Source of the DNA: Jeotgalibacillus malaysiensis
GTDB lineage: Bacteria; Bacillota; Bacilli; Bacillales; Jeotgalibacillaceae
Length of the DNA stretch: 64,000 nucleotides
Assembly: GCA_000818095.1 (NCBI GenBank)
Contig: CP009416.1
Coordinates: forward strand, 259,501 to 323,500
Reading direction: 5' to 3'
Below the pieces are notes generated by a model. It searched no databases and was not told the origin of the DNA. It was given only the letters and a program-made list of their open reading frames with translations. The position numbers and the translations under genes are program-made. Positions 1 through 64,000 of the stretch are shown one piece after another; positions within the stretch are counted from its first letter, which is position 1; every line of letters starts with the position of its first letter.

Positions 1-519
1 ATTGCAAAAGTCAGAGAGATGATTCCTGAAATGACTGAGGAGCAGGAAACGCTTCTGAATCGTATGACTGAATTGGAAAGTGAGTCCGAAGCACGCAAGT
101 TTCTGGATGAGTTAAAACATGATTACGTGATCCCGTTTCAAAAATTGTCTAAGAAAAAGGTAGAGAAGCTATTCCCGAAAGCGAAAAAGCTTCAGGTGCC
201 GGATCTGGATACGCTGGACTTTCAGCGGTTATCTTACCTTGGATGGTTTGATACGCGGGCACATAAGCAGTATCTGATCGTAGAGTATCAGGGAAAGTTA
301 AAGGGCATATCAGGCCACTTTGCCAACAGCAACAACAAAGGAATTTGCAGTATTTGTAACCACCTGGGTGAAGTCGCATTGTTTATGACAAAGGTTAAAA
401 GTGGAAAAGAGACCTACACTAGCAGAGGGAACTACATTTGTAAGGATAGTCAGATGTGCAATGAAAATATAACTGATATAAGAAAGTTAGAAGTTTTTCT
501 GGATTACCTTTTTCAGTAG
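1..519 (+). CDS. Elongation factor G-binding protein, FusB/FBP family (5' end outside window)
   Basis: FusB/FBP proteins bind EF-G in the cytoplasm and help release it from stalled ribosomes; plasmid members give fusidic acid resistance. The reading frame is open to base 1 with no stop, so the N-terminus lies outside the window; about 172 of the usual ~210 residues are visible. The C-terminal part carries the family's treble-clef zinc finger: a CSIC pair at visible residues 116-119 and a second pair (C147, C153) around the CKDSQMC segment, followed by a short helical tail. The N-terminal visible part is a charged helical region as expected for the EF-G-contacting half. Chromosomal FBPs are common in Bacillales, so this is probably a housekeeping copy and not evidence of acquired resistance. 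The next gene lies 136 bases downstream. Confidence 0.8.
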   Translation: MAKVREMIPEMTEEQETLLNRMTELESESEARKFLDELKHDYVIPFQKLSKKKVEKLFPKAKKLQVPDLDTLDFQRLSYLGWFDTRAHKQYLIVEYQGKLKGISGHFANSNNKGICSICNHLGEVALFMTKVKSGKETYTSRGNYICKDSQMCNENITDIRKLEVFLDYLFQ

Positions 520-655
520 AAATGACCGCAAATAGAGAGAATTGAGTAAACGCTTTTTGGCTGGTATGAAGACAGTGTTGAACTGGGCTTATGCCAGCCA
601 ATTTTATTATCAGGTTCAGGAACAAATTCAATGATCCTCATAAAGGAGCGATGGT

Positions 656-1165
656 ATGAAAATACGCATAGTTGGCTCTGTTGGCAGCGGAAAGACGACT
701 TTGGCGAGGCGGCTTTCTGATGAATACGGTACGCCATTTACTGAGTTAGATCAGGTTGTATTGGAACGCAATAAAGAAGGGCTGGAGGAGAGGAGGAGAA
801 CGGAAGCGGAAAGGGAATTGGTATTACATGATATTCTTGGCCGCTCTTCATGGATCATTGAAGGTGTGCATTCTGAAGAGTGGACACACAGTACGTTTGA
901 AAAAGCAGATGCTGTTGTATTTTTGGATCCACCGCGTAATGTTCGGAAATAGAGGATTACAAAACGCTTTATCAAACAGCGGCTGAAGCTGGAACCCGTC
1001 CATTATGATCCAACCTGGACAATCTATAGAAAAATGTTCAAATGGGACCGCCACTTCGAAGAAAACGGAAAGCCGAATGTGATTCAGGTTTGTAAGGATT
1101 TTCAATGTCGTCTGATCATGATAAAGAATCAGGCAGATCAAGAACGTTTTATAAAGGAATATTGA
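656..1165 (+). pseudogene. P-loop topology-modulation/adenylate-kinase-like protein (FlaR type), interrupted by in-frame TAG
   Basis: The first 98 codons encode a P-loop NTPase (GSVGSGKTT at residues 7-15, then a DQVV segment and LDPP near residue 92) typical of the small kinase-like proteins annotated DNA topology modulation protein FlaR. A TAG at 950-952 (codon 99) ends this part. The same frame stays open to TGA at 1163-1165 and encodes RITKRFIKQRLKLE and the rest of the family's C-terminus, giving 169 codons in total, close to full family length. The family often has Tyr or a basic residue where the stop falls, so a single substitution explains it. An AAGGAGCG ribosome site precedes the start. 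This is either a nonsense pseudogene or a sequencing error. Confidence 0.75.
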
Positions 1166-1256
1166 GTCTGTGCAGGGGTTCCATCCGACCAAAGCGCTAC
1201 TTGAATTCTTAAAGTGTAATCACTATCCAAGTACCACAAGAAAGGACTCATCTCAT

Positions 1257-2126
1257 ATGACAATAACCAGCATCATCAAACACTTCGGCCTCTCCACACA
1301 ATCCATCAGTGATGTAGCCGATTCGCACAGCTCAACTGTTTATAAGGTGCTGCTTTTAAATGGAGAGACTGTATACATAAAGATTCCGTTCAGTAAATTG
1401 AAGTTTCATTTAGAGATTGAGGCGTATACGATTCTTCATGGGCGTATCTCGGTTCCCCGCTTGCTTGATGTGTGGGAGGGTGACGATGAGACAGTGGGTG
1501 CGCTGCTGCTATCAGAGCTTGAGGGGGATCCGCTTGCGCCAAAGCTTTCGACTTCTCTTGCTTATGAAATAGGTGTCTACCATGCTTCGATGCATGCGAT
1601 TCAGCCGCCTGCTGGTCAGGATTTATTACATATCAAAAATGAATTTCCAAACTGGTCTGAATTTATGGATCGGATGTTTTACGGGTTTGCAGAGGATACA
1701 AAAAAGGTGATTGAGCCATCCCTGTATGAACGGTCTATCCAAAAATATATTGAGCTGAAAAAGGAACTTCCTGCGCCGGATGGTCCTGCGTTCATTCATA
1801 TGGATTTTCGTCCGGCAAATATTCTGGTGAAGGGCGATCAGGTGATGGGGACCATCGATTTTGAAAGCGTCCGTTTTGGGGCAACTGAGATGGACTTCAC
1901 AAAAATCCATCGTGACTTTTTAAGTCTGGATCCGTCTCTAAAGCTGGCGTACGAGAAAGGGTATCGCAGTATCCGCCCGCTGATTGATCTTGATCGTGTG
2001 CTGGAATTCTATCGCTTCACTGATGCTTTTAATAGTATTGGTTGGTGTCAGAGGCGTGGGGTGGAAAAGAACAGGTCCTTTTATGAGAGGAACCTTGGCA
2101 TATTGAAGGTTGAGTTAGGCGTTTAG
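1257..2126 (+). CDS. Aminoglycoside phosphotransferase (APH)-fold kinase
   Basis: A 289-residue APH/choline-kinase-type phosphotransferase. The ATP-binding Lys/N-lobe lies in the first 90 residues. The catalytic loop is HMDFRPAN at about residues 181-188 (H-x-D-x4-N) and the metal-binding DFE is at about 201-203. APH-fold enzymes phosphorylate small-molecule hydroxyls; the substrate cannot be told from sequence and antibiotic resistance should not be assumed. The ATG at 1257 is chosen over in-frame upstream codons because AGAAAGGA lies 8 bases before it. The open frame extends back to 1170 without an upstream ribosome site. Confidence 0.75.
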   Translation: MTITSIIKHFGLSTQSISDVADSHSSTVYKVLLLNGETVYIKIPFSKLKFHLEIEAYTILHGRISVPRLLDVWEGDDETVGALLLSELEGDPLAPKLSTSLAYEIGVYHASMHAIQPPAGQDLLHIKNEFPNWSEFMDRMFYGFAEDTKKVIEPSLYERSIQKYIELKKELPAPDGPAFIHMDFRPANILVKGDQVMGTIDFESVRFGATEMDFTKIHRDFLSLDPSLKLAYEKGYRSIRPLIDLDRVLEFYRFTDAFNSIGWCQRRGVEKNRSFYERNLGILKVELGV

Positions 2127-2173
2127 CACTTAATAAAACATCTGAATAAGAGGAGTAAGACTGGAGGATTCGT

Positions 2174-2374
2174 ATGATTGAAAAAGTTACATTCGCTGCA
2201 AGCACAAAAGGTAAAGAGGCGGAAATTCATCAGTCCTTTTCAATTGCGGAGTTAAATCTTGAAGAGGGGCTGAGCGAGGAAGCAATTGAAGAAAAGATAC
2301 AGGAGCTTTTTAAACGGTGGGTGCTGGACTCAATTTCTTTTTCGATTACAGTTGATCGTTCGAAAGATGAGTGA
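2174..2374 (+). CDS. Small acidic hypothetical protein
   Basis: 66 residues, unrecognised. It is Glu-rich, with a predicted alpha segment (LEEGLSEEAIEEKIQELF) in the middle and short beta-like stretches at either end. No Cys, signal peptide or membrane segment is visible. A good CTGGAGG ribosome site lies 7 bases before the ATG. It sits between the APH-type kinase and two small membrane-protein genes on the same strand, spaced 35-47 bases, so co-transcription is possible. Confidence 0.55.
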   Translation: MIEKVTFAASTKGKEAEIHQSFSIAELNLEEGLSEEAIEEKIQELFKRWVLDSISFSITVDRSKDE

Positions 2375-2409
2375 AGTGATGACCCTTTAAAAGAGAAAGG
2401 AAGAGCGCA

Positions 2410-2622
2410 ATGATGAAAAGGTTAGATCAATCACGATGGAAGCTTAGTCTGGCAGGCTTTACTACATTTATTTTAGCTACGATTATTTACTCAATCATAG
2501 GTCCTAATATACCAGGAATTCTTGGCTTTTTGACAGCTGCAATCGTATTATTCATTTTTAATGTTATGTATGTTTTATACACAAACAAGAAATCCGGTGG
2601 ACAAAAAGCAAACGTGGAGTAA
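2410..2622 (+). CDS. Small membrane protein, two transmembrane segments
   Basis: 70 residues, unrecognised. A basic N-terminus (MMKRLDQSRWK) is followed by two hydrophobic segments at about residues 14-34 and 37-58 and a Lys-rich tail (NKKSGGQK), consistent with both ends in the cytoplasm. AAAGGAAGAG precedes tandem ATG codons at 2410 and 2413; the first is used here. No function can be assigned. Confidence 0.5.
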   Translation: MMKRLDQSRWKLSLAGFTTFILATIIYSIIGPNIPGILGFLTAAIVLFIFNVMYVLYTNKKSGGQKANVE

Positions 2623-2733
2623 ATGCCGGGCACTCTGTTTACTATTTAAACCTGTTCAAAGTCGAACCATCCAATGATTTTACGAAACTTTTATTCATAA
2701 CGCCCCGTATACGTAACAAAGGGAGTGGGAGTT

Positions 2734-2963
2734 TTGAAAAGTATCTCGTATTCATTTTGAGTTTAGTTGTGTTATATGCGGGTTTTCAAATCATATCCGG
2801 TCATATATTAACAGCTCTTTATACGCCTGATCCAGTCATTACAAGTCAAAGCACAGGAGAAACACCTGTATTCTACTTCTCTCCGGACATTCAACTGATA
2901 GGAGTACTTGTCATCGCAACACTGGCTTATCTTTTCTCTCAAAAGCTGGTCAAAAACGCATGA
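2734..2963 (+). pseudogene. Small membrane protein with start-proximal one-base frameshift
   Basis: A strong ribosome site (AAAGGGAGTGG) precedes TTG at 2734, but that frame stops after eight codons. Adding one A to the A-run at 2737-2740 would read MKKYLVFILSLVVLYAG and join the open frame that runs to 2963, giving a 76-residue protein with N- and C-terminal membrane segments. As it stands, only a start at TTG 2757 without a ribosome site is available. I read this as a one-base deletion in a homopolymer that separates the start from its gene; a sequencing error would look identical. Confidence 0.6.
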
Positions 2964-2970
2964 AATGAGT

Positions 2971-3003
2971 AGAGCCATGCATCAGCACGGCTCTTGTTTT
3001 TTT
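2971..3003 (+). terminator. Rho-independent terminator
   Basis: AGAGCC and GGCTCT arms around a 12-base loop are followed by TTGTTTTTTT. It ends the plus-strand cluster of small genes and abuts the 3' end of the convergent Ltp-repeat gene. Confidence 0.75.
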
Positions 3004-3017
3004 AATCAGATGTGTTC

Positions 3018-4025
3018 TCAAAGCCCCACCATATCCACCGCATTAGTAGCATCCTCGACACTGAACCCCTCAAATATTAACTGATCAATCAGACCGGACC
3101 TTGAAAAAGAGGTGAAATCAAGGTAACTCTCAGCTGATTTTACTGCCTGTTCACTCCAGTCAACGCTGATGTTTTCAACTGCATAAGTCGCATCCTCTGT
3201 ACTAAAGCCTTCAAATTCAAGCTGATCAATTAACCCACTCTTTGAAAAAGCGGTATAATCCAAATAACTTTCAGCAGATTTAACCGCCTGCTCTGTCCAG
3301 TTAACGCTGATATTTTCAACTGCAAAAGTGGCGTCTTCAGTGCTGAATCCTTCAAACTCAAGCTGATCAACGAGTCCGCTTTTCGAAAATGCGGTAAAGC
3401 TCAGATAGCTTTCGGCTGTTTGTACGGCTTGCTGCTGAGACATTGTGCCGGCAGCTGCTTCGGCTTCTTCAGCGGCCAGCCTCTCAGCTTCTTCTTCAGC
3501 CTCAGCCTCTTCGGCAGCTATTCTTTCAGCCTCTTCTTCGGCTTCCCGTTCAGCTTCCTCAGCAGCCAGTCGCTCTGATTCTTCTTCGGCTTCACGTTCC
3601 GCTTCCTCAGCGGCCAGTCTTTCAGCTTCCTCTTCAGCCTCGCGCTCTGCTTCTTCAGCCGCTAACTTCTCCGCTTCCTCTTCGGCTTCCTGTTCTTCCT
3701 CTTCAGCCACAACCCTTTCCGCTTCTTCCTCTGCTTCGCGCTCAGCTTCCTCCTCAGCCAGACGTTCAGCCTCTTCTTCCTCCGCCTGTGCAGCGGCCGC
3801 ATCCGCTTCAGCTTCCTCAACGCCTGCGATATCCTGCTCTGCCGGCTCCGCTGTGACACCTATCATAATAAAGAATGTGACCATTGAAGCCCCGAAGTAC
3901 ATCATCACTCTTTTCCTGCTTCTCTTACCTTCAGGCACCCACCTTAATACAAAATCAGGCTTAACCAATCCCACAAAAAGTGCAAATGCCGCTACGACAA
4001 AAAGCAATAAAAAAAAGACCGCCAT
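3018..4025 (-). CDS. Membrane-anchored protein with Ala/Glu coiled coil and three Ltp-type repeats
   Basis: 335 residues. Two N-terminal hydrophobic segments (about residues 3-22 and 41-58) are followed by roughly 130 residues built almost only from A, E, R and L in an EEAERLAAEEAE-type pattern, a long charged helix. Three tandem C-terminal repeats of 47 residues each carry the AESYL..FSKSGLIDQLEFEGFS signature of the Ltp (host cell surface-exposed lipoprotein) family. Streptococcal prophage Ltp lipoproteins block phage DNA injection; Ltp-type repeats are also widespread in chromosomal proteins of unknown role. The ATG at 4025 follows an AAAGGAGG site; the upstream in-frame ATG at 4079 does not. 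There is no lipobox, so anchoring is by membrane helices. The gene is convergent with the cluster before it. Confidence 0.75.
   Translation of the reverse strand: MAVFFLLLFVVAAFALFVGLVKPDFVLRWVPEGKRSRKRVMMYFGASMVTFFIMIGVTAEPAEQDIAGVEEAEADAAAAQAEEEEAERLAEEEAEREAEEEAERVVAEEEEQEAEEEAEKLAAEEAEREAEEEAERLAAEEAEREAEEESERLAAEEAEREAEEEAERIAAEEAEAEEEAERLAAEEAEAAAGTMSQQQAVQTAESYLSFTAFSKSGLVDQLEFEGFSTEDATFAVENISVNWTEQAVKSAESYLDYTAFSKSGLIDQLEFEGFSTEDATYAVENISVDWSEQAVKSAESYLDFTSFSRSGLIDQLIFEGFSVEDATNAVDMVGL
3021..3437 (-). repeat. Three tandem 141-bp coding repeats (Ltp repeats)
   Basis: Three successive units at 3297-3437, 3156-3296 and 3021-3155 encode near-identical 45-47 residue blocks. The first two differ at few positions; the third is most diverged (LIFEGFSVEDATNAV) and is shorter at its end. 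Clean unit length suggests expansion by recombination within the gene. Confidence 0.85.
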
Positions 4026-4348
4026 ATGAAATCCTCCTTTGATGTGTAATGAGATCACTTCGCTTTGAAGCTCATGCACTGATCATAAAGCTGAACGTGA
4101 CAGCTAAGAGAATATTCATTTGGTGATCCTGATTTTACCCGCTGCTATGTAACTATATTAACTGAATATTTAGATTTATTTACAGTATAATAAGATAAGT
4201 CTTTGAACACAAGTAAATTATAGATATTACCATAAGTAAAATTCATTTGAATTGTTAAACTTGAGAGGTATGAGAAGAATAAGGAATCTTCCTTCGCTTT
4301 TATAAAGTATCAAACAGGGTACGTGGATAAAAAAGGGAGTTTTTTAGT
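4026..4348. other. Intergenic region between divergent genes
   Basis: About 320 AT-rich bases separate the minus-strand Ltp-repeat gene from the plus-strand lipoprotein gene. I see the Ltp gene's AAAGGAGG site at its left edge and AAAAGGGAG at its right edge, but no convincing promoter pair, hairpin or small gene. Confidence 0.4.
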
Positions 4349-5250
4349 TTGTATAAAATCATTAAAATAGCCGGGGTAGCATTTATTGCTTTACTGCTTG
4401 CGAGCTGTCAAAACAATGAAAATGAAGCAACAGAGCAGGACATGCAGCCAGCTGATGAAGATACTCAGCAGGAAGAAAGCTCAATAGATCAACAAGAAAC
4501 AGAAAACGACCCGTTAGAAAAGGAAGAAGAGGAGTCTGAAGCTGATAGTGGATCAGACTCTTATGAAGAAACCGAGGCGTCTCCTGACTATTTCATTGAT
4601 ACATATATTTATAGCGGAGAGACTGAGTTTTTTACAGCGTTTACGATTAACCGTGAAGAAGATCAAAGCACTTCGCCTGAAGAAAGACTGAAGAAGTCTC
4701 TTGTTGAAAATGATCCTTCTGAACAGGGAATTCTGCGTTCTTTTACTGAAATGATGGTTGAGTGGCCACGGCTTCAGGTGCATTTTACTGAAGAAGGGAA
4801 TCAGCTATCTACTACCACTGCGCAATCAAATTTTTTTACGATTCGATGACGGGCATTAGTGGTTTATACGGAATTGAGGAAGTGTCATTTTTGAATCCGA
4901 ATGGGGAGGAAGACATTATTGTAGCTGAAAGTCCGATTGATCAGCCGATCCTGATTGAAAAGGAAAGAGGACTCACGCGTGGCTATTACACCATTTACGA
5001 TGAAGATTCAGAGCAGACTTTTTTCCTGCCGGGCGGGGTGTTAGAGGAGCAGGTTGAAAATGAAAGTGGAGAACCTTTAACTTTTCCGGAAACGATCGAC
5101 GCAATGGGTTCCGTGAAAAGTGAGGATGGCGTTGCGACGGTTCAATATACGATGGATGAGGAACTTGTCACTGAGTTTGACCAGATCGTATTTGAAAACG
5201 CCATTCAGCTTGCCGCGCTGGACTTTCATGCTGCAGAAGTGCATTTGTAA
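4349..5250 (+). pseudogene. Lipoprotein, possibly GerMN-like, split by a -1 shift at a T7 run
   Basis: TTG 4349 follows AAAAGGGAG. The first part encodes a lipoprotein signal (LLLASC, Cys near residue 20), an acidic linker rich in E, D, Q and S to about residue 85, then a folded domain. It stops at TGA 4847-4849 after SNFFTIR. The -1 frame, opening right at the T7 run 4831-4837, continues FYDSMTGISGLYGIEEV and runs to 5250, so the two parts together would be about 300 residues. The segment spanning the break (FTEEGNQLS...SLVENDPS and FYDSM) resembles GerMN-type domains of Bacillus lipoproteins, which I hold as a weak guess. A missing T is the simplest explanation; slippage on the T7 run is the alternative. 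Confidence 0.65.
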
Positions 5251-5441
5251 AATGATACTTTGCAGGTAAGTACGGTTTATCCGTTAGTCGGATACTAATA
5301 AGTTTTGTTTTGCCCTGTTTTGAATACAATCATTATTTTGCTTAAAAATATCAATAAAGCCATTAAATAATAAGCGATATGACTTATAATGGTAATACAG
5401 GAATGACAGAATCTTTATAATCAATCGAAAAGAGGAGCCAC

Positions 5442-5720
5442 ATGACCAGAGAAAAGTTAAACGGTTTAATCATTTTTAGTATTGCGATCACTGTTATTGG
5501 ATTGATTTTGCTGTTTTTCAGCGTAAGTTTTGGAACTTCGCTTGGTGAGAATTGGTTATTTCAAAGAGGCGGAGCAGACACTGCCATGTACCACCTTGTC
5601 ATAGAAAGTTATATTCAGAATTTCCTTGTTGCAGGAGGAGTGCTTTTTGGTATCGGCCTCGTCACGACAATATTCTCTTATTACAAGCTACTAAGTACTA
5701 CAGAGTCCTTAATCAAATAG
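5442..5720 (+). CDS. Two-TM membrane protein
   Basis: 92 residues, unrecognised. Hydrophobic segments lie at about residues 9-29 and 60-82, separated by a region with a GTSLGENWLFQRGGADTAMYH stretch of mixed polarity that probably faces outside. AAGAGGAG precedes the ATG by 7 bases. A factor-independent terminator follows within 10 bases, so it looks monocistronic. Confidence 0.55.
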   Translation: MTREKLNGLIIFSIAITVIGLILLFFSVSFGTSLGENWLFQRGGADTAMYHLVIESYIQNFLVAGGVLFGIGLVTTIFSYYKLLSTTESLIK

Positions 5721-5729
5721 TCATCTCAC

Positions 5730-5768
5730 AAAAGTCGATTTCTCAACACCAGGGGAAATCGACTTTTT
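5730..5768 (+). terminator. Rho-independent terminator
   Basis: Perfect 12-bp stem AAAAGTCGATTT / AAATCGACTTTT with a 14-base loop and trailing T's. It ends the 5442-5720 gene and works structurally in either direction. Confidence 0.8.
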
Positions 5769-5813
5769 AATTTATCTTTATCAAAATCACTTTCAATAAA
5801 TGTAAAATACCAT

Positions 5814-5872
5814 TTGACTATTCAGTTCAACTGTATTAAAGTGTTTATTAAGTTGAACTATATAGTCGAACT
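5814..5872 (+). promoter_or_regulatory. Candidate PadR operator/promoter region
   Basis: Upstream of the PadR gene is a dyad at 5851-5872 with a perfect ACTATATAGT centre flanked by AGTT and AACT. A related half-site (ATTCAGTTCAACT) lies at 5820-5832. TTGACT at 5814 could be a -35 element. The placement just before a PadR gene suggests autoregulation, which is inference; PadR proteins often bind dyads of this type. Confidence 0.5.
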
Positions 5873-5889
5873 GAATAAAGGATGAGAGC

Positions 5890-6207
5890 ATGAAGCATAA
5901 ATTATTACCGTTATCTGAAACGATGCATTACATTTTGCTGGCGCTGCGTGAACCGCGTCATGGTTATGCTGTGATGCAGGAGATTGAAAAGATGAGTCAT
6001 GGAGATGTGATTTTAGCGGCGGGTACGCTGTACGGTGCGATCGAAAATCTGAATAAGCACGGCTGGATTGAACCGGTTGGAAGTGAGGGCAGGAGAAGAA
6101 TTTATCAAATCACTGAAGAGGGAAATACTGTTTTACAAGCTGAACAGGAGAGACTTTTGCATATCATATCTTTGTATGAGGGAAGTGAAGTAAATGAAAA
6201 AATTTAA
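5890..6207 (+). CDS. PadR family transcriptional regulator
   Basis: 105 residues, the compact PadR winged-helix type. The N-terminal LSETMHYILLALREPRHGYAV segment and the GTLYGAIENLNKHGWIE recognition-helix region are typical, with a wing at EGRRRIYQIT and a short C-terminal dimerisation helix. PadR regulators repress neighbouring stress or drug-response genes. The next gene starts inside this one (14-base overlap), a DUF2812 membrane protein, which is the usual partner of such PadR genes. A dyad lies immediately upstream and suggests autorepression. Confidence 0.9.
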   Translation: MKHKLLPLSETMHYILLALREPRHGYAVMQEIEKMSHGDVILAAGTLYGAIENLNKHGWIEPVGSEGRRRIYQITEEGNTVLQAEQERLLHIISLYEGSEVNEKI

Positions 6208-6760
6208 AATCTTTTTTGATGTGGAGAAAGAAGAACAGTGGCTGAATGAGCAGCTGCAAAAGGGCTATCGTTGCACGAAGATAAGCTCATCAGGGTTCTA
6301 CACTTTTGAAAAAACGGACAGGAATTATGTCATCCGGATTGATTATCAGGATCGTTTGTCTAAGCAAAAGCTTGAGGAATACAAAGCAACTTATGAGGAT
6401 TTCGGGTGGAGTTATATGAACGGATCCTGGATGAGTGGCATCAGGTACTGGCAAAAAGAAGCTGATGGTCAAAATGAAATATTCTCTGATCGCGAGTCCA
6501 CGGGAAGTTATTATCAACGGTTAATGACCTATTCTTTTTGGCTTGGGACAATGTGTCTGGTGTTTTCATTCCTGCTTTACAGTGATTCGGGATTATATCA
6601 TGAGAGACTTTGGAGCATGGAAGGGTCATTATTCTGGAAAGCCTTATTATTTGAAACACCATTTGTTCTTTTGAAGCTGCTGCCTTTGATTTTAGTTGTG
6701 TTGTTTAGTGTGAGTTATTATAAATCGTATAAGAAGTATTCGGTTTTAAAAGAGCAATAA
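6194..6760 (+). CDS. DUF2812 domain membrane protein
   Basis: 188 residues. The N-terminal soluble domain (FFDVEKEEQWLNEQLQKGY, YTFEK, VIRIDYQ, and a W.YMNGSWM motif to about residue 90) is the DUF2812 pattern. Two transmembrane segments follow at about residues 112-130 and 150-175 with a Lys-rich tail. DUF2812 proteins are nearly always encoded with a PadR regulator; some members act in peptide-antibiotic or envelope stress responses, but the biochemical role is unknown. It overlaps the padR stop region by 14 bases, so the two are translationally linked. Confidence 0.8.
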   Translation: MKKFKIFFDVEKEEQWLNEQLQKGYRCTKISSSGFYTFEKTDRNYVIRIDYQDRLSKQKLEEYKATYEDFGWSYMNGSWMSGIRYWQKEADGQNEIFSDRESTGSYYQRLMTYSFWLGTMCLVFSFLLYSDSGLYHERLWSMEGSLFWKALLFETPFVLLKLLPLILVVLFSVSYYKSYKKYSVLKEQ

Positions 6761-6810
6761 TCCAAGTGCTTGTTTTGATATGAAAACATACTTGAAAGGA
6801 AGATCACACA

Positions 6811-7245
6811 ATGGAAAATACGTCGTTTTCTATCAGTATCAATACTTCAAGAGAGCAAGTATGGAATACGCTCTGGCATGATAAAACATTCCAGGACTGG
6901 GCAAGTATTATTGATGAAGGTACGTACAAAAAAGGTGATTTAAAAGAGGGAAGTGAAATGGAATTCATTTCATCAGTCAATGGCTATGGTGTGACAAGTA
7001 AGGTTGAGACACTTCGCCCTCAGGAGTATGTGTTATTCAGACATCGCGCTGACACGCAGGATAGCGGTCAGCAGGCGCGTGATGATGAGTGGACTGGCGG
7101 AAGTGAAAGCTATACGCTGACGGAGCAGGGTGACGGGACACTGTTAGTTCTTACAATGGATATTCCAAGAGAACAGGAAGAAACGTTTGCTGAGCGGGTT
7201 CCGAAGGCTTTGGAGCGGATTAAGTGGCTCTCAGAAAATGCATAG
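6811..7245 (+). CDS. SRPBCC (START/AHSA1-like) domain protein
   Basis: 144 residues forming a single SRPBCC helix-grip domain. It shows the opening SFSISINTSREQVWNTLW strand-helix, a central EYVLFRHR strand, and the closing helix ERVPKALERIKWLSE. Members bind hydrophobic ligands or act as Aha1-like co-chaperones; the ligand here is unknown. AAAGGAAG lies 8 bases before the ATG. It is spaced 50 bases from the DUF2812 gene and could share its transcript. Confidence 0.8.
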   Translation: MENTSFSISINTSREQVWNTLWHDKTFQDWASIIDEGTYKKGDLKEGSEMEFISSVNGYGVTSKVETLRPQEYVLFRHRADTQDSGQQARDDEWTGGSESYTLTEQGDGTLLVLTMDIPREQEETFAERVPKALERIKWLSENA

Positions 7246-7338
7246 AGCAAGCATTAATTCGACCTGAGAAAAGGAAATGGATTTCATTCAGACTTATAAT
7301 GATGAAAATGTTAAAACCAAGTGAAGCAGGTGAAACGG

Positions 7339-7515
7339 ATGACTGTCATCCCGTTTTTAATTAACATTGCTGTAAGTCTATTTATGATTGCCACTGGCTA
7401 TTATGCCTGGCACAAATCAAAAGCGAATAAGAGATACTTTGTGGTTTCCATTATCTTAATGGTCACTGGAATTATTGCTATGTTAGTGAATGGCGTCACA
7501 GCCATAGTAGTGTAG
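7339..7515 (+). CDS. Small two-TM membrane protein
   Basis: 58 residues, unrecognised. Two hydrophobic helices (about 3-22 and 32-56) flank a basic turn WHKSKANKRY, giving a hairpin with cytoplasmic loop. GCAGGTG is placed 6 bases before ATG 7339; GTG 7321 in the same frame has no ribosome site. No terminator separates it from the following gene. Confidence 0.5.
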   Translation: MTVIPFLINIAVSLFMIATGYYAWHKSKANKRYFVVSIILMVTGIIAMLVNGVTAIVV

Positions 7516-7543
7516 CTGCTATATCAAATGGAGGAAGATATCA

Positions 7544-7891
7544 ATGAACTGTTGTTGTGAGGATGGAAAAATACGCGCTTTAAAATTAGAAGGTGACGTT
7601 GGAGCAGATCCGGTCTGGTGTCATCAATGCGGATGTAATCTGGATATAGAAGAAGTGCCAATTTCGAATGAACTGAAGCAGACGTTAATCTTATGGGCAG
7701 GAAAATATGGTGAATGGATAGATTGGGATAAAGACTGCTTGATTGATAACGGGATTGAATTAGAAGAACGATTTAACCAGGCTGGATACACCCTGTTGCA
7801 GCAGCTGAAGCAGGAGATTGGGGAAGTGTATAGTATTACATACAGCGCATCTTCAAGTGCCAGGCATTATGCCAGGAAATACAAGGGTTAA
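7544..7891 (+). CDS. Hypothetical protein with N-terminal Cys cluster
   Basis: 115 residues, unrecognised. The N-terminus contains CCCED (residues 3-5) and a WCHQCGC knuckle (about 26-31), plausible metal ligands. The rest is a mixed fold ending in a Ser/Arg-rich tail. The first of five closely spaced plus-strand genes (spacing 31, 16, 20 and 36 bases) that encode small cytosolic proteins of no obvious function. Confidence 0.6.
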   Translation: MNCCCEDGKIRALKLEGDVGADPVWCHQCGCNLDIEEVPISNELKQTLILWAGKYGEWIDWDKDCLIDNGIELEERFNQAGYTLLQQLKQEIGEVYSITYSASSSARHYARKYKG

Positions 7892-7922
7892 TTATACGAA
7901 AGGTGAAAGCAGAGGTGCTTGA

Positions 7923-8351
7923 GTGATGCCCAAATTACATATGAAGTTTGAATTAGATCAAACAAACCAGATAGAACCAAAGCTGCTGAAGAAAAGAAAT
8001 GGCAAACTCCTCGTTGATATACAAGGCAGGTTAGATATTTTCGTAAATGATCGGTGTTTCTTCTCTGAACCTTCCCTTGCTCTGCTTGAGTTCGGGGTGG
8101 CTTTAAAGAGGTGGAACCGGGAAGATCATTTTCGTTATTTTACAATGGAGCATGATGAGCGGGAAGGTCCTATTTTGGCGTTCATTGAAAAAGAAGCATG
8201 CAGATGGTCTTTATTCTCAATCTGGCAGGAATGTGACGCTCATGAACCATTGACCTTTGAGGTGGTCAGCGGCGCTGTTGATACTTTTCTGCTGGAATTA
8301 GACAAAGATCTGATCAACAACTACGGAATTAAAATAGATGATTTTATATAA
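7923..8351 (+). CDS. Hypothetical cytosolic protein
   Basis: 142 residues, not firmly recognised. Pattern of alternating beta strands (KLLVDIQGRLDIFVNDRCFF) followed by helices, with no signal or membrane segment. Starts at GTG 7923 or ATG 7926. General look is that of single-domain immunity-type or DUF7878-like proteins of Bacillus, which is a low-confidence guess. Part of the 7544-10217 run. Confidence 0.6.
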   Translation: MMPKLHMKFELDQTNQIEPKLLKKRNGKLLVDIQGRLDIFVNDRCFFSEPSLALLEFGVALKRWNREDHFRYFTMEHDEREGPILAFIEKEACRWSLFSIWQECDAHEPLTFEVVSGAVDTFLLELDKDLINNYGIKIDDFI

Positions 8352-8367
8352 AGCGGGAGATCAATAA

Positions 8368-8877
8368 GTGGTTAAGTTCAACAGATTTAATATAGATTTC
8401 GATATTCATAAAGAAACGCCGTATTTTCAGGTGAATAGAGAGCAAAGCATCAGGTTTGGTATGGAAGATTTACATGTTGCTCAACTAAGAGAGATTGTAG
8501 AGACTATCTTTCAATCGACTGACAATCTCAGGCTGATTTTCGTCTCAGCATATATCAAAAACCATCAGCACATATCGTCAAAATCAAAGATTGGTAAGCA
8601 GATCAGAATCAATAACTGGCAGGAGCACGTGGTGAAAGATCCCGCTTTAGGAGAGGGGGTTGTTTACACGACCATCAGACATCTAGATATATCTGATATC
8701 ATGAACTATTGCATCCGTCAGCTTAAAGGATATGAGGGGGCATATATTTCATTTTATAATGATGACTTTTTGTTATATGTAAGTAATGATGTCATTGATA
8801 TGATTTCACATGACAAAGAGCGGATTAAACATTTAAAGAGAAAATATGTTCAGCTTTACGATCGATATTACGAATAG
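8368..8877 (+). CDS. Hypothetical cytosolic protein
   Basis: 169 residues, unrecognised. GTG start with GGGAGATC 8 bases upstream. Mixed alpha/beta composition, rich in Ile, Asp and Tyr; two strand-like segments (FVSAYI, AYISFYNDDFLLYVS) frame a long helical stretch. Lies 16 bases after the preceding gene and 20 before the next, so it is probably in the same transcript. Confidence 0.6.
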   Translation: MVKFNRFNIDFDIHKETPYFQVNREQSIRFGMEDLHVAQLREIVETIFQSTDNLRLIFVSAYIKNHQHISSKSKIGKQIRINNWQEHVVKDPALGEGVVYTTIRHLDISDIMNYCIRQLKGYEGAYISFYNDDFLLYVSNDVIDMISHDKERIKHLKRKYVQLYDRYYE

Positions 8878-8897
8878 CTGCTGAGGGGGGAGCTTGT

Positions 8898-9344
8898 GTG
8901 AATGAGATTCAGTTGAAGAATTGGTCGATAGCGCTCGACCTTGCGCAGACAAAGACCTTCTATCGTAAACAAACTCACTGGTGCAGCTGTCTGGACTGTG
9001 AAAACTATCGTGAGGCGACTAAATATATTGATTCATCTATAGCGAAAATATTTACGGCACTGGGCATTGATCTTTCTAAGCCAAGTCATTTATCAGAGTT
9101 TGGTGAAATGGAGGATGGCACACATTTGTATATGGGATGTTATCACCTGACAGGTCAGTTAACGGCAGGCCCGCATTGTTCAGATGAAGACTGGCATGAT
9201 GGCAACACAGTGAAGGTTCAAAACTTCACGTTTGGATTCAGTACGGAAGTAACGTTTGCTCATGAAGACTTATCTGAGCCAGTTTTGCAGTTGAACTTTG
9301 AAGCGCAGGTGCCCTGGGTATTAGAAGAAAAACCTGAGGAATGA
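8898..9344 (+). CDS. Conserved-type hypothetical protein with WCSCLDC motif
   Basis: 148 residues. A clustered CSCLDC at about residues 29-34 and further C and H residues (MGCYH, PHCSDEDWH) could bind metal. The C-terminal half is beta-rich. I do not recognise a named family. GTG 8898 follows GAGGGGGGAG. Encoded inside the small-protein run at 7.5-10.2 kb. Confidence 0.6.
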   Translation: MNEIQLKNWSIALDLAQTKTFYRKQTHWCSCLDCENYREATKYIDSSIAKIFTALGIDLSKPSHLSEFGEMEDGTHLYMGCYHLTGQLTAGPHCSDEDWHDGNTVKVQNFTFGFSTEVTFAHEDLSEPVLQLNFEAQVPWVLEEKPEE

Positions 9345-9380
9345 ACCCTTCATTTTAAGGCTTATAGGGAGTTGAATCAC

Positions 9381-10217
9381 ATGGAATTATTAGCGTTATA
9401 CTACAAAAAATATGCAGGTGCTGCAAAGGCTTCTGATTATGTTGAATGGGCCTGTCAGCATTTATATACAGATGATCCTGAAGTAAAGAAATTAGCTAGT
9501 ATGCGTGTGAAGGAACAGTTAAATATGTTTGAAATTGAACAGATGTTTGCTAACGTGATGAAGAGTCTTCAGCTGACAGCGCCTTCTGAAAAAGCGTGTG
9601 TTGCTGCTCATATTAAAAGTCTGCACGCGCAGCTAGTCATGCCAGTACCCCAAACCATGCAAATTGTAAATGAGATCTATGAGTGTACCGTCGCGCATGA
9701 CCTTTTCGAGGAGCAGATGAGGTGGCAGGAGGTCAGCGATATCATTGACGACTTTCAGTACGGGGATAATCAAAAGGGTTACACAGCTGATCAGGTCAAA
9801 CAAATGATTACTGCACACGCACGAAAGCTCTGGCATATGAAGCCAAGTGAAATGGATGTTACTGCACTGATCGGGCAGAGGGTGACAGGAATTGATTCAG
9901 AGATTCACTTCATCATCCAGCTGGAGCAGGGAGCGATTATCATTGAATGCCCATGGCGCATCCGAAACGCTGATGTGATCTTACTAGGTGAGACGGATAT
10001 TCAGTCAAACCAGCGGGAGTGGAGAGCAGTATCAGAGCTGCTGGCTGGAAAAACGATTGAAGACGTTCAGCTATTTGAACAATGTCCGCTGCTGATTATA
10101 CAATGCGGCGATGTCTTTATAGATGTATTTCATGCGAGCGCCTATTTTGATGGATGGACCTTGACGAATGAAGCGGATTTTTATGTGTTTTCAATGCACG
10201 GGGGTAGTATTGCGTAG
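9381..10217 (+). CDS. Hypothetical two-domain protein
   Basis: 278 residues. The N-terminal ~130 residues are helical and resemble DUF2247-type proteins (LALYYKKYAGAA..DYVEWACQHLYTDD). The C-terminal ~95 residues are beta-rich (GQRVTGIDSEIHFIIQLEQG) and resemble DUF6188-like domains. Both comparisons are from memory and weak. ATG 9381 is preferred over TTG 9372 because TAGGGA is 10 bases before it and only 1 before the TTG. Last gene of the run; a hairpin follows. Confidence 0.6.
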   Translation: MELLALYYKKYAGAAKASDYVEWACQHLYTDDPEVKKLASMRVKEQLNMFEIEQMFANVMKSLQLTAPSEKACVAAHIKSLHAQLVMPVPQTMQIVNEIYECTVAHDLFEEQMRWQEVSDIIDDFQYGDNQKGYTADQVKQMITAHARKLWHMKPSEMDVTALIGQRVTGIDSEIHFIIQLEQGAIIIECPWRIRNADVILLGETDIQSNQREWRAVSELLAGKTIEDVQLFEQCPLLIIQCGDVFIDVFHASAYFDGWTLTNEADFYVFSMHGGSIA

Positions 10218-10229
10218 GAAGTGAAGATC

Positions 10230-10273
10230 ATGCCCACATGCTTATGCTGATTGAAGTAACAACATGTGGGCAT
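10230..10273. terminator. Bidirectional terminator-like hairpin
   Basis: Perfect 11-bp arms ATGCCCACATG / CATGTGGGCAT with a 22-base loop between two convergent genes. No T-tract follows on the plus strand, so termination strength is uncertain. Confidence 0.5.
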
Positions 10274-10280
10274 CCTCCGA

Positions 10281-11441
10281 CTATACGTCCTTCACCTCAA
10301 TGAAGGGCTGCAACTGCTTAACGATCTCCTCATTTAAAACCCCCTCATTATAAAAATGCTGAGCGTAGACGCTGATCCACATCTCATTTTCTTCTGTCAA
10401 TTCAATCTGACTCAACAGGTGATTGATCATGGTTTTGAATTCCTGTGGCTTCTGATACAGTGTGTTCCAAGCCTGTACCTGCAGCTCAATCTCGTTGCTT
10501 AACGCCGCTGACTCAATTTGTTCTGCAGGCATCTCCTCATGAAAGTGCTCATAAGGATCTTCATACACATCCGTGTAAATGCAGTGTGCTGGATGTTCAG
10601 TATGATGAGCGTCCAGTCTCAGTGAATCTGCAAGTGAAATTGATTCATCAATAGAAGATGAGATGAAGCGGTATTGATGATCAGGATTTAATAAAGTCAG
10701 ATAGTCGCTAACAGAAAGAGTCTCAAGCTTTTCTTCATCCTTTAGCTTCACGTAAGCTTGAGGTCTGAAAAAGCATCTAGCTTCAATGTCTTTCATATGA
10801 ATCGTCCATTGGTTTTCTGGCGTATCAAATAACACGCGCAGCGCAAACCCGTCTTTAGTTTTCAGGAGTTCATCGTAAACCATCCAATGCCCTTCCTGAA
10901 GCGGTTCATCACTTACCTCTGAAAAGATTTCTTTAAAGGTTAGAATGATCAATGCTTTTTGAGAAAATCCGCTTTCAAGATCAATAGAGAGCTTTAGTAA
11001 ATCGGCCTTCCGTTCAATCCGCTGAAGAATCCCATCGTGCAGACTGTCTGTGAATACGTCAGCTGCCTCAGTAGATAAAAAAGCAGCAGCTTCCTTCTTA
11101 TTTTCATATGCGGCATCCAGCTTTTCTTCAAAGTGAGTCGTGGACTCATGTATCCATTTTAGATAATCGTTGCGGACCTCATCAGGCAGCTCAGGCTGAT
11201 TTAACAGCCCGTTTTCAAGGTAAGGAATAAAGCGCTCTGGTAGTACGCTTCCTAGTTCTTCTCTCACTTCACTTAGTTCTGAAGCATGAACCTTCTGTAA
11301 ATCGCATCCTTCTTCATCAGCTTCTTCCATGATCATCTCCCATTCCTCAGCCGATTCAGGGATTGGAAGGAGCGTCTGTCTGCGGAATAACTCTTTACTC
11401 TCTTTATTTATATTCCATTTGTTCTCCGGCACAATTATCAT
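10281..11441 (-). CDS. Hypothetical acidic protein (possibly DUF4085-like)
   Basis: 386 residues, acidic, no signal or membrane segment. The centre (FTDSLHDGILQRIERKADLL) resembles the LHD-type strand motif of DUF4085 proteins, a weak match. The C-terminus is a helical stretch typical of small regulatory folds. The start is ATG 11441, preceded by AAAGGAGTG 6 bases upstream; 12 more in-frame codons to 11477 lack a ribosome site. Convergent with the small-protein cluster. Confidence 0.6.
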   Translation of the reverse strand: MIIVPENKWNINKESKELFRRQTLLPIPESAEEWEMIMEEADEEGCDLQKVHASELSEVREELGSVLPERFIPYLENGLLNQPELPDEVRNDYLKWIHESTTHFEEKLDAAYENKKEAAAFLSTEAADVFTDSLHDGILQRIERKADLLKLSIDLESGFSQKALIILTFKEIFSEVSDEPLQEGHWMVYDELLKTKDGFALRVLFDTPENQWTIHMKDIEARCFFRPQAYVKLKDEEKLETLSVSDYLTLLNPDHQYRFISSSIDESISLADSLRLDAHHTEHPAHCIYTDVYEDPYEHFHEEMPAEQIESAALSNEIELQVQAWNTLYQKPQEFKTMINHLLSQIELTEENEMWISVYAQHFYNEGVLNEEIVKQLQPFIEVKDV

Positions 11442-11645
11442 TCCGGTCACTCCTTTTGCTTTTCCTTTATTGAACACAACTTTGTTGATGGCAAGCGTCC
11501 TTCATTTACTGGCTTGTTAAATTTTTCTTGCGTTTTCATCTTCCAGCCTTCATCGTATAGGTAAATGGATAATTTTGGCTGATTTAAAGATAACATAATG
11601 TTGAACTCATTGAAGTAATTTAACTACGTGAGCGGAGGGATCACG

Positions 11646-12065
11646 ATGAACCGAACAGAAATCAAAAGAACAAACTGGGTTGTTTATGTTACCGCATTAG
11701 TGTCAGGACTGATTTTCACAGCATATACATTCTACGAAACAGCAAACCCCGGCACAGGTCCTGAAGCGGGCCAATCAAGATTCGGCTTTTCATCTGAGGA
11801 AGCAATGATGTATTCATTAATCTCGTTACCTTTTATTGTGCTGCTGATGATCCTTTGGAAAAGAATCGCTCCTTATCACGTTGCTGCTTTAACTTTCGTT
11901 TCATCCGTCCTGCTTCACAACCTGATTCTTTCTGTCACGATTGGATGGGTTGGAATAGCGGGTATGGTGATTTTGGTTTTAGGAGTACTGCTGACGATAT
12001 GTATGATCATTTTTAATTTCTTTGTCCATCGCAGGCTGAAGAAGCGGGTGCTTGCTGAGGGATAA
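11646..12065 (+). CDS. Integral membrane protein, three to four TM segments
   Basis: 139 residues, unrecognised. Hydrophobic segments at about 10-30, 53-72, 79-97 and 100-125, with a polar loop (ETANPGTGPEAGQ) after the first and a basic end (HRRLKKR). GGAGGG precedes ATG 11646 by 6 bases; the in-frame GTG 11628 lies upstream of that site. It ends at a strong hairpin shared with the convergent regulator gene. Confidence 0.6.
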   Translation: MNRTEIKRTNWVVYVTALVSGLIFTAYTFYETANPGTGPEAGQSRFGFSSEEAMMYSLISLPFIVLLMILWKRIAPYHVAALTFVSSVLLHNLILSVTIGWVGIAGMVILVLGVLLTICMIIFNFFVHRRLKKRVLAEG

Positions 12066-12083
12066 AGGGGAAGCCGACAATTC

Positions 12084-12127
12084 AAAAATGCCTGATGAGT
12101 CGCAACGAACACTCGCCAGGCATTTTT
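12084..12127. terminator. Bidirectional Rho-independent terminator
   Basis: AAAAATGCCTG..GAGT pairs with ACTC..CAGGCATTTTT around a short loop, with A's before and T's after, between convergent genes. Confidence 0.85.
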
Positions 12128-12139
12128 AATTTCAAACCA

Positions 12140-12835
12140 CTAATCACGCTCGCCCCAAATCTCCTCATAAGCCCGGTTCAAATGCCGCAGCATTAACTTC
12201 TTCGCATCCTCAGAACGCTTATCCTTAATCGCTAAATAGATCATCTCATGCTCTGCATACGTCGTCTGATAACGTGAAGCGTCTGATACAAAGCGCTGCC
12301 TGCGAGTCGTTTTAATATTCTTTTCCATCTGTGCGACAATCCCATCCACTGCCTCAATCAGCATCCTGTTTTGTGACGTGCGGACGACTGTCAGATGAAA
12401 GGCAACGTCAGCCTTTGCACCCTGTTCTTCAGTCAATGCATGCTTCATCAGATCCAGACAGTCCTCAAACGTTTCCAGATCCGCCGGTGTTGCCCGAAGC
12501 GCAGCCAGATATGACGCTTCACATTCGAGTGCTCTTCTGACTTCAAGCATCTCAGCTGTAAGGGAGGGGTCTGCTTTCAGGTTTAATGTTGCCTGGTTGT
12601 CAGCTGCATCCTCAAGCCGTGACACGAGCAGATAATGCCCGCCGCCCTGCTTAGACTGGATCGCACCGGCTTCCCGGAGATAATGCAGTGCTTCACGGAC
12701 GCCTGTGCGGCTGACCCCGAGCTGCTTTGCAAGCTCACGTTCCGGTGGGAGCTTTTCCCCGATTGCCCGGTCCCCGTTCAGATACTTATGTGAGAGCTGT
12801 TCCACTATTTTTTTATACTTTCGATAACTTTCCAC
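12140..12835 (-). CDS. GntR/FadR-subfamily transcriptional regulator
   Basis: 231 residues. The N-terminal winged helix-turn-helix (LPPERELAKQLGVSRTGVREALHYL, about residues 28-52) is the GntR signature. The C-terminal FCD helical ligand domain carries the metal-binding pattern (DVAFHLTVV, H later at EHEMIY and RHLNRAY). FadR-type regulators of this kind respond to hydroxy-acids, lactate or acyl-CoA. It is divergent from an FAD-linked 2-hydroxyacid oxidase and a BASS transporter, which it probably controls through the TGGTTGGACCA dyad between them. The start is uncertain: TTG 12859 precedes the AAGGAG site, and GTG 12835 lies 14 bases after it. Confidence 0.85.
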   Translation of the reverse strand: MESYRKYKKIVEQLSHKYLNGDRAIGEKLPPERELAKQLGVSRTGVREALHYLREAGAIQSKQGGGHYLLVSRLEDAADNQATLNLKADPSLTAEMLEVRRALECEASYLAALRATPADLETFEDCLDLMKHALTEEQGAKADVAFHLTVVRTSQNRMLIEAVDGIVAQMEKNIKTTRRQRFVSDASRYQTTYAEHEMIYLAIKDKRSEDAKKLMLRHLNRAYEEIWGERD

Positions 12836-12866
12836 CGCGATGTCAGCAACTCCTTCCAAAATGTTC

Positions 12867-12918
12867 TTGAAATGTTCAGATAATTGCGTATAATGAGACT
12901 AAATTGGTTGGACCAATT
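12867..12918 (+). promoter_or_regulatory. Promoter with FadR-type operator
   Basis: TTGAAA (12867) and TATAAT (12889) are separated by 16 bases. The dyad AATTGGTTGGACCAATT (12902-12918) covers the expected start of transcription and contains the TGGT-N3-ACCA core of FadR-subfamily operators. It is placed to repress the downstream oxidase operon. AGGGAGGT and ATG 12940 follow. Confidence 0.8.
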
Positions 12919-12939
12919 AGTTTTAGGGAGGTACATCTT

Positions 12940-14349
12940 ATGTCAGTTACAGCATTTGTAGAGAGTTTACATGAGTTTTTACAAAAAGACCAGATTTCCG
13001 AAAATGAGACTGTGAGAGAGCAGCATTCGGTGGATGAGTCTTATCATAAAGGCAGTATTACGCAGGTGGTTGTGTTCCCGCGTTCAACAGAAGAGACGTC
13101 ACAGATTTTAGCAGCAGCATCAAAGCATGTAATTCCGGTCGTGCCATTCGGCCTTGGCACAAGCCTTGAAGGACACGTTGTCCCAATGCAGGAGTGTGTG
13201 ACGATTGATTTTACTGAAATGAATGCAGTGCTTGAGGTGTCTCCGGATGATCTGATTGTCAAAGTCCAGCCTGGCGTGACACGGAGTCAGCTGAACAAAG
13301 AGCTGAAGAAGCACGGGTTGTTTTTCTCAGTAGATCCCGGAGCGGATGCAACGCTCGGCGGCATGGCTGCAACGAATGCGAGCGGAACAACATCCGTCAG
13401 ATACGGCATTATGCGTGATCAGGTTCGCGATCTTGAAGTGGTACTTGCAAGTGGTGAAGTTATTCATACCGGTTCAAAAGCAGCCAAGTCATCAGCAGGA
13501 TTGCACCTGAATGGACTCTTTGTTGGTTCTGAAGGAATCTTAGGCTGCATTACAGAGCTTACGCTAAAAGTGTATGGCATTCCTGAATATGAAATGGCAG
13601 GACGGGCAACTTTCCCGTCCGTTGAAAATGCGGTGCAGGCGGTAGTCAGTCTGCTACAGTCAGGGATTCCAATTGCACGCGTTGAACTGCTGGATGAGAT
13701 TTCACTCAAACAGCTGAATCATCATCAGAAAACAGATTATCCTGAGATTCCAACACTGTTCATGGAATTCCACGGTAACGAAGCAGGGCTTGCACAGGAT
13801 GTTGATTTTATGAAGGAAATCGTCAGCATGTATGACTGTGAAGCGATTGAATTCGTGACAAATAACGCTGAGCGGAACCGTCTCTGGGAAGCGCGTCATA
13901 ACCTGGCGTACTCCTTTATTCACGGCTATCCTGGTCGCAAAATGATGGTCACGGATGTCTGCGTGCCGATCTCTGAACTCGCAGGAGCTGTCCGTCATGC
14001 GCAGGAGCAGCTTAGTGAGCTGAACCTCATTGGCGGCGTAACAGGTCATGTTGGAGACGGGAACTTCCACGTGATTCTGATGATTGATCTGGCAGACGAG
14101 GAAGAGAAAGCACGTGCGAATACATTTAATGAAAGTCTTGTCGCATACGGACTCGAGCGTAACGGTACCTCAACCGGGGAGCACGGCGTCGGGTACGGCA
14201 AGCAGAAATATATGGAGCAGGAATTCGGAGCGGCGCTTGGCGTCATGCAGCAAATTAAAGCTGCACTGGATCCGCAGGGGATCCTAAACCCAGGTAAACT
14301 ATTGCCCGCGAAAGGAGAGAATGTCTATGAATCTGTTATCAAAAGTTAG
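12940..14349 (+). CDS. FAD-binding 2-hydroxyacid oxidase/dehydrogenase (GlcD/D-lactate dehydrogenase type)
   Basis: 469 residues. The N-terminal PCMH-type FAD domain shows PFGLGTSLEGHV (about 72-83), a GADATLGGMAATNASG phosphate loop and SEGILGCITE. The C-terminal FAD-oxidase domain ends with GHVGDGNFH and STGEHGVGYGK, which carry the His/Glu ligands of the substrate site, then LDPQGILNPGK. Family members oxidise D-lactate, glycolate or other 2-hydroxyacids and pass electrons to cytochrome or quinone; D-lactate or glycolate is most likely here. The transporter gene begins inside its last codons. Regulation is inferred by the divergent FadR-type protein. Confidence 0.85.
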   Translation: MSVTAFVESLHEFLQKDQISENETVREQHSVDESYHKGSITQVVVFPRSTEETSQILAAASKHVIPVVPFGLGTSLEGHVVPMQECVTIDFTEMNAVLEVSPDDLIVKVQPGVTRSQLNKELKKHGLFFSVDPGADATLGGMAATNASGTTSVRYGIMRDQVRDLEVVLASGEVIHTGSKAAKSSAGLHLNGLFVGSEGILGCITELTLKVYGIPEYEMAGRATFPSVENAVQAVVSLLQSGIPIARVELLDEISLKQLNHHQKTDYPEIPTLFMEFHGNEAGLAQDVDFMKEIVSMYDCEAIEFVTNNAERNRLWEARHNLAYSFIHGYPGRKMMVTDVCVPISELAGAVRHAQEQLSELNLIGGVTGHVGDGNFHVILMIDLADEEEKARANTFNESLVAYGLERNGTSTGEHGVGYGKQKYMEQEFGAALGVMQQIKAALDPQGILNPGKLLPAKGENVYESVIKS

Positions 14350-15313
14350 TACACTCGCAGGAAAATACTTTGCAGTCTGGGTCGTTTCAGCTGCACTGCT
14401 CGCCTTTTTCGTACCGGGCATCTTTTCTCCTTTCGGAAGCTATATCACGATTTTACTTGGAATCGTTATGTTCGGAATGGGTCTTACATTAAAACCGGTT
14501 GATTTTAAAATCGTAGCAAAGCGTCCACTTCCCGTCGTACTTGGCGTGGCAGCTCAATTTGTTGTTATGCCGCTTGTCGCATTTGCGATTGCCTATGCAC
14601 TGAACCTTCCGCCTGAGCTGGCAGCAGGGCTTGTGCTGTTAGGGTCCGTACCTGGTGGAACAGCATCTAACGTAATGGTGTATCTGGCAAAAGGAAACCT
14701 TGCACTATCCGTTGCGATGACAAGCTTATCAACGCTTTTGGCACCAATTATGACGCCGTTACTATTGTTGCTTTTGGTCGGACAATGGATGCCGGTTGAT
14801 GCGGTATCCATGTTCATGTCGATCTTCCAGGTCATCATTATTCCAATTGTACTTGGCTTTGTGATCCAGCGCCTTGCACCTAAAGCGGTGGAAGCGAGTC
14901 TGTCTGTGATTCCGCTGATCTCGGTTACTGCGATCCTGATCATTGTAGGTGTCGTAACAGGCGCAAACGGACCAAACGTCATCACAGCCGGCTGGATTGT
15001 ATTCGCAGCAGTGTTTCTGCACAATGGCTTTGGCTTACTGCTTGGATATCTTGTCGCAATGGCACTTGGTCTGAAGGAAGACGACCGCCGTGCGATTTCA
15101 CTGGAGGTTGGCATGCAGAACTCAGGTCTCGGTGTCGCACTCGCAACCGCACACTTCAGTCCGCTTGCTGCACTGCCAAGCGTCTGGGGCGCAATCTGGC
15201 ACAACATCTCAGGTCCATTCCTTGCGACAATCTGGTCGAAGAGAGCGACTGATAAAGAGAGAAGTCAGGATGAGGCATATGAGTATGAGACCCGTAGTGT
15301 GTCGGGTGGGTGA
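14327..15313 (+). CDS. Bile acid:sodium symporter (BASS) family transporter
   Basis: 328 residues with about nine or ten membrane helices. Typical BASS signatures are present: GMGLTLKPVDF near residue 48, GSVPGGTASNVMVYLAKGN at about 105-123, and a later ISLEVGMQNSGLGVALA, the second sodium-site motif. BASS proteins import organic anions with sodium. Translational coupling to the 2-hydroxyacid oxidase (23-base overlap) suggests that this one imports the oxidase substrate. ATG 14327 is chosen over 14321 because AAAGGAGAG is then 7-8 bases upstream. Confidence 0.85.
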   Translation: MNLLSKVSTLAGKYFAVWVVSAALLAFFVPGIFSPFGSYITILLGIVMFGMGLTLKPVDFKIVAKRPLPVVLGVAAQFVVMPLVAFAIAYALNLPPELAAGLVLLGSVPGGTASNVMVYLAKGNLALSVAMTSLSTLLAPIMTPLLLLLLVGQWMPVDAVSMFMSIFQVIIIPIVLGFVIQRLAPKAVEASLSVIPLISVTAILIIVGVVTGANGPNVITAGWIVFAAVFLHNGFGLLLGYLVAMALGLKEDDRRAISLEVGMQNSGLGVALATAHFSPLAALPSVWGAIWHNISGPFLATIWSKRATDKERSQDEAYEYETRSVSGG

Positions 15314-15324
15314 ATAAGTCATTT

Positions 15325-15370
15325 AAAAAAGGAATGAGCGGGGATACGATCCTGTGCTCATTCCTTTTGT
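15325..15370. terminator. Terminator between convergent genes
   Basis: 13-bp arms AAAAGGAATGAGC / GCTCATTCCTTTT with a 16-base loop. The right arm includes the last codons of the minus-strand gene ending at 15358. Confidence 0.8.
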
Positions 15371-15549
15371 GTTGATTTTTCTTGTGATGGAGACGGTTGA
15401 AATACCCATGTTAAAAATAAGAAAGCCACAGCGGCACAAATTCTCATGAATATACTAACCACAGTATTTGGATGATCAAATAAATCTCCTGGAAGAAAAT
15501 AAGTCATGATGAATCCTATGATGAAAATAACAATATATCTGACTGTCAT
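15358..15549 (-). CDS. Small two-TM membrane protein
   Basis: 63 residues, unrecognised: two helices (about 4-22 and 32-49) and a polar QPSPSQEKSTQKE tail. AGGAGGCTG lies 6 bases before the ATG. Its stop codon lies inside the terminator stem shared with the BASS operon. Confidence 0.6.
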   Translation of the reverse strand: MTVRYIVIFIIGFIMTYFLPGDLFDHPNTVVSIFMRICAAVAFLFLTWVFQPSPSQEKSTQKE

Positions 15550-15571
15550 TGTCAGCCTCCTGACATATACC

Positions 15572-15787
15572 TTAAGTAAACCGTCTGCACTTCAAACAAT
15601 AAGGCGTCGTATGACCTCTCTTAATCGCACCATCACAACCCGAGCAGCGGATATACCGTGATTCCTCTGCATTCACGCCATCCCAGCCCTTTGCCATCAG
15701 ACGGCTGAGCAAGCTCATTGATTGAACCTCATATTTAAAGTAGATCCAGATACCAAATGCACAAATGAATAAAACGACAAGAACCAT
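15572..15787 (-). CDS. Membrane-anchored zinc-ribbon protein
   Basis: 71 residues. One N-terminal membrane helix (residues 1-18) is followed by a cytoplasmic tail with RCSGCDG..YCLKCRR, a CxxC/CxxC zinc ribbon. No function is assigned. ATG 15787 is 10 bases from AAGGAG; the upstream GTG 15796 is too close to it. 22 bases upstream of the following minus-strand gene, so the two may be co-transcribed. Confidence 0.6.
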   Translation of the reverse strand: MVLVVLFICAFGIWIYFKYEVQSMSLLSRLMAKGWDGVNAEESRYIRCSGCDGAIKRGHTTPYCLKCRRFT

Positions 15788-15937
15788 GGCACTCACACTC
15801 CTTATGAAGTTAGATGAAACGTGTAAAGCTCTTTAATTGATCATATCATACATTTAGTGGAAAAGTTTCCTTATAATGAATGGTTGGTTGTGGTAGGGTA
15901 GAAGTAGAACATATTCATCTTTGCCAGGGAGGAAACG

Positions 15938-16228
15938 ATGGTGCCAAAAAGTATATCAGGAAGAATCTCTGCGCTGATACTTGCTTTATTTGCAGTTCAG
16001 TTTATTTATTTTGTTATCACTGCATTTAATTATAATGGCTTCGCAGTCATTGTGAGCCTGGTGACAGTCGTACCTTTTGTCGTATTAGTGGGAATCATTT
16101 TCGGGATTTTAGGGGTCAAAAAAGAAGCTGGAATCAGAAGGCTGATACCTGTGCTCACGTTGATGATCAGTGCTTTTTATGGCGGCTTTTCAATATACCT
16201 TATATTCTTCTGGTCATTTGGAGGGTAA
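15938..16228 (+). CDS. Membrane protein, three TM segments
   Basis: 96 residues, unrecognised. Hydrophobic segments at about 9-28, 35-58 and 70-92 separated by short loops, one with KKEAGIRR. GGGAGGAAAC precedes the ATG by 4 bases. Confidence 0.55.
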   Translation: MVPKSISGRISALILALFAVQFIYFVITAFNYNGFAVIVSLVTVVPFVVLVGIIFGILGVKKEAGIRRLIPVLTLMISAFYGGFSIYLIFFWSFGG

Positions 16229-16241
16229 GTAAGGGCAACCT

Positions 16242-16529
16242 GTGTGGAAGGGGGAGAATTTCATAGAAATTTTCATTAACATCTGTATGTCCTTAGTGAT
16301 GTTCATGCGTGGAGAACCTAAGGATGAGAGGGTAAACAAAAATTTTGAACTACTTCGGAAAACAGACTGGTTTGAACCAATTTATGCTGAAAATGAGTCT
16401 TTGTTTAAAAATAATGAGCATCTGAGGTACGTTGTTGGATGGGCAAAGGTTGAGAAGGCGTTAAAAAATGAAAAGCGAAGCGAGAAGTTGAAAGCTGATA
16501 TTTTAGAAGCGATGACTGCGAAAGGTTAA
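16242..16529 (+). CDS. Hypothetical protein with uncertain start
   Basis: Up to 95 residues. The C-terminal 65 (KNFELLRKTDWFEPIYAEN ... LKADILEAMTAKG) look like a conserved soluble helical protein. A strong GGGGGAG site is placed 6 bases before an ATA codon at 16263, in frame, where a start would be expected. The annotated GTG 16242 lies upstream of that site, and ATG 16287 lies 30 bases beyond it. The start codon may have been lost by an ATG-to-ATA change. Confidence 0.5.
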   Translation: MWKGENFIEIFINICMSLVMFMRGEPKDERVNKNFELLRKTDWFEPIYAENESLFKNNEHLRYVVGWAKVEKALKNEKRSEKLKADILEAMTAKG

Positions 16530-16584
16530 TCATTCGGAAGTATTGTACATCAATCAATTTTAAAAAGTGAAAGGAGATGAGCGT

Positions 16585-16758
16585 GTGTCTATTGGGATAC
16601 TTGCATTATTAACTGTTGGCATATGGTTTGTAGCAATTCAAGAGTTTTTAAAACCCGAGAAAACTCAAAGTAACCGGAAAATAGTTACTTTGACCTCGGC
16701 CGGTTCCTTGCTGACATTAGTTCTAACGATTTCCCTGTTTCAAAATTTTAATTTTTAA
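16585..16758 (+). CDS. Small two-TM membrane protein
   Basis: 57 residues, unrecognised, with helices at about 3-18 and 35-52 and a basic linker (KPEKTQSNRK). GTG 16585 is preferred to GTG 16567 because AAAGGAG then sits 8 bases before the start. Confidence 0.5.
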   Translation: MSIGILALLTVGIWFVAIQEFLKPEKTQSNRKIVTLTSAGSLLTLVLTISLFQNFNF

Positions 16759-16812
16759 ATCAAAGTAAGATTACAAGATGAAATTCTTTTTAGATGAGAA
16801 TCCATAAACATA

Positions 16813-16840
16813 ATAAGCTGAGGCAGCAGCCCCAGCTTAT
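16813..16840. terminator. Hairpin between convergent genes
   Basis: ATAAGCTGAGGC / GCCCCAGCTTAT, a 12-bp stem with one mismatch and a four-base loop, placed between the plus-strand small gene and the ABC permease end. Confidence 0.6.
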
Positions 16841-16859
16841 GTCAATTCATTTTAACCTA

Positions 16860-18089
16860 CTACGAACGAATCCACTTAACCATCTCACCCATCGAAGCAT
16901 TCTTCCCATACAGCAGAATCCCCACTTCGAAAATCTTTCCGGCGAGCTTCATGAAGAGCCATACTGACAGGACTAGGATCGTCATGCCGATTGCAATTTC
17001 AACCCATGGCCATTCTTCAAGCATTGATAATCTCATAATGAGTACAGCAGGAGAGGTGAATGGGATATAACTTCCAACCTGTGCTGCGAGCCCATTTGGA
17101 TCAGATAGGACAGGTCCAATCAGAATAACCGGTGAAAACGGCAGCATCATCACCATGCCCTGGAAATTACTCGTTGAACTCATATCTTCTATTGTTGCGC
17201 CGAGTCCGACAAACAGAGCGGCAAATAACAGGTAGCCAATTAACGCAATGACAATCAGCAGTGCCAGTTCTGGTACAAATAAGTATTCCATAATCGGAAT
17301 GTCATTAAATCTCCAGATCACAAACGGGAATGCAATCAGGAGCCATACACCAACCTGAAGCATACCAAGCCAGAAGTAGCCGATAATTTTTCCCTGCATC
17401 AAATCACTCGGGGTCAGAGAAGATAGGACGATCTCAGAAACCTTTTCCTTCTTTTCCTGTGAAGCACTTTGGAAGATCATCATGCCAGTCATTACAATAG
17501 AGAATAAAATCAGTCCCGCAAATGCACCTGGAATGATACGTGCCAGTTCATTGAGCCCTGAGTCAGCAGATGCTTCTTCAGCACCTGACAGCTCCTGCCC
17601 ATTAAACTGAACACCTGTTGCCACGGCCGCCATCTGTTCTTCAGATAATCCCGCATTTTGCAGGTTCAGCTGCTGCAGAGGAGCTGCAAGCAGTTGGACC
17701 TCACCTGCAAATGAGTCAGGCGTTTCATCTGTTGTGTAATAGGTGACCTGTCCATTACGCAGTGCAGCCTCATCAAGTGCAAGGTACACTGCACTTTCAT
17801 CTTCTTCTAAACCTGCTTCCCATTCATCAGGGGAAGTGGTTACAACACTGGTTTCCCAATTCAGATCAGCACTGCTGATGAAAGGTTCAATTTGTTCTGC
17901 CCAAATACCTGACGGATCTGATACAGCAACATTGACTGGCTCTCCGTCACTGCCGGAGCCTGATAACAGTGTCGGCAGGGTAGCAAATAAGATAAAAAGC
18001 ACGGGTGTTAAAAGAAGTGAGATCACAAACGACTTATTTTTAACGTTCCGCTTGAATTCCCAGCGGGCGACTTTTAAGCTGTTACGCAT
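16860..18089 (-). CDS. ABC-2 type permease, YhaP/NatB-like
   Basis: 409 residues. The N-terminal EFKRNVKNKSFVISLLLTPVL helix is followed by a ~180-residue extracytoplasmic domain and then five or six helices. The QSASQEKKEKVSEIVLSSLTPSDLMQGK loop is the ABC-2 permease signature. The family exports sodium, peptides or lipids with a cognate ATPase; the substrate is unknown. ATG 18089 has GAGGAGGAAG upstream and overlaps the ATPase stop by 8 bases, so it is coupled to that gene. Last gene of a five-gene operon running from 21009. Confidence 0.85.
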   Translation of the reverse strand: MRNSLKVARWEFKRNVKNKSFVISLLLTPVLFILFATLPTLLSGSGSDGEPVNVAVSDPSGIWAEQIEPFISSADLNWETSVVTTSPDEWEAGLEEDESAVYLALDEAALRNGQVTYYTTDETPDSFAGEVQLLAAPLQQLNLQNAGLSEEQMAAVATGVQFNGQELSGAEEASADSGLNELARIIPGAFAGLILFSIVMTGMMIFQSASQEKKEKVSEIVLSSLTPSDLMQGKIIGYFWLGMLQVGVWLLIAFPFVIWRFNDIPIMEYLFVPELALLIVIALIGYLLFAALFVGLGATIEDMSSTSNFQGMVMMLPFSPVILIGPVLSDPNGLAAQVGSYIPFTSPAVLIMRLSMLEEWPWVEIAIGMTILVLSVWLFMKLAGKIFEVGILLYGKNASMGEMVKWIRS

Positions 18090-19017
18090 ATTTTTCTTCC
18101 TCCTCTGCTGCAAGTGTCCGGTCTGATGCGACATCAATAAAGATTTCATGAAGCGAGATCCGGTCCAGTCTGAATTCTTCAATATGAATGTCTGCAGGCA
18201 GCCTGCGGATCCAGTCTGCTGCTTTCAGGTCCTGATCCAGGAAAAGGACAGAGACATTGTCCTGCTGTTCAACCCGGTTCACAAACGGAATCGCCTGCAG
18301 TTTTTTCTCTTCATTTTGACCGTGGATTGTACATTTGAAGCTTGCGTACTCTCTTTTTACTTCATCCATTGTTCCGCTGATCACTTCACGTCCTTTATGA
18401 ATCATGATCAGACGGTCAGCCATTTCTTCTACCAGATTCATCTGATGGGCGGAAAGCAAAATTGCAGTGCCATTTCTCGCAAGCTCCCGGATTTCTTCCT
18501 TGAATACCTCCTGACTGACAGGGTCAAGACCAGAGAATGGCTCATCCAAAATGAGCAGCTCGGGTTCATGAATAATAGATGCGATGAATTGAACTTTTTG
18601 TCCCATTCCCTTTGACAGCTCTTCAATCGAAACTTTGTCTTTTCCTTCAAGACCGAACTTCTTCAGGTAAGAAAGGGCACGCTCCTTTGCTTTTTTAAGC
18701 GGGTAGTCCTTGAGCTCTGCAAAGTAGAGGAGAATATCCATTATTTTTACGTTTTTATAAAGACCGCGTTCTTCAGGCAGGTAACCGATCTTATGCTTTG
18801 GAATCTGACCCTCCTTTTCACCGTGGAACTTGATTGTTCCGTGGTCCGGATAGAGAATCCCCATAATACTTCTGATGGTCGTTGATTTTCCGGCGCCGTT
18901 TGGACCGAGGAGGGCAGTGATTTCTCCTTTTCTTACGTTAAATGAAACGTCATGAAGGACCTGTTGTTCCTTAAATGACTTTTGGAGACTTTGGACGGTA
19001 AGTGCAATCTCAGACAT
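18082..19017 (-). CDS. ABC transporter ATP-binding protein, YhaQ/NatA-like
   Basis: 311 residues. Walker A GPNGAGKST at 38-46, signature ELSKGMGQ, Walker B LLILDEPFSGLDP, and an H-loop at LLSAHQM. A ~90-residue C-terminal extension follows, typical of NatA/CcmA-type exporters' ATPases. Partner of the overlapping permease downstream. It starts 8 bases inside the preceding ATPase gene, so all genes of this operon are tightly coupled. Confidence 0.9.
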   Translation of the reverse strand: MSEIALTVQSLQKSFKEQQVLHDVSFNVRKGEITALLGPNGAGKSTTIRSIMGILYPDHGTIKFHGEKEGQIPKHKIGYLPEERGLYKNVKIMDILLYFAELKDYPLKKAKERALSYLKKFGLEGKDKVSIEELSKGMGQKVQFIASIIHEPELLILDEPFSGLDPVSQEVFKEEIRELARNGTAILLSAHQMNLVEEMADRLIMIHKGREVISGTMDEVKREYASFKCTIHGQNEEKKLQAIPFVNRVEQQDNVSVLFLDQDLKAADWIRRLPADIHIEEFRLDRISLHEIFIDVASDRTLAAEEEEKYA

Positions 19018-19882
19018 CGATCATTTCCCCTTCCATTAAAATTTCCTGAATAATATCTTCAAGCTCAGGTATTTGCTCATCTACAATCATCAAGTTGTGT
19101 TGAGATAGATATGTCATCGTGGCGTCCGGCTGGTTTGATAGGATGACTTTCTTATAAGTACGCTTGATTTCTCCTGGCATGCGGCTTACTGGCGGCTCTT
19201 CCTTTAACCAGAACAAGCGGTAGGAGGAGGCGAGTGCATCCTTTTCAAGCAGCTGTGACACCCGGCCGTTGTTAATGAAGACAAGATAATCCGCCAGTTT
19301 TTTAATATCATCAGCCTGATGCGAGGCAATGAGTATTGTTTTGTCGCCTCTTTCCATCAGCTCAAGCAAAAATTGAATGAAATAGTTTCTCGCCGGAATA
19401 TCCATTGCAGCAGTCGGCTCATCCAGTATCAGCAGTGGTGTATTCTTACCAAAATTAAGTGCAAGGTTCAGCTTCGTTTTCACGCCGGGCGAGAGCTTCT
19501 GAACCTTTTTGTTCAATGGTATGCTGAGTTTTTCAGAAAACCTTCTGAACAGTGCCTCATCCCATGATGGGTAAAGCTCTGCCATCAGGTTGCGCAGCTG
19601 TTCACCAGTAAAAGGGTCACAGCCAAGCATGTTTTGAGCCTGGTAAGCAACCTGCTGCTTCAATTTTTCATCCGTACCTTTGACAGAATGGCCGAACACT
19701 TCAATTTCTCCAGTATCCTGCTTGACGAGGTTCATTAGCATTTTGAAGAAGGTACTCTTGCCGGCACCATTTGTTCCAATGAGTGCTGTGATCGTTCCTT
19801 CTTCAATAGTAAGCTCCGGAATACTCAAATGAAAATCATCAATTGATTTCTCGATATTTCTGATCACTAATGGAAAAGTCAT
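19010..19882 (-). CDS. ABC transporter ATP-binding protein, YtrB-like
   Basis: 290 residues. Walker A GTNGAGKST at 36-44, Walker B LLILDEPTAAMD and an H-loop SHQAD are intact. The signature reads LSPGVKTKL instead of LSGGQ, a variant seen in YtrB/BcrA-like exporters that work with a GntR regulator. The likely permease partner is the 242-residue protein two genes upstream. Starts with ATGA overlapping the GntR stop. Confidence 0.85.
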   Translation of the reverse strand: MTFPLVIRNIEKSIDDFHLSIPELTIEEGTITALIGTNGAGKSTFFKMLMNLVKQDTGEIEVFGHSVKGTDEKLKQQVAYQAQNMLGCDPFTGEQLRNLMAELYPSWDEALFRRFSEKLSIPLNKKVQKLSPGVKTKLNLALNFGKNTPLLILDEPTAAMDIPARNYFIQFLLELMERGDKTILIASHQADDIKKLADYLVFINNGRVSQLLEKDALASSYRLFWLKEEPPVSRMPGEIKRTYKKVILSNQPDATMTYLSQHNLMIVDEQIPELEDIIQEILMEGEMIDV

Positions 19883-20268
19883 TCATTATCCTCCTTTTGA
19901 AGCAGGGTTTCTACCATGCGCATGATCTCTTCGTTCGTTAATTCATGCTGACGCGCTGTAGAAATTGCTTTTAAAATGGCTTCTTCAACTGCCTGATTGG
20001 CCATTGACGTCTTCATTTCTGCATCCACATCGGCCACGAATGTTCCCTTTCCCTGAGACGTCTGAATGAATCCACTGTACTCAAGGTTTTGATAAGCTCT
20101 TCTGATTGTGATGGAGCTGATTTCAAGCTCTTTTGCTAAAAGTCTGATAGAAGGAAGTGGATCTCCTGTTTTTAATTGTCCGCTTGCGATCAGTGCTTTG
20201 ATCTGATTCTCAATCTGATGATAAATCGGTTCGCGGGAGGACTTGGAAAGCCGGATTGGAAGATTCAT
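19879..20268 (-). CDS. GntR family regulator, YtrA/YhcF subfamily
   Basis: 129 residues: the short GntR type with a winged helix (PLPSIRLLAKELEISSITIRRAYQNLE, about 37-63) and only a small helical tail. YtrA-type regulators control ABC operons in which they are encoded and respond to cell-wall antibiotics in B. subtilis. The 24-bp TGTGTATA dyad over the promoter at 21037-21060 is the obvious binding site. 12 bases after the permease gene. Confidence 0.9.
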   Translation of the reverse strand: MNLPIRLSKSSREPIYHQIENQIKALIASGQLKTGDPLPSIRLLAKELEISSITIRRAYQNLEYSGFIQTSQGKGTFVADVDAEMKTSMANQAVEEAILKAISTARQHELTNEEIMRMVETLLQKEDNE

Positions 20269-20280
20269 ATCAGCCCTCCT

Positions 20281-21009
20281 TTATTGTAAGTAATCAATTT
20301 TTTGGACCTGCCTGTTCGCATGACGGAACCAGTACCATGTCACGAGGCATGCGATCAGGATAGAACCAAGAATTGAAAGTAAAGTGAATTCACTTGCAAG
20401 ATAGATCGTCCATTTAAAAAGTCCGGTATCCAGCCATACCTGAAAGATCAGGTACAGACCAGCGAAAAATAGGACAATGCTGGCATATGACCAGAAAAAA
20501 GTGAAGCGCTTGATCTCATCACCAGGGTCACTTGCAGGGAACAGTCCGCCTATACAAAAGCTGATACAGATCCACATGACAATTAATGCAATCAGCTCAA
20601 CCGGATTAACAGTCGACCGGAGCTCAGGTGACAAAATATAAGTCCCGACCAGTAAAAGCGTGATGCCCGCAATAATAGAAATAAAAGGTAAGATAAACCG
20701 GCTTGTAATGAGAACACTGCGTTTAATTGGCAGTTGATTCAGCATTGAAAAATAGGGGGAACCGTATAAATGGTCATCAATTTTTTGATACTGAAAATTT
20801 TTCGGTTTGATGGCAAAAGAGAGTGTGCAAAGGAAAATAATTAAAAGCACATCAAGAATAAAAACATGTTCTTCAAGGTAAGGCGGTATTGAGAGAGACA
20901 AGAAGAATGTGTATATACCAGCCAAAAATAATAAAGTCAGGTAGTGCTTTTTTGAAACATCAAGCTCAAATCTGATCAGCTGCAACGCCTGACGGAAAAT
21001 ATTCATCAT
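20281..21009 (-). CDS. ABC-2 family permease (first gene of operon)
   Basis: 242 residues with six predicted helices. The N-terminus (IFRQALQLIRFELDVSKKHY) is a cytoplasmic amphipathic helix. There is no large external domain, unlike the YhaP-like permease at the other end of the operon. A YtrC/YhcI-type partner for the GntR-linked ATPase is likely. ATG 21009 follows AAAGGAAG by 7 bases; the 39 codons upstream to 21126 run through the promoter and are not coding. Confidence 0.75.
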   Translation of the reverse strand: MMNIFRQALQLIRFELDVSKKHYLTLLFLAGIYTFFLSLSIPPYLEEHVFILDVLLIIFLCTLSFAIKPKNFQYQKIDDHLYGSPYFSMLNQLPIKRSVLITSRFILPFISIIAGITLLLVGTYILSPELRSTVNPVELIALIVMWICISFCIGGLFPASDPGDEIKRFTFFWSYASIVLFFAGLYLIFQVWLDTGLFKWTIYLASEFTLLSILGSILIACLVTWYWFRHANRQVQKIDYLQ

Positions 21010-21036
21010 CAAACCACTTCCTTTTTCTAGTGTATA

Positions 21037-21086
21037 AGTGTGTATATCTATATACACACTATAATATGGTTGGAAGAATATTTCAA
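21037..21086 (-). promoter_or_regulatory. Promoter and GntR operator of the ABC operon
   Basis: On the minus strand TTGAAA (21086-21081) and TATAGT (21063-21058) have a 17-base spacer. A 24-bp near-perfect dyad (AGTGTGTATAT halves, 21037-21060) overlaps the -10 box and the start region, the arrangement expected for repression by the operon's own GntR protein. Confidence 0.8.
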
Positions 21087-21101
21087 TGATTAATTGAAAA
21101 A

Positions 21102-21161
21102 AGCAGGAGTAAAGCAATTTTGTCACTGTTCTTTAAGTAACAAAATTGCTTTACTCCTGCT
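21102..21161. repeat. 22-bp perfect inverted repeat with 16-base loop
   Basis: Arms at 21102-21123 and 21140-21161 are exactly complementary (core AGTAAAGCAATTTTG). No T-tract follows on either strand, so it is not a classic terminator. It lies upstream of the ABC promoter and 100 bases from the repeat array at 21265. Confidence 0.85.
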
Positions 21162-21264
21162 CAAAGGGGCCATGCTGGATGGAACTTCGCTTCGTTTGTG
21201 TCTGTATGATGTATATGTAAATGTAAATGTTCAATTCCTGGAATATAAATGTTTCTATTTTAAC

Positions 21265-21380
21265 TGAAGTTGTCGATGTCCCCGCTCAAGATGTACCAAT
21301 TCACCTGTGACCTTGTCGCATTCCAAGCTCAGCATGTACCGATCAGCCCGCAAAGATGCTAAACCCTCGAATCAGGCTCT
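21265..21380. repeat. 21/22-bp periodic intergenic array (TGTACC/CAATTC class)
   Basis: Five to six degenerate units start at 21265, 21286, 21308, 21329, 21351 and 21372 (steps 21, 22, 21, 22, 21). Units begin TSA and carry a TGTNSC core at +6 to +12; the second half differs from unit to unit. The array ends at the 3' end of the minus-strand gene at 21382. A unit beginning TCAAGATGTACCAATTCAC has a close match in the array at 24765. Confidence 0.65.
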
Positions 21381-21381
21381 A

Positions 21382-21666
21382 TCAAGGCTGCTGAAATCCA
21401 TAAATTCCAACCAGTGTCAGCGTCAGGTTCGCTGCAATTAGTATAACGCTCCCTGCCAGCAATAAGATTCTATACCTGTCTCTCTTACCGAAAATTGCGC
21501 AAATCAGTGCAAGTGCGCTATATAAGTTAAATAATAAAATAAAAGCTGCACCTGCTGTGTTAAATGTAAGCATCTCAACGATGACACCGCTATTGGCCAA
21601 AGAGATGATATTACTAAGTCCCAATATGGAAAGAATGAGTGATAAAGTCGAAAGAATCCCCCGCAT
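21382..21666 (-). CDS. Membrane protein, three TM segments
   Basis: 94 residues, unrecognised. Helices at about 3-22, 33-55 and 64-88, with KRDRYR as the only charged loop. AGGAGGCTGATC gives a site 6 bases before ATG 21666; the open frame to 21756 upstream has none. The stop lies directly beside a periodic repeat array. Confidence 0.6.
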   Translation of the reverse strand: MRGILSTLSLILSILGLSNIISLANSGVIVEMLTFNTAGAAFILLFNLYSALALICAIFGKRDRYRILLLAGSVILIAANLTLTLVGIYGFQQP

Positions 21667-21814
21667 GATCAGCCTCCTGGTTAATAAGACATACATCAAC
21701 TGTACCATATATGAATGGTACCCATTTAAAAAAGAAAATGCGCTCAGTACTCGCAAGGTATAAAGTCATGGTATTATGTGGATACAGGCAACTTCGTTTT
21801 TAAGGAGCGTGCAC

Positions 21815-22360
21815 ATGACTAAAAGTGATCATACATATCCGGACATTTCATTTATAAGACAGTCGGTAGAAGCTGGTGGCGTGACAAAGCATGAATTGAT
21901 GCAGCGGCTGCATCAGTCCGCGATTCGTTTGAATGAATATGCCAACAAGCTGCTTATGGATCAACATTTTCTAATCTCCGAAACTCCTTATCAGGTGGAA
22001 GTGATCGCGTTAACGGTGAAGGAACTCGGTTTTCCGGAGGGTACTGTTACAGCAGCACTTTATAAAAAAGCGGATGAATTGGAATTAACTCTTTGCCCGA
22101 TAGAGCTGGGACCATTTTTGAGGCTTGCTTATACAGAGCAGGAGGAGCACGTTTCTCACAAGAAAAATCAGGCGCCCGCAGGTTCAATGACGATTGCATC
22201 AGAACCTTTATATGATCGTGGTGATTTTCCGAAGGGCTTTTATTTACGGCGAAAAGATGGTGAGCTGTGGCTTAGAGGGTATTCGGCTGATCATTTACAT
22301 GTATGGAATCCTGAGGATGTATTTATTTTCTGTGTAAAAGGGAAAGGGAATACAGAGTAA
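21815..22360 (+). CDS. Conserved-type hypothetical protein
   Basis: 181 residues, soluble. The C-terminus GFYLRRKDGELWLRGYSADHLHVWNPEDVFIF is a pattern I have seen in hypothetical proteins of several Bacillales, some of which are wrongly called helicases. No motif gives a function. AAGGAGCG precedes ATG 21815. 23 bases separate it from the GNAT gene, so they probably form an operon. Confidence 0.6.
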   Translation: MTKSDHTYPDISFIRQSVEAGGVTKHELMQRLHQSAIRLNEYANKLLMDQHFLISETPYQVEVIALTVKELGFPEGTVTAALYKKADELELTLCPIELGPFLRLAYTEQEEHVSHKKNQAPAGSMTIASEPLYDRGDFPKGFYLRRKDGELWLRGYSADHLHVWNPEDVFIFCVKGKGNTE

Positions 22361-22383
22361 CAATCATTTAGGAGGGAATCTTT

Positions 22384-22797
22384 TTGGAGTGGTCTAAAAA
22401 GCATTATATTGTAAATGATGATAATGAGATGCTGGATATTGAAAGTATTTATCAGATGCTGGTCAATACATACTGGGCTTCGAACAGAACGAGAAAAATG
22501 ATTGAACAAAGTATTGAGCATTCCATTTCGTTTGGTATGTATGATGGCGAAAAGCAGATCGGATTTGCCAGAGTCGTCACGGATCGCACTGTGTTTTCAT
22601 GGATTATGGATGTTGTCATTGACGCAGATTACAGAGGAAAAGGGCTCGGGCAGTGGCTGATGGATTGTGTGCTTGAGCACCCGGATATTAAATATACATC
22701 AATCGCACTGGCCACATCAGATGCACAGGATTTTTACAGAAAGTTTAAGTTCAGGAAGACTGAGTGTATGACAAGGCCAGTGGTAGAACGGGAGTGA
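22384..22797 (+). CDS. GNAT family N-acetyltransferase
   Basis: 137 residues. The acetyl-CoA-binding signature is DVVIDADYRGKGLGQWLMD (about 75-93, with R-G-K-G-L-G as the pyrophosphate loop), followed by a C-terminal DAQDFYRKFKFRKTE segment typical of small GNATs of the PA4534/YobR type. The substrate is unknown. TTG start with AGGAGGGAA upstream. Confidence 0.85.
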   Translation: MEWSKKHYIVNDDNEMLDIESIYQMLVNTYWASNRTRKMIEQSIEHSISFGMYDGEKQIGFARVVTDRTVFSWIMDVVIDADYRGKGLGQWLMDCVLEHPDIKYTSIALATSDAQDFYRKFKFRKTECMTRPVVERE

Positions 22798-22994
22798 GCG
22801 TTGCGTTCAGCACGTCACATAAAACGGATATAAAATAACCACCCGCCTCAGCTTGCTGTCTTTTCAGTACATTTTCCAAAATCGTTTGCTGCTCCCTTAA
22901 CACTTTGGGACTGCGTGTAATTTACTTTCTTTTTATAGGATAAGTCTACGATCAGGCTTGCAGATAAACAAGAGCCGTTGTGGTAAGCACATCT
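22798..22994. other. Intergenic region, no gene seen
   Basis: Between the GNAT gene and the shared terminator at 22995 I see no coding frame with a ribosome site, no periodic array and no strong promoter. Confidence 0.4.
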
Positions 22995-23032
22995 AAAAAA
23001 GCCCGGAGATCCGTATGATCTTTGGGCTTTTG
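22995..23032. terminator. Terminator of the STAS gene
   Basis: AAAAAAGCCCGGAGATC / GATCTTTGGGCTTTTG, stem with one internal mismatch and a five-base loop, T-rich tails on both strands; between convergent genes. Confidence 0.85.
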
Positions 23033-23036
23033 CGTA

Positions 23037-23876
23037 TTAACTGTTAAAATCTTCAGCCTTCATCGCCTGAGCAAGCGTGCTGTAAATTTCAATATCTTTG
23101 AAACTTAGACCGAGTTGAATGGCAGTCTGTGCAATGAGCGGACTGATCCCGGATATAGCGGTTTGTACACCGATGATTTTCAGACCGCTAATTAACTGGA
23201 AAATCTGCTGCGCGACCATGGTATCAATAATTGGGACACCTGACAGATCAATGAACAACTTACTAATCTGCAGCTCAGAACTTTGTGCAAGTGTTTTACT
23301 AAAAACGATCTGAGCTCTATGTGTTGTAATTTCACCAACTAGTGGAAGAAAGCCAATATGACTTGTGAGAGAAATAACAGGGGCACTCATTTCAGTAATC
23401 ATCTCCTGATGAGCCTGAAGTCTGTTCTTAGCGACTTTAGAGTGCTGTACCGTAAATTCATGAATGATGCTACTAATTGTATTAACAACTGTTTTAGTCC
23501 AGGTCATCACTTCACCGTAAGACAAGCTTTTAGGACATGATTGTGCGTACTCTTCTATTAAGTTCAAATATTGCTCCTGGGTTCTGAAAAATTCTTCAAT
23601 AATATCCTCAAGCTCTGTTGATTGGTGAGCTTCATCAAGTGCAATGCTTTCAATCCATTCCATAAAATCTTCAACATGTGACTGGTCATCACTTTGAAAC
23701 ACTTTACAAAATTGCCTATGAAAAGCGTTGTTCTGATTTTTGATTCTTTCAATTGCTATCGGATCTGTTGACCCGTAAACGCCTCCTTTATTTCTATCCA
23801 AAGATGAATACCATTCTTCAGTCAATGCATCTGCTTTATTATAAAAATATGTATGCAGCTCTTGATTTTTGAGCAT
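23037..23876 (-). CDS. RsbR-type stressosome protein with C-terminal STAS domain
   Basis: 279 residues. The N-terminal ~150 form a helical, non-haem globin-like RsbR sensor domain. The C-terminal STAS domain (about 160-272) keeps the RsbR core LFIDLSGVPIIDTMVAQQIFQLI, whose Asp-Thr is the first RsbT phosphorylation site in RsbRA. The second region reads GISPLIAQTAIQLGL. RsbR paralogues build the stressosome that controls sigma-B through RsbT/RsbU. No partner rsb genes lie nearby, so this is an orphan paralogue. GAGAGGT precedes the ATG by 7 bases. Confidence 0.85.
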   Translation of the reverse strand: MLKNQELHTYFYNKADALTEEWYSSLDRNKGGVYGSTDPIAIERIKNQNNAFHRQFCKVFQSDDQSHVEDFMEWIESIALDEAHQSTELEDIIEEFFRTQEQYLNLIEEYAQSCPKSLSYGEVMTWTKTVVNTISSIIHEFTVQHSKVAKNRLQAHQEMITEMSAPVISLTSHIGFLPLVGEITTHRAQIVFSKTLAQSSELQISKLFIDLSGVPIIDTMVAQQIFQLISGLKIIGVQTAISGISPLIAQTAIQLGLSFKDIEIYSTLAQAMKAEDFNS

Positions 23877-24116
23877 CAGGATTACCTCTCTACTCCAGAA
23901 TAAAGTCGTAACTTTGTATTTGTTTATATTCCCTTAACAAATATATCAAAACCGTTTTGAGAAAGCTTAATTAAATTTAAATAACATCCATCCTCATATA
24001 TTTAATACTCGCACATTCTCATCAAATTCTAATCTTCCTCAAGCCTTCCTCTCATCTTGCCTGGATAATATAAAGTTAAGAAATAAACAAAAACAAATTT
24101 TCAGGAGGCGTTATAA

Positions 24117-24707
24117 ATGAAGAAGGTAGTTGTAGGAACAGTAGCAAGTGCAGTGATTCTAGGTGGAGCAATTGGAGCAGGTGCAATGACAGACGGCTTT
24201 CAAAACTTCAGATCAGTTAATCCGGCACCATCTGAGCCATCAGAGCTGATCAGCGTAGAAGAAGCGAAGGAAAAAGCACTTGCAGAATATGATGGTGTTG
24301 TAGAGAGCATTGAGCTTGAGAAAAAGCGTGACGGCTATGTATATGACATTGATATTGATGATGGTGATATGGACTATGACCTCGATATAGATGCGTCAAA
24401 TGGTGAAATTCTGAGAGTTGAAGAAGAGCGTGATGATGACGATGACGACGACGACGACAATGTTTCATCTTCTAATTCAAATGGAACGGCAGGCAGCAGC
24501 ACAAGTGAAGACCTCATTTCTCAGGAAGAAGCAGTAGAGATTGCACTGGCTGAAGTGGAAGGAACACTTGAAAGCGTAGAGCTGGACGACGATGATGGCA
24601 GAGCAATCTATGAAGTAGAGATTAATACTGGCACTGGTGACGATGATGACGCAGAGTTTGATATTGATGCGGTGACAGGTGAGATTTTGGAGATGGATCT
24701 GGATTAA
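24117..24707 (+). CDS. Secreted protein with two PepSY domains
   Basis: 196 residues. A signal peptide (KKVVVGTVASAVILGGAIGAG) is followed by two PepSY repeats: ISVEEAKEKALAEYDGVVESIELE and LISQEEAVEIALAEVEGTLESVELD, each ending ..D.DA.NGEILE-type. They are joined by a run of nine Asp residues. PepSY domains inhibit or modulate extracellular peptidases and bind metal. The GAY-codon microsatellite at 24433-24462 encodes the Asp tract and could vary in length. TCAGGAGGCG precedes the ATG. Confidence 0.85.
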   Translation: MKKVVVGTVASAVILGGAIGAGAMTDGFQNFRSVNPAPSEPSELISVEEAKEKALAEYDGVVESIELEKKRDGYVYDIDIDDGDMDYDLDIDASNGEILRVEEERDDDDDDDDDNVSSSNSNGTAGSSTSEDLISQEEAVEIALAEVEGTLESVELDDDDGRAIYEVEINTGTGDDDDAEFDIDAVTGEILEMDLD

Positions 24708-24715
24708 TAGAGTAG

Positions 24716-24740
24716 AGAAGCCGGCTTAGGCCGGCTTTTT
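24716..24740 (+). terminator. Rho-independent terminator
   Basis: AGCCGGC / GCCGGCT with a four-base loop and five T's directly after the PepSY gene. Confidence 0.9.
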
Positions 24741-24764
24741 GTGTGGGTTGAAAGTTCAGAGTGA

Positions 24765-24880
24765 GGTCCGTATGTCGCAATTTCGTTTAGTTGTAGCGGT
24801 ACACGCGGGGATTTTGTATCTATTTGCGGGTAGGTTTGTATCAATTCGTGGTCAAGGTGTAGCAATTCACTCAAACGATT
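24765..24880. repeat. 21/22-bp periodic intergenic array (TGTANCAATTC class)
   Basis: TGT cores at 24773, 24792, 24815, 24837 and 24858 (steps 19, 23, 22, 21). The best units read TTGTATCAATTCGTGG and GTGTAGCAATTCACTC, the latter close to a unit of the 21265 array. A 61-codon open frame through here has no ribosome site and is not a gene. It follows the PepSY terminator. Confidence 0.6.
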
Positions 24881-25022
24881 GGCATTTCAGTCTTAAAGTT
24901 GTGATTATGGCTTCGTTTGTTTAACAATTATAATAAATAGGATTTGGATACAACATCCGGCACAGATTGTCGGATCACATGGTTTGAACGCTGCTATTCT
25001 TTTTCTTAAGGAGGTCATGAGG

Positions 25023-25892
25023 ATGGATACACTAAAGCTTTTTAACGAAGCTGTCAGCTACATCGAAGAAAATCTGACAGGCGAGATTGAGATGAAAGAG
25101 GTTGCCAGGCGGGCTGGGAGTTCTGAATATCACTTCAGGAGGATGTTTTCGTTTCTCGCAGGCGTTTCTTTGTCTGAATACATCCGCTATAGAAGGCTGA
25201 CGCTTGCTGTTTCTGACCTGCAGGACCACCGTGTGATTGATCTGGCAGTGAAGTACGGCTATCAGTCAGCGGATGCTTTTTCAAGAGCATTCCAGAGCTG
25301 GCATGGTGTTACGCCTGCAGAGGCCAGGACGACAAATAAGCCGCTAAAATCATTCTCTCCTATGACCTTCCAGCTGACAATTAGAGGAGGAGAAAATATG
25401 AATGTACGCATTGTAGAAAAAGACGCTTTTCGTATGATTGGTTTGAAGAAGAGAGTACCGATTATTTTTAATGGAGTGAACCCGGAGATTGAAAAAATGT
25501 GGCACAGCCTGACTGGAGAAGATATTCAGGAGCTGAAGGACTTATCGAATATTGAACCCAAAGGAATGATCAGTGCCTCAGCAAACTTTTCAGAAGGCAG
25601 AATGGAAGAAAAGGGTGAGCTGGATCATTATATCGGTGTTGCATCCACTGAAGCACGCCCGGAACATTTCGACTGTCTGGAGGTTCAGGCTTCTAATTGG
25701 GCAGTGTTTGAAGCGAAAGGAAAATTCCCTGATACGCTGCAAAATGTCTGGGGCAGAATCTACTCAGAGTGGTTTCCGACTAATCCGTATGAACAGGCGG
25801 AAGGGCCAGAAATTCTCTGGAACGAGCAGCCGGATACAACAGTGCCGGATTTCAAAAGTGAGATTTGGATTCCAGTTAAAAAGAAATCATGA
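25023..25892 (+). CDS. AraC family regulator with GyrI-like effector domain
   Basis: 289 residues. Residues 1-105 are the AraC double helix-turn-helix ([19 protein letters not shown], then [28 protein letters not shown]). The C-terminal ~155 residues are a GyrI-like small-molecule domain ([21 protein letters not shown], ending [10 protein letters not shown]). This architecture matches Rob/SoxS-like or YdeE-type drug-sensing activators. ATG 25023 is 8 bases after AAGGAGG; ATG 25017 is too close. A terminator follows. Confidence 0.9.
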
Positions 25893-25898
25893 TTGCAT

Positions 25899-25932
25899 CA
25901 GACCTGGCCTTGTTGGTCAGGTTTGTTTTTTG
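25899..25932 (+). terminator. Rho-independent terminator
   Basis: AGACCTGGCC / GGTCAGGTTT imperfect stem with TTGT loop and TTTGTTTTTT tail after the AraC-type gene. Confidence 0.8.
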
Positions 25933-26012
25933 GGAAAGTGTAGAAATTTGGCAGGGATTTGAGGTGGGGAGTAGAAGGTTATAAGAATGAAGTATTTGAA
26001 AGGGGTGACAAC

Positions 26013-26867
26013 ATGAAGATTATCGATACGGCGTCTCTTTTTGTCCGTGACTATGAACCGACGATTGCCTATCTGGATAACTTTTATGCACGTCATGCAG
26101 ATGAGTATGCGCACTATTTTGAACGGCATTGTCTGAATTCTGAAGAGAAAAAGAAAAAAGCAATACATAAGCACCCTGAGAAGTTGCAAGACATTCTGCC
26201 GATGCGCGATCTGTTTTTTGAAGAGATTCCCCGGATCACACGTGCTTATGAAGAAATGTTTCCGGTGACTTTTACAAAAGATGTCCACTTGTTTGTGGGT
26301 CTTTACGTGAGCAATGCTTTTACATATAGACAGTGCAATCCGGAAGTGGGATTTTGCCTGGAGAAGCTTCCTTATAATCGAAAACATATCCAGCTCATTA
26401 CTGCCCATGAGTTCGGTCATGCCACGCACCACATTTACAACGATGCGCATGAAACAGACTGGGAAAAGGTTGACTGGCTAAGTCCACTTACCTGGCTTTT
26501 ACAGGAAGGGATCGCGACATACCTTTCGATGCAGCTGGTTGAAGCTGATTTTGATGAGTATTTTGCTTATGAAGAGGATAAGGAATGGATTCAATTTGTA
26601 TTGGAAAATGAAGTTCAGATCGCGAAGCGGCTGTTTGATGATATAAAAAGCGGTATGGATCCTGGCCGGCTGATGAAAGAATGGTTTTCGATTAATGGCG
26701 GCAGTTATTTTAACTATACACGCCTTGCTTATTACATAGGATATAAGATTGTAGAGCGACTGGCAGAGCAATATAGCATGGAAGAGGTTTTTACGCTTTG
26801 GGTGACGGATGGATTTCAGGAAGAGATGCTGGATGGGCTTTCGGAGTTGGCTAAGTCTGTTGATTGA
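26013..26867 (+). CDS. Predicted zinc-dependent peptidase (gluzincin-type HEFGH)
   Basis: 284 residues. AHEFGHATHH places the zinc ligands at H132 and H136 and the catalytic Glu at E133. LQEGIATYLS supplies a downstream Glu at E165, the gluzincin arrangement seen in DUF2268-like predicted Zn proteases. No signal peptide is visible, so it acts in the cytoplasm or is released by other means. GGGGTGAC precedes ATG 26013. 18 bases upstream of a Zn-phospholipase C-like gene, probably co-transcribed. Confidence 0.7.
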   Translation: MKIIDTASLFVRDYEPTIAYLDNFYARHADEYAHYFERHCLNSEEKKKKAIHKHPEKLQDILPMRDLFFEEIPRITRAYEEMFPVTFTKDVHLFVGLYVSNAFTYRQCNPEVGFCLEKLPYNRKHIQLITAHEFGHATHHIYNDAHETDWEKVDWLSPLTWLLQEGIATYLSMQLVEADFDEYFAYEEDKEWIQFVLENEVQIAKRLFDDIKSGMDPGRLMKEWFSINGGSYFNYTRLAYYIGYKIVERLAEQYSMEEVFTLWVTDGFQEEMLDGLSELAKSVD

Positions 26868-26885
26868 ATGGAAGGAGGTACACAC

Positions 26886-27503
26886 ATGGGTTCTAGAATC
26901 ATGCACTTAGTGATCGCAAATAGAATCGCTGAAGAGCTGTCGATTATGGATAAGGATTCCTTCCTGTTAGGTGGAGTCGCACCAGACGCAGTTTCACCCA
27001 AAGATATCTCCCATTTCTATAAAGGGAGTGAAGCGGACTATTCCAGAGCGATTGACTATAAGGGCTTTCTGAAGAAGTACCACTCAGAAAAAGATAAGCC
27101 TTTTATACAAGGGTACTACACCCACCTGCTGGCAGATGATATCTGGTTAACAGGATTCTATCTGCCGTGGCTAAGAAACAGAATGCAGGCAGATCAGGAT
27201 ATATTCAGCCGCTATCATCAGGATTTCAGATTGCTAAATGCCAAGCTGTTGGAGCATTATGGGTGTACTCAGAGCTTGAGGAAGATCTTAGAAAAAACCG
27301 GTAGAGTAACAGATATTGAGGAAGTGACAGCGAAAGAAGTGGTTGGTTTTATCCCATACGTCATTGGGGATATGCAGTACGAACAAAGTGATGTTGATCA
27401 ACCACTGTCAGTTTTTACATTAGAACAGATCGTTGGGTATGTGGAGACGTCGGTTGAACGGGGTGTGGCCTGCCTCCGTGAACTGAATGATTTAAGAGTG
27501 TGA
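26886..27503 (+). CDS. Zinc-dependent phospholipase C-like hydrolase
   Basis: 205 residues with the Zn_dep_PLPC pattern: N-terminal MGSRIMHLVIANRIAEEL (conserved H), GGVAPDA, YYTHLLADDIW (H and D ligands) and helical C-terminus. Such bacterial proteins have a phospholipase C/S1-P1-like fold, but most are of unknown substrate. There is no signal peptide. ATG 26886 follows GGAGGT; an ATG at 26868 lies before that site. Confidence 0.75.
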   Translation: MGSRIMHLVIANRIAEELSIMDKDSFLLGGVAPDAVSPKDISHFYKGSEADYSRAIDYKGFLKKYHSEKDKPFIQGYYTHLLADDIWLTGFYLPWLRNRMQADQDIFSRYHQDFRLLNAKLLEHYGCTQSLRKILEKTGRVTDIEEVTAKEVVGFIPYVIGDMQYEQSDVDQPLSVFTLEQIVGYVETSVERGVACLRELNDLRV

Positions 27504-27525
27504 GTTGTAAAGGAGTAGATTAGTC

Positions 27526-27960
27526 ATGCATCCGAGAGCAAATACATTAGGGATCGTTATAAGAGGGGACTCTATTCTTTTAGAGGAGCAGAAAGGAAAG
27601 CATTCAAAGGGAGATGGATACTTCTATCGTCCAATTGGCGGTACGATTGAATTCGGTGAGTGGTCAGAAGAGACCCTTGCGAGAGAATTTCGAGAGGAAA
27701 TAGGCGTTGAGATCATCGTTAAAAGTTATATGATTTGTATAGAAAACATTTACGAAATAGGTCAGCGCAAAGGCCATGAAATTACGCAACTGTATATGGT
27801 AGATTTGCAAAGTAAGGATTTATATCAAAAAGAAAAATTCACAGTTACTGAAGGGGATAAAATCACCTGTGCAAAGTGGATTTCGTTAGAAGATGTTTAC
27901 TCGGGTGAGAAGGTGGTTTATCCGGATGGATTGGCGGAAGTGCTTAAGCGAGAGGTTTAA
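27526..27960 (+). CDS. Nudix hydrolase
   Basis: 144 residues. Full Nudix box G-x5-E-x7-REFREEIGV at about residues 39-61. The fold hydrolyses nucleoside diphosphate derivatives; the substrate is not predictable. AGGAG lies 11 bases before the ATG, 22 bases downstream of the Zn-PLC-like gene. A frameshifted P-loop gene follows 57 bases later. Confidence 0.85.
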   Translation: MHPRANTLGIVIRGDSILLEEQKGKHSKGDGYFYRPIGGTIEFGEWSEETLAREFREEIGVEIIVKSYMICIENIYEIGQRKGHEITQLYMVDLQSKDLYQKEKFTVTEGDKITCAKWISLEDVYSGEKVVYPDGLAEVLKREV

Positions 27961-28017
27961 CGTTGTAAGATCCTCATCAACTTATGTGCTTAAGTAAAAA
28001 CAAAGCAGGTGAAGCTC

Positions 28018-28547
28018 ATGCCAAGAATATATATCATCTCAGGCCCAGCTGGCGTCGGGAAGTCCACAACTGCAAGAAGGTTAGCAGAGTCATTTTCACA
28101 AAGCGCTTACATTGAAGGTGATGTCATCAATCATATGATCGTTGGGGGTATTTACCGCCATGGGAAAGTGAAGCATCGCTTGCATTAGTCTGGAAAAATA
28201 TCGCGGATCTGAGTATTAATTTTATTCAGGCAGATAAAGATATCGTAATTGATTATGTGGCTTTTCCAGATGAAGTCGAGCTGTTTTCACAGAGGGTGCG
28301 CGCTAAGTACCCACAAGTTGAAATTGTGTACGTTGTTTTATGGGTGAGTCCTGATGAATTGCTGAAAAGGGATACCCGGAGGATTAAAGAACATCAAATG
28401 GGTGAAAGATGTCTGGAGTTAGTAAAGGAGTTTGAAGCTAGTGGTGTGGATCATCGCTTTTTATATGACACAACACAAATAGGTCCAACTCAAATTGAGA
28501 AAATCATCAATGAGGTAAAAAGAAATCCTGCATTCACTTACCTTTAA
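28018..28547 (+). pseudogene. P-loop kinase-like ATPase, one-base frameshift in a G run
   Basis: The first frame starts at ATG 28018 after AAGCAGGTGAA and reads a Walker A GPAGVGKST, then ends at 28185. At the G5 run 28144-28148 a one-base shift leads into the frame YLPPWESEASLALVWKNI that continues to TAA 28547. The join NHMIVGG-YLPPWES matches the usual sequence of this AAA/zeta-toxin-like small kinase family (phosphotransferase or chloramphenicol phosphotransferase-like), about 176 residues. A sixth G would restore it. Confidence 0.75.
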
Positions 28548-28567
28548 AGTTAGAAAGGATGAGAAAA

Positions 28568-28921
28568 ATGACCAAGCACAAAATCTACACGATGAGCTTC
28601 GCAAGTGTCTACCCGCACTACATTAACAAAGCAGAGCGGAAAGGACGCACGAAAGCTGAGGTGGATGAAATCATTCGCTGGCACACCGGGTACAGCCAAA
28701 AAGATCTTGAGGCACTGATTGAAAAAAAGACTGATTTCGAAACTTTTTTTGAAGAAGCACCTGAGCTGAATGCTTCTCGCAAGCTGATTAAGGGTGTCAT
28801 TTGCGGTGTGCGGGTTGAAGATATTGAAGAGCCGATTATGCAGGAGATCCGTTATCTGGATAAAATGATTGATGAACTGGCAAAGGGGAAGAAGATGGAG
28901 AAAATTTTAAGGAGTTCGTGA
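28568..28921 (+). CDS. DUF2200 family protein
   Basis: 117 residues. The start [30 protein letters not shown] and [15 protein letters not shown] segment are characteristic of DUF2200, a family of unknown function found in many bacteria. ATG 28568 is 8 bases from AAAGGA; the earlier ATG 28559 lies within that spacing. 21 bases after the broken P-loop gene. Confidence 0.85.
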
Positions 28922-28939
28922 TTTGTTTAGGAGGATTTG

Positions 28940-29305
28940 ATGAAAAAGAAAGTCATTGTTTTTACGGTTTTAAGTATAGCGGCTGCCATTCTGATCGCTG
29001 TTGTGATTGATCGTCAAACACCAACAGGATCAGATTTTGCAGCGTGGATGGAGAATACATATGCAGTAGAATGTCAGAATGAAAGCTGTGGGGTATTTGA
29101 AATAGAGACTGAGAGTGGTGAAACAGTCGTACTGCAGACAGCGAGCGGCACTTATTCGCCGGGTCCGTTTGTACTGGATGTCAACAGAGTTTACCTGAGC
29201 TTTGATGATTATGCCTATCGTTTGGAGATTCATGTAAAAGGATTTATGGACCAATTCAGTTTGGAAAAAGAAGTACTGCGTAACATTGAGAAGAATGAAT
29301 CCTAA
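28940..29305 (+). CDS. Secreted or membrane-anchored hypothetical protein
   Basis: 121 residues. An N-terminal hydrophobic helix (VIVFTVLSIAAAILIAVVI) without lipobox is followed by a small external domain with two Cys in ECQNESCG that could form a disulfide. Function unknown. TAGGAGGA is 5 bases before ATG 28940 (a TTG precedes it). Confidence 0.6.
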   Translation: MKKKVIVFTVLSIAAAILIAVVIDRQTPTGSDFAAWMENTYAVECQNESCGVFEIETESGETVVLQTASGTYSPGPFVLDVNRVYLSFDDYAYRLEIHVKGFMDQFSLEKEVLRNIEKNES

Positions 29306-29329
29306 GCCTTTGAAAGGGGTGACCTGACA

Positions 29330-29440
29330 ATGAACTTGAAATTCGGTAACCGCCTGGTGCAGACATTCTGATAGCTGATTGTGCCAGGCTATGAAGGAAG
29401 CTATCTGAATTGCTGCACCATTTTCATTTAATAACGAAAT
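29330..29440 (+). promoter_or_regulatory. Possible leader peptide with alternative hairpins upstream of methyltransferase
   Basis: A 13-codon frame (ATG 29330, TGA 29369-29371, reading MNLKFGNRLVQTF) has an excellent GAAAGGGGTGA site. Inside it, GCCTGGTGCAG (29352-29362) can pair either with TGTGCCAGGC (29380-29389) or with TGCTGCACCA (29411-29420), mutually exclusive folds. A further TTTCATTT/AAATGAAA stem ends at the methyltransferase ribosome site. This is the layout of a translational attenuator, though it could also be the relic of a lost gene. Confidence 0.4.
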
Positions 29441-29455
29441 GAAAAAGGAGCGGTA

Positions 29456-30208
29456 ATGATGAAAAGATATATTGAAAAGTGGTTGAGTGAAGAAAAAGAA
29501 AGTTTCTCAGGATGGGATTTCTCCAGGTTGAATGGACGTACAAGGGAAGAAGATACTCCCTGGGATTACAAGAAAATCGTGTTGGATGCCTTGCAGGAAG
29601 ACATGCATTTGCTTGATATGGGAACAGGCGGAGGAGAGTTTTTGCTGACGCTTGGCCATCCTTATGAAAAGACTGCTGTTACAGAGGGCTGGGAGCCGAA
29701 TGTAGAGCTGTGTAGAGAGAAGCTTGGGCCGCTTGGCATTCGGGTGGAGCAGGTTCTTGATGATACGAAGCTGCCATTTGAGGATGGCGCATTTGATCTG
29801 ATCATAAACCGGCATGAGGCTTATGATGTGAGTGAAGTTAAAAGAATTCTAAAGCCTGACGGACTGTTTATTACTCAGCAGGTAGGCGGTCGGAATAACG
29901 ATTGGCTGTCATCATTTCTGATACCAGGACATCGAACTGAATATGATGAGTTTTGTCTTGTGAATGAAGCCGAGAAGTTTCGGACAGCAGGCTTTAACCT
30001 GTTGGATCAGCAGGAAGCTTTTCCGAAGATGCGCTTCTATGATGTAGGGGCAATCGTCTACTATGCCAAAGTTATCGAATGGGAATTTCCCGGATTTTCA
30101 GTAGAGAAGCAGCTGGAGCGTTTAGTTGAGCTGCAGAAGACTGTTGAAAAGACAGGTTATGTGGAATCCCTTGAGCACCGGTTTTTGATTATCGCAAAGA
30201 ATAGATAG
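29456..30208 (+). CDS. Class I SAM-dependent methyltransferase
   Basis: 250 residues. Motif I LLDMGTGGGEFLLTLG at about 57-72, motif II-like acidic position at TEGWEPN, and motif IV region FDLIINRHEAYD (about 115-126). It has a helical C-terminal lid. The substrate is unknown. AAAAGGAG precedes tandem ATG codons. A possible leader/attenuator lies upstream and a terminator 5 bases downstream, so it is a single-gene unit. Confidence 0.85.
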   Translation: MMKRYIEKWLSEEKESFSGWDFSRLNGRTREEDTPWDYKKIVLDALQEDMHLLDMGTGGGEFLLTLGHPYEKTAVTEGWEPNVELCREKLGPLGIRVEQVLDDTKLPFEDGAFDLIINRHEAYDVSEVKRILKPDGLFITQQVGGRNNDWLSSFLIPGHRTEYDEFCLVNEAEKFRTAGFNLLDQQEAFPKMRFYDVGAIVYYAKVIEWEFPGFSVEKQLERLVELQKTVEKTGYVESLEHRFLIIAKNR

Positions 30209-30213
30209 TTCGA

Positions 30214-30242
30214 GGACCTCCTGCTGTTGGCGGGAGGTTTTG
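30214..30242 (+). terminator. Terminator hairpin
   Basis: GACCTCCTG / CGGGAGGTTTT around a short loop, following the methyltransferase gene; a modest stem with one mismatch. Confidence 0.6.
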
Positions 30243-30267
30243 ATCAGAAAAAACAGTCTGTTTGACA

Positions 30268-30759
30268 TTAATCTAAGTCACTTTTAAAAAATGGTTTCAC
30301 ACGAATTTCTTTTAGAAAGCCTTTCATGCTCATTGGGAAAAGTTCTATTATATAAGATTCCGGTTTAAGCATTTCTACTGAAAGCTGGTGATCAAGTGTC
30401 TGATCCAGGTGGTTGGGATACCAGGTTTGAGACAGGTTTCTGGACTTCAAATTTGTTAGGAAATAAATAAGTCTAGCATACATATTTGGAAAATCGGCCT
30501 TTAATGAATTTTTGTTTGTTATCAGCATTTTGATATAACGATTAAAATCATCATTTTTGTATTCAATCATCATACAGCCTGAATGCCAGTTACCTACTTG
30601 GATTACGAATGCTGCAAAAGCATATCGTCTGGCTTCTTCAGAAGGATGATTAAAATATTCATAGTAAGATAAATATGGGAAGTCTTGTCCTGTATCAAAA
30701 TATCCAATTTCAATACCTTCAAGCCCGTCTTTTACACTTTGAATCATTTTTTCGCACAT
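30268..30759 (-). CDS. Hypothetical protein
   Basis: 163 residues, unrecognised. Soluble, aromatic-rich (SYYEYFNHPSEEARRYAFAAF), helical. AT content and amino-acid usage (many Asn, Lys, Tyr) are higher than in the neighbours. No good ribosome site is obvious near ATG 30759, so the start may lie further in. Confidence 0.5.
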   Translation of the reverse strand: MCEKMIQSVKDGLEGIEIGYFDTGQDFPYLSYYEYFNHPSEEARRYAFAAFVIQVGNWHSGCMMIEYKNDDFNRYIKMLITNKNSLKADFPNMYARLIYFLTNLKSRNLSQTWYPNHLDQTLDHQLSVEMLKPESYIIELFPMSMKGFLKEIRVKPFFKSDLD

Positions 30760-30814
30760 TATAATAGTCCCTTCCCATCTTTATTTGTCTGCAGTTAGAT
30801 TAAATGAGTATTGA

Positions 30815-31021
30815 TTAAAACCTCCGCGCTATCATCCCAATCACCGAACCAATGATCATCAGTACTCCTGCAATCACCAAAATAATGCAGCCGAGCGCAA
30901 TTGAATAAGCGACTCCTTCAGACCATGCAATTGCTGCTACTCCGCCACTTACAATAAAGAGTATAGGCACGATCGTAAGAATCAGTCCTGCATACAGCAG
31001 CGTTTTACTTCCGTTTCGCAT
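30815..31021 (-). CDS. Small two-TM membrane protein
   Basis: 68 residues, unrecognised, with two long helices (about 7-30 and 40-62) and a short loop. ATG 31021 is preferred: AAGGGA is 10 bases upstream. An in-frame ATG at 31039 overlaps the DUF402 stop as ATGA but has no ribosome site. Confidence 0.5.
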   Translation of the reverse strand: MRNGSKTLLYAGLILTIVPILFIVSGGVAAIAWSEGVAYSIALGCIILVIAGVLMIIGSVIGMIARRF

Positions 31022-31035
31022 CACAAACATTCCCT

Positions 31036-31578
31036 TCATCTAAACGTTTTTTCAAGCTTCTTTTTATGATGATAAGATAATCGAATCGGCTCAAAACGTT
31101 CCTGCTCGATCAAAACCTTCAACGTCTCAGCTTCCTTCCAAGCAAGGTCATACAACTGCTGATCAATCACGTTATTTTTAAGTGCTTCATCAAGCTCATC
31201 GGCATCTTTTACAATTAGCTCACCACCGGGTAAAAGAATCAGGTCCAAGAATAAATCATCCATCCAGGGACCAAGTTCATCTTTTCCATTGGCAAGACAA
31301 ATATCTATGTACCACTGGACCACATTGCCATCTGCATCGAACATGGTGGTCACCGAATGATTCGCGTCAGCTGGGAACTGTTGGAGCCATGTGTAGCCGT
31401 CATCAATAATACATATCTCTTTTTCTCCGTATGTAAAAGATGCTGGAGCTGTTACTTTCACTGCATGAATTAGAGTTAAGTCTCCTTTAAAGGTATCTGT
31501 ATCTTCAAATATACTGGCAGATTGTCGCGTAATAATTCGCTGCCAATCTGGTCGCTTTCCATATTTTCTTTTTAGCAT
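31036..31578 (-). CDS. DUF402 domain protein (FAU-1/YgaC-like)
   Basis: 180 residues. The C-terminal WYIDICLANGKDELGPWMDDLFLDLILLPGGE segment is the DUF402 core with conserved Asp/Glu residues; the N-terminus is basic (KRKYGKRPDWQRI). DUF402 proteins include RNA-binding RNase-like FAU-1 and nucleotide phosphatases; the role here is open. Followed closely by a small membrane protein gene. Confidence 0.8.
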   Translation of the reverse strand: MLKRKYGKRPDWQRIITRQSASIFEDTDTFKGDLTLIHAVKVTAPASFTYGEKEICIIDDGYTWLQQFPADANHSVTTMFDADGNVVQWYIDICLANGKDELGPWMDDLFLDLILLPGGELIVKDADELDEALKNNVIDQQLYDLAWKEAETLKVLIEQERFEPIRLSYHHKKKLEKTFR

Positions 31579-31698
31579 AGAATCCCCCTAGAGAAATATC
31601 TTTAACTTATTTTACCATAAAAATGGGAGGCGTTTACTTTGAAAATATATATTGATAAAGTGAAATAGACTTGAAAAGTAAGATGAGGTGTAGAATAA

Positions 31699-31899
31699 AT
31701 GACATTAAAATCAGCAGGAGCACTAACATTTATCACAGGGATTATTCTAATGATCACGGGTTTCGTCCGATCCTGGGGAAGTGAGGCAGATTTTGCTTTT
31801 TACATAGGTGGACTGTTATTTATTGTTGTTGGGGTCCTTTCAGAAATAATCAATGATCGTCTTAAAGAACTGGAGGAGAAAATTTATCATAACAGTTAA
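31699..31899 (+). CDS. Small two-TM membrane protein
   Basis: 66 residues: helices at about 5-24 and 31-50, then an amphipathic tail NDRLKELEEKIYH. AAGATGAGGTG lies about 8 bases before the ATG. The stop overlaps that of the convergent nucleotidyltransferase gene by four bases. Confidence 0.55.
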   Translation: MTLKSAGALTFITGIILMITGFVRSWGSEADFAFYIGGLLFIVVGVLSEIINDRLKELEEKIYHNS

Positions 31900-32513
31900 C
31901 GATGGTGATTGATTAAATGAACCCACGAATGACCCTCAGAAAATTGTAGAAGTAATGCTGCCTGGAGCCAGCAACGACTTGCAGGGGCCATTTCTGGCAG
32001 AACGTGAAATAAATCAGTGAGGTCCTTTTCCCTGATTCGTGAGCTCCCGCCTTTATACAATAGCTGTATTTCAGGCTTCAGATAGGGGATCCCTGATTCA
32101 GATTTAAGCCCTATATCGTTTACCGCCTTCCTGATTTGATCGTTCCGCTTATAAACCCACTGCAGATTCTCAGTATCCATGATCATAACCTGCAAAGCCC
32201 ACGAACCTGAACCTTTTTTCTTCACCCAGATGTTATCAATTTGAGAAGTTAAAGATTCTCCATATTTCCATGGAATGATTTCTCCTTTTATTGCCTTGAA
32301 CAACTCCCAACCATGCTGCAAATAATCTTGCAGCTTCAAGTGATCCTCTCGCAAAATGACAACATCAATATCACTATGCTCACGTGTCTGGCGCTCCAGA
32401 TACAAGTCCAGTGCCCAGCCGCCGGCAATCCACCACTGAACAGGTGCCCCGTGAAAAAGTGCTTGAACTTCACTGAGCGAAAGGGGGTTCCAGCAATCTA
32501 TATCAATACTCAT
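31896..32513 (-). CDS. Nucleotidyltransferase-fold protein (aminoglycoside/lincosamide adenylyltransferase-like)
   Basis: 205 residues. The Pol-beta-type NTase signature is present: IAGGWALDLYLERQTREHSDIDVVI (about 28-52), with the GG and the D-x-D metal ligands. LinA/AadA2-like enzymes of this shape adenylylate antibiotics, but chromosomal relatives often have unknown substrates, so resistance is not inferred. GAGGAGGG precedes ATG 32513 by 8 bases. Convergent with a small membrane protein gene. Confidence 0.75.
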   Translation of the reverse strand: MSIDIDCWNPLSLSEVQALFHGAPVQWWIAGGWALDLYLERQTREHSDIDVVILREDHLKLQDYLQHGWELFKAIKGEIIPWKYGESLTSQIDNIWVKKKGSGSWALQVMIMDTENLQWVYKRNDQIRKAVNDIGLKSESGIPYLKPEIQLLYKGGSSRIREKDLTDLFHVLPEMAPASRCWLQAALLLQFSEGHSWVHLINHHR

Positions 32514-32754
32514 TTCCGAATCCCTCCTCAGCTTTTTCTTTTTTCATAAGGAGCGATCTCTATATTCACACTTATCTCGTAATCCAATGAATCTCCTCCA
32601 ATATAGAATAGTTAAAAACATCGTATCACGAAGTCTATTCTTGTAATGAGAATTTTTAGAAAAAACCCAAAGTTTAGTAGTATCGAATTATCTGTTCAGG
32701 TACACTGAAATGAATAAGATCTTTACATATCTGAATATAAGGAGTGTCCCCGGT

Positions 32755-33213
32755 ATGCCTCAGGAGAACAAAATTGCTTCAATCCTGAAAATGATAGGTT
32801 ATATCATATTTGGCTTAACAGTCGTAGTTGCTTTCATTCAATTTCCGATGGTGAACCCTACCTTTCTTACGCTTGTATTAACTTTTTTCAGCGGATTTGT
32901 AACAGGCATGGTGTTCATTGCGCTAGGAGAGATTATTGATCTGCTTCAGTCGATTCATAACCGTCAGCTTGTCACAACTGAAGTTAAAGAAGTGCCTGTA
33001 GCTGAAGTAGAAGAAGACGCAATGAAAGTGGCTGATCATCGCGTAGGTGAATTTGAAAGAGCTGAGATTGTGGAGTTCTTTGAAAAGAAAGGTCAAACGG
33101 TAACGGAAATTAAGTCGATGGAGAAAGCAGATTATTACTTAGTGACAGTAGGTGGAGAGAAGCTTGTTGTTGAACTGGGTGGATTTCAGCCTGTCATACG
33201 TAAGAGATATTAG
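32755..33213 (+). CDS. Membrane protein with cytoplasmic C-terminal domain
   Basis: 152 residues. Two helices at about 12-32 and 38-60, then a Glu/Val-rich linker (TTEVKEVPVAEVEEDAM) and a ~60-residue soluble domain. ATG 32755 is 7 bases from AAGGAGTG; the open frame to 32710 upstream has none. The first of a run of small membrane-associated genes through 37745. Confidence 0.6.
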   Translation: MPQENKIASILKMIGYIIFGLTVVVAFIQFPMVNPTFLTLVLTFFSGFVTGMVFIALGEIIDLLQSIHNRQLVTTEVKEVPVAEVEEDAMKVADHRVGEFERAEIVEFFEKKGQTVTEIKSMEKADYYLVTVGGEKLVVELGGFQPVIRKRY

Positions 33214-33215
33214 GC

Positions 33216-33482
33216 ATGATCTTTTATTATCTGTTCTTACTATTTGTCATTACAGCTGTCGGGCAGTTAATCGCAGACTTCTTACTGAAGAAGCTGATAA
33301 AAAATGAAGCTTTTACTGACCTCATTGCCTTCCTGTTATCAGCACTCATCGCCTATTCACTGAGCTTTGCGCACAATAGCGATACGGCGTTATTTCTCGA
33401 AATCTTTTCACTGGCTTATGTTGCAGCATTTATCACTACAGGTATAAAACTGATCATACGCAAAAGAAAGTTACATACATAA
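33216..33482 (+). CDS. Membrane protein, three TM segments
   Basis: 88 residues, unrecognised. Two bases after the preceding stop, so translationally coupled. Hydrophobic segments at about 2-18, 32-50 and 56-79 and a basic end (RKRKLHT). Confidence 0.6.
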   Translation: MIFYYLFLLFVITAVGQLIADFLLKKLIKNEAFTDLIAFLLSALIAYSLSFAHNSDTALFLEIFSLAYVAAFITTGIKLIIRKRKLHT

Positions 33483-33494
33483 AGGAGCCTGAAT

Positions 33495-33995
33495 ATGTAC
33501 ACCGTTGACGATTATATCAGCACAATAAGAAAGAATTTGGAGAAACAGAATGACCAGGTGACAGCAAACCTCCAGGCGCTTTTCAAAAGAACGTTTGCGG
33601 ACGAAATTGATCTGCTGGATTTTATGGCTTTTATTGAGCCAACCAGATTTGAATGTGGGATCAGCGTGTTTTCAATGGACCGCTATGCGAATGAGGTGCT
33701 GAGTTGTTCAGCCAGTGCAGCACATTTTTACGGAAGTCAGGAAGTCCTTAAGGATACTGAGTATTTTCATCTGCCTGACAGCAGAAGAGATGAGTTTGAT
33801 CAATTTTACATGGAGAATGAGGAAGTTATTATGCCGCTGGAGCTAAAAGTATTGACTGACTGGTTTCAGGACAATTGGGAAAGAGCAGATGGACGATCAT
33901 TGTCGCTGCCTTCATATTTTGGCTTGCATGATGGGTATTCGTCATATGACCTAAAGCAGGAGCGTTGGATTGATGATGAACAGAAGTGGCGGTAA
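33495..33995 (+). CDS. Hypothetical soluble protein
   Basis: 166 residues, unrecognised. Acidic, with aromatic residues concentrated in the second half (YFGLHDGYSSYDLKQERWIDDEQKW). AAAGGAG precedes the ATG. It resembles small SMI1/immunity-type proteins in composition only. Confidence 0.55.
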   Translation: MYTVDDYISTIRKNLEKQNDQVTANLQALFKRTFADEIDLLDFMAFIEPTRFECGISVFSMDRYANEVLSCSASAAHFYGSQEVLKDTEYFHLPDSRRDEFDQFYMENEEVIMPLELKVLTDWFQDNWERADGRSLSLPSYFGLHDGYSSYDLKQERWIDDEQKWR

Positions 33996-34015
33996 AGGAT
34001 CAGGAGGTCATTTAC

Positions 34016-34336
34016 ATGGCTGAAGTAATTGTAAATCTGGTATTAATGATCCCGTTTCTCATTATGGGGGTGATGTTTTCAAAAGGAAGAGGCGCATCAT
34101 TCATCGCAGGATATAATACACTGCCTGAAAGTGAAAAAGCGAAATATGATGAAGTGGCCTTGTGTCAGTTTATGGGGAAGATCATGTATGGTGTAAGCTT
34201 TAGTTTGTTTCTATTTGCATTAAGTGCTGCCATCAACCTCGAGTTCTTATTTTGGAGCGGGCTGATTCTGATCTTTGTGCTGGTTATTTTTGCGATTGTG
34301 TATGCAAATACGGGTGATCGTTTTAAAAAAGTTTGA
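34016..34336 (+). CDS. DUF3784 family membrane protein
   Basis: 106 residues. FSKGRGASFIAGYNTLPESEKAKYDEVALCQFMG is the DUF3784 signature, following one N-terminal helix and followed by two more. Unknown function, common in Firmicutes. ATG 34016 follows AGGAGGTC. Confidence 0.85.
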   Translation: MAEVIVNLVLMIPFLIMGVMFSKGRGASFIAGYNTLPESEKAKYDEVALCQFMGKIMYGVSFSLFLFALSAAINLEFLFWSGLILIFVLVIFAIVYANTGDRFKKV

Positions 34337-34360
34337 GGATTTTATTTCGGAGGAGGAGGC

Positions 34361-34678
34361 ATGGAACAAACTAGACAGATCCTCAGTAAAATACTGTTAT
34401 CAATAGGATATTTGATTGTACTACTATTTATATTCGAATTCTACGGAGAGTTTTCTGCACATGCTGAAGGTATATTTTACACACTGGGTATCCCATGGAG
34501 ATACGCTGCTCTTACTGCGTTCATTTCATTTATCCTTTCTTACAAACTTGCAGATAAAATGACGAAGCCTATGAAATATGGATTAATTGCTTTCTTTGGA
34601 GGCATCGGGTTGTTTATAGCTTTTTATATTGTGGTGCTGATTGGAATGAGTGGAGTTTTATCAAATCTATTTGGCTAA
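34361..34678 (+). CDS. Membrane protein, three TM segments
   Basis: 105 residues, unrecognised. Helices at about 12-28, 43-62 and 72-95. GGAGGAGG immediately precedes the ATG. 24 bases after the DUF3784 gene and 24 before the VanZ gene. Confidence 0.55.
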   Translation: MEQTRQILSKILLSIGYLIVLLFIFEFYGEFSAHAEGIFYTLGIPWRYAALTAFISFILSYKLADKMTKPMKYGLIAFFGGIGLFIAFYIVVLIGMSGVLSNLFG

Positions 34679-34702
34679 AATATTTGGAAGTGGAGTTATA
34701 CC

Positions 34703-35197
34703 ATGTTGAAAATAGTAATGAAAACAGGCTTAATAATTATTTTTTGTACATATCTATTAATTTTGACTAGATTAATTTTATTTAAATATATAATGCCTTC
34801 AGAGATTCTCGACTATTTGACTTTTAATACAGAGATTCCTTTTTATTGGCATACTCATAATTTTATCCCCCTCAAAACAATTGGAGAGTATCTATTCATA
34901 AGAGATGATTTGAATTTCAATATACGAGTTGAGAATCTTGCAGGAAACGTGATTGGATTTATGCCGTTTGGTTTCCTTCTGCCGTTGCTTTTAGAGAAAT
35001 TCCAATCGTTTAAGAAAGTGGTAATTGCTACATTTTTATTAAGCTTTGGATATGAGCTGATACAGTCGATTTTCAGACTAGGCAGCTTTGATGTAGATGA
35101 CCTTTTGTTGAATACACTGGGTGGTGGGGCTGGTTATCTGATTCTCAAGCTATTATTAATGGTTAAATACAAAACTGTAGCTACCTCATTTAAATAA
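34703..35197 (+). CDS. VanZ family protein
   Basis: 164 residues, about four helices. NFIPLKTI and LAGNVIGFMPFGFLLPLL, then FGYELIQSIFRLGSFDVDDLLLNTLGG are the VanZ pattern. VanZ-like proteins are linked to teicoplanin tolerance in enterococci but are widespread, with no resistance implied. More AT-rich than the following genes. Confidence 0.85.
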   Translation: MLKIVMKTGLIIIFCTYLLILTRLILFKYIMPSEILDYLTFNTEIPFYWHTHNFIPLKTIGEYLFIRDDLNFNIRVENLAGNVIGFMPFGFLLPLLLEKFQSFKKVVIATFLLSFGYELIQSIFRLGSFDVDDLLLNTLGGGAGYLILKLLLMVKYKTVATSFK

Positions 35198-35280
35198 TGA
35201 AAAAACATACTTAAGTTAAACGACTAAAAATGAAACTTTTCCTCTTTCTGTCACGTAATTCCAGTTAGAGGTGAAGAAAA

Positions 35281-35790
35281 ATGTATTTAAACATTCCAGA
35301 ACCGTCCCGGCCGATTTCTGCTAAAATCATCAGCATCTGGCGCTGGACGAACACAATTGGTCACACGGTAACCCTTATTATACTTGGTGCATTACTTTAT
35401 TTTGATGCAGCTTATAATTGGGTTAGCTGGATCGATAACGTGATTTACATACTAATCGGACTGATGATTGTATCCGCAGTTTTTTCTATTTTAATTGAAC
35501 CGCCATTTGTACAAAAATCCTGGCGCTATGAGATTAACGAGGAATTTGTTCAATTAAAGCACGGGCGTTTTAATCAGTATCACACACTAATCCCCATGAC
35601 AAAAGTGGAGTACGTAACGACTGACCAGGGACCTTTTTTGAGAAAGCATAACCTGTACAATTTGAAAATCGGTACCACAACATCAAGCCATAACATTCCG
35701 GCGCTTCCTAAAGAAGAAGCGATTCAGCTTAGGTCACAGATTGCCATGTTTGCAAAAGTAAAAGACATAGAAGGAGAAGAAGTGGAATGA
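35281..35790 (+). CDS. ydbS: bPH2-domain membrane protein, YdbS-like
   Basis: 169 residues. Two helices (about 25-45 and 52-72) precede a bacterial PH domain (SWRYEINEEFVQLKHGRFNQYHTLIPMTKVEYV). In B. subtilis ydbS and ydbT lie together and contribute to resistance to bacteriocins/amylolysin under SigW. Here the two genes overlap by ATGA, the same arrangement. AGAGGTGAAG precedes the ATG. Confidence 0.8.
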   Translation: MYLNIPEPSRPISAKIISIWRWTNTIGHTVTLIILGALLYFDAAYNWVSWIDNVIYILIGLMIVSAVFSILIEPPFVQKSWRYEINEEFVQLKHGRFNQYHTLIPMTKVEYVTTDQGPFLRKHNLYNLKIGTTTSSHNIPALPKEEAIQLRSQIAMFAKVKDIEGEEVE

Positions 35791-37217
35791 GTAACAATCC
35801 AAAACGTTATCACCCTTCCTGGCTGTTATTTGAATACGTGTCATTTCTAAAAAATGCGTTCTTCTTTATCTTGTTTTTATTTATCCTGCGTGGTGACGTG
35901 ATGACTGGCTGGATTTTATGGGCAAAGATCATTTTTGTCCTATTTGCAGGCTGGACAATCATCCATATTCTGCTGAAATGGTTCTTCCATACATATCAGA
36001 TCAACAACAATTCGATTGCGCTTAGAGAAGGCGTGTTTGTTAAGAATCATAGGGTCGTACCATTTGAGCGGATCCAAAACCATCAGACGAACACGAACTT
36101 TCTTCACAGACTGTTTAAGCTGACATCTTTAACGCTTGAAACCGGGACAAGTGATTCGGAATCCTCTATAAAATTTTCTGTCATCACCCATGACGAAGCG
36201 AGGATGATTCTGAAAAAGATTGAAGAACAAGATGCGATTGCTGAAGTTGATACAGAAGAGGTCTTAGAAAAGCCGAAACGTACGGTGTATTTCCGTTCAA
36301 CCAAAAGGGATACGATTAAAGCTGCGCTGACTTCATTCAGCTTTCTTGCAATTTTTCCGCTATTATCAGCAGCATATTTTCAGGTGAATGACTTTTTTGA
36401 TCTGGAAGAAACGACCCTTAGTGCATTTGAGTACTTTAAAGCGCATATTGGATTGCTGGCGTTGTTATTTATCGTTGCGATGCTCCTGTCAGTTGTCATC
36501 GGCTACATTCAAACAGTTGTAAAATACGGCAATTACGTGATTTCAGCCGATGATGAGAGGATTTATATTGAAAAAGGTGTATGGAATACATCCACTTTTT
36601 CAATTCAAAAAGATAAGGTTCAGGCAATTAAAATTGAGCAGCCACTGATCAAACGGCTGCTGAATATGGTTGAAATCAAGCTGATCAGTGCCGGGGGGTT
36701 AGGGGAGGAAAAACTTGAAACAAATGCCCTTTATCCTTTTATGGCAAAGCATGAAGCTTATGCGCTCGTGAATACTCTTTTACCTGCCTATCATATTGAA
36801 GAAGAAATGAAGCGGCTGCCAAAGAAAGTGCTTTTTCTTAAGCTGCTTACACCATACTATGGCACGCTGATTGTTGGAGGAGTCCTCTTCTTTTTCCAGC
36901 GTGAATGGCTATGGGTCACAGGTGTCGTTTTTGTTCTGGCAATTCTCTCCCGTATCCTGGACTACCTGTTTACAAGCTACCTGCGCCACGGTGAATTCAT
37001 CCAGACAAGAAAAGGTGGTTTCTCAAACGAAACGTTACTGACGCGGAGAGCACGGATTGAAGAAATAGAAGTACAGCATTCCTGGATTCAGCGGAAATTT
37101 GACGTCGCATCTTTAAAATTTTCGAATCGAGCAAAGCCGGTGTTTGTGAGTGAGCTGGCTTATTTGCCGAAAGAGGATGTTGCTGCTTTTTATGTGTGGT
37201 ATGGGGAGCGGAAGTGA
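35787..37217 (+). CDS. ydbT: bPH2-domain membrane protein, YdbT-like
   Basis: 476 residues. Three bPH2 domains interleaved with helix pairs: (1) INNNSIALREGVFVKNHRVVPFERIQN, (2) VISADDERIYIEKGVW ... SIQKDKVQAIKIEQP, and (3) IQTRKGGFSNETLLTRRARIEEIEVQHSW. Partner of YdbS; a membrane complex is likely. Starts within the ydbS stop. Confidence 0.85.
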   Translation: MSNNPKRYHPSWLLFEYVSFLKNAFFFILFLFILRGDVMTGWILWAKIIFVLFAGWTIIHILLKWFFHTYQINNNSIALREGVFVKNHRVVPFERIQNHQTNTNFLHRLFKLTSLTLETGTSDSESSIKFSVITHDEARMILKKIEEQDAIAEVDTEEVLEKPKRTVYFRSTKRDTIKAALTSFSFLAIFPLLSAAYFQVNDFFDLEETTLSAFEYFKAHIGLLALLFIVAMLLSVVIGYIQTVVKYGNYVISADDERIYIEKGVWNTSTFSIQKDKVQAIKIEQPLIKRLLNMVEIKLISAGGLGEEKLETNALYPFMAKHEAYALVNTLLPAYHIEEEMKRLPKKVLFLKLLTPYYGTLIVGGVLFFFQREWLWVTGVVFVLAILSRILDYLFTSYLRHGEFIQTRKGGFSNETLLTRRARIEEIEVQHSWIQRKFDVASLKFSNRAKPVFVSELAYLPKEDVAAFYVWYGERK

Positions 37218-37286
37218 TATAAATGTCTCGTCTCTTGTAGGAAAACTGGATGGGTTTTTTAGGGTTTCAGTGGGGAGAGGGTTTAA

Positions 37287-37745
37287 GTGGTCGAATTAAT
37301 AATAGGATATGCAGTTGCACTTTTCATTTTTCAACCCATTAATGTTCTGATTCATGAAGTTGGGCACGCTTCATTTGCGAAGATGTTTGGCGGAAAGGTC
37401 CAAAAGGTTGAAATCGGTATTGGAGACCCTTTTTTCTCTTTAGGTAAGTACATACAGGTAAACAAAGCATTTTTTATGATGGGGGCGCTCCATTATGATA
37501 ATAATCTTAATCAACAGCGTCACAAGGTGAGGTTGTCATTAGTGGCTTTAGGTGGTGTCTTATTTAATCTGCTTACCATTGTAATGTTTATCTGTTTCAA
37601 GGTCTATACCGGACATCAGCACTTTTTGGATGGATACTTTTTGGGTTTTACTGCTGTATTGATCATTTCGGCACTCATTCCGGTTACTTATTCAACTGGA
37701 TATGACAGTGATGGAAAATGGCTGTTGGATATATGGAAGAGGTAA
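37287..37745 (+). CDS. M50-like membrane metalloprotease homologue
   Basis: 152 residues. Helix 1 carries LIHEVGHASFAKMFGG, the HExxH zinc motif of site-2-type or M50-like proteins, within a membrane segment; helices follow at about 83-105 and 115-133. It lacks a PDZ domain and a clear second LDG motif, but a possible D-x-D at YDSDGKW lies near the end. GGGGAGAGG precedes GTG 37287. Substrate unknown. Confidence 0.7.
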   Translation: MVELIIGYAVALFIFQPINVLIHEVGHASFAKMFGGKVQKVEIGIGDPFFSLGKYIQVNKAFFMMGALHYDNNLNQQRHKVRLSLVALGGVLFNLLTIVMFICFKVYTGHQHFLDGYFLGFTAVLIISALIPVTYSTGYDSDGKWLLDIWKR

Positions 37746-37776
37746 ATGATAGTAACCTCACTTTAAGCTAATAAAA

Positions 37777-37825
37777 AGTAACCACCCTCCGCTGACGTCC
37801 AAGTAAGCAGGGTAGTTACTATTTT
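37777..37825 (+). terminator. Terminator-like hairpin
   Basis: AGTAACCACCCT / AGGGTAGTTACT, 12-bp stem with one mismatch, 20-base loop, followed by ATTTTC. Follows the M50-like gene; the remaining ~180 bases to the GNAT gene show nothing else. Confidence 0.6.
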
Positions 37826-38005
37826 CTAACACTCTTTTACTGGTCAACCGCACATCATGCGAATCTCAGCTGCATTGACTGGGTGTTGATCGCACTTCGT
37901 CTTTTTATTATATTCTCAATTTATCATAATTATTTGGATTTTACACTTCTCTGTAAATCGAACTTATTTGAATATAGCTAAAAAACAAAATAGGAGTTGG
38001 TCCAT

Positions 38006-38509
38006 TTGTTAATCAGAGAAATAGAAACAAAAGACGCAGAAAACTTCAGGCTGCTGATCCAGCAGGTAGAAAGTCAGTCTGAATTCATGATGATGGAATC
38101 GGGAGAACGCCAAACAACGTCTGAACAGCAATTAAGGCAGATTGAAAGTCTTAAAAAGCAAGCGAACTCAACTGTGCTTGTCGCGGAAGACGAGGACCAG
38201 CTTACTGGCTATTTGTTCGCGATTGGCGGAAGTTCGAGACGCAACAGTCATGCTGCATATCTTGTGATTGGCATTCTGACGGAATACAGAGCCAAAGGAG
38301 TTGGCACTCAGTTATTTCAGCAGTTGGAAAAGTGGGCTGCTGCACAGGGGATTTCAAGACTTGAATTAACAGTTGTTATAGAGAATGAAGCAGGTCTCGC
38401 GCTTTATAAAAAGCAGGGGTTCGAAGTTGAAGGAACGAAGAGGCAGTCACTGAAGATTAACGGAAGTCTGGTTGATGAATATTATATGTCGAAGCTTCTT
38501 TATACATAA
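38006..38509 (+). CDS. GNAT family N-acetyltransferase
   Basis: 167 residues, full-length GNAT. LVIGILTEYRAKGVGTQLFQQLEKWA (about 84-109) has the acetyl-CoA loop, and ENEAGLALYKKQGFEVEG is the C-terminal signature. RimI-like; substrate unknown. TTG 38006 is 9 bases from TAGGAG, which makes it a better start than TTG 37997. A periodic array follows directly. Confidence 0.85.
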   Translation: MLIREIETKDAENFRLLIQQVESQSEFMMMESGERQTTSEQQLRQIESLKKQANSTVLVAEDEDQLTGYLFAIGGSSRRNSHAAYLVIGILTEYRAKGVGTQLFQQLEKWAAAQGISRLELTVVIENEAGLALYKKQGFEVEGTKRQSLKINGSLVDEYYMSKLLYT

Positions 38510-38535
38510 GGAGTAACTTTTGCTGGCAGTTCGGC

Positions 38536-38660
38536 GGAATCAGGGGTGATGGAATTACATTCACAGGTGACGGAATTAACTTGTTAGCTGAAGGGATTCT
38601 GTGTCTGAATGAATAAAATGAGCACTGCCGGACAGCTGCTGAAGGAATTAATTTCGATTT
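38536..38660. repeat. 21-bp periodic array, GGAATT class (left part, cut by IS)
   Basis: Cores TGATGGAATTA, TGACGGAATTA and TGAAGGGATT start exactly 21 bases apart (GGAAT at 38551, 38572; GGGAT at 38593), with an earlier copy at 38536 and a later one at 38644. The ~11 bases between cores are not conserved. It continues at 40206 beyond the IS. Confidence 0.75.
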
Positions 38661-38747
38661 CTTTCTAGCCCCCTTAATACCTTGGACACGAATTGATGTT
38701 GGATTTACACTGATATCAAACGACTCCACAGGAAAGGGGGCACTTTT

Positions 38748-39059
38748 ATGCGAAAGAAGGTTCAGGCTTTTGAAGAGATCAAAAAGAAATATGTCCGAAT
38801 GGCACTCGAGACCAACAAGATCGTCACAACTGCCAAGACAGCAGGCGTTCATCGTAGTACTTTGACTGCTTGGATGAATGAGTATGGAGATGAAGTCCGA
38901 GAAGAGATGGAGGCGGAGGTGGAATCAGGGGAAGTTCTTCCTCTTGAAAAATCGGGTGACTATTACAAGCAGCAGTACGAACGAGCGATGCGTCTGCTTG
39001 GTGAGAAAGAGTTGGAAATCGCGGTCTTAAAAGACCTTGTAAAAAAAAGACCTTACTAA
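38748..39059 (+). CDS. IS3-family transposase OrfA
   Basis: 103 residues: an N-terminal helix-turn-helix (KIVTTAKTAGVHRSTLTAWMNE) and a C-terminal leucine-zipper-like helix (RAMRLLGEKELEIAVLKDLVKK). An A8 run followed by G at 39041-39049 near its end is a likely -1 slippery site that would fuse it to OrfB. AAAGGGGG is the ribosome site. Confidence 0.85.
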   Translation: MRKKVQAFEEIKKKYVRMALETNKIVTTAKTAGVHRSTLTAWMNEYGDEVREEMEAEVESGEVLPLEKSGDYYKQQYERAMRLLGEKELEIAVLKDLVKKRPY

Positions 39060-39067
39060 TATCAGAA

Positions 39068-40012
39068 ATGCATGAGATCGCAAAACAATGGATCGACCAA
39101 GGCTTCCAGGCTAAGAGAGTTCTTTCAATACTCGGACTTGGCCGCTCGACCTACTACTATCAATTGATGATGGGAGGGAACATCCAGATGAAGAAGAGAG
39201 GACGACCCTTTCCAGGGGTCTCATACACTTTAGATGGCACGCCAGTCTCTGATGAAGAGATTAAAGAGTTTCTCTGTGAGTTCAGCGAAGACGATTTGAT
39301 CGGAGGTCTAGGCTATCGAAAGTGGGGTATCCTCTTGAGGACAGAGAGGAAGTTAGTGATCAATGCCAAAAAAGTCTATCGACTTTGTAAGGAGCTCGGC
39401 GTATTAAAAAAACGAAGTAAGACCAACCGTCCTAAGCGCCAACTCGCGAGAAACCGGAGCGTGACAGCCGTTAACCAACTTTGGCAGATGGACATCAAAT
39501 ATGTCCCCTTAAAAGAAGCTGGGTTCTTTCTGATGACGTGTAACGTTATCGATGTCTACGACCGACAGATCGTCGGGTATTATTGCGGAAGGACCTGCAG
39601 GTCTGAAGACGTAATGCGGACGGTGATGAAAGCCATCTTACGACGCAAGGTGCATCTGAAGCCAGGGAGTGGTGAGCAGAAACTGATCATCCGTACAGAC
39701 AATGGACCACAGTTTATCAGTCACAGTTTTGCGAAATATTGCGCGTTTCATGGTCTTTACCATGAGCGTATACCGAATGCATCTCCCAACCTGAATGCCT
39801 TTATCGAGTCATATCACAGCCAGTTACAACGTGAGTGTATAGTTCGTCACGAGGTTGAGCTGGTGACGTTCGATCATGCGATATACTATATCAACGACTA
39901 TGTGAAATTTTACAACGAACGCAGACCGCACGGCAGCCTTGGCAATCTGTCACCGAAGAAATTCTTCGAAGCAGTTAAAAACAATTGTACTGCCTTCTCA
40001 ATCAATCTCTAG
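39068..40012 (+). CDS. IS3-family transposase OrfB (DDE integrase core)
   Basis: 314 residues. HTH_21-type GGLGYRKWGILLR region, then an rve catalytic core with WQMDIKYV (first D), IIRTDNGPQFIS (second D) and NAFIESYHSQLQRE (E). It lies in the -1 frame relative to OrfA. That frame is open through the A8 run, so a 400-residue OrfAB fusion is expected by programmed frameshifting. Confidence 0.9.
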   Translation: MHEIAKQWIDQGFQAKRVLSILGLGRSTYYYQLMMGGNIQMKKRGRPFPGVSYTLDGTPVSDEEIKEFLCEFSEDDLIGGLGYRKWGILLRTERKLVINAKKVYRLCKELGVLKKRSKTNRPKRQLARNRSVTAVNQLWQMDIKYVPLKEAGFFLMTCNVIDVYDRQIVGYYCGRTCRSEDVMRTVMKAILRRKVHLKPGSGEQKLIIRTDNGPQFISHSFAKYCAFHGLYHERIPNASPNLNAFIESYHSQLQRECIVRHEVELVTFDHAIYYINDYVKFYNERRPHGSLGNLSPKKFFEAVKNNCTAFSINL

Positions 40013-40205
40013 GAGATGATTGTATCTGGTCAAGCGATGATAATGGCTGATCACTGTGAGGTCAGCCTTAAAAAACCTTCTCTGATCACCTAAGTACGAA
40101 GACAAGGCCGTTGAAGCCTTAGTACCAAGTTTTATCATCAGTTTGGAATGTGCTAAAATTCTTTCAACAACAAAACAAATCGTGTCCAACATTAGGGGGC
40201 CGAAC

Positions 40206-40300
40206 CGATTTTGAGCGAATCATTTCAGGATTGAAGGAATCAACAGGCAATCTGAAGGAATAACTTTCAAATTGATGGAATTCCAACAGCGTTCCAAAGC
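40206..40300. repeat. 21-bp periodic array, GGAATT class (right part)
   Basis: Units TGAGCGAATC, TGAAGGAATC, TGAAGGAATA and TGATGGAATT start 20-21 bases apart (cores at 40216, 40236, 40257, 40277). Right-hand continuation of the array at 38536, separated by the IS. Confidence 0.75.
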
Positions 40301-40364
40301 CGCCCCTCATCCCGCTCCAGCCAATAAAATGATTACTAAAAACCACCCAGGGAGGTACTTCATC

Positions 40365-41378
40365 ATGATCCAATATCCAACACTACATAAACCAGCAACC
40401 ATAGGCGTCACAGCCCTATCATCCGGTGTACCTGAAGCGCTGCATCCTCTATTAAAAGGCGCGGAAAAGCAGCTTCAGAAGAATGAATACCAGCTGATCT
40501 TAGGAGAAACGGCCTGGACCCAGCATAAAGCAAAGTCAGCCCCTGCAGACGTGCGGGCAAAAGAATTCCACTCAATCATACAAAATGAAAAAGTTGATCT
40601 CATTATCCCGCCATGGGGAGGCGAGCTCCTGGTTGAAACGCTTGAGCACCTTGATTTTGACCTGATCCCCCCGAAATGGATCATCGGCTATTCAGATACA
40701 AGCGTCCTGCTACTTGCGATCACGTTGACGAAAGGGATCGCAACCGCTCACGGAACAAATCTTGTTGATCTGAGAGGAGAGTCTATGGATGCAACGACAG
40801 CGATGTGGGAAGAGGTACTCCTTACAAAAGCAGGTGAGTCTGTCACGCAGCATTCATCACCCCTTTATCAAAAAGAATGGGATTTTGAAAATCCGACGCC
40901 GCATATTTTCGATTTAACAGAAAAGACCGATTGGAAAACCGTGTCCGGAAATCCGGAGACGTTGAAGGGACGTCTGCTTGGTGGTTGTGTAGATGTGATC
41001 AGACATTTGGTTGGCACACCTTTTGGTGATGTAGCTGCTTTCCGTAAAACATTTAATCAAAACGAGCCAATTCTCTGGTTTTTTGAAAACTGTGAGTTGT
41101 CAACGACTAACCTGAAGCGCTCGCTTGTGCAGATGAAGCTTGCCGGATGGTTTGAACATTGCTCAGGGATCCTTTTTGGCAGAAGTGACGCGAATCATGA
41201 GATTGATGGATATACCGTAGAGGATGTATATCAGGATCTTGCAGAAGAACTGCAGGTTCCGATTGTTTATGACGTTGACTGCGGTCACGTTCCGCCTCAG
41301 ATTACATTTATCAATGGGGCTTATGCTGTGGTGGAAGTGCAGAATGGCAAAGGGAAAGTTGTACAGTATTTCAGGTGA
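40365..41378 (+). CDS. S66 family LD-carboxypeptidase, MccF-like
   Basis: 337 residues. The nucleophile elbow IIGYSDTS puts Ser near residue 110. FFENCE supplies the catalytic Glu region and VDCGHVPPQ the catalytic His. S66 enzymes trim muropeptides (LdcA) or inactivate microcin C-type antibiotics (MccF). The length and FENCE motif favour the MccF group, whose members are common in Bacillus without a linked microcin. GGGAGGT precedes ATG 40365; 31 in-frame codons upstream are within the repeat array. Confidence 0.85.
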   Translation: MIQYPTLHKPATIGVTALSSGVPEALHPLLKGAEKQLQKNEYQLILGETAWTQHKAKSAPADVRAKEFHSIIQNEKVDLIIPPWGGELLVETLEHLDFDLIPPKWIIGYSDTSVLLLAITLTKGIATAHGTNLVDLRGESMDATTAMWEEVLLTKAGESVTQHSSPLYQKEWDFENPTPHIFDLTEKTDWKTVSGNPETLKGRLLGGCVDVIRHLVGTPFGDVAAFRKTFNQNEPILWFFENCELSTTNLKRSLVQMKLAGWFEHCSGILFGRSDANHEIDGYTVEDVYQDLAEELQVPIVYDVDCGHVPPQITFINGAYAVVEVQNGKGKVVQYFR

Positions 41379-41434
41379 AATAGAAGAAAAGGTTAGAAAA
41401 AGGGGTTGCATGAGCCAGATAAGATCGATTTGAG

Positions 41435-41905
41435 ATGAGTCATATGAATGTTAAGTTTTGGACAGTCTGTATGGTGCAGGATGGAGATGCTGTACTGTTA
41501 CTTGATCGACAGCACGATAATCAAAAAGGTTTTATCCCTCCCGGCGGCAAAGTTGAATTTCCAGAAAGCTTTACAGCTTCCGCGATCAGAGAGGTAAAAG
41601 AAGAAACAGGACTAGCAGTAAGTGACCTCGTTTATAAGGGGCTTTATAAATATGTTAACCCTGAGAAAAATGACCGGTATATGATTTTTAACTATATTTC
41701 CAACAGCTTTGCCGGGGAATTGCTGAAGGATGCCCCTGAAGGTAAACCTGTGTGGGTACCAATTGAAGATGCCTGTCAGCTTCCAATGATGGGCTCCATT
41801 AAAAAAAGGTTTCCTTTGTTTTTTGAAGAAGGGACTTTTGAGATTCAGGTGGAATGGGACAATGAAAGGGATCAGGAAGGGAAAGTGACGGTGAGGAGGA
41901 CATGA
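41435..41905 (+). CDS. Nudix hydrolase, MutT/8-oxo-dGTPase-like
   Basis: 156 residues. Nudix box GGKVEFPESFTASAIREV and KEETGL at about 38-60, complete. N-terminal WTVCMVQDGDAVLLLDR and PPGG are typical of MutT/YjhB-like enzymes. No good ribosome site is visible; ATG 41435 and ATG 41444 are both possible. 16 bases upstream of the next gene. Confidence 0.8.
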   Translation: MSHMNVKFWTVCMVQDGDAVLLLDRQHDNQKGFIPPGGKVEFPESFTASAIREVKEETGLAVSDLVYKGLYKYVNPEKNDRYMIFNYISNSFAGELLKDAPEGKPVWVPIEDACQLPMMGSIKKRFPLFFEEGTFEIQVEWDNERDQEGKVTVRRT

Positions 41906-41921
41906 ATTGTCTGGAGAAGTG

Positions 41922-42308
41922 ATGAAATTCTACATAGCTTCAGGATTTATCAATAAAGAGAAAGTCCAATATGTTGGTCAGCACCTGCTTAAGCAGGGCT
42001 ATCAACTGACTTATGACTGGACGGTCAATGAAAGAGCTTCAACCCTTGAAGAACTGCAGTCGATTGGTCAAAAAGAAAAAGATGCAGTCATTGAAGCGGA
42101 TTTTCTTGTCGTACTGCTTCCTGGAGGCAAAGGAACTCACATTGAGATGGGGATCGCGCTTGGTCACGGTAAGCAGGTTTTTCTTTATTCACCTGATGAA
42201 GCTGTGAGCAATCTTGGGACGACGAGTACGTTTTATCATTTGCCGGAAGTGAAGAAATGTTTTGGGACATTAGATGAATTGATTGACACAATTATTGAAA
42301 ATAGCTAA
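41922..42308 (+). CDS. Nucleoside 2-deoxyribosyltransferase-like protein
   Basis: 128 residues. MKFYIASGF at the start, DADFLVVLLPGGKGTHIEMGIALG in the middle (Glu nucleophile context) match the deoxyribosyltransferase/MTH-like fold, which cleaves or exchanges N-glycosidic bonds of nucleosides. Placed with a Nudix enzyme, hinting at nucleotide clean-up. ATG 41922 follows CTGGAG at 8 bases. Confidence 0.7.
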   Translation: MKFYIASGFINKEKVQYVGQHLLKQGYQLTYDWTVNERASTLEELQSIGQKEKDAVIEADFLVVLLPGGKGTHIEMGIALGHGKQVFLYSPDEAVSNLGTTSTFYHLPEVKKCFGTLDELIDTIIENS

Positions 42309-42352
42309 GTCACAAACAAAGTCTACATGTAGAATGTCAGGAGGCTCTTCAG

Positions 42353-43054
42353 TTGAACAGACTCAAATACATCAGAAGCGAAGAAAAGAAATACCATGAT
42401 TATTGCTATGATAACTATAAATTATTCGAGCAGGGATCATGGCTTTATAAGCCTGTTCAGACAGTGATGGAGCTGCTCCCGCTCATCAAGAAAGATCACC
42501 CGCTGATTTTGGATCTCGGCTGTGGCGTTGGCAGAAACAGTATTCCGATTGCACAGGCAGTCAAATCGAATAATGGAAAAGTTGTATGCGTGGATTTGCT
42601 GGACTCAGCGATTGAAAAGCTGGATGCATACCGTAAAGAGTTCGGTATTGAGGAGGAAATTGAGCTGCATCAGGAGGACATAGGTCAATATCAAATCAGC
42701 AGTGAGAAATATGATTTAATCGTTGCGGTTTCAGCACTTGAGCACACGGCTTCTGAAAAAGAGTTTGAAGAAGTCTTAAATCGGATGGTAAATGGTACAA
42801 AGCAGGATGGTATCAACTGCCTGATCGTTAACTCAGACATGACAGAAACCGACCTTGCAACTGGAAAAGAGCTGGATGCATTGATGGAAGTGAATCTCTC
42901 CACACCCGCCATGATGGACAAACTCGAGCGTGCATTTACAGAGTGGGAAGTGCTCCGTGAGCTGGTCAAACCGCTTGCATACGAGATTGTTCGTGGAGAA
43001 AGAAAGGTTTTGCTTGAGACGAATGCGATTACGTATGTGGTAAGGAAGAATTAA
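42353..43054 (+). CDS. Class I SAM-dependent methyltransferase (TehB/UbiE-like)
   Basis: 233 residues. LILDLGCGVGRNSIPIAQ (motif I, about 51-68), VVCVDLLDSAIEKL (motif II) and YDLIVAVSALEHT (motif IV). Small-molecule or tellurite-type methyltransferases have this fold; the substrate is unknown. TTG start after AGGAGG at 9 bases. The stop directly abuts a degraded acetyltransferase gene. Confidence 0.85.
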   Translation: MNRLKYIRSEEKKYHDYCYDNYKLFEQGSWLYKPVQTVMELLPLIKKDHPLILDLGCGVGRNSIPIAQAVKSNNGKVVCVDLLDSAIEKLDAYRKEFGIEEEIELHQEDIGQYQISSEKYDLIVAVSALEHTASEKEFEEVLNRMVNGTKQDGINCLIVNSDMTETDLATGKELDALMEVNLSTPAMMDKLERAFTEWEVLRELVKPLAYEIVRGERKVLLETNAITYVVRKN

Positions 43055-43193
43055 ATGATTAAAAATATTAATGTAACAGATATTAAAATCGCAGAAGAAG
43101 TGCTTCAGCTACAGTTTTCTTCTTATAAAATTGAAGCTGACATCATTGGTTATCATGACTTGCGCCATTAAAAGATACAGCCGCTGACCTGAC
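43055..43193 (+). pseudogene. N-terminal fragment of a GNAT acetyltransferase, frameshifted
   Basis: ATG 43055 begins a GNAT-like N-terminus (MIKNINVTDIKIAEEVLQLQ...ADIIGYHDL). A missing C at about 43165 shifts PLKDTAADL into the next frame. The gene then stops and Nudix sequence begins, so at least ~100 codons of the acetyltransferase are deleted. The MT stop TAA and this ATG are adjacent, so it was once translationally coupled. Confidence 0.7.
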
Positions 43194-43544
43194 GCATTGA
43201 TTCGCGAAGTAAGAGAAGAAACTGGTTACATCAACTGTAATGTTAAAGAAAAAGCTGGGGTAGTAATTGAGCGGAGAGTTGATGAATATACCACTGATAC
43301 ATTATTTGAAATGACTTCACACTATTATATTTGTGAACTATTAAACGAAGAAAAAGTGCCCCAGCAGTTAGATGAATACGAGTCCATACTGAATTTTACG
43401 CCAAAATGGGTTTCTGTAGAGGAAGCTATTACGCAAAACTCAAATCTAATCAAATCATTCGAGAAAAATAGTTGGCTGCAACGTGAAACGTTTGTCTTAA
43501 AAGAGATTCAAAACAGTTTAGTTACAGATGAAATGCTTTTATAA
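43194..43544 (+). pseudogene. C-terminal part of a Nudix hydrolase lacking its N-terminus
   Basis: The reading frame enters mid-Nudix box (ALIREVREETGY) and continues to a normal end. The first ~40 residues, including the GG and first Glu of the box, are missing. The only start is TTG 43197 without a ribosome site. The junction with the GNAT fragment at about 43193 marks a deletion that fused two genes' remains. Confidence 0.75.
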
Positions 43545-43609
43545 GCGTGTATGTCCTGCGGTGGGAATAAAATATATGAAGATACACTGGAAAGTAATAT
43601 AGCGTAAAG

Positions 43610-44338
43610 CTATTTTTCTTCAAGCGCCTCCATTATAAACCGATAAACCTCCCCATCCATCCCAAATTGCAGGTTATTCCCAGGGTTTTCAGCATGAAAC
43701 TGTTCGGCCTGTTGTCGAAGTGCTGCATCATTTTTTGAAAAAGTATTGATCATCTCATTCCATTCAGATGCAAGCTGCTGTACATAACTGTCATTAGGTA
43801 AAGTGCCTTTTTGTATTTCAATGCGGATTCGGAAGATCAGGTTTTCAAACCGCTGTTGTGCAGCTGACAGGGTGTCTGAATCAAGTGTGTCGTAATGCCC
43901 CCTCATTCTTTCAAGCTGTTCCTTCGTAAAATACTTTTCTTTACTCAGCTTCATCGCTTCCATAAGTCTTGTGAGCTCCTGGATTGTCATCATCTGATTA
44001 CTCTGAGTAATCCTCAGAGCACCTTCAAGTTCGTTTAGAAGCGTCTGTTGAGCCTGAATATCCTGTTTGACACGCTGAATTTGAGTTTTCAGGACATCTG
44101 CAGCAGTCTGCTCCTCCTCGTTTGATGTTAAATGATGAATATCTTCAAGTGGCATGCCCATTTGCTTCATAGACAGGATCGGCTGAAGACGTATCAAATC
44201 CTCCTTAGTGTATAGACGATGCCCGGATTCAGTATACTCGGAAGGTGAGAATAGCTTGATTTGATCATAATACCGTAACGTACGGATCGTGAGGCCGGTC
44301 AATTCAGCCACCTCACCAATTTTCCACAGCTCATTCAT
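43610..44338 (-). CDS. MerR family regulator with TipAS-like C-terminal domain
   Basis: 242 residues. MerR helix-turn-helix (IGEVAELTGLTIRTLRYYDQIKLFSPSEYTESGHRLYTKEDL, residues 6-48), a long dimerisation helix, then a TipAS-type drug-binding domain (about 130-240). It lies 21 bases after the Hsp33 paralogue gene on the same strand. The hsp33 promoter has a MerR-type 19-bp spacer, so this protein probably controls its own operon and responds to a small ligand. Confidence 0.85.
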   Translation of the reverse strand: MNELWKIGEVAELTGLTIRTLRYYDQIKLFSPSEYTESGHRLYTKEDLIRLQPILSMKQMGMPLEDIHHLTSNEEEQTAADVLKTQIQRVKQDIQAQQTLLNELEGALRITQSNQMMTIQELTRLMEAMKLSKEKYFTKEQLERMRGHYDTLDSDTLSAAQQRFENLIFRIRIEIQKGTLPNDSYVQQLASEWNEMINTFSKNDAALRQQAEQFHAENPGNNLQFGMDGEVYRFIMEALEEK

Positions 44339-44359
44339 TTATTTTCCCTCCATCATCCC

Positions 44360-45208
44360 TCAAAGTAAGTTAAATAAATCCTGCTGATCGAAATAATACG
44401 TTTTACCGCAAATATGACAAAATGCTTCAATCTCTTCATTTTTTTCAATTGCAAGCTTCATCTCTTCTTCATTCATTGACAGCAGCATCCCATAAAACAT
44501 TTCCTTCGTGCAGCCGCAAAAGAACTGTGTTGAGCTTGAACCGATCAGTTTTACGTTTCCAAATAGACCTTCTAATTCTTCAGGTAACGCTGTATTTAAC
44601 CTGCTTACAAGATTAGTCTGTTGGCTAAAAGCACGTTTGACTATTGAAAGCAGGGTGGTGGATGCTCCGGGCAAAAGCTGTGCATACACTGCATTGCTTG
44701 ATTGAATCTCACCATTCTCATTTAATTGAATATCAGTCTGAATAAAAGTAGGTGTCTGGTCGCTTTGAGCAAAATAATTCGCAATATCCAGATCGATATC
44801 CTGATTCAGCATCGCTGTAAAGCTTGTGAACTGGTTCATTCCTGAGCCTTTAATCACGCGGATCCTGCCACTTGGACCAATGATATCTTTCGTAGGAGCA
44901 TTTTCAAAACCTTCAGCTTTTAAAAGTTTTTCATTTAGATATCCACGTATATTTCCACTCGCTTCAGCCTCTGCAAAAAGCTGATATGCCTGTTGACTCA
45001 TTGTCACCTGCAAATTCATGCGTTCTTTTCCCTTTAAAGTCCCTGACAGGATACTCATAGCTGACACTGTTTTACCCAGCATGACCTTGAGTGGCAGTGG
45101 AGTATTCCCGTGCAAATCAAAAAGCTCCTGAACAAGCTCTGTATTATTAACAAAATATAAACGTACTTGACCATCGAAGACTAATGTTTTACTAATCTGA
45201 TTACTCAT
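44360..45208 (-). CDS. Hsp33 family redox chaperone (HslO paralogue)
   Basis: 282 residues. The N-terminal domain has the family's VRLYFVNNTELVQE, TVSAMSILSGTLKGKERM and GRIRVIKGSG segments. The C-terminal zinc switch keeps CGC (about 242-244) and CHIC (about 270-273). Oxidation of these Cys unfolds the domain and turns on holdase activity in the cytoplasm. hslO is normally beside cysK; here the copy is linked to a TipA-type MerR gene instead and looks like a regulated second copy. ATG 45208 follows GGAGAGAG. Confidence 0.85.
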   Translation of the reverse strand: MSNQISKTLVFDGQVRLYFVNNTELVQELFDLHGNTPLPLKVMLGKTVSAMSILSGTLKGKERMNLQVTMSQQAYQLFAEAEASGNIRGYLNEKLLKAEGFENAPTKDIIGPSGRIRVIKGSGMNQFTSFTAMLNQDIDLDIANYFAQSDQTPTFIQTDIQLNENGEIQSSNAVYAQLLPGASTTLLSIVKRAFSQQTNLVSRLNTALPEELEGLFGNVKLIGSSSTQFFCGCTKEMFYGMLLSMNEEEMKLAIEKNEEIEAFCHICGKTYYFDQQDLFNLL

Positions 45209-45245
45209 CTGCACTCTCTCCCATACGTAAAATGACGTTGACTTT

Positions 45246-45276
45246 ACTATAAAACATGACGTTACGTAAGGTTCAA
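45246..45276 (-). promoter_or_regulatory. MerR-type promoter of the hsp33-merR operon
   Basis: Minus strand: TTGAAC (45276-45271), TATAGT (45251-45246), spacer 19 bases, the long spacer used by MerR activators. The dyad TTACGTAACGTCA in the spacer is centred between the boxes. A near-identical ACGTWACGT dyad lies in the promoter at 46512. Confidence 0.8.
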
Positions 45277-45292
45277 GAACGAATTGCATTTA

Positions 45293-45476
45293 TTAAAGAT
45301 TTTCTTTCTTTTTATACTGATCAATCCGGTAGACAAATATGATCTCAGACAGGATAAGCGCAATGATCAAAGCAGTCAGAAAAGGTCGGGAAGCCTCAAA
45401 CAGATCTAAAATGATCGCAGTTAATGTAAAAAATTAAAACGCCAGCGAGCAAAGATCGTCTGAAAATCTTCAGCAT
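45293..45476 (-). pseudogene. Small membrane protein, one-base insertion in a T run
   Basis: ATG 45476 after GGAGAG reads MLKIFRRSLLAGVLIFY then stops. Taking one base out of the T6 run (plus-strand A's 45428-45433) joins it to LTAIILDLFEASRPFLTALIIALI and a basic tail ending at 45293, a 60-residue two-TM protein. Confidence 0.6.
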
Positions 45477-45510
45477 TTAATCTCTCCATCCTTTCCATGT
45501 TCTATGGTAG

Positions 45511-45729
45511 TTACCACAGCGGCTCATCCTTGTCAGTCAGCTTCACCATAAAAGGTAAAACCAGAATAAACAGCACGCTCCAGAATCCTATTGTTATCAT
45601 TCTCTGTGACTCCGAAGAAATATATTGCTTCTTTCCACAAACAGGGCAGTTCCGTCAGTCTTTTGAAAACCCAAGCTTCCATATATCACTTATTTTCCAT
45701 TTAGTGTAACAGTTTGTGCATCTCGGCAT
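45511..45729 (-). pseudogene. CxxC-20-CxxC zinc-ribbon membrane protein with in-frame TGA
   Basis: ATG 45729 after AAGGGAGTG. The frame reads MPRCTNC, then a TGA at codon 25 (45657-45655), then RNCPVCGKK, and continues to a TAA at 45511 through two helices. Spacing between the two CxxC pairs is exactly 20 positions, the cxxc_20_cxxc family. CGA to TGA would explain the stop; the rest is intact. Confidence 0.7.
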
Positions 45730-45805
45730 CAATGTCACTCCCTTTATCATCTTTACAAAAAAGCTATAAAGAAGTTTCGGGTGATTTGTAAATGACTGCA
45801 CATCA

Positions 45806-46480
45806 TCAAATGAATAAATAGGTAATCACCACTGCTAATCCATTAAACGAAGCATGTACGAGTATACTGCTCAAGATTGTACCGGTTTTTTCATACACCC
45901 AGGCAGTAATCAGTCCTGCGACAAAATTAATCGGCAGGGTGTTATATGTAGGGATATGGACGACCGTGAAAATAGCAGAACTGATTAGCATAGATGGAAG
46001 TATGGACGTACGCTGACGCAGCCAAGTGTAGATCAGTCCACGGTAAAACAGCTCTTCATAGATTGGAGATATAATGGCTGCTGAAGTAAAAGCCAACAAA
46101 AACATTGTAATAGTCTGGCTTTCAAGACTTTCAGTTTTCTCATTGGCAGATCCACCTGCAAAGACTTCGAGGGTCACAACATACAGGATTCCAATGATAA
46201 TATGAATGACTGACCAGACAATGACCGTTGTGATGTGGCGTATTGGGAGCGATTTAACTCCTAGTGAGCGCGGGCTTTCTTTTTCTTTAACGATTATTAA
46301 GTAGAAGGTTAATAAAGTGATCGATGCAGCTAATATCAGACCAGAAACTAATCCATGCACTAAAGAATCTTCTATCCATAACCCCAGTAAAGACGCAATC
46401 AGTCTGTCGAATATAAATGGTACAACAATTAAAGCGAAAGCAATTGCAATGATAAAAGTAGAATTAGACCATTTCTTCAT
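45806..46480 (-). CDS. CPBP family intramembrane metalloprotease
   Basis: 224 residues, about seven helices. Catalytic motifs: EELFYRG at about 142-148, FTVVH (H175) and HASFN (H209). CPBP/Abi proteins cleave prenylated or signal-like substrates; some confer bacteriocin self-immunity. ATG 46480 is 7 bases from GGAGGG. The MerR-type promoter upstream suggests induction by the divergent TipA-like regulator. Confidence 0.85.
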   Translation of the reverse strand: MKKWSNSTFIIAIAFALIVVPFIFDRLIASLLGLWIEDSLVHGLVSGLILAASITLLTFYLIIVKEKESPRSLGVKSLPIRHITTVIVWSVIHIIIGILYVVTLEVFAGGSANEKTESLESQTITMFLLAFTSAAIISPIYEELFYRGLIYTWLRQRTSILPSMLISSAIFTVVHIPTYNTLPINFVAGLITAWVYEKTGTILSSILVHASFNGLAVVITYLFI

Positions 46481-46511
46481 GGGAATACCCTCCAATTGAG
46501 TTGTTTCATGT

Positions 46512-46542
46512 AGTATAGGTGGTAACGTTACGTCACCTGCAA
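46512..46542 (-). promoter_or_regulatory. MerR-type promoter between CPBP and merR genes
   Basis: Minus strand: TTGCAG (46542-46537), TATACT (46517-46512) with a 19-base spacer. The near-perfect dyad GGTAACGTTACGTCACC (46521-46537) lies in the spacer. It directs the CPBP gene; the merR gene diverges from the same region. Confidence 0.8.
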
Positions 46543-46566
46543 GAAAAACATTGGAGGAATTTAATC

Positions 46567-47310
46567 ATGTGGACTACAGGTCAGATCGCAAAGATGTTCG
46601 ATATCTCAGTCAGAACGCTGAGGTACTACGATGAAATTGATTTAGTAAAACCATCAGAAATTGAAGAAGGAGGCCGCCGGATTTATGGTGAAAATTCTTT
46701 GGTGATGCTCGAAAAAGTATTGCTCCTTAAGAAAATGGACCTTCCGCTTGATGAAGTCAGAAGAATTGTTGCTGAAGAATCAATTGAAGCGATATTAGAA
46801 AGGCATCTGGATAATTTGAATGCACAATCTGTACATATTAAAGAATCCATTGCTCAGACAGTTTCACTAAAAAATGAAATTCGCATTACAGGACATACAG
46901 ATTGGGACAAAATATTCTCGCTGGTTAAACGTGAACAGGAAAAAGAGACCTGGAGCGATCATTTTTCGGAAGAAGAAGCCGAGACGCTCAAGAAAGCCCT
47001 GCCCAAATTAAATGAAGATGCTGAGACAACCAATAAGTGGATTAGAATCATCAAAAGAATTGAGCACTGTCTTCAAAGAGGAGATCTGCCGGTATCAGAA
47101 GAGGGGCAGATGATCGCTGAAGATGTAGCGGTGTTATCTGATGACTTATTCGGTGGTGACAAGGAGCTTGAGGAGAAATTCTGGAATGTCAGAAAATCAG
47201 AGAGTGCATCATCTTCGCTCCATTTCTATCCGATTAGAGAAGAGGTGCTGGTGTTTCTGGAAGAGGCGATCCATCATCAGCTGGCTGTTTCTGAAAAGAC
47301 ACACGTGTAA
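46567..47310 (+). CDS. MerR family regulator with TipAS-like C-terminal domain
   Basis: 247 residues. HTH (TTGQIAKMFDISVRTLRYYDEIDLVKPSEIEEGGRRIYGENSLVMLEKV), a coiled-coil helix, then a ~120-residue TipAS-like domain with WSDHFSEEEAETL. Paralogue of the regulator at 43610 and divergent from the CPBP protease it probably activates. ATG 46567 follows TTGGAGGAAT. Confidence 0.85.
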   Translation: MWTTGQIAKMFDISVRTLRYYDEIDLVKPSEIEEGGRRIYGENSLVMLEKVLLLKKMDLPLDEVRRIVAEESIEAILERHLDNLNAQSVHIKESIAQTVSLKNEIRITGHTDWDKIFSLVKREQEKETWSDHFSEEEAETLKKALPKLNEDAETTNKWIRIIKRIEHCLQRGDLPVSEEGQMIAEDVAVLSDDLFGGDKELEEKFWNVRKSESASSSLHFYPIREEVLVFLEEAIHHQLAVSEKTHV

Positions 47311-47315
47311 AAGCG

Positions 47316-47349
47316 AAAAAGAAGTCAGGCCTGAACCTGACTTCTTTTT
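47316..47349. terminator. Rho-independent terminator
   Basis: GAAGTCAGG / CCTGACTTC flanked by AAAAA and TTTTT; usable by both the merR gene and the convergent small gene. Confidence 0.9.
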
Positions 47350-47350
47350 C

Positions 47351-47539
47351 TTATCTTTCGCTATGCTTTTTGTCCTTATCAACCCCACACCCGCAACCGG
47401 AATCAGTCTCACCATGCAGTCCCAGTTCCTGAGCAAATTCCTCGGTTCTGTTTCTTTCATGATCAACCTTCATTCCTCTTGGCGTCTGAGGAAGAGATCT
47501 TTTGTTTTTTGATGGCGTTTGATGATTCGAACGACTCAA
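47351..47539 (-). CDS. YfhD-like small basic protein
   Basis: 62 residues. SLPQTPRGMKVDHERN followed by EEFAQEL resembles YfhD-type small proteins of Bacillus (LPQTPK..DVEFSQELAD), which are abundant spore or stationary-phase proteins of unknown role. It has an unusual Cys-rich end (GCGCG). TTG start with AGAGG 8 bases upstream. Confidence 0.5.
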   Translation of the reverse strand: MSRSNHQTPSKNKRSLPQTPRGMKVDHERNRTEEFAQELGLHGETDSGCGCGVDKDKKHSER

Positions 47540-47619
47540 CAGAAAAACCTCTTTTTTGATATGGTACCCTACTAATATGAACTGTCTCGCTGATTTTATT
47601 TATTAAATGTTCATCCAAA

Positions 47620-48362
47620 TTTTTCAGCCTGACGCATAAAAAGCTGCTTTTATATGAGAAGAGCAAGGAAGCTAAAACGAATTATATGCACCTGCTTCCA
47701 CAATTTAGTGTCTCAGCTTTTATGGTACCCGTCTGGCAGTCATTTCTAAAGCAGCAAAACTCAGAGCTTCTGACGATTGCGCTCATTATCAACGAACAGC
47801 AATATATCGAAGGTCGTCTGATATCGAATGCTTGTTATCGCACGCATGTATATGAATCGTCTACTTTTAAATATCAGGAATTTTTTCATCTGAACCATGT
47901 GATTTTTCCTTATGCAATGGAAAAGCGTGTGAAGGTAATCGGATTGAATGTCAGTCATTTCGCACCGCTTGAACAAAGAATTCAGCTTGGGAAGAAATTG
48001 TATGGCATGCTTTATCACTCATCGTACCAATTAAAGACCATTCTTAAGTTTGCAAGCAACAATCCGCATACAGGATCAAGATCAGACTGCTGGCCGCAAG
48101 TTTTTTCATGCCGGCTGGCAAAGGTATTTTTAGCTCGGAGCTAAGTGCAGCATGGGAAAACCATGAGCATGCATTTACGGATGAAGACTGGTATCAACCT
48201 GGCGATGCACTTCCATATTTTGAGGAAGTTACGCTGCCTGAAAAGCTTGATATCACTAGGCAGTATGCCAGCACGCTTGCGATCGTCCGGGCAGGTGCAG
48301 GTTTGTTATCTCTAAAAGACAAATTGATTAAAGCAGGTCATACTAACAGGGAAAAGGAGTGA
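47620..48362 (+). pseudogene. DUF2515 (YppC-like) protein, 5' truncated and frameshifted
   Basis: The open frame enters mid-gene (KLLLYEKSKEAK..YMHLLPQFSVSAFM) with no ribosome site. It reads the DUF2515 core ALIINEQQYIE, FHLNHVIFPYA and NNPHTGSRSDCWPQ, then runs off-frame at T6 48101-48106. One additional T restores FFMPAGKGIFSSELSAAWENHEH to 48362. The N-terminal third is absent and the upstream side is taken by the divergent YfhD-like gene. Confidence 0.7.
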
Positions 48363-48367
48363 AAATT

Positions 48368-48547
48368 GTGGGACAGAGCCATCAGTTTAAGCCTGGTCAG
48401 AAAGCGCCAAATAATGGCTATTATGTTGAAATAGGTGAAACAGGAAGTCAGGTCAACGATCCAGCTCAAATCAAACTTGAGGCTGGAGATGAATTCCCTG
48501 AAACTAAAAATCAGAATCGGGTTTGGATGCCGAAGAGAAAGCCTTAA
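48368..48547 (+). CDS. yjzC: YjzC family protein
   Basis: 59 residues. GQSHQFKPGQKAPNNGYYVEIGETGS and the closing NQNRVWMPKRKP match YjzC of B. subtilis (SigW-independent small conserved protein of unknown role) almost along its length. GTG 48368 is chosen: AAAAGGAG lies 8 bases upstream. Confidence 0.85.
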   Translation: MGQSHQFKPGQKAPNNGYYVEIGETGSQVNDPAQIKLEAGDEFPETKNQNRVWMPKRKP

Positions 48548-48571
48548 TCAGAGAAACTCGAAAACTAAGAC

Positions 48572-48630
48572 AAGAAGCATCTATATTTCTTCATTTGATC
48601 GAGAATGAAACAGTATAGATGTTTCTTTTA
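48572..48630 (+). terminator. Terminator-like hairpin
   Basis: AAGAAGCATCTATA / TATAGATGTTTCTT, with a long loop and T-rich tail, downstream of the YjzC gene. Confidence 0.6.
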
Positions 48631-48686
48631 GTTTGTATGTTCCTCTGAACAGTGAAAGGTCATATTATCTGTTGAAGATTGAATTC

Positions 48687-49565
48687 TTATCTCTCTAACA
48701 ATATCTTCTCCCAGTTTTCCGGAAAACCAAGTTGTTTGAGATGGATATACTCTGAATACTCTTCTAACAGAGTAGATAGGGATATTTGAAAGTTTGTGTG
48801 ATTTTCAGGATGTAATAATCGGCTTAGAACATAAATTGCAGCAAAGATATCACTGTTTCTTATAAAACTTCTTTTGGATTTGAATAAGGTCGGTTTAATT
48901 GTAAGTATTTTACCGTACAACCTGCCGTAATGTGCACAAACGTTCCTTACATACGCGAGTGAATGCAGCCAGCTTGTCACATAATAATGAGGTACGTTAA
49001 AGTCTTTAACAACCTCAGATTTAGTGTCTTCTTTTAGGTTTCTAAATAATTTCGACAGTACCCCGAATGAAACCACTTCAATAGCTACCCAGAAAGGAAA
49101 TTCTCCACCGTATTTAGATTTATGATGTAAGACAAAAAGTTCTTTCCCTGATTTGGAAATTTGTTTATCAAGCTCTTTAATGAAATTTTCATGAGAGGTT
49201 TTAGAACTGAAATTGTTTGAATCGAGGTATCCCAGAGCGCCAAACTCATGGGCATGATGATAAGCGATTTTAGAGCGGAACTCTATTTCAATAAGTTCCA
49301 AATGATTCATTAATAGATCCCGGAGCTTCTGATCGAAGTTGTATAGCATTTTCATATGATGAAAAGTTGTGCCATTTTGAAATAAATTTTTATTTTCTTT
49401 CTGCCTAAGAGTAAGTCCATATGCTGAAAATCTGTAATAATTTACTCTTTTCAAAAAAGATAAAGCTTCTTCCGAGTCATTAATAATCAGGTTTCGTTCT
49501 TTTAATATATTAATTTGTTGCTCGTATGTTTTAGGTTTTTTAATGTTTTTTTCAGAAGGATCCAC
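48687..49565 (-). CDS. Abi_2 (AbiD/AbiF-like) family protein with HEPN motif
   Basis: 292 residues. N-terminal KPKTYEQQINILKERNLII and LKRVNYYRFSAYGL, then MLYNFDQKLRDLLMNHLELIEIEFRSKIAYH, are the Abi_2 pattern. RNVCAHYGRLYG carries the R-x4-H HEPN ribonuclease motif. Relatives include lactococcal AbiD/AbiF abortive infection proteins, though function of most chromosomal copies is untested. GTG 49565 follows GGGGGAGG. Higher Asn/Lys/Ile content and AT-richness than its neighbours suggest transfer. Confidence 0.85.
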   Translation of the reverse strand: MDPSEKNIKKPKTYEQQINILKERNLIINDSEEALSFLKRVNYYRFSAYGLTLRQKENKNLFQNGTTFHHMKMLYNFDQKLRDLLMNHLELIEIEFRSKIAYHHAHEFGALGYLDSNNFSSKTSHENFIKELDKQISKSGKELFVLHHKSKYGGEFPFWVAIEVVSFGVLSKLFRNLKEDTKSEVVKDFNVPHYYVTSWLHSLAYVRNVCAHYGRLYGKILTIKPTLFKSKRSFIRNSDIFAAIYVLSRLLHPENHTNFQISLSTLLEEYSEYIHLKQLGFPENWEKILLER

Positions 49566-49697
49566 TTTAATCCTCCCCCACAATATAAAAAATGACCCAC
49601 CTTGGTCCGCATTGTTAAGAGGCGTGGTGGGTTCTGTTAACTGTATTATATCAATACAAACAATTACTGTAAATAGGCTGGAGATGACCGTTTACTA

Positions 49698-50702
49698 TTA
49701 TTTAATCTCACTAACCTTCACAACAGCCTTACCAAGATTCTTTCCTTCAAACAATTCAAGAAAAGCATCAATCGTATGATCAAAACCTTCTGTAATAGTC
49801 TCCTCATACTTCAGCTTTCCTTCACTAAGCCAGCCTGCAAGTGCTTCTGCGCCTTCTTTGAAGCGTGAAGAATAGTTACCGACTGTGAAGCCCTGCATAA
49901 GCGAGCTTGTCTTGATCAGGTAGCCCTGAACACGTGGTCCCATGTCGCGTTCTGCCTTGTTATAGCCTGAGATGGCCCCACAAACCGGGATTCGGGCAAA
50001 GTTGTTTAGCAGTGGCAGTACAGCATCGCCGATTTCACCACCGACATTTTCAAAGTATACGTCAATGCCATCAGGACAGTTTTCCTTCAATGCTTTATAG
50101 ACGTTTTCAGTCTTATAATTAATCGCCGCATCAAAGCCAAGTTCATCTTTCAGGTAACTGACCTTTTCATCAGACCCTGCGATTCCAACAACACGTGCGC
50201 CTTTAAGCTTAGCGATTTGTCCCACGACAGAACCAACCGCGCCGGCAGCGCCTGATACAACAACTGTTTCGCCTTCTTTTGGCTTACCGATATCAAGCAG
50301 TCCGAAGTATGCAGTCAGGCCGGTCATGCCAAGCACGCTCAAGTAAGCAGATGCAGGTGCCTGGTTGTGATCAACTTTACGGATTTCATTTTCTTTTACA
50401 ACAGAATACTCCTGCCAGCCGAGTGATCCGATCACAACGTCGCCTTTTGAAAAGCGGTCTGATTTCGATTCTTCAACCTGGCCAATAACAGCACTTGAAA
50501 GTACTTCATCTAACTTAAATGGTTCAATATATGATTTACCTTCGTTCATTCTGCCGCGAAGGTATGGGTCAACTGAAATGTAGACTGTGCGGATCAGGAC
50601 TTCACCCTGTTCAGGTGAACCAATCGGCGCTTCTACAAACTTGAAATCGTCATGTGTCGGTGTACCTTTCGGGCGGTTAACTAAATGAATTGTCTTTTGC
50701 AT
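49698..50702 (-). CDS. NADP-dependent MDR-family oxidoreductase (YfmJ/CurA-like)
   Basis: 334 residues. A zinc-independent MDR enzyme: SVDPYLRGRM near the N-terminus, the dinucleotide loop SGAAGAVGSVVGQIAKLKG (about 155-173), and YFENVGGEIGDAVLPLLN. These reduce activated double bonds of enals or prostaglandin-like substrates. B. subtilis YfmJ is a close type. Start ATG 50702 with TGGAGGG upstream. Confidence 0.85.
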   Translation of the reverse strand: MQKTIHLVNRPKGTPTHDDFKFVEAPIGSPEQGEVLIRTVYISVDPYLRGRMNEGKSYIEPFKLDEVLSSAVIGQVEESKSDRFSKGDVVIGSLGWQEYSVVKENEIRKVDHNQAPASAYLSVLGMTGLTAYFGLLDIGKPKEGETVVVSGAAGAVGSVVGQIAKLKGARVVGIAGSDEKVSYLKDELGFDAAINYKTENVYKALKENCPDGIDVYFENVGGEIGDAVLPLLNNFARIPVCGAISGYNKAERDMGPRVQGYLIKTSSLMQGFTVGNYSSRFKEGAEALAGWLSEGKLKYEETITEGFDHTIDAFLELFEGKNLGKAVVKVSEIK

Positions 50703-50834
50703 CGTCTAATCCCTCCAATAAATGTCTATGTACAATACCCATATTTTAACGTGGATGAACATTTGATGACAATGATTTGCTTGTGAAGGCCGGTCTGGAT
50801 ATGCAGATAAAGTGTTAGCATGCTTTTCTTTCAA

Positions 50835-51010
50835 TCCTGCGAAAAATTCCTTCACTGGAAAATTGATTGTTTCAATCTGAAAATAATTCCCTCAAAATCG
50901 AAATCAATTCCTTCATTTGATTTGAAATTACCTTATTTGCATCATTTCACCCAATTATTCCTTAGGCAACTGAGTCAATTCCATCAGAATCCAAGGGTTT
51001 TCCATCATAA
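50835..51010 (-). repeat. 21-bp periodic array, GGAATT class (minus strand)
   Basis: Read on the minus strand: TGATGGAAAA, TGATGGAATTG, TAAGGAATAA, TGAAGGAATTG, TGAGGGAATTA, TGAAACAATC, TGAAGGAATTT at intervals of mostly 20-22 (one 29). Cores on the plus strand are the AATTCC boxes at 50845, 50885, 50906, 50953-50961 and 50977. Same core as the array interrupted by the IS. Confidence 0.75.
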
Positions 51011-51180
51011 CCAAAACCCGGATGTCTGGTATCACACATATGATTAATTAAGTGGGAACAGTTTAATTCGAAAAATTTTGATAAATATAGCATTCCGTAA
51101 GTTTTTTGGATATCATAACCATATGAAGATTTTTGTGTTAATAAGTTTTCAGCGTTTATGTAAATAGCTCGGACATACTC
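51011..51180. other. Intergenic region, no gene seen
   Basis: AT-rich stretch between the periodic array and the small lipoprotein gene. No hairpin, start site with ribosome site or array unit is evident. Confidence 0.4.
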
Positions 51181-51312
51181 TTAATCTTCATCATCATTTT
51201 CAATCACTTCAAACAAAATTGAATCATCCTGTTCTTCATCCACTTGATTAATTTCAAATGAGCAGCCGGCAAGCATCATCGCAGTCAATGTGAATAGCAT
51301 AAACTTTTTCAA
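51181..51312 (-). CDS. 43-residue lipoprotein
   Basis: TTG 51312 preceded by GGAGGTGA at 4 bases. Encodes MKKFMLFTLTAMMLAGCSFE and an acidic tail ending NDDED. LAGC is a good lipobox with Cys at residue 17. Too short for standard gene calling. A single mature tail of ~26 residues suggests a small exported factor or a remnant. It lies upstream of the divergent oligopeptidase B gene. Confidence 0.6.
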   Translation of the reverse strand: MKKFMLFTLTAMMLAGCSFEINQVDEEQDDSILFEVIENDDED

Positions 51313-51350
51313 TCGTGTCACCTCCGGGTTAGTAGACTTAATACACATAC

Positions 51351-51389
51351 GTTTCTAATTTACAAAAGTTTCTAATTTACAAAAGTTTC
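51351..51389 (+). repeat. 17-bp tandem repeat, 2.3 copies
   Basis: GTTTCTAATTTACAAAA occurs twice in succession (51351-51367, 51368-51384) plus GTTTC. It sits in the presumed promoter region of the oligopeptidase gene. Confidence 0.85.
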
Positions 51390-51426
51390 AAGTTGGAAAA
51401 TATAGTTTAAGTGAGGAGAATTTTAA

Positions 51427-53469
51427 ATGAAAGCACCAATCGCAAAGCGCGTACCTTTTACGCACAATATACATAATGATATTCGTGAAGATGACTATTA
51501 CTGGATGAAGGATAAGACGAACCCTGAAGTGGTTTCGTATCTGGAAAGTGAGAATGAATATTTCAGTGAAGTAATGAAGCCGCTTCAAGAGAAGACGAAT
51601 GAGATTTTTGAAGGGATGGTTGCACGCGTACCTGAGGCGGAAGAGAAGGTGCCTGTTCAAAATGGACCTTATTTTTATTATTCACGGGAGCAAAAGGACA
51701 AGCAATATGCGATTTATGCGCGTAAAAAAGCTGAGAGCCGTGAGCTTCTGGATCAGGCTGAAGAGGAAATCATTCTGGATTTAAATGAGCTGGCAGGGGA
51801 TGACGATTATCTGAGTGTCACGCTGCAGCGTCTGAATGAAGAGCAGACAAGGCTTGCGTACCTTGATAATCGTGATGGGTCAGACCGTTATACGATTTAT
51901 ATTAAGGACCTGGAAACGGGAGAGTTACTCTCTGACAAAGTAGAAAACGTATATATTTTCGGGAGCATGGAGTGGAGCCAGTGCGGAAAATATATTTTTT
52001 ATGTAACGGTTGATGATATGCAGCGGCCTTACCGACTGTGGCGTCATGAGGTTGGCAGTAATGAAGCGGATGAGCTTTTATATGAAGAAAAGGAAGTCAC
52101 TTTTGCGTTATTCATTGCGAAAACGAAAAGTGGAAAGTACATTACTGTGCATTCAAGTTCAACGATGACAGAAGAAGTCCGTCTCGTGGATGCGGAAAAT
52201 CCACTTGCGCCGGTTCAGCTGGTAGACGAGCGTCGCAGAGGGATTAAGTATGACGTGGATCACTGGGGAGATGACCTGCTGATTCTGACGAATGAAGACG
52301 CACTGAATTTCAAACTGCTGCGCTGTCCGGTATCGGATTTCTCGCAGCGGACGGAAGTTGTTCCTTATGATGAGAACCGTTACCTTCAGGCTGTTTATCC
52401 AACACAGGACAAGCTTTTCGTATTTGGACGTGAACATGGACTGACACAGCTTTGGGTGCTTGAACATAATGAGCTGCAGCAGCTTGAGTGGGATGAGCCG
52501 CTTTATACGCTATCGATTGTTAGTGGACAAAGCTATGATTCAAGTGAGCTTTTAGTGGATTATGAATCATTATTAACACCTGATACGACTTATCGTATTG
52601 AGGTTGCAACTGGTGAAAAGCAGGCGATTCACACAGCAGCTGTTAATGGCGAATATGATCCGGAGTTGTTCAATCAGCATCAGCTCTGGGTGACTGCAAG
52701 AGATGGCGTTAAGGTGCCATTAATGGTCATCTATAAAAAGGGTGCACTTGATAACGGACCGGCACCGCTGATTCTGACTGGTTATGGCTCTTACGGGGCT
52801 GACAGCAATCCATATTTTAATGCATACCGACTGCCGCTTTTAGAAAAAGGAGTTGTGTTTGTAACGGCTCAGGTGCGCGGTGGCGGCGAGATGGGCAGAC
52901 ACTGGTATGAAGACGGTAAAACACACCGCAAGCTTAATTCATTTACAGACTTTGTTGATGCAGCACGCTTCTTAATTGAAGAAGGCTACACAACAGCTGA
53001 CAAAATGGCTGCAAGGGGCGGCAGTGCTGGAGGATTACTTGTTGGTGGTGTGTCTAACATGGCAGGGGATCTATTCAAAGTGATTGTACCTGAAGTGCCA
53101 TTTGTCGATGTACTGACTACTATGCTTGATGACACGATTCCATTAACTACATTGGAGTGGGATGAGTGGGGCAATCCGCAGAATGAAGAGGACTACTCGT
53201 ATATGAAATCCTATAGCCCGTATGACAATGTGGAAGAAAAGGAATATCCGCATATGTACATCACAACTGGTCTGAACGATCCGCGCGTTGCTTACTGGGA
53301 GCCGGCTAAGTGGGTAGCGAGACTGCGTACAAAGAAGACAGATGACAATACACTTGTGCTGAAAACCAATATGGGAGCGGGGCACTTTGGTGCGTCAGGA
53401 CGCTTTGATCATTTGAAGGAAGCGGCAGAGTGCTATGCGTTTATTTTAGATAAGATTGGCGTGGAGTAA
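51427..53469 (+). CDS. ptrB: Oligopeptidase B (S9A family)
   Basis: 680 residues. An N-terminal beta-propeller domain (to about 410) precedes an alpha/beta-hydrolase domain. The triad can be placed: Ser533 in GGSAGG, Asp618 in NDPRV, His653 in GAGH. Cleaves after basic residues in short peptides in the cytoplasm. Single long intact gene, AGTGAGGAG ribosome site before ATG. Confidence 0.9.
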   Translation: MKAPIAKRVPFTHNIHNDIREDDYYWMKDKTNPEVVSYLESENEYFSEVMKPLQEKTNEIFEGMVARVPEAEEKVPVQNGPYFYYSREQKDKQYAIYARKKAESRELLDQAEEEIILDLNELAGDDDYLSVTLQRLNEEQTRLAYLDNRDGSDRYTIYIKDLETGELLSDKVENVYIFGSMEWSQCGKYIFYVTVDDMQRPYRLWRHEVGSNEADELLYEEKEVTFALFIAKTKSGKYITVHSSSTMTEEVRLVDAENPLAPVQLVDERRRGIKYDVDHWGDDLLILTNEDALNFKLLRCPVSDFSQRTEVVPYDENRYLQAVYPTQDKLFVFGREHGLTQLWVLEHNELQQLEWDEPLYTLSIVSGQSYDSSELLVDYESLLTPDTTYRIEVATGEKQAIHTAAVNGEYDPELFNQHQLWVTARDGVKVPLMVIYKKGALDNGPAPLILTGYGSYGADSNPYFNAYRLPLLEKGVVFVTAQVRGGGEMGRHWYEDGKTHRKLNSFTDFVDAARFLIEEGYTTADKMAARGGSAGGLLVGGVSNMAGDLFKVIVPEVPFVDVLTTMLDDTIPLTTLEWDEWGNPQNEEDYSYMKSYSPYDNVEEKEYPHMYITTGLNDPRVAYWEPAKWVARLRTKKTDDNTLVLKTNMGAGHFGASGRFDHLKEAAECYAFILDKIGVE

Positions 53470-53471
53470 AG

Positions 53472-53500
53472 TGAAGGCGGGGGTCTGACCCTTGCCTTCA
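53472..53500. repeat. GGGTC-type hairpin, copy 1
   Basis: TGAAGGCGGGGGTCTGA / CCTTGCCTTCA, an imperfect palindrome after the oligopeptidase gene. It is one of three related hairpins in 3 kb (others at 55801 and 56530) and probably acts as a terminator. Confidence 0.75.
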
Positions 53501-53521
53501 GTGTGAAAGGACGTTGGTAGG

Positions 53522-54346
53522 GTGATACATATTATATTTGGAGCGGCTGCTGCGGGCTCTCTTAAGCAGGGATTGAAGCGGCCCGTGATGATTTCATTTT
53601 GGGATATATTTTCTATTGGACCGGTTTGGAAGCTGCATGAAGAAGCAGGTGTTGAATTCAGACTGGAATGGATGAAAAAGGTCACAAGTGGTTTGTATGA
53701 CGATTACCCTGACTACCAGAAGCGATTCAGGAAATCAGTTGAAAAAGTGAGGGGGATTCCTGCAGGAGAACATGTGACCATTTGGACAGCTGAGAATGCC
53801 CATGAGCAAACAGGTTTGCGATATGTGATGTATCTGCTGAAGGACAAGGATATTGATATCAGCGTGATCAATACCACTTCTGCACATCAGGCGTTATTTG
53901 ATACGCCTAAAGTTCGTTACACCCTGCGCCATACGGGAGAAATTATACCAGAAAAATTGCTTGAGATTTATAACAGAGGACCATCTGTTCTTCTTACAGA
54001 TCATGATAGAGAAAGGCTGGAACAGGAGTGGCTCGCTCAATCTGAAAGTAAAGAAAGGCTTAGAGTCTGGCGCAACAGTGATGTCCGTGAAGTGCCTGAA
54101 AACGATTTGGATCCATTTTTTATTAAGTATGCAAAAAGACTGCACCAGGAAGAGGGGAAGCAAACCTTCTTTCCGTCAGCAAGATTGATTGGTGAAATCA
54201 TCGGACACGTCGATCAGCATACAGGAGATGCATTTCTTGAGTATCGCCTGAAGCAATTAATCGGTGAGGGTGTGTTTGAGTATGAAGGGAATCTGGAAAA
54301 TATGAGATTCTATCATATCCGGCTGAAACAATCACACGATGAGTAA
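53522..54346 (+). CDS. DUF1835/DUF3658 family protein
   Basis: 274 residues. The N-terminal MIHIIFGAAAAGSLKQGL and FWDIFSIGPVWKL are DUF1835. The C-terminal half (TFFPSARLIGEIIGH..FLEYRLKQLIGEG.FEYEGN) is the DUF3658-type helical partner. The family is frequent in Bacillaceae and of unknown function. GTG start with GGTAGG nearby, 52 bases after ptrB. Confidence 0.8.
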   Translation: MIHIIFGAAAAGSLKQGLKRPVMISFWDIFSIGPVWKLHEEAGVEFRLEWMKKVTSGLYDDYPDYQKRFRKSVEKVRGIPAGEHVTIWTAENAHEQTGLRYVMYLLKDKDIDISVINTTSAHQALFDTPKVRYTLRHTGEIIPEKLLEIYNRGPSVLLTDHDRERLEQEWLAQSESKERLRVWRNSDVREVPENDLDPFFIKYAKRLHQEEGKQTFFPSARLIGEIIGHVDQHTGDAFLEYRLKQLIGEGVFEYEGNLENMRFYHIRLKQSHDE

Positions 54347-54389
54347 GTTGGGCTTAGACACCCTGTCTGCATTGACCAGTATAGTGAAC

Positions 54390-54425
54390 CTTAAATCTCA
54401 CACTCATCACTAGTGTGAGATTAAG
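54390..54425. terminator. Terminator-like hairpin
   Basis: CTTAAATCTCACACT / AGTGTGAGATTAAG stem; a T7 tract follows about 15 bases later. It ends the DUF1835 gene. Confidence 0.65.
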
Positions 54426-54555
54426 CGTTCGCTATTTTTTTGAAAAAAGATTGGCATTTTGGAACTTATATCTTTGCAGAACGTCTAACTTACAGAAGAT
54501 GGATTAAGGTCTATTAAATCTTATAGCGTTCATTAAGCAAAGAAGCGGGGTACAT

Positions 54556-55164
54556 ATGGAAAATTGGCTGATTGACATCATGAGTGAATATGGTTATTTT
54601 GGCGTGATGTTGTTAATTGCGCTTGAAAATGTTTTTCCTCCTATTCCTTCAGAAATCATTTTAACGTTTGGCGGGTTTATGACAGTGGATTCTTCAATGA
54701 CCATTCCAGGTGTAGTAATGGCTGCCACAGCAGGTTCTGTAATTGGCGCAGTAATCCTTTATTGGATCGGACTTCAGCTTGATGTAGAAAGATTGGAGAA
54801 AATCGTGGACAGGTGGGGGCACCTGTTGCGTGTGACAAAAAAGGATATTCATCGCGCGGATGGCTGGTTTGACCGTTATGGACCGTGGACTGTGTTCTTT
54901 TGCCGTTTCGTTCCGCTGATCCGCAGTTTGATTTCAATTCCTGCAGGGATGTCGAATATGAAGTTCCCGCTGTTTCTGGTTCTTACAACGCTTGGCACAC
55001 TAATTTGGAATATCGTACTCGTGTCACTGGGCGCATCGCTCGGAAATTCATGGGATGTTGTTGTGGAATATATGGAAGTCTATTCGAGAGTGATTTATAT
55101 CATTCTGCTCGTGATTGCTGTATTTGTGGTAATCAAATTTTCTAAAAGGCTAAAAAAAGCTTAA
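54556..55164 (+). CDS. DedA family membrane protein
   Basis: 202 residues, five or six helices. ENVFPPIPSEIILTFGGF, the FCRFVPLIRSLISIPAG re-entrant motif and the GSVIGAVILYWIG segment are DedA/SNARE-associated. Bacillus members (UptA type) flip undecaprenyl phosphate or maintain proton motive force. AAGCGGGG lies before the ATG. 18 bases to the following lipoprotein gene, likely co-transcribed. Confidence 0.9.
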   Translation: MENWLIDIMSEYGYFGVMLLIALENVFPPIPSEIILTFGGFMTVDSSMTIPGVVMAATAGSVIGAVILYWIGLQLDVERLEKIVDRWGHLLRVTKKDIHRADGWFDRYGPWTVFFCRFVPLIRSLISIPAGMSNMKFPLFLVLTTLGTLIWNIVLVSLGASLGNSWDVVVEYMEVYSRVIYIILLVIAVFVVIKFSKRLKKA

Positions 55165-55182
55165 AGAAAGGTGTTTTTCAAA

Positions 55183-55800
55183 ATGAACTTAGTGAAGAAA
55201 TGTATCTACTTAAGTGTCATGCTTTTGCTCGTAGCGGGCTGTTCTGACACAGAAGCTGATGAAAATGGATCAAATGTTTCAGAAAGCAATACTACTGTTG
55301 AACAGGCAGAGGATTCAGCACAGTCGGGTGATGTAGCATCTGAAGAAGAGTCAGTTGAGATAGAAGAACAAAATGAGGTTGCAACAGAAAGCAGTGTGGA
55401 AGAAGAGAAACAGGTGCTTTCACAGTATTCAGCTCAAGAGATTGAATATGCACGCGTCTGGCTGCAGCTCGGTCCAAATCAGGATATAGATGGATTATAT
55501 GTTGAGTATATCCCGTCAGGCACACCGCTGAACCCGAAAGACGAAACAAGTGATGCATATCCTGAAGATGTCATTCAGCTATCAGGTTCAAGGTTAGTAG
55601 ACGGATCAATTACATACAGTGGTAATGGCGATGGAACAATCAACGTCTATAACGTGTCAAAGCGTTGGGATGGCGTATACCCGGTAGAGGATGAGAACTT
55701 TTATACGGATATCATTGAAGGTACAGAGGCAGTTTATGTTGAAACTGGTGACCCTGATGAAGTGAAAGCGCTGATTGAGTTGTTAGAGGCTCAGATATAG
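55183..55800 (+). CDS. Lipoprotein of unknown function
   Basis: 205 residues. Lipobox LLVAGC (Cys near residue 20), an acidic Ser/Glu-rich linker to about residue 85, then a ~110-residue domain with YARVWLQLG and PLNPKDETSDAYPEDVIQL. ATG 55183 follows AAAGGTG; the GTG 55171 is inside that spacing. Confidence 0.65.
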   Translation: MNLVKKCIYLSVMLLLVAGCSDTEADENGSNVSESNTTVEQAEDSAQSGDVASEEESVEIEEQNEVATESSVEEEKQVLSQYSAQEIEYARVWLQLGPNQDIDGLYVEYIPSGTPLNPKDETSDAYPEDVIQLSGSRLVDGSITYSGNGDGTINVYNVSKRWDGVYPVEDENFYTDIIEGTEAVYVETGDPDEVKALIELLEAQI

Positions 55801-55850
55801 GCGTTAGTGAAGGCGAGGGTCAGATCCTTGCCTTCACTCTTTAGTAACGC
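55801..55850. terminator. GGGTC-type hairpin, copy 2, bidirectional terminator
   Basis: AGTGAAGGCGAGGGTC / GATCCTTGCCTTCACT at 55806-55838, between GCGTTA and TAACGC. It separates two convergent genes. Same family as 53472 and 56530. Confidence 0.8.
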
Positions 55851-56230
55851 TTTGACAATACCACAAAAGATACAAAAACCGTACTCATCGACAATGCTGC
55901 CAGTAAGCTGACGGTCTGATAACCATCCAGCATAAATCCTTCAAATTGAAACAATGTCATAAGGATCAGCATATATCCTAAAATAAAAAAGTAGCTGAAA
56001 AACATGCCGCGTTCTTTGATTCTTTTAGTGCGCTCATCATCCTCTTTAAATTGAGGATAGAGATAAGAAAGACAAAAACACATAATGGTTGTTCCTATAA
56101 AAACTGCCTCGTGGCCTACATAAAAATTTCCTGTTGAGATCGTTGCAAAACTAATTAATAAGCTATATGTAAGAAACACAAAACCAAATATCAAAAATGC
56201 TCTACTTCCAGCTTTACTACTCATCTGCAT
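55841..56230 (-). CDS. Membrane protein, four TM segments (YoaS/DUF2178-like)
   Basis: 129 residues, four helices, one charged loop KEDDERTKRIKERG that is typical of the DUF2178-type proteins encoded with XRE regulators in Bacillus. ATG 56230 follows TGGAGGAT. It begins 20 bases after the regulator's stop. Confidence 0.6.
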   Translation of the reverse strand: MQMSSKAGSRAFLIFGFVFLTYSLLISFATISTGNFYVGHEAVFIGTTIMCFCLSYLYPQFKEDDERTKRIKERGMFFSYFFILGYMLILMTLFQFEGFMLDGYQTVSLLAALSMSTVFVSFVVLSKRY

Positions 56231-56250
56231 AACAAAATCCTCCAAACATT

Positions 56251-56451
56251 CTATTCTTCTTCTTCCAACAAAAAAACCTCTTCCACATATGTGTTAAAGC
56301 ACCTTGCAATCTGAATCGCAAGCGGCAGTGATGGGTTATAGCGACCCTTCTCAATTGAAATAATGGTCTGCCTTGATACGCCCAGCATTTCTGCCATCTG
56401 CTCCTGAGAAATGCTGTTTTCCTGCCTGAGCTCTTTCATTCGATTTTTCAT
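56251..56451 (-). CDS. XRE family transcriptional regulator, YozG-like
   Basis: 66 residues. A single helix-turn-helix (ISQEQMAEMLGVSRQTIISIEKGRYNPSLPLAIQIARCF) and a short acidic tail. It is the short Cro/YozG type, normally paired with a membrane protein as here. A 34-bp near-perfect palindrome lies in its promoter region. ATG 56451 is preferred; ATG 56460 is too close to AGAGGGGA. Confidence 0.85.
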   Translation of the reverse strand: MKNRMKELRQENSISQEQMAEMLGVSRQTIISIEKGRYNPSLPLAIQIARCFNTYVEEVFLLEEEE

Positions 56452-56482
56452 ACGCGACATTCCCCTCTTACAACTATTGTGA

Positions 56483-56516
56483 TGTAAAGCACCCTTTACG
56501 TAAAGGATGCTTTACA
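56483..56516. promoter_or_regulatory. 34-bp palindrome upstream of the XRE gene
   Basis: TGTAAAGCACCCTTTAC / GTAAAGGATGCTTTACA, two perfect 16-17-base arms with one mismatch each. It is upstream of the XRE gene and is the likely binding site for its product. Confidence 0.65.
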
Positions 56517-56529
56517 TTTTTCTGGCTCC

Positions 56530-56556
56530 GAAGGCTAGGATCCGCCCCCGGCCTTC
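56530..56556. repeat. GGGTC-type hairpin, copy 3 (diverged)
   Basis: GAAGGCTAGGATCCGCCCCCGG..CCTTC: outer arms GAAGGC/GCCTTC conserved relative to copies 1 and 2, inner part changed. Confidence 0.55.
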
Positions 56557-56670
56557 ACTACCCACACCCGATCCTTCGCTCAAGATTTGTAAAATATCCG
56601 GAGGAGATAGTGAATAAGTTGTAGAATAGTGAAAGAGGTATGTGAAGTTGAGGAATAAAGGAGTTTATCT

Positions 56671-57594
56671 ATGAATATTGAGATCACTGAAGTAAGAGAG
56701 GGCAGTCATGCGGTGATTCCTTCTTTCTCATTTGAGGCCGGGCTTACCGGGATATATACAGATATTAAGCGGACGCAAATAATTATGGATCAGTTAAAGC
56801 ATAGGGGTTACCTTCACGGCAATCATGAGGGGCTGGCTATGCGGTTAACGGTTGAGGAGACGTTTCGTTATCATAAAGATCTTTCCGGGAGATCAGTTTC
56901 TGTCGAAGAAATGGTCGCTCTCTTTGGTCTGCAGCATGTAAAAAAGACAAAAGTGAAGAACCTGTCAGAGAGTCATAGGAATTGTCTGTCTTTTCTTAGA
57001 CCTTATTTGTATGCGAATGAGTTTTTGGTGATAGAAGAACCCTTTGACAGACTGGATGAAGAGGGGAGACAGGTTATGACTCAGCTAATCAGAAAAATGA
57101 AGGATGAAAAGAAAACGATTTTGCTGTTAGGACATAATCTTGAAGAATTGCTACTGATGACTGACGACATTTATCGAATTGATCAGAGCGGATTCCACAA
57201 AATGGATTTTAATGAAGAGCCGGCTGCAGCTGTTGAAGCGGAGCAGCCAGTTATCAGGATTGAAAAAATACAAACGAAGCATGAAGGAAAAACGATTCTG
57301 TTTAATCCGCCGGAAATTGATTACGTCGAAAGTGTAGATGGTTCCGCACAGGTCAATGTAGCAGGTAAAGGTTACAACTGCACACTCACGCTTCAGGAGC
57401 TGGAAAAACAATTACGTCCATATGGCTTTTATCGCTGCCACCGGTCTTACATTGTGAACCTGCAAAAGGTAAGGGAAATCATTACCTGGACGAAAAATAG
57501 CTATAGTTTAAAGCTGAATGATAGAGAAAGCAGCGTCATTCCGCTATCCCGTGCAAAGCTTGCAGAACTGAAGGAGCTACTTGGCGTTTCTTAG
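56671..57594 (+). CDS. LytTR regulator fused to an ABC-ATPase-like domain lacking Walker A
   Basis: 307 residues. Residues 1-190 resemble the second half of an ABC ATPase: KVKNLSESHRNCLSFLRPYLYANEFLVIEEPFDRLDEEGRQ (signature and Walker B-like) and LLGHNLEELLLMTD (H-loop). No GxxGxGK[ST] is present, and the usual catalytic Glu context is EEP. Residues 210-305 are a LytTR DNA-binding domain (LFNPPEIDYVESVDGSAQV ... YRCHRSYIVNLQKVREI). Adjacent to an ABC ATPase-permease pair, which it probably regulates while using the dead ATPase domain as a sensor or partner. Confidence 0.8.
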   Translation: MNIEITEVREGSHAVIPSFSFEAGLTGIYTDIKRTQIIMDQLKHRGYLHGNHEGLAMRLTVEETFRYHKDLSGRSVSVEEMVALFGLQHVKKTKVKNLSESHRNCLSFLRPYLYANEFLVIEEPFDRLDEEGRQVMTQLIRKMKDEKKTILLLGHNLEELLLMTDDIYRIDQSGFHKMDFNEEPAAAVEAEQPVIRIEKIQTKHEGKTILFNPPEIDYVESVDGSAQVNVAGKGYNCTLTLQELEKQLRPYGFYRCHRSYIVNLQKVREIITWTKNSYSLKLNDRESSVIPLSRAKLAELKELLGVS

Positions 57595-57738
57595 TATTTC
57601 CCGGGGAATATCAAGGAACCACTCAGCAGTTTCGGGGTACAGTTCGCCATCATTTTTCTACAATTGACCCGGATCTTACAGCGTACTTTTGTTGATCTGA
57701 CTACACTTAGGTTAGACATCAACAAGGGAGGCTGCGAC

Positions 57739-58590
57739 ATGACAGCAGAAATTAACGTACAGCATATTGGAAAAAGTTTTGACAAATTTACCGCTTTGGA
57801 GGATGTATCTTTTTCAGTTCAAAAAGGAGAGGTTTTCGGATTCCTTGGACCGAGTGGATCAGGTAAAACAACGCTCATTAAAATACTGACCGCACAGCTG
57901 GATCAGAACAAAGGAAAAGCATCTGTTTTTGGTATACCGGTAAGTGAAATGAAGCGTGTAGAAAATAAATCACGCTTTGGTATATTAACGGATAACAGTG
58001 GACTCTATAAAAGGTTGACCGTAGAAGAAAATCTCACACTATATAAGGATTTATTTGAATTAAATGACAATGCAATTGATGAAGCGCTGGCATTTGTAAA
58101 CCTGCAGGATGCACGCAAAAAGAAGGTGTCCAAACTCTCCAAAGGGATGCTTCAGCGGGTGACACTTGCACGCGCATTGATGCATAAACCGGAGCTGTTA
58201 TTTCTCGATGAACCAACTTCTGCGCTGGACCCTGGAAATACGCATCACATTTATAAGGGGCTGCGTAAGTTAAATGAAATGGGTACAACGATTTTCCTTA
58301 CGACCCATGATATGGCTGAGGCTGAGACATTGTGTGACCGGGTCGCATTTTTACATGAGGGGAAAATTAAAGCGATTGGGGCACCTTCAGAACTAAGGTT
58401 GCGTCACAGTGATCAGTCGATGATTGTGGAGCTGACAAACGGAGAGCAGCACACACTGCCACTGAATGAAATGACAACAGCCGGCAGACTTGAAGAATGG
58501 ATGAGAAACCAGCTGATCCAGCGCATCTGGTCAAATGAGCCGACACTAGGAGATATTTTTATGGAGATGACAGGGAGGGACTTACGATGA
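57739..58590 (+). CDS. ABC transporter ATP-binding protein
   Basis: 283 residues. GPSGSGKTT Walker A (about 40-48), LSKGMLQRV signature, LLFLDEPTSALDP Walker B, THDMAEAETL H-loop. NatA-like with a C-terminal extension. ATG 57739 follows AAGGGAGGC; the open frame upstream to 57664 is promoter sequence. Overlaps the permease by ATGA. Confidence 0.9.
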   Translation: MTAEINVQHIGKSFDKFTALEDVSFSVQKGEVFGFLGPSGSGKTTLIKILTAQLDQNKGKASVFGIPVSEMKRVENKSRFGILTDNSGLYKRLTVEENLTLYKDLFELNDNAIDEALAFVNLQDARKKKVSKLSKGMLQRVTLARALMHKPELLFLDEPTSALDPGNTHHIYKGLRKLNEMGTTIFLTTHDMAEAETLCDRVAFLHEGKIKAIGAPSELRLRHSDQSMIVELTNGEQHTLPLNEMTTAGRLEEWMRNQLIQRIWSNEPTLGDIFMEMTGRDLR

Positions 58591-59294
58591 ATGTTTCAGT
58601 TAAACGAATGCGCGCAATTTTTATAAAAGATTATAAAGAGTTTTCGCGTAACTATGCAGTATCATCAATGATTTTAATGCCTTTAGTACTGGCTTTTTTC
58701 TATCAGAATGCTGGTGCGGCCTCATTGGATCTGTACTTTCTGCCAATCAACATGACATTTGCGCTTGTGACCACATTTATTCAGGCCTGCCTGATTGCAG
58801 AGGAAAAGGAAAGTAATACATTACGCAGTCTGATGATGTCCCCGGCGTCAATGGCAGATATCCTGATCGGAAAAAGCACGCTTGTTTTTGTGATTACGCT
58901 TGCGATTGTTGCGCTGACGATTATGATTCTCGGGTTTACACCGGCAAACCTGCTTATTTTGACAGCGGGATTAATGATCTCAACGGTTTTTTATATCGGA
59001 CTTGGCATTATCTGTGGTCTTTTCACTAAAACAGTGATGGAAGCATCTGTTGCTGTTCTTCCTGTGATGGCAGTTTTCTCACTCGGACCGCTTGCGATGG
59101 GATTAGCTGAAACATACCCGGTGCTTGAAGTGATGAAATGGCTGCCAAGTGCACAGCTGATTACGCTTGAAGGGTATAGTGCTGCAGGCCAAACGTCAGA
59201 TATCATCATTTCACTCGCGGTGATCACAGGGTGGACAATTGTTGCGCTGGTGGTTGCAAGTGTGTTGTTTACGAAGCGGATGAAAGATGAATAA
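58587..59294 (+). CDS. ABC-2 type permease
   Basis: 235 residues, six helices. EKESNTLRSLMMSPASMADILIGK is the ABC-2 loop. Partner of the ATPase at 57739. Substrate unknown; BcrA/B- or Nat-type drug or lipid export is typical. Terminator follows. Confidence 0.85.
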   Translation: MNVSVKRMRAIFIKDYKEFSRNYAVSSMILMPLVLAFFYQNAGAASLDLYFLPINMTFALVTTFIQACLIAEEKESNTLRSLMMSPASMADILIGKSTLVFVITLAIVALTIMILGFTPANLLILTAGLMISTVFYIGLGIICGLFTKTVMEASVAVLPVMAVFSLGPLAMGLAETYPVLEVMKWLPSAQLITLEGYSAAGQTSDIIISLAVITGWTIVALVVASVLFTKRMKDE

Positions 59295-59301
59295 CCATTG
59301 T

Positions 59302-59327
59302 AAAAGAGCGCATGTCGCTCTTTTTTT
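59302..59327 (+). terminator. Rho-independent terminator
   Basis: AAAAGAGCG / CGCTCTTTT with a five-base loop and T7 tail after the permease gene. Confidence 0.9.
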
Positions 59328-59386
59328 GTTCAGGAAAATAAACATGCATATCCAAGTGAAGTAAATCATGCTATAGTGTCATAAGA

Positions 59387-59444
59387 ACTTATTTAAACGA
59401 TTTAATAAGTATACAAATCTACTTATTTAAAGCTCTTAATAAGT
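59387..59444 (+). promoter_or_regulatory. Two ROK operators
   Basis: Two near-identical 24-bp dyads with ACTTATTTAAA / TTAATAAGT halves at 59387-59410 and 59421-59444, start-to-start 34 bases, just upstream of the ROK regulator gene. A likely autoregulatory site of a sugar-responsive ROK repressor. Confidence 0.8.
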
Positions 59445-59461
59445 ATTGATGAGGTGACAAC

Positions 59462-60454
59462 ATGGACCAACATACATCACAAGCAGTAAAAACGGCTATA
59501 CGAAAGCAGCTGATTCAATCAGGTGGGGCGACAAAGGTTGAGTTAAACAAAACAGTAGAAGCCAGCTTTCCGACAATCAGTAAGCTGGTAGCTGAGATGG
59601 AAAAGGACGGAGAAATTTCTTCTCTCGGCCTTGATGAATCAAGTGGTGGAAGAAGGGCGAAACGCTATATTTATAACGTGGACTATATGCTTGGCCTGGC
59701 TATTCTGATGGAGGGCAGTGAAACCCGCTACACAGTGTTTAATTGTGCTGGTGAGGTCAAGGATAAAGGTGAAGAGTCCAGCTTCTTGAAAGGCAGCGGG
59801 CTTGATCCACTGATTGGATTCATTGAGACAATGCGCGATCAGTATCCTGGCATTAAAACCATTTCGGTTGGAGTACCCGGAGCGGTTGATCAGGGAAGGA
59901 TTATTTTTATTCCTGGGTATGATCAGTTTCAGAAAATGAATTTGAAACAGGAGCTGGAAAGCCGTTTCCCGCTAACAGCGGTTGTGGAAAATGATATGAA
60001 TGCCGCTGTATTGGGTTATCAAAACGAAGATGAAAAACAAACGCTGGTTTATCTTTACGCAGGGCAAAATGGCGCGGGTTCAGGTGTACTGGTAAACGGC
60101 GAGGTTGTACGTGGCAGTACATATTTTGCCGGGGAAATTCAATTTGTACCACAGCATAACAATCGTAATTTTGGTGAGAACCTAAATAGCAGACGGGTAA
60201 CGTCAGAGGAACAGGTTGATGCTGTCAGCAGGCTGGTAGCCACTTTTACAGCAATTATTAATCCGCATGCCGTTATTTTTAATCAGAACGATATTGATGA
60301 AGACGTCTTAACAAAGGTCAAATCAGCAAGTGCCCAGTTAATTCCGGCTGCCCATTTGCCGGAGCTGACAATCAGTAATTGGGAGAAAGATTATTTGAAT
60401 GGACTTCAGAAGCTTGGGATCGATCTTTTGCTGATACGTGAGGGAGGGAGTTAA
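59462..60454 (+). CDS. ROK family transcriptional regulator
   Basis: 330 residues. N-terminal helix-turn-helix (GGATKVELNKTVEASFPTISKLVAEMEKDGEIS) and a ROK sugar-kinase-like domain with VVENDMNAAVLG and GAGSGVLVNGEVVRGSTYFAGEI. It keeps the ROK fold but lacks part of the Cys-rich zinc motif (no clear CGCGxxGC). Controls the transporter gene two bases downstream, presumably responding to a sugar. Confidence 0.85.
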   Translation: MDQHTSQAVKTAIRKQLIQSGGATKVELNKTVEASFPTISKLVAEMEKDGEISSLGLDESSGGRRAKRYIYNVDYMLGLAILMEGSETRYTVFNCAGEVKDKGEESSFLKGSGLDPLIGFIETMRDQYPGIKTISVGVPGAVDQGRIIFIPGYDQFQKMNLKQELESRFPLTAVVENDMNAAVLGYQNEDEKQTLVYLYAGQNGAGSGVLVNGEVVRGSTYFAGEIQFVPQHNNRNFGENLNSRRVTSEEQVDAVSRLVATFTAIINPHAVIFNQNDIDEDVLTKVKSASAQLIPAAHLPELTISNWEKDYLNGLQKLGIDLLLIREGGS

Positions 60455-60455
60455 A

Positions 60456-61655
60456 TTGGCCACACTATTATTGCTTATTATTTACCTTGCGTTTATTAGT
60501 CTGGGCCTCCCGGATTCTATTCTTGGTGCTGCCTGGCCGGTCATGCAGCCGGATCTGAATGTACCGATCGAAATGGCAGGGCTGCTGTTTATGACGATTG
60601 CGGGTGGAACGATTATCTCAAGTCTGGTCAGCGGCAGGTTGCTTAAGAGATTCGGTACAGGGAAAGTTGCAGCTGTCAGTACGCTAATGACAGCTTTAGC
60701 ACTTAGCGGCTTTTTCCTTGCCCCATCGATTATCTGGCTGTTTGTATGTGCAGTTCCGCTTGGACTTGGAGCAGGTGCAATTGATGCTGGTCTGAATGCT
60801 TATGTAGCGACTCATTACCATGCGCATCATATGAGCTGGCTGCATTCCTTTTGGGGTGTTGGCGCAACGCTTGGTCCTGTCATTATGGCTCAATTCATCA
60901 TCGGAGATCCTGCCTGGAGAGAGGGGTATCTGATGATTGCAGGCATCCAGTTTATTTTAGTACTCATCTTATTTCTGACGCTTCCTTTGTGGGGAAAAGT
61001 GAAGGCAAAACCTTTTGCAGAAAAAGAGCCTGAAAAAGTTGAGAAGAAAACTGAGAATGTTCGGCCGATTAAAATCAAAGGTGTAAAGCTCGCACTCACC
61101 GCATTCTTTTTCTATTGCGGTGTGGAGGCACTGGTCGGACTGTGGGGCGCGAGCTTCCTTGTGAATATGAAGGATCTGCCGGCCGCTACTGCAGCCCAGT
61201 GGGTTTCTTTGTACTATGCAGGAATTACAGCAGGAAGATTTATCTCAGGCTTCGTTACATTTAAATTGAATAATAAAACCATGATCAGATCAGGACAGGT
61301 AATCGCGCTTGCAGGGGGAGTCCTGCTGGTATTACCGCTGCCAATTTACTTCTCGCTTGCAGGATTCATTCTGATCGGGCTTGGGCTCGCACCGATATTC
61401 CCGTCGATGCTTCACGAAACGCCTGCCCGCTTTGGCAGAGAGCATTCACAGACAATCATGGGTTATCAGATGGCTGTTGCGTACACTGGCAGTACATTTC
61501 TGCCGCCGCTATTTGGTCTGTTCGCTGCACATATAACAATTGGTCTATTCCCGGCAGTCGTGGTGCTGTCTATTGCAGCAATATTATTAAGCTCCGAATG
61601 GTTAAACAGAGTATTACGTTCACTGTCAAATCAGCGTGAAAAAGCAACTACCTGA
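60456..61655 (+). CDS. MFS transporter, sugar-type (GlcP/FucP-like)
   Basis: 399 residues, 12 helices. Begins IYLAFISLGLPDSILGAAWPVM; RLLKRFGTGKVAAVSTLMTALAL is the loop between helices 2 and 3, and GLGLAPIFPSMLHETPARFG lies late. Members import hexoses by proton symport. TTG 60456 with GGGAGGGAG 6 bases upstream. In an operon with the ROK regulator and controlled by the dual operator. Confidence 0.85.
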   Translation: MATLLLLIIYLAFISLGLPDSILGAAWPVMQPDLNVPIEMAGLLFMTIAGGTIISSLVSGRLLKRFGTGKVAAVSTLMTALALSGFFLAPSIIWLFVCAVPLGLGAGAIDAGLNAYVATHYHAHHMSWLHSFWGVGATLGPVIMAQFIIGDPAWREGYLMIAGIQFILVLILFLTLPLWGKVKAKPFAEKEPEKVEKKTENVRPIKIKGVKLALTAFFFYCGVEALVGLWGASFLVNMKDLPAATAAQWVSLYYAGITAGRFISGFVTFKLNNKTMIRSGQVIALAGGVLLVLPLPIYFSLAGFILIGLGLAPIFPSMLHETPARFGREHSQTIMGYQMAVAYTGSTFLPPLFGLFAAHITIGLFPAVVVLSIAAILLSSEWLNRVLRSLSNQREKATT

Positions 61656-61665
61656 GCATTGTCAT

Positions 61666-61730
61666 TTGCCTCCTTTTAAAAGAATCTGTAAAATTAAATC
61701 GTACACGATATATATTTTAAAAGGAGGCAA
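61666..61730 (+). promoter_or_regulatory. gpx promoter within a ribosome-site-sequestering inverted repeat
   Basis: A 16-bp perfect inverted repeat has arms TTGCCTCCTTTTAAAA (61666-61681) and TTTTAAAAGGAGGCAA (61715-61730). The right arm contains the gpx ribosome site AAAGGAGG. TTGCCT in the left arm and TAAAAT (61689-61694) form a promoter with a 17-base spacer whose start would lie past the left arm. Only read-through mRNA from the MFS gene would fold and hide the ribosome site. Confidence 0.65.
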
Positions 61731-61736
61731 TGTTAA

Positions 61737-62210
61737 ATGACTGTTTACGAATATACCGTCCAAAAACCGAATCACGAAGAGGTAAATCTGGCATCCTATA
61801 AAGGTAAGCCGCTGCTGATTGTCAATACAGCAAGTAAATGCGGTCTGGCACCGCAGTTTGAAGGGCTGCAGAAGCTTCATGAAAATTATGGGGACAAAGG
61901 ACTTCAGGTACTCGGCTTCCCATGTGATCAATTCAACAATCAGGAGTTTGACGATATTGAACAAACAACAGAACACTGTAAGGTCAACTATGGTGTAAGC
62001 TTCCCGATGTTTGCCAAAGTCAAAGTGAATGGAAAAGAAACGCATCCATTATTTGAATATCTAAAGAATCAGCAGAAGGGTATGCTGTCTAAAGAGATCA
62101 AGTGGAATTTTACGAAGTTTCTCGTTGATAAAGAAGGAAATGTTGTAAAACGTTATGCGCCGACAACGCCTCCTGATAAGATTGAGGAGGATATCAAGTC
62201 AATATTGTAG
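61737..62210 (+). CDS. bsaA: Glutathione peroxidase family thiol peroxidase
   Basis: 157 residues. Peroxidatic Cys35 in NTASKCGLAPQ, conserved FPCDQF, probable resolving Cys81 in TEHCKVNYG, and WNFTKF. Bacterial versions are thioredoxin-dependent peroxidases for organic hydroperoxides. Followed 10 bases later by an OhrR-type regulator, which probably controls it. Confidence 0.85.
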   Translation: MTVYEYTVQKPNHEEVNLASYKGKPLLIVNTASKCGLAPQFEGLQKLHENYGDKGLQVLGFPCDQFNNQEFDDIEQTTEHCKVNYGVSFPMFAKVKVNGKETHPLFEYLKNQQKGMLSKEIKWNFTKFLVDKEGNVVKRYAPTTPPDKIEEDIKSIL

Positions 62211-62220
62211 GAGGGCCTGC

Positions 62221-62664
62221 ATGAACGATTATCTCTCTCTGGATCAGCAGCTGTGCTTTGCAGTGTATGAAACGTCCAGTGAATTTAATAAGCTGTATAC
62301 AAAAGCGCTCGAACCGTTTAACCTGACTTACCCTCAGTATTTAGTGCTGCTGGTGTTATGGGAAAATGACGGTCTCGCACAAAAAGAAATTGGTGAAAAA
62401 GTGAGACTGGGCACAGGTACACTCAATCCTATGATTACAAGGATGACTGCAAATAGCTGGGTAACGAAAGAACGGTCTGCAGGAGATTCAAGAAGTGTCA
62501 TCATTTCACTGACTGAAAAAGCAAAGAATAATAAAAGGGATATTGCGCTTGCGATCAAGGAAGCCATTGAACGATGCGGCATTCAACCGGAGGAATATTT
62601 CGAGCTGATGAAGCTTCTTGGTTCAGTTCGTGATAAGATGAAGGGGAGCCGGATGGAACAGTAA
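62221..62664 (+). CDS. ohrR: MarR/OhrR family peroxide-sensing regulator
   Basis: 147 residues. The redox-sensing Cys12 sits in DQQLCFAVYE, as in OhrR of B. subtilis. The wing is GTGTLNPMITRMTANSWVTKERSAGDSRSV. OhrR oxidised by organic hydroperoxides derepresses its target, usually ohrA; here the neighbour is glutathione peroxidase. TAGGAGGGCC precedes the ATG. Confidence 0.85.
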   Translation: MNDYLSLDQQLCFAVYETSSEFNKLYTKALEPFNLTYPQYLVLLVLWENDGLAQKEIGEKVRLGTGTLNPMITRMTANSWVTKERSAGDSRSVIISLTEKAKNNKRDIALAIKEAIERCGIQPEEYFELMKLLGSVRDKMKGSRMEQ

Positions 62665-62729
62665 CGATTTTCGGCTAGTTCAAGTCACTAACGTATCAAG
62701 TGGTATTCTATTCTTTGGAGTGAAAATAG

Positions 62730-62876
62730 ATGGCAAAATCGAAAAAAAGCGGCGTAGGTCAGGGGACCGGCAAAAAAGGCTGGAACCGCTGGCAGGCAAA
62801 AGCGAAGAAAGCAAAAAGCTTTAAGCCTTATCAGAGTAAGGCTAATAAACAATCTTCTGGTTCTGAAGAGAAGTAA
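62730..62876 (+). CDS. DUF3934 small basic protein
   Basis: 48 residues, very basic. MAKSKKSGVGQGTGKKGWNRW and QAKAKKAKSFKPYQSK match the DUF3934 family of Bacillales. Likely a nucleic acid- or ribosome-associated protein, inferred only from charge. TTTGGAGTG precedes the ATG. Too short for most gene finders. Confidence 0.8.
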   Translation: MAKSKKSGVGQGTGKKGWNRWQAKAKKAKSFKPYQSKANKQSSGSEEK

Positions 62877-62914
62877 AAAATCCGGTCTTCCGTATGCGGG
62901 AGGCCGGATTTTTT
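62875..62914 (+). terminator. Rho-independent terminator
   Basis: AAAAAATCCGG.CTTCC / GGGAGGCCGGATTTTTT around a short loop after the DUF3934 gene. Confidence 0.9.
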
Positions 62915-62937
62915 GTTGACTGCAGTGTTTTTGCTGG

Positions 62938-63066
62938 TGATGGTAGTGTGTGGCCCTGCGACGGTAGGATACACCCGGGTTGATGGTAGCGACATGGCTC
63001 GTGACGGTAGTGAAAGCACAATCGACGGTAGCGACCACAAAAACAACAGTCGATCAACGGCGGAAT
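62938..63066. repeat. 21-bp periodic array, GGTAG class
   Basis: TGAYGGTAGYG cores with GGTAG at 62942, 62963, 62985, 63006 and 63027 (steps 21, 22, 21, 21), followed by diverging units. The intervening ~11 bases are not shared. It lies between the terminators of two convergent genes. Confidence 0.75.
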
Positions 63067-63090
63067 CTGCCCACCCAGCCGTCGTAAATC

Positions 63091-63122
63091 AAAAAATCCC
63101 CATTCACAAAAGAATGGGGATA
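63091..63122 (-). terminator. Terminator of the M28 gene
   Basis: On the minus strand, ATCCCCATTC / GAATGGGGAT with a six-base loop then TTTTTT. Confidence 0.85.
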
Positions 63123-63135
63123 ATCATCGCGCATG

Positions 63136-64000
63136 TTATCTCACTGACTGTTCAAAAATCATATCAGCTTCAACATCAACTTTTTCTTTATTTTTAGACT
63201 GTGATGGATGATCGAATTGTGCAAGATCATAGACGGCAGACCCTACAATTTCAGCGACATCCTGCAGTTTATCAATGTCGATTTTATCAATCGTGTCATC
63301 TGGCGTATGGTACCATGGCTCTAGCGGTGAGTGGATAAACAGAGCTGCAGGAATACCGGCTGCTGCAAATGGCACGTGGTCACTGCTGCCACCCTGAGAG
63401 AATGGTGTTGCTTCTCCGTTTAATTTCAGGCTGGACTTCTGAGAAAGCTCCGTCACAAGGTTTGGCTGTCCATCCAGTGTACGCATGACAAGATCACCAG
63501 CATCACGGCTTCCCACCATATCAAGGTTAAAGTTTGCCACTGTGTTATCTATTTCCTCATCACTTAACGTATCTACATAATGATAAGATCCGATCAAACC
63601 TAGCTCTTCAGCGCCAAATGTTACAAAGCGAAGCTCAGTGTCAGTCGGTACATTTTTCAGTACACGCGCAAGCTCAAGCGTCATCGCAGTACCAGACGCG
63701 TCATCATTTGCACCAGGTGCGCCTGGAACTGAGTCATGGTGTGCACCAACAACAATGATATCGTCATTTGCTTTTTTCTGATTTGTCGGCTCTTTCGTCG
63801 CAATCACGTTATGCGAAGTACGGTCGCCCGCTTCAGCACCTTCAACTGTTAATGTCGCAGTACTGCCTGCCAGCGCTTTAAGCGCTTCACCCTCGGATTT
63901 AGATAAGCTGACAGCAGCCACATAGCGCTCATCATATGCGCCAAGCGTTCCGTTCAGTACGCCATCAACGTTGTTATAAATCACGACACCAGCTGCGCCT
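63136..64000 (-). CDS. M28 family aminopeptidase (N-terminus outside window)
   Basis: At least 288 residues, open to the window edge. PA-domain sequence GAAGVVIYNN begins the visible part. Zinc-site motifs: VGAHHDSV, NDDASGT, FGAEELGLIGS, LDMVG and GSSDHVPF, the M28 (aminopeptidase Y/LeuAP) set with both zinc ions' ligands present. Secreted or surface enzyme releasing N-terminal residues. C-terminus is acidic and basic (SQSKNKEKVDVEADM). A terminator follows. Confidence 0.85.
   Translation of the reverse strand, partial: GAAGVVIYNNVDGVLNGTLGAYDERYVAAVSLSKSEGEALKALAGSTATLTVEGAEAGDRTSHNVIATKEPTNQKKANDDIIVVGAHHDSVPGAPGANDDASGTAMTLELARVLKNVPTDTELRFVTFGAEELGLIGSYHYVDTLSDEEIDNTVANFNLDMVGSRDAGDLVMRTLDGQPNLVTELSQKSSLKLNGEATPFSQGGSSDHVPFAAAGIPAALFIHSPLEPWYHTPDDTIDKIDIDKLQDVAEIVGSAVYDLAQFDHPSQSKNKEKVDVEADMIFEQSVR

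Follow-up and report, generated by a model that had tools for sequence, protein, structure and literature searches.

The window, by which we mean the whole 64,000-nucleotide stretch of Jeotgalibacillus malaysiensis DNA that was analysed, carries a repeat array on the minus strand at 50825-51007. On one side the array adjoins a zinc-type dehydrogenase gene (49698-50702, minus strand) at its 5' end; its other neighbour is a small ORF at about 51181-51348 (minus strand), a lipoprotein by eye, beyond which lies a prolyl-oligopeptidase gene (51427-53469, plus strand). A scan of 50650-51450 gave promoter-like sites at chance level (4 vs 3.9 expected). Its single terminator-like site, where 0.3 would be expected, lies outside the element at 51433-51450. 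The peptidase gene is immediately preceded by a 17-bp perfect tandem repeat of 2.3 copies (51351-51389). The window also holds an Abi_2 gene (PF07751, 179.9 bits) at 48687-49631 on the minus strand, with an abiF RNA match (RF03085, 39.6 bits, gathering 37) just upstream at about 49595-49631, likely a phage-defence gene with its RNA, as well as 141-bp and 48-bp tandem repeats at 3101-3779, within an ORF at 3018-4079 (minus strand).

Anatomy of a dispersed element

The sequence-only reading of the locus had described a minus-strand array in which about eight units recur every 20-22 bp, apart from a single gap of 29 bp. This was confirmed, and alignment gives nine boxes, starting at 51007, 50986, 50965, 50944, 50915, 50894, 50874, 50854, and 50833 on the minus strand, with steps of 21, 21, 21, 29, 21, 20, 20, and 21 bp. 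Eight of the nine match TGANNNAAW; the third, CTAAGGAAT, is counted as a box solely through alignment with other copies. The core first proposed, TGAWGGAATT, is an idealization: three boxes match it exactly and one more, TGAGGGAATT, matches with one mismatch. Allowing at most one mismatch, this core occurs 36 times in the window compared with 18.9 in 100 shuffles (sd 4.25, largest 33), none of which reached 36. In a periodicity scan of the window, the interval of this array ranked first at period 20, and at period 21 the best scores fell in or near ORFs, with this interval lower.

Rather than standing alone as a tandem array, these boxes make up one copy of a dispersed element about 184 bp long. 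The layout, which we call type A, consists of nine boxes TGAnnnAAT (here mostly TGAWGGAAT) at steps of 21, 21, 21, 29-30, and then about 21 bp. A genome pattern search returned 12 matches, seven of which are arrays of the type A class with one layout including the long step. A profile made from sequence only, from six aligned arrays (R1), was searched against the genome and recovered its six training copies and 17 further full-length copies at E 3e-11 or better; a second profile (R2), built from all 23 full-length copies, found 26 type A copies, namely the same 23 and three that are split by an insertion sequence. The copy at 50825-51007 scores 86.6 bits with R2 over model positions 1-184, and a leave-one-out profile of the 22 other copies in the genome recovers 51007-50826 with 82.8 bits (E 6.3e-25). 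The 29-bp gap is a fixed trait of the element, for the long unit from box 4 to box 5 (50916-50944, minus strand) has a counterpart of 29-30 bp in every other aligned copy. When the step length was allowed to vary, type A scored 58.7 at 29 bp, 57.7 at 30 bp, and 39.8 at 21 bp; the null maximum of 44.7 is due to real copies inside the null set, which includes stretches that carry them.

At E <= 0.01, R2 gave 45 rows, every one of them on the 3.5-Mb contig; the 603-kb contig had none, and by its share of size the chance that 0 of 26 copies would fall there is 0.016. The megaplasmid pJeoMA of J. malaysiensis D5 is given as 603,070 bp (PMC5027565). The copies sit between genes predicted with a home-made dicodon gene caller, which also called spurious low-scoring ORFs over several arrays. 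By the same caller, the context of the 23 unsplit copies is convergent in 10 cases, tandem in 9, divergent in 1, and unresolved in 3, compared with 11 convergent, 23 tandem, and 5 divergent among 39 gaps of at least 200 bp, which may be a lean toward gene 3' ends. Contig 1 starts with dnaA (by eye), and type A copies lie nearer the origin than a uniform distribution (26 copies, KS p 1.3e-4; 18 after collapsing clusters within 30 kb, p 0.029). Two copies stand just after 5S rRNA and two further ones have similar downstream sequence (by eye); Rfam matches on six loci were to rRNA and abiF RNA only.

The element has no consensus RNA fold. RNAalifold on the 23 copies gave 0 pairs, a consensus fold of 6 copies gave one weak helix, and the single folds of the copy at 50825-51007 were ordinary (z -0.71 and 0.32). 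Over the 23 copies, the box strand folds with a mean of -33.5 kcal/mol against -30.3 (sd 5.1) for shuffled sequence, and the complement strand folds weakly (mean -23.2 kcal/mol). In five genomes, the box strand of type A copies is G-rich over about 80 bp before the element and C-rich over about 80 bp after it; in the genome of J. malaysiensis, the last 20 bp of the 5' flank hold 0.41 G and 0.12 C, and the 3' flank 0.36 C and 0.15 G. A closing stem formed by these flanks was considered and rejected, as matched 70-bp flanks had no pairing advantage over mismatched ones in any of five genomes (permutation p 0.12, 0.19, 0.66, 0.99, and 0.10). Box spacing is close to whole helical turns: the type A consensus is best phased at 10.4 bp (resultant 0.98), and the copy at 50825-51007 at 10.2 bp (0.94), with a poor fit at 10.5 bp (0.46).

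Relatives with other cores and in other genomes

Weak R2 matches led to arrays with other cores, type B (AAAGGTGATnGAAT) and type C (GGTGAwyCAATTA), which have seven boxes at steps of 21, 21, 30, 21, 21, and 21 bp and thus keep the step of about 30 bp (loci L077, L078, L101, L107-L113, and L115-L118). With the step left free, 14 such copies, 13 of them from J. malaysiensis, scored best at 30 bp (44.0 vs 28.7 at 21 bp). In several copies one box reads TGATAGATATAA or TGATACATAAA. A profile built from 13 B/C arrays (R3, E <= 1e-6) gave 29 rows in the genome: 22 at >=38.8 bits, of which 12 were in the training set, 5 partial, and 2 cross-hits to type A. Elsewhere in the genus it gave 22 rows in G001, 43 in G004, 12 in G006, and 17 in G011, type A cross-hits included, and none at E <= 1e-6 in the other seven genus genomes. 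Several B/C arrays stand close together in G004 (C1:721-735 kb and C8:6.8-7.3 kb), with distances of about 300 bp between some of them. The origin bias of B/C copies had a p of 0.037 for 14 copies and 0.14 after collapsing to 11. At E <= 1e-6, type A is present in seven of the 12 genus genomes, and five of the 12 have neither type A nor B/C; the array system is therefore dispensable.

The array class seems to reach beyond the genus. Across the order, 17 of 299 genomes gave R2 matches, and 7 of the 17 belong to the genus. Among the ten others inspected by eye, several have 21-bp arrays of other letters (TGACGCAAT, TGATGGAAT, TGAAGGGATT) and some are ambiguous; the match in G121 resembles coding sequence. 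Runs of three exact TGANNNAAT boxes spaced 21 bp apart were found in 32 of 397 genomes, compared with 11 for the reversed control, and some of the 32, such as G025, resemble coding repeats or minisatellites. A triple-box pattern search of named genomes returned 6 contigs, one from the Bacillales (J. alimentarius) and five from metagenome-assembled genomes. Among the titles listed in literature searches, none pointed to an account of such arrays.

Insertion targets and constraint between sister species

A second type A copy in the window is split by an insertion sequence. Its left part with boxes 1-5 lies at 38547-38660 (plus strand; R2 44.4 bits, model positions 1-113) and its right part with boxes 6-9 at 40208-40281 (plus strand; R2 44.9 bits, model positions 108-184), and the last four bases of the former and the first four of the latter are the target duplication ATTT. 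The 1547-bp insertion between them (38661-40207, plus strand) encodes orfA (38748-39059) and orfB (39068-40012). The orfB product matches NF033516 transpos_IS3 with 195 bits (cut-off 160) and has an rve domain, and orfA alone reaches 25.7 bits, below that cut-off. On its sequence, the insertion is assigned to the IS3 family. Target duplications in this family are 3-5 bp long, and a 4-bp duplication accompanies all four copies in the genome. These four copies are 100% identical, and each interrupts an array, three of type A and one of type B. The duplicated bases are GGAT, ATTT, ATCT, and AAGC, always directly before a box TGA, with the insertion oriented one way relative to the array in three copies and the other way in one. 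The arrays make up no more than about 0.23% of the genome (9,357 bp), a share that is slightly too high because all 29 R3 rows are counted, including two cross-hits to type A and five partial rows; the chance that all four insertions would fall in arrays is therefore about 3e-11. Part of this preference may be for the box as such, since the motif TGANNNAAT occurs 99 times in the window and 14 of these are within arrays. One split copy is intact in G004, where the flanks align through once the insertion is omitted. In G002, a relative of the insertion with a 94% identical protein (G002:C1:691853-692794 plus flanks) lies, by eye, within a phased array whose core is of a fourth type, about GAAACGATACAWA (by eye); no target duplication could be made out around it. 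Two distant relatives (46-47% identity) showed no array by eye.

The split copy also explains a similarity that had first been read as copying between two arrays or as selection on the variable half of the unit. The unit next to the insertion at 38.6 kb (38640-38660, plus strand) does nearly equal one of the array under study (50915-50895, minus strand), with 20 of 21 bases shared. Judged from the alignment, this similarity is positional homology. Both arrays are copies of one dispersed element and both units occupy slot 5, which in each copy directly follows the step of about 30 bp, so copying between the arrays is not needed, and we found no sign of a special exchange between them. For the suggestion of selection on the variable half the answer is split, with a degree of slot-specific conservation found in the 3' half of the element. 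When the core was masked and slot labels were permuted over 19 of the 23 copies (four near-duplicate or gapped copies were dropped), same-slot agreement was 0.383 compared with 0.333 (sd 0.004), a value that 0 of 1000 permutations reached. The excess, however, lies in slots 5-8 (0.40-0.47), with slots 1-3 at 0.30-0.32.

Comparison with sister species separates the boxes from the rest of the element. In 15 orthologous pairs between J. malaysiensis and G004, a set that omits eight copies without an orthologue in the G004 stretches compared (the copy at 50825-51007 included), two rRNA-linked copies, and one split copy, 156 of 1204 box positions had changed (13.0%), as had 425 of 1543 positions in variable halves (27.5%; Fisher p 3.6e-21) and 1127 of 6890 in flanks of up to 250 bp that are partly coding (16.4%). 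Boxes thus change about half as often as their own variable halves and only slightly less than flanks. Gap positions amounted to 0.4% in boxes, 1.7% in variable halves, and 3.6% in flanks, so spacing is firmer than flanks. Within the box, T had changed at 7 of 133 sites, G at 4 of 134, A at 0 of 135, and the second A at 4 of 135, whereas the three middle letters had changed at 18-28% of sites. Eight pairs between G009 and G002 gave 33 of 648 changed in boxes and 102 of 848 in variable halves (odds 0.39, p 2.7e-6), with 471 of 3834 in flanks and 0 gap positions in the elements against 78 in the flanks; the box register is imperfect in several of these pairs, so the effect should come out weaker. 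In G006 the copy at 50825-51007 lacks a counterpart, and the syntenic place is taken by a small ORF; that locus is without the array, yet it differs by other sequence too. G004 gave no match to the neighbour genes of this copy. In the stretches compared, no clean empty site was seen.

Likenesses, competing explanations and a possible binding platform

Among known systems, the closest distribution is that of REP/BIME sequences. The IS3-family elements IS1397, ISKpn1, and ISPsy8 are described as targeting these sequences, with five of five ISPsy8 copies in REPs (PMC1525189). Like REP/BIME, type A is extragenic, dispersed between genes in many copies (26 on contig 1), patchy by species, and the target of an IS3-family element (here four of four), a trait that is common, though not universal, in REP/BIME. 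However, REPs are short palindromes, whereas type A is about 184 bp of direct, non-palindromic, evenly spaced boxes in which 23 copies gave 0 consensus pairs. Plasmid centromere and iteron arrays (parC, tubC, parS) consist of several direct-repeat boxes near whole helical turns. Type A shares direct boxes near whole turns with them, and its copies are denser toward the origin, but about 26 copies are spread over one chromosome, none was found on the megaplasmid, and no partition gene was noticed next to the copies examined. In CRISPR arrays, unique spacers separate nearly identical repeats about 25-40 bp long, and cas genes accompany them. Type A likewise alternates between conserved and variable stretches, but its boxes are degenerate, 9 bp long at about 21 bp, and constant in number, the copies are many and dispersed, and the variable parts are common to orthologous copies. 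The constant boxes and fixed step also set type A apart from VNTRs, in which alike units vary in copy number. MITEs and REPINs are short, dispersed, and non-coding, as type A is, but type A has no terminal inverted repeats (70-bp flanks outside the boxes, five genomes), and in the stretches compared neither a target duplication of its own nor a clean empty site was found.

One rival explanation is that the arrays are a selfish, non-autonomous mobile repeat of the MITE or REPIN kind, spread in the past by a box-recognizing transposase, with old copies whose boxes have not yet decayed. The many dispersed copies, the patchy presence in the genus (7/12), the type-specific cores, and local clusters of copies in G004 and J. 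malaysiensis are all consistent with it. However, the copies keep their places between sister species (15 and 8 pairs), which argues against recent mobility, and in two species pairs the boxes are constrained below the variable halves, unlike old dead copies. The absence of terminal inverted repeats and of specific pairing between flanks, together with our finding no copy that one genome carries and another plainly lacks, also speaks against a mobile repeat, which we consider unlikely. In the single inverted copy pair examined, there was no transposase gene between the copies. The genes there (C1:2873.9-2875.8 kb) were tried as an autonomous partner and rejected, being a NERD-domain protein and one without a Pfam match that looks membrane-bound by eye. 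L106:6063-7571 (C1:2874.1-2875.6 kb) holds this NERD-domain gene and likely membrane-protein gene, both with low coding scores, and the pair of inverted type A copies around them is also present in G004.

Alternatively, the array could act as RNA at gene ends, where an unstructured strand would offer repeated sites to a protein such as Rho or the GGA-binding CsrA. The weakly folding complement is richer in C than in G, as Rho would prefer, the resolved copies tend toward gene 3' ends (of 20, 10 convergent, 9 tandem, and 1 divergent), and many boxes contain GGA. Nevertheless, GGA is the drifting part of the box and is not the same in B/C, the tandem copies are split between the two orientations relative to transcription (5 and 4), and an RNA would need neither near-whole-turn spacing nor a low indel rate, which makes this role improbable. 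That the arrays exist only as target sites created or maintained by successive IS elements would account for all four insertions in J. malaysiensis, and by eye one relative in G002, lying in arrays. But an insertion splits arrays and does not build them, the IS protein is found at stringent E in 2 of the 12 genus genomes whereas type A arrays are found in 7, and G004, without a match to the insertion, shares copies and holds one of the split copies intact. We regard this explanation as highly improbable. An ordinary decaying minisatellite, a local tandem repeat, is barely credible; the tandem look and the two-unit repeat that Tandem Repeats Finder gives at 50874-50915 fit it, but it is already contradicted by the fixed architecture, that is, the same box number and long step in dispersed copies, and also by units whose closest likeness, beyond that under permutation, is to units in the same slot elsewhere, and by the few indels between species.

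The reading that we favor, and hold to be slightly more likely than not, is that the arrays are dispersed chromosomal protein-binding platforms for a putative binder, with a REP-like distribution. DNA recognition is consistent with box intervals close to whole turns of the helix, conserved box ends, the scarcity of indels, and the lack of a fold, and the same architecture recurs in the 23 unsplit copies. Anatomy, copy number, constraint on boxes and spacing, positions shared by sister species, and targeting by the IS were observed; protein binding, the identity of a binder, and a cellular role are inferred. With nine boxes at intervals of about two helical turns and a single wider interval of about three, a DNA-binding protein could line up its molecules along roughly one side of the helix, four in one group and five in the other. 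Such platforms would lie between genes and be inherited with their neighbors, with box ends and spacing probably kept by purifying selection. The middle letters of the box, which differ by type and lineage, may reflect a set of related binders, or a single binder evolving along with its sites, and the IS3-family element would land in such platforms, inserting directly before a box. Against this reading, the box middle drifts, so recognition would rest on few bases. The small difference between boxes and flanks in rate of change, the five genus genomes without either family, the poor fit of the copy at 50825-51007 to 10.5 bp, and the missing array at the syntenic place in G006 also count against it.

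As for the role of such platforms, chromosome organization or insulation at gene ends would be our guess. A broader version, which we hold to be rather doubtful, is a chromosome-organizing system of the Bacillales, with dozens of evenly phased TGAnnnAAT platforms per genome, leaning to the origin and not found on the megaplasmid, a family of putative binders whose specificity for the middle letters of the box would turn over by lineage along with the sites, and a platform-specific IS. If the arrays are bound, they would be a Gram-positive counterpart of REP/BIME with a readable grammar of a box, a two-turn step, and one three-turn step. The constraint, the box letters that differ by type and lineage, and an IS that reads arrays would then bring the binder within reach of pull-down and of a comparison of gene content across the genus. 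The IS itself would show how, in nature, a transposon can target intergenic DNA through recognition of a dispersed repeat.
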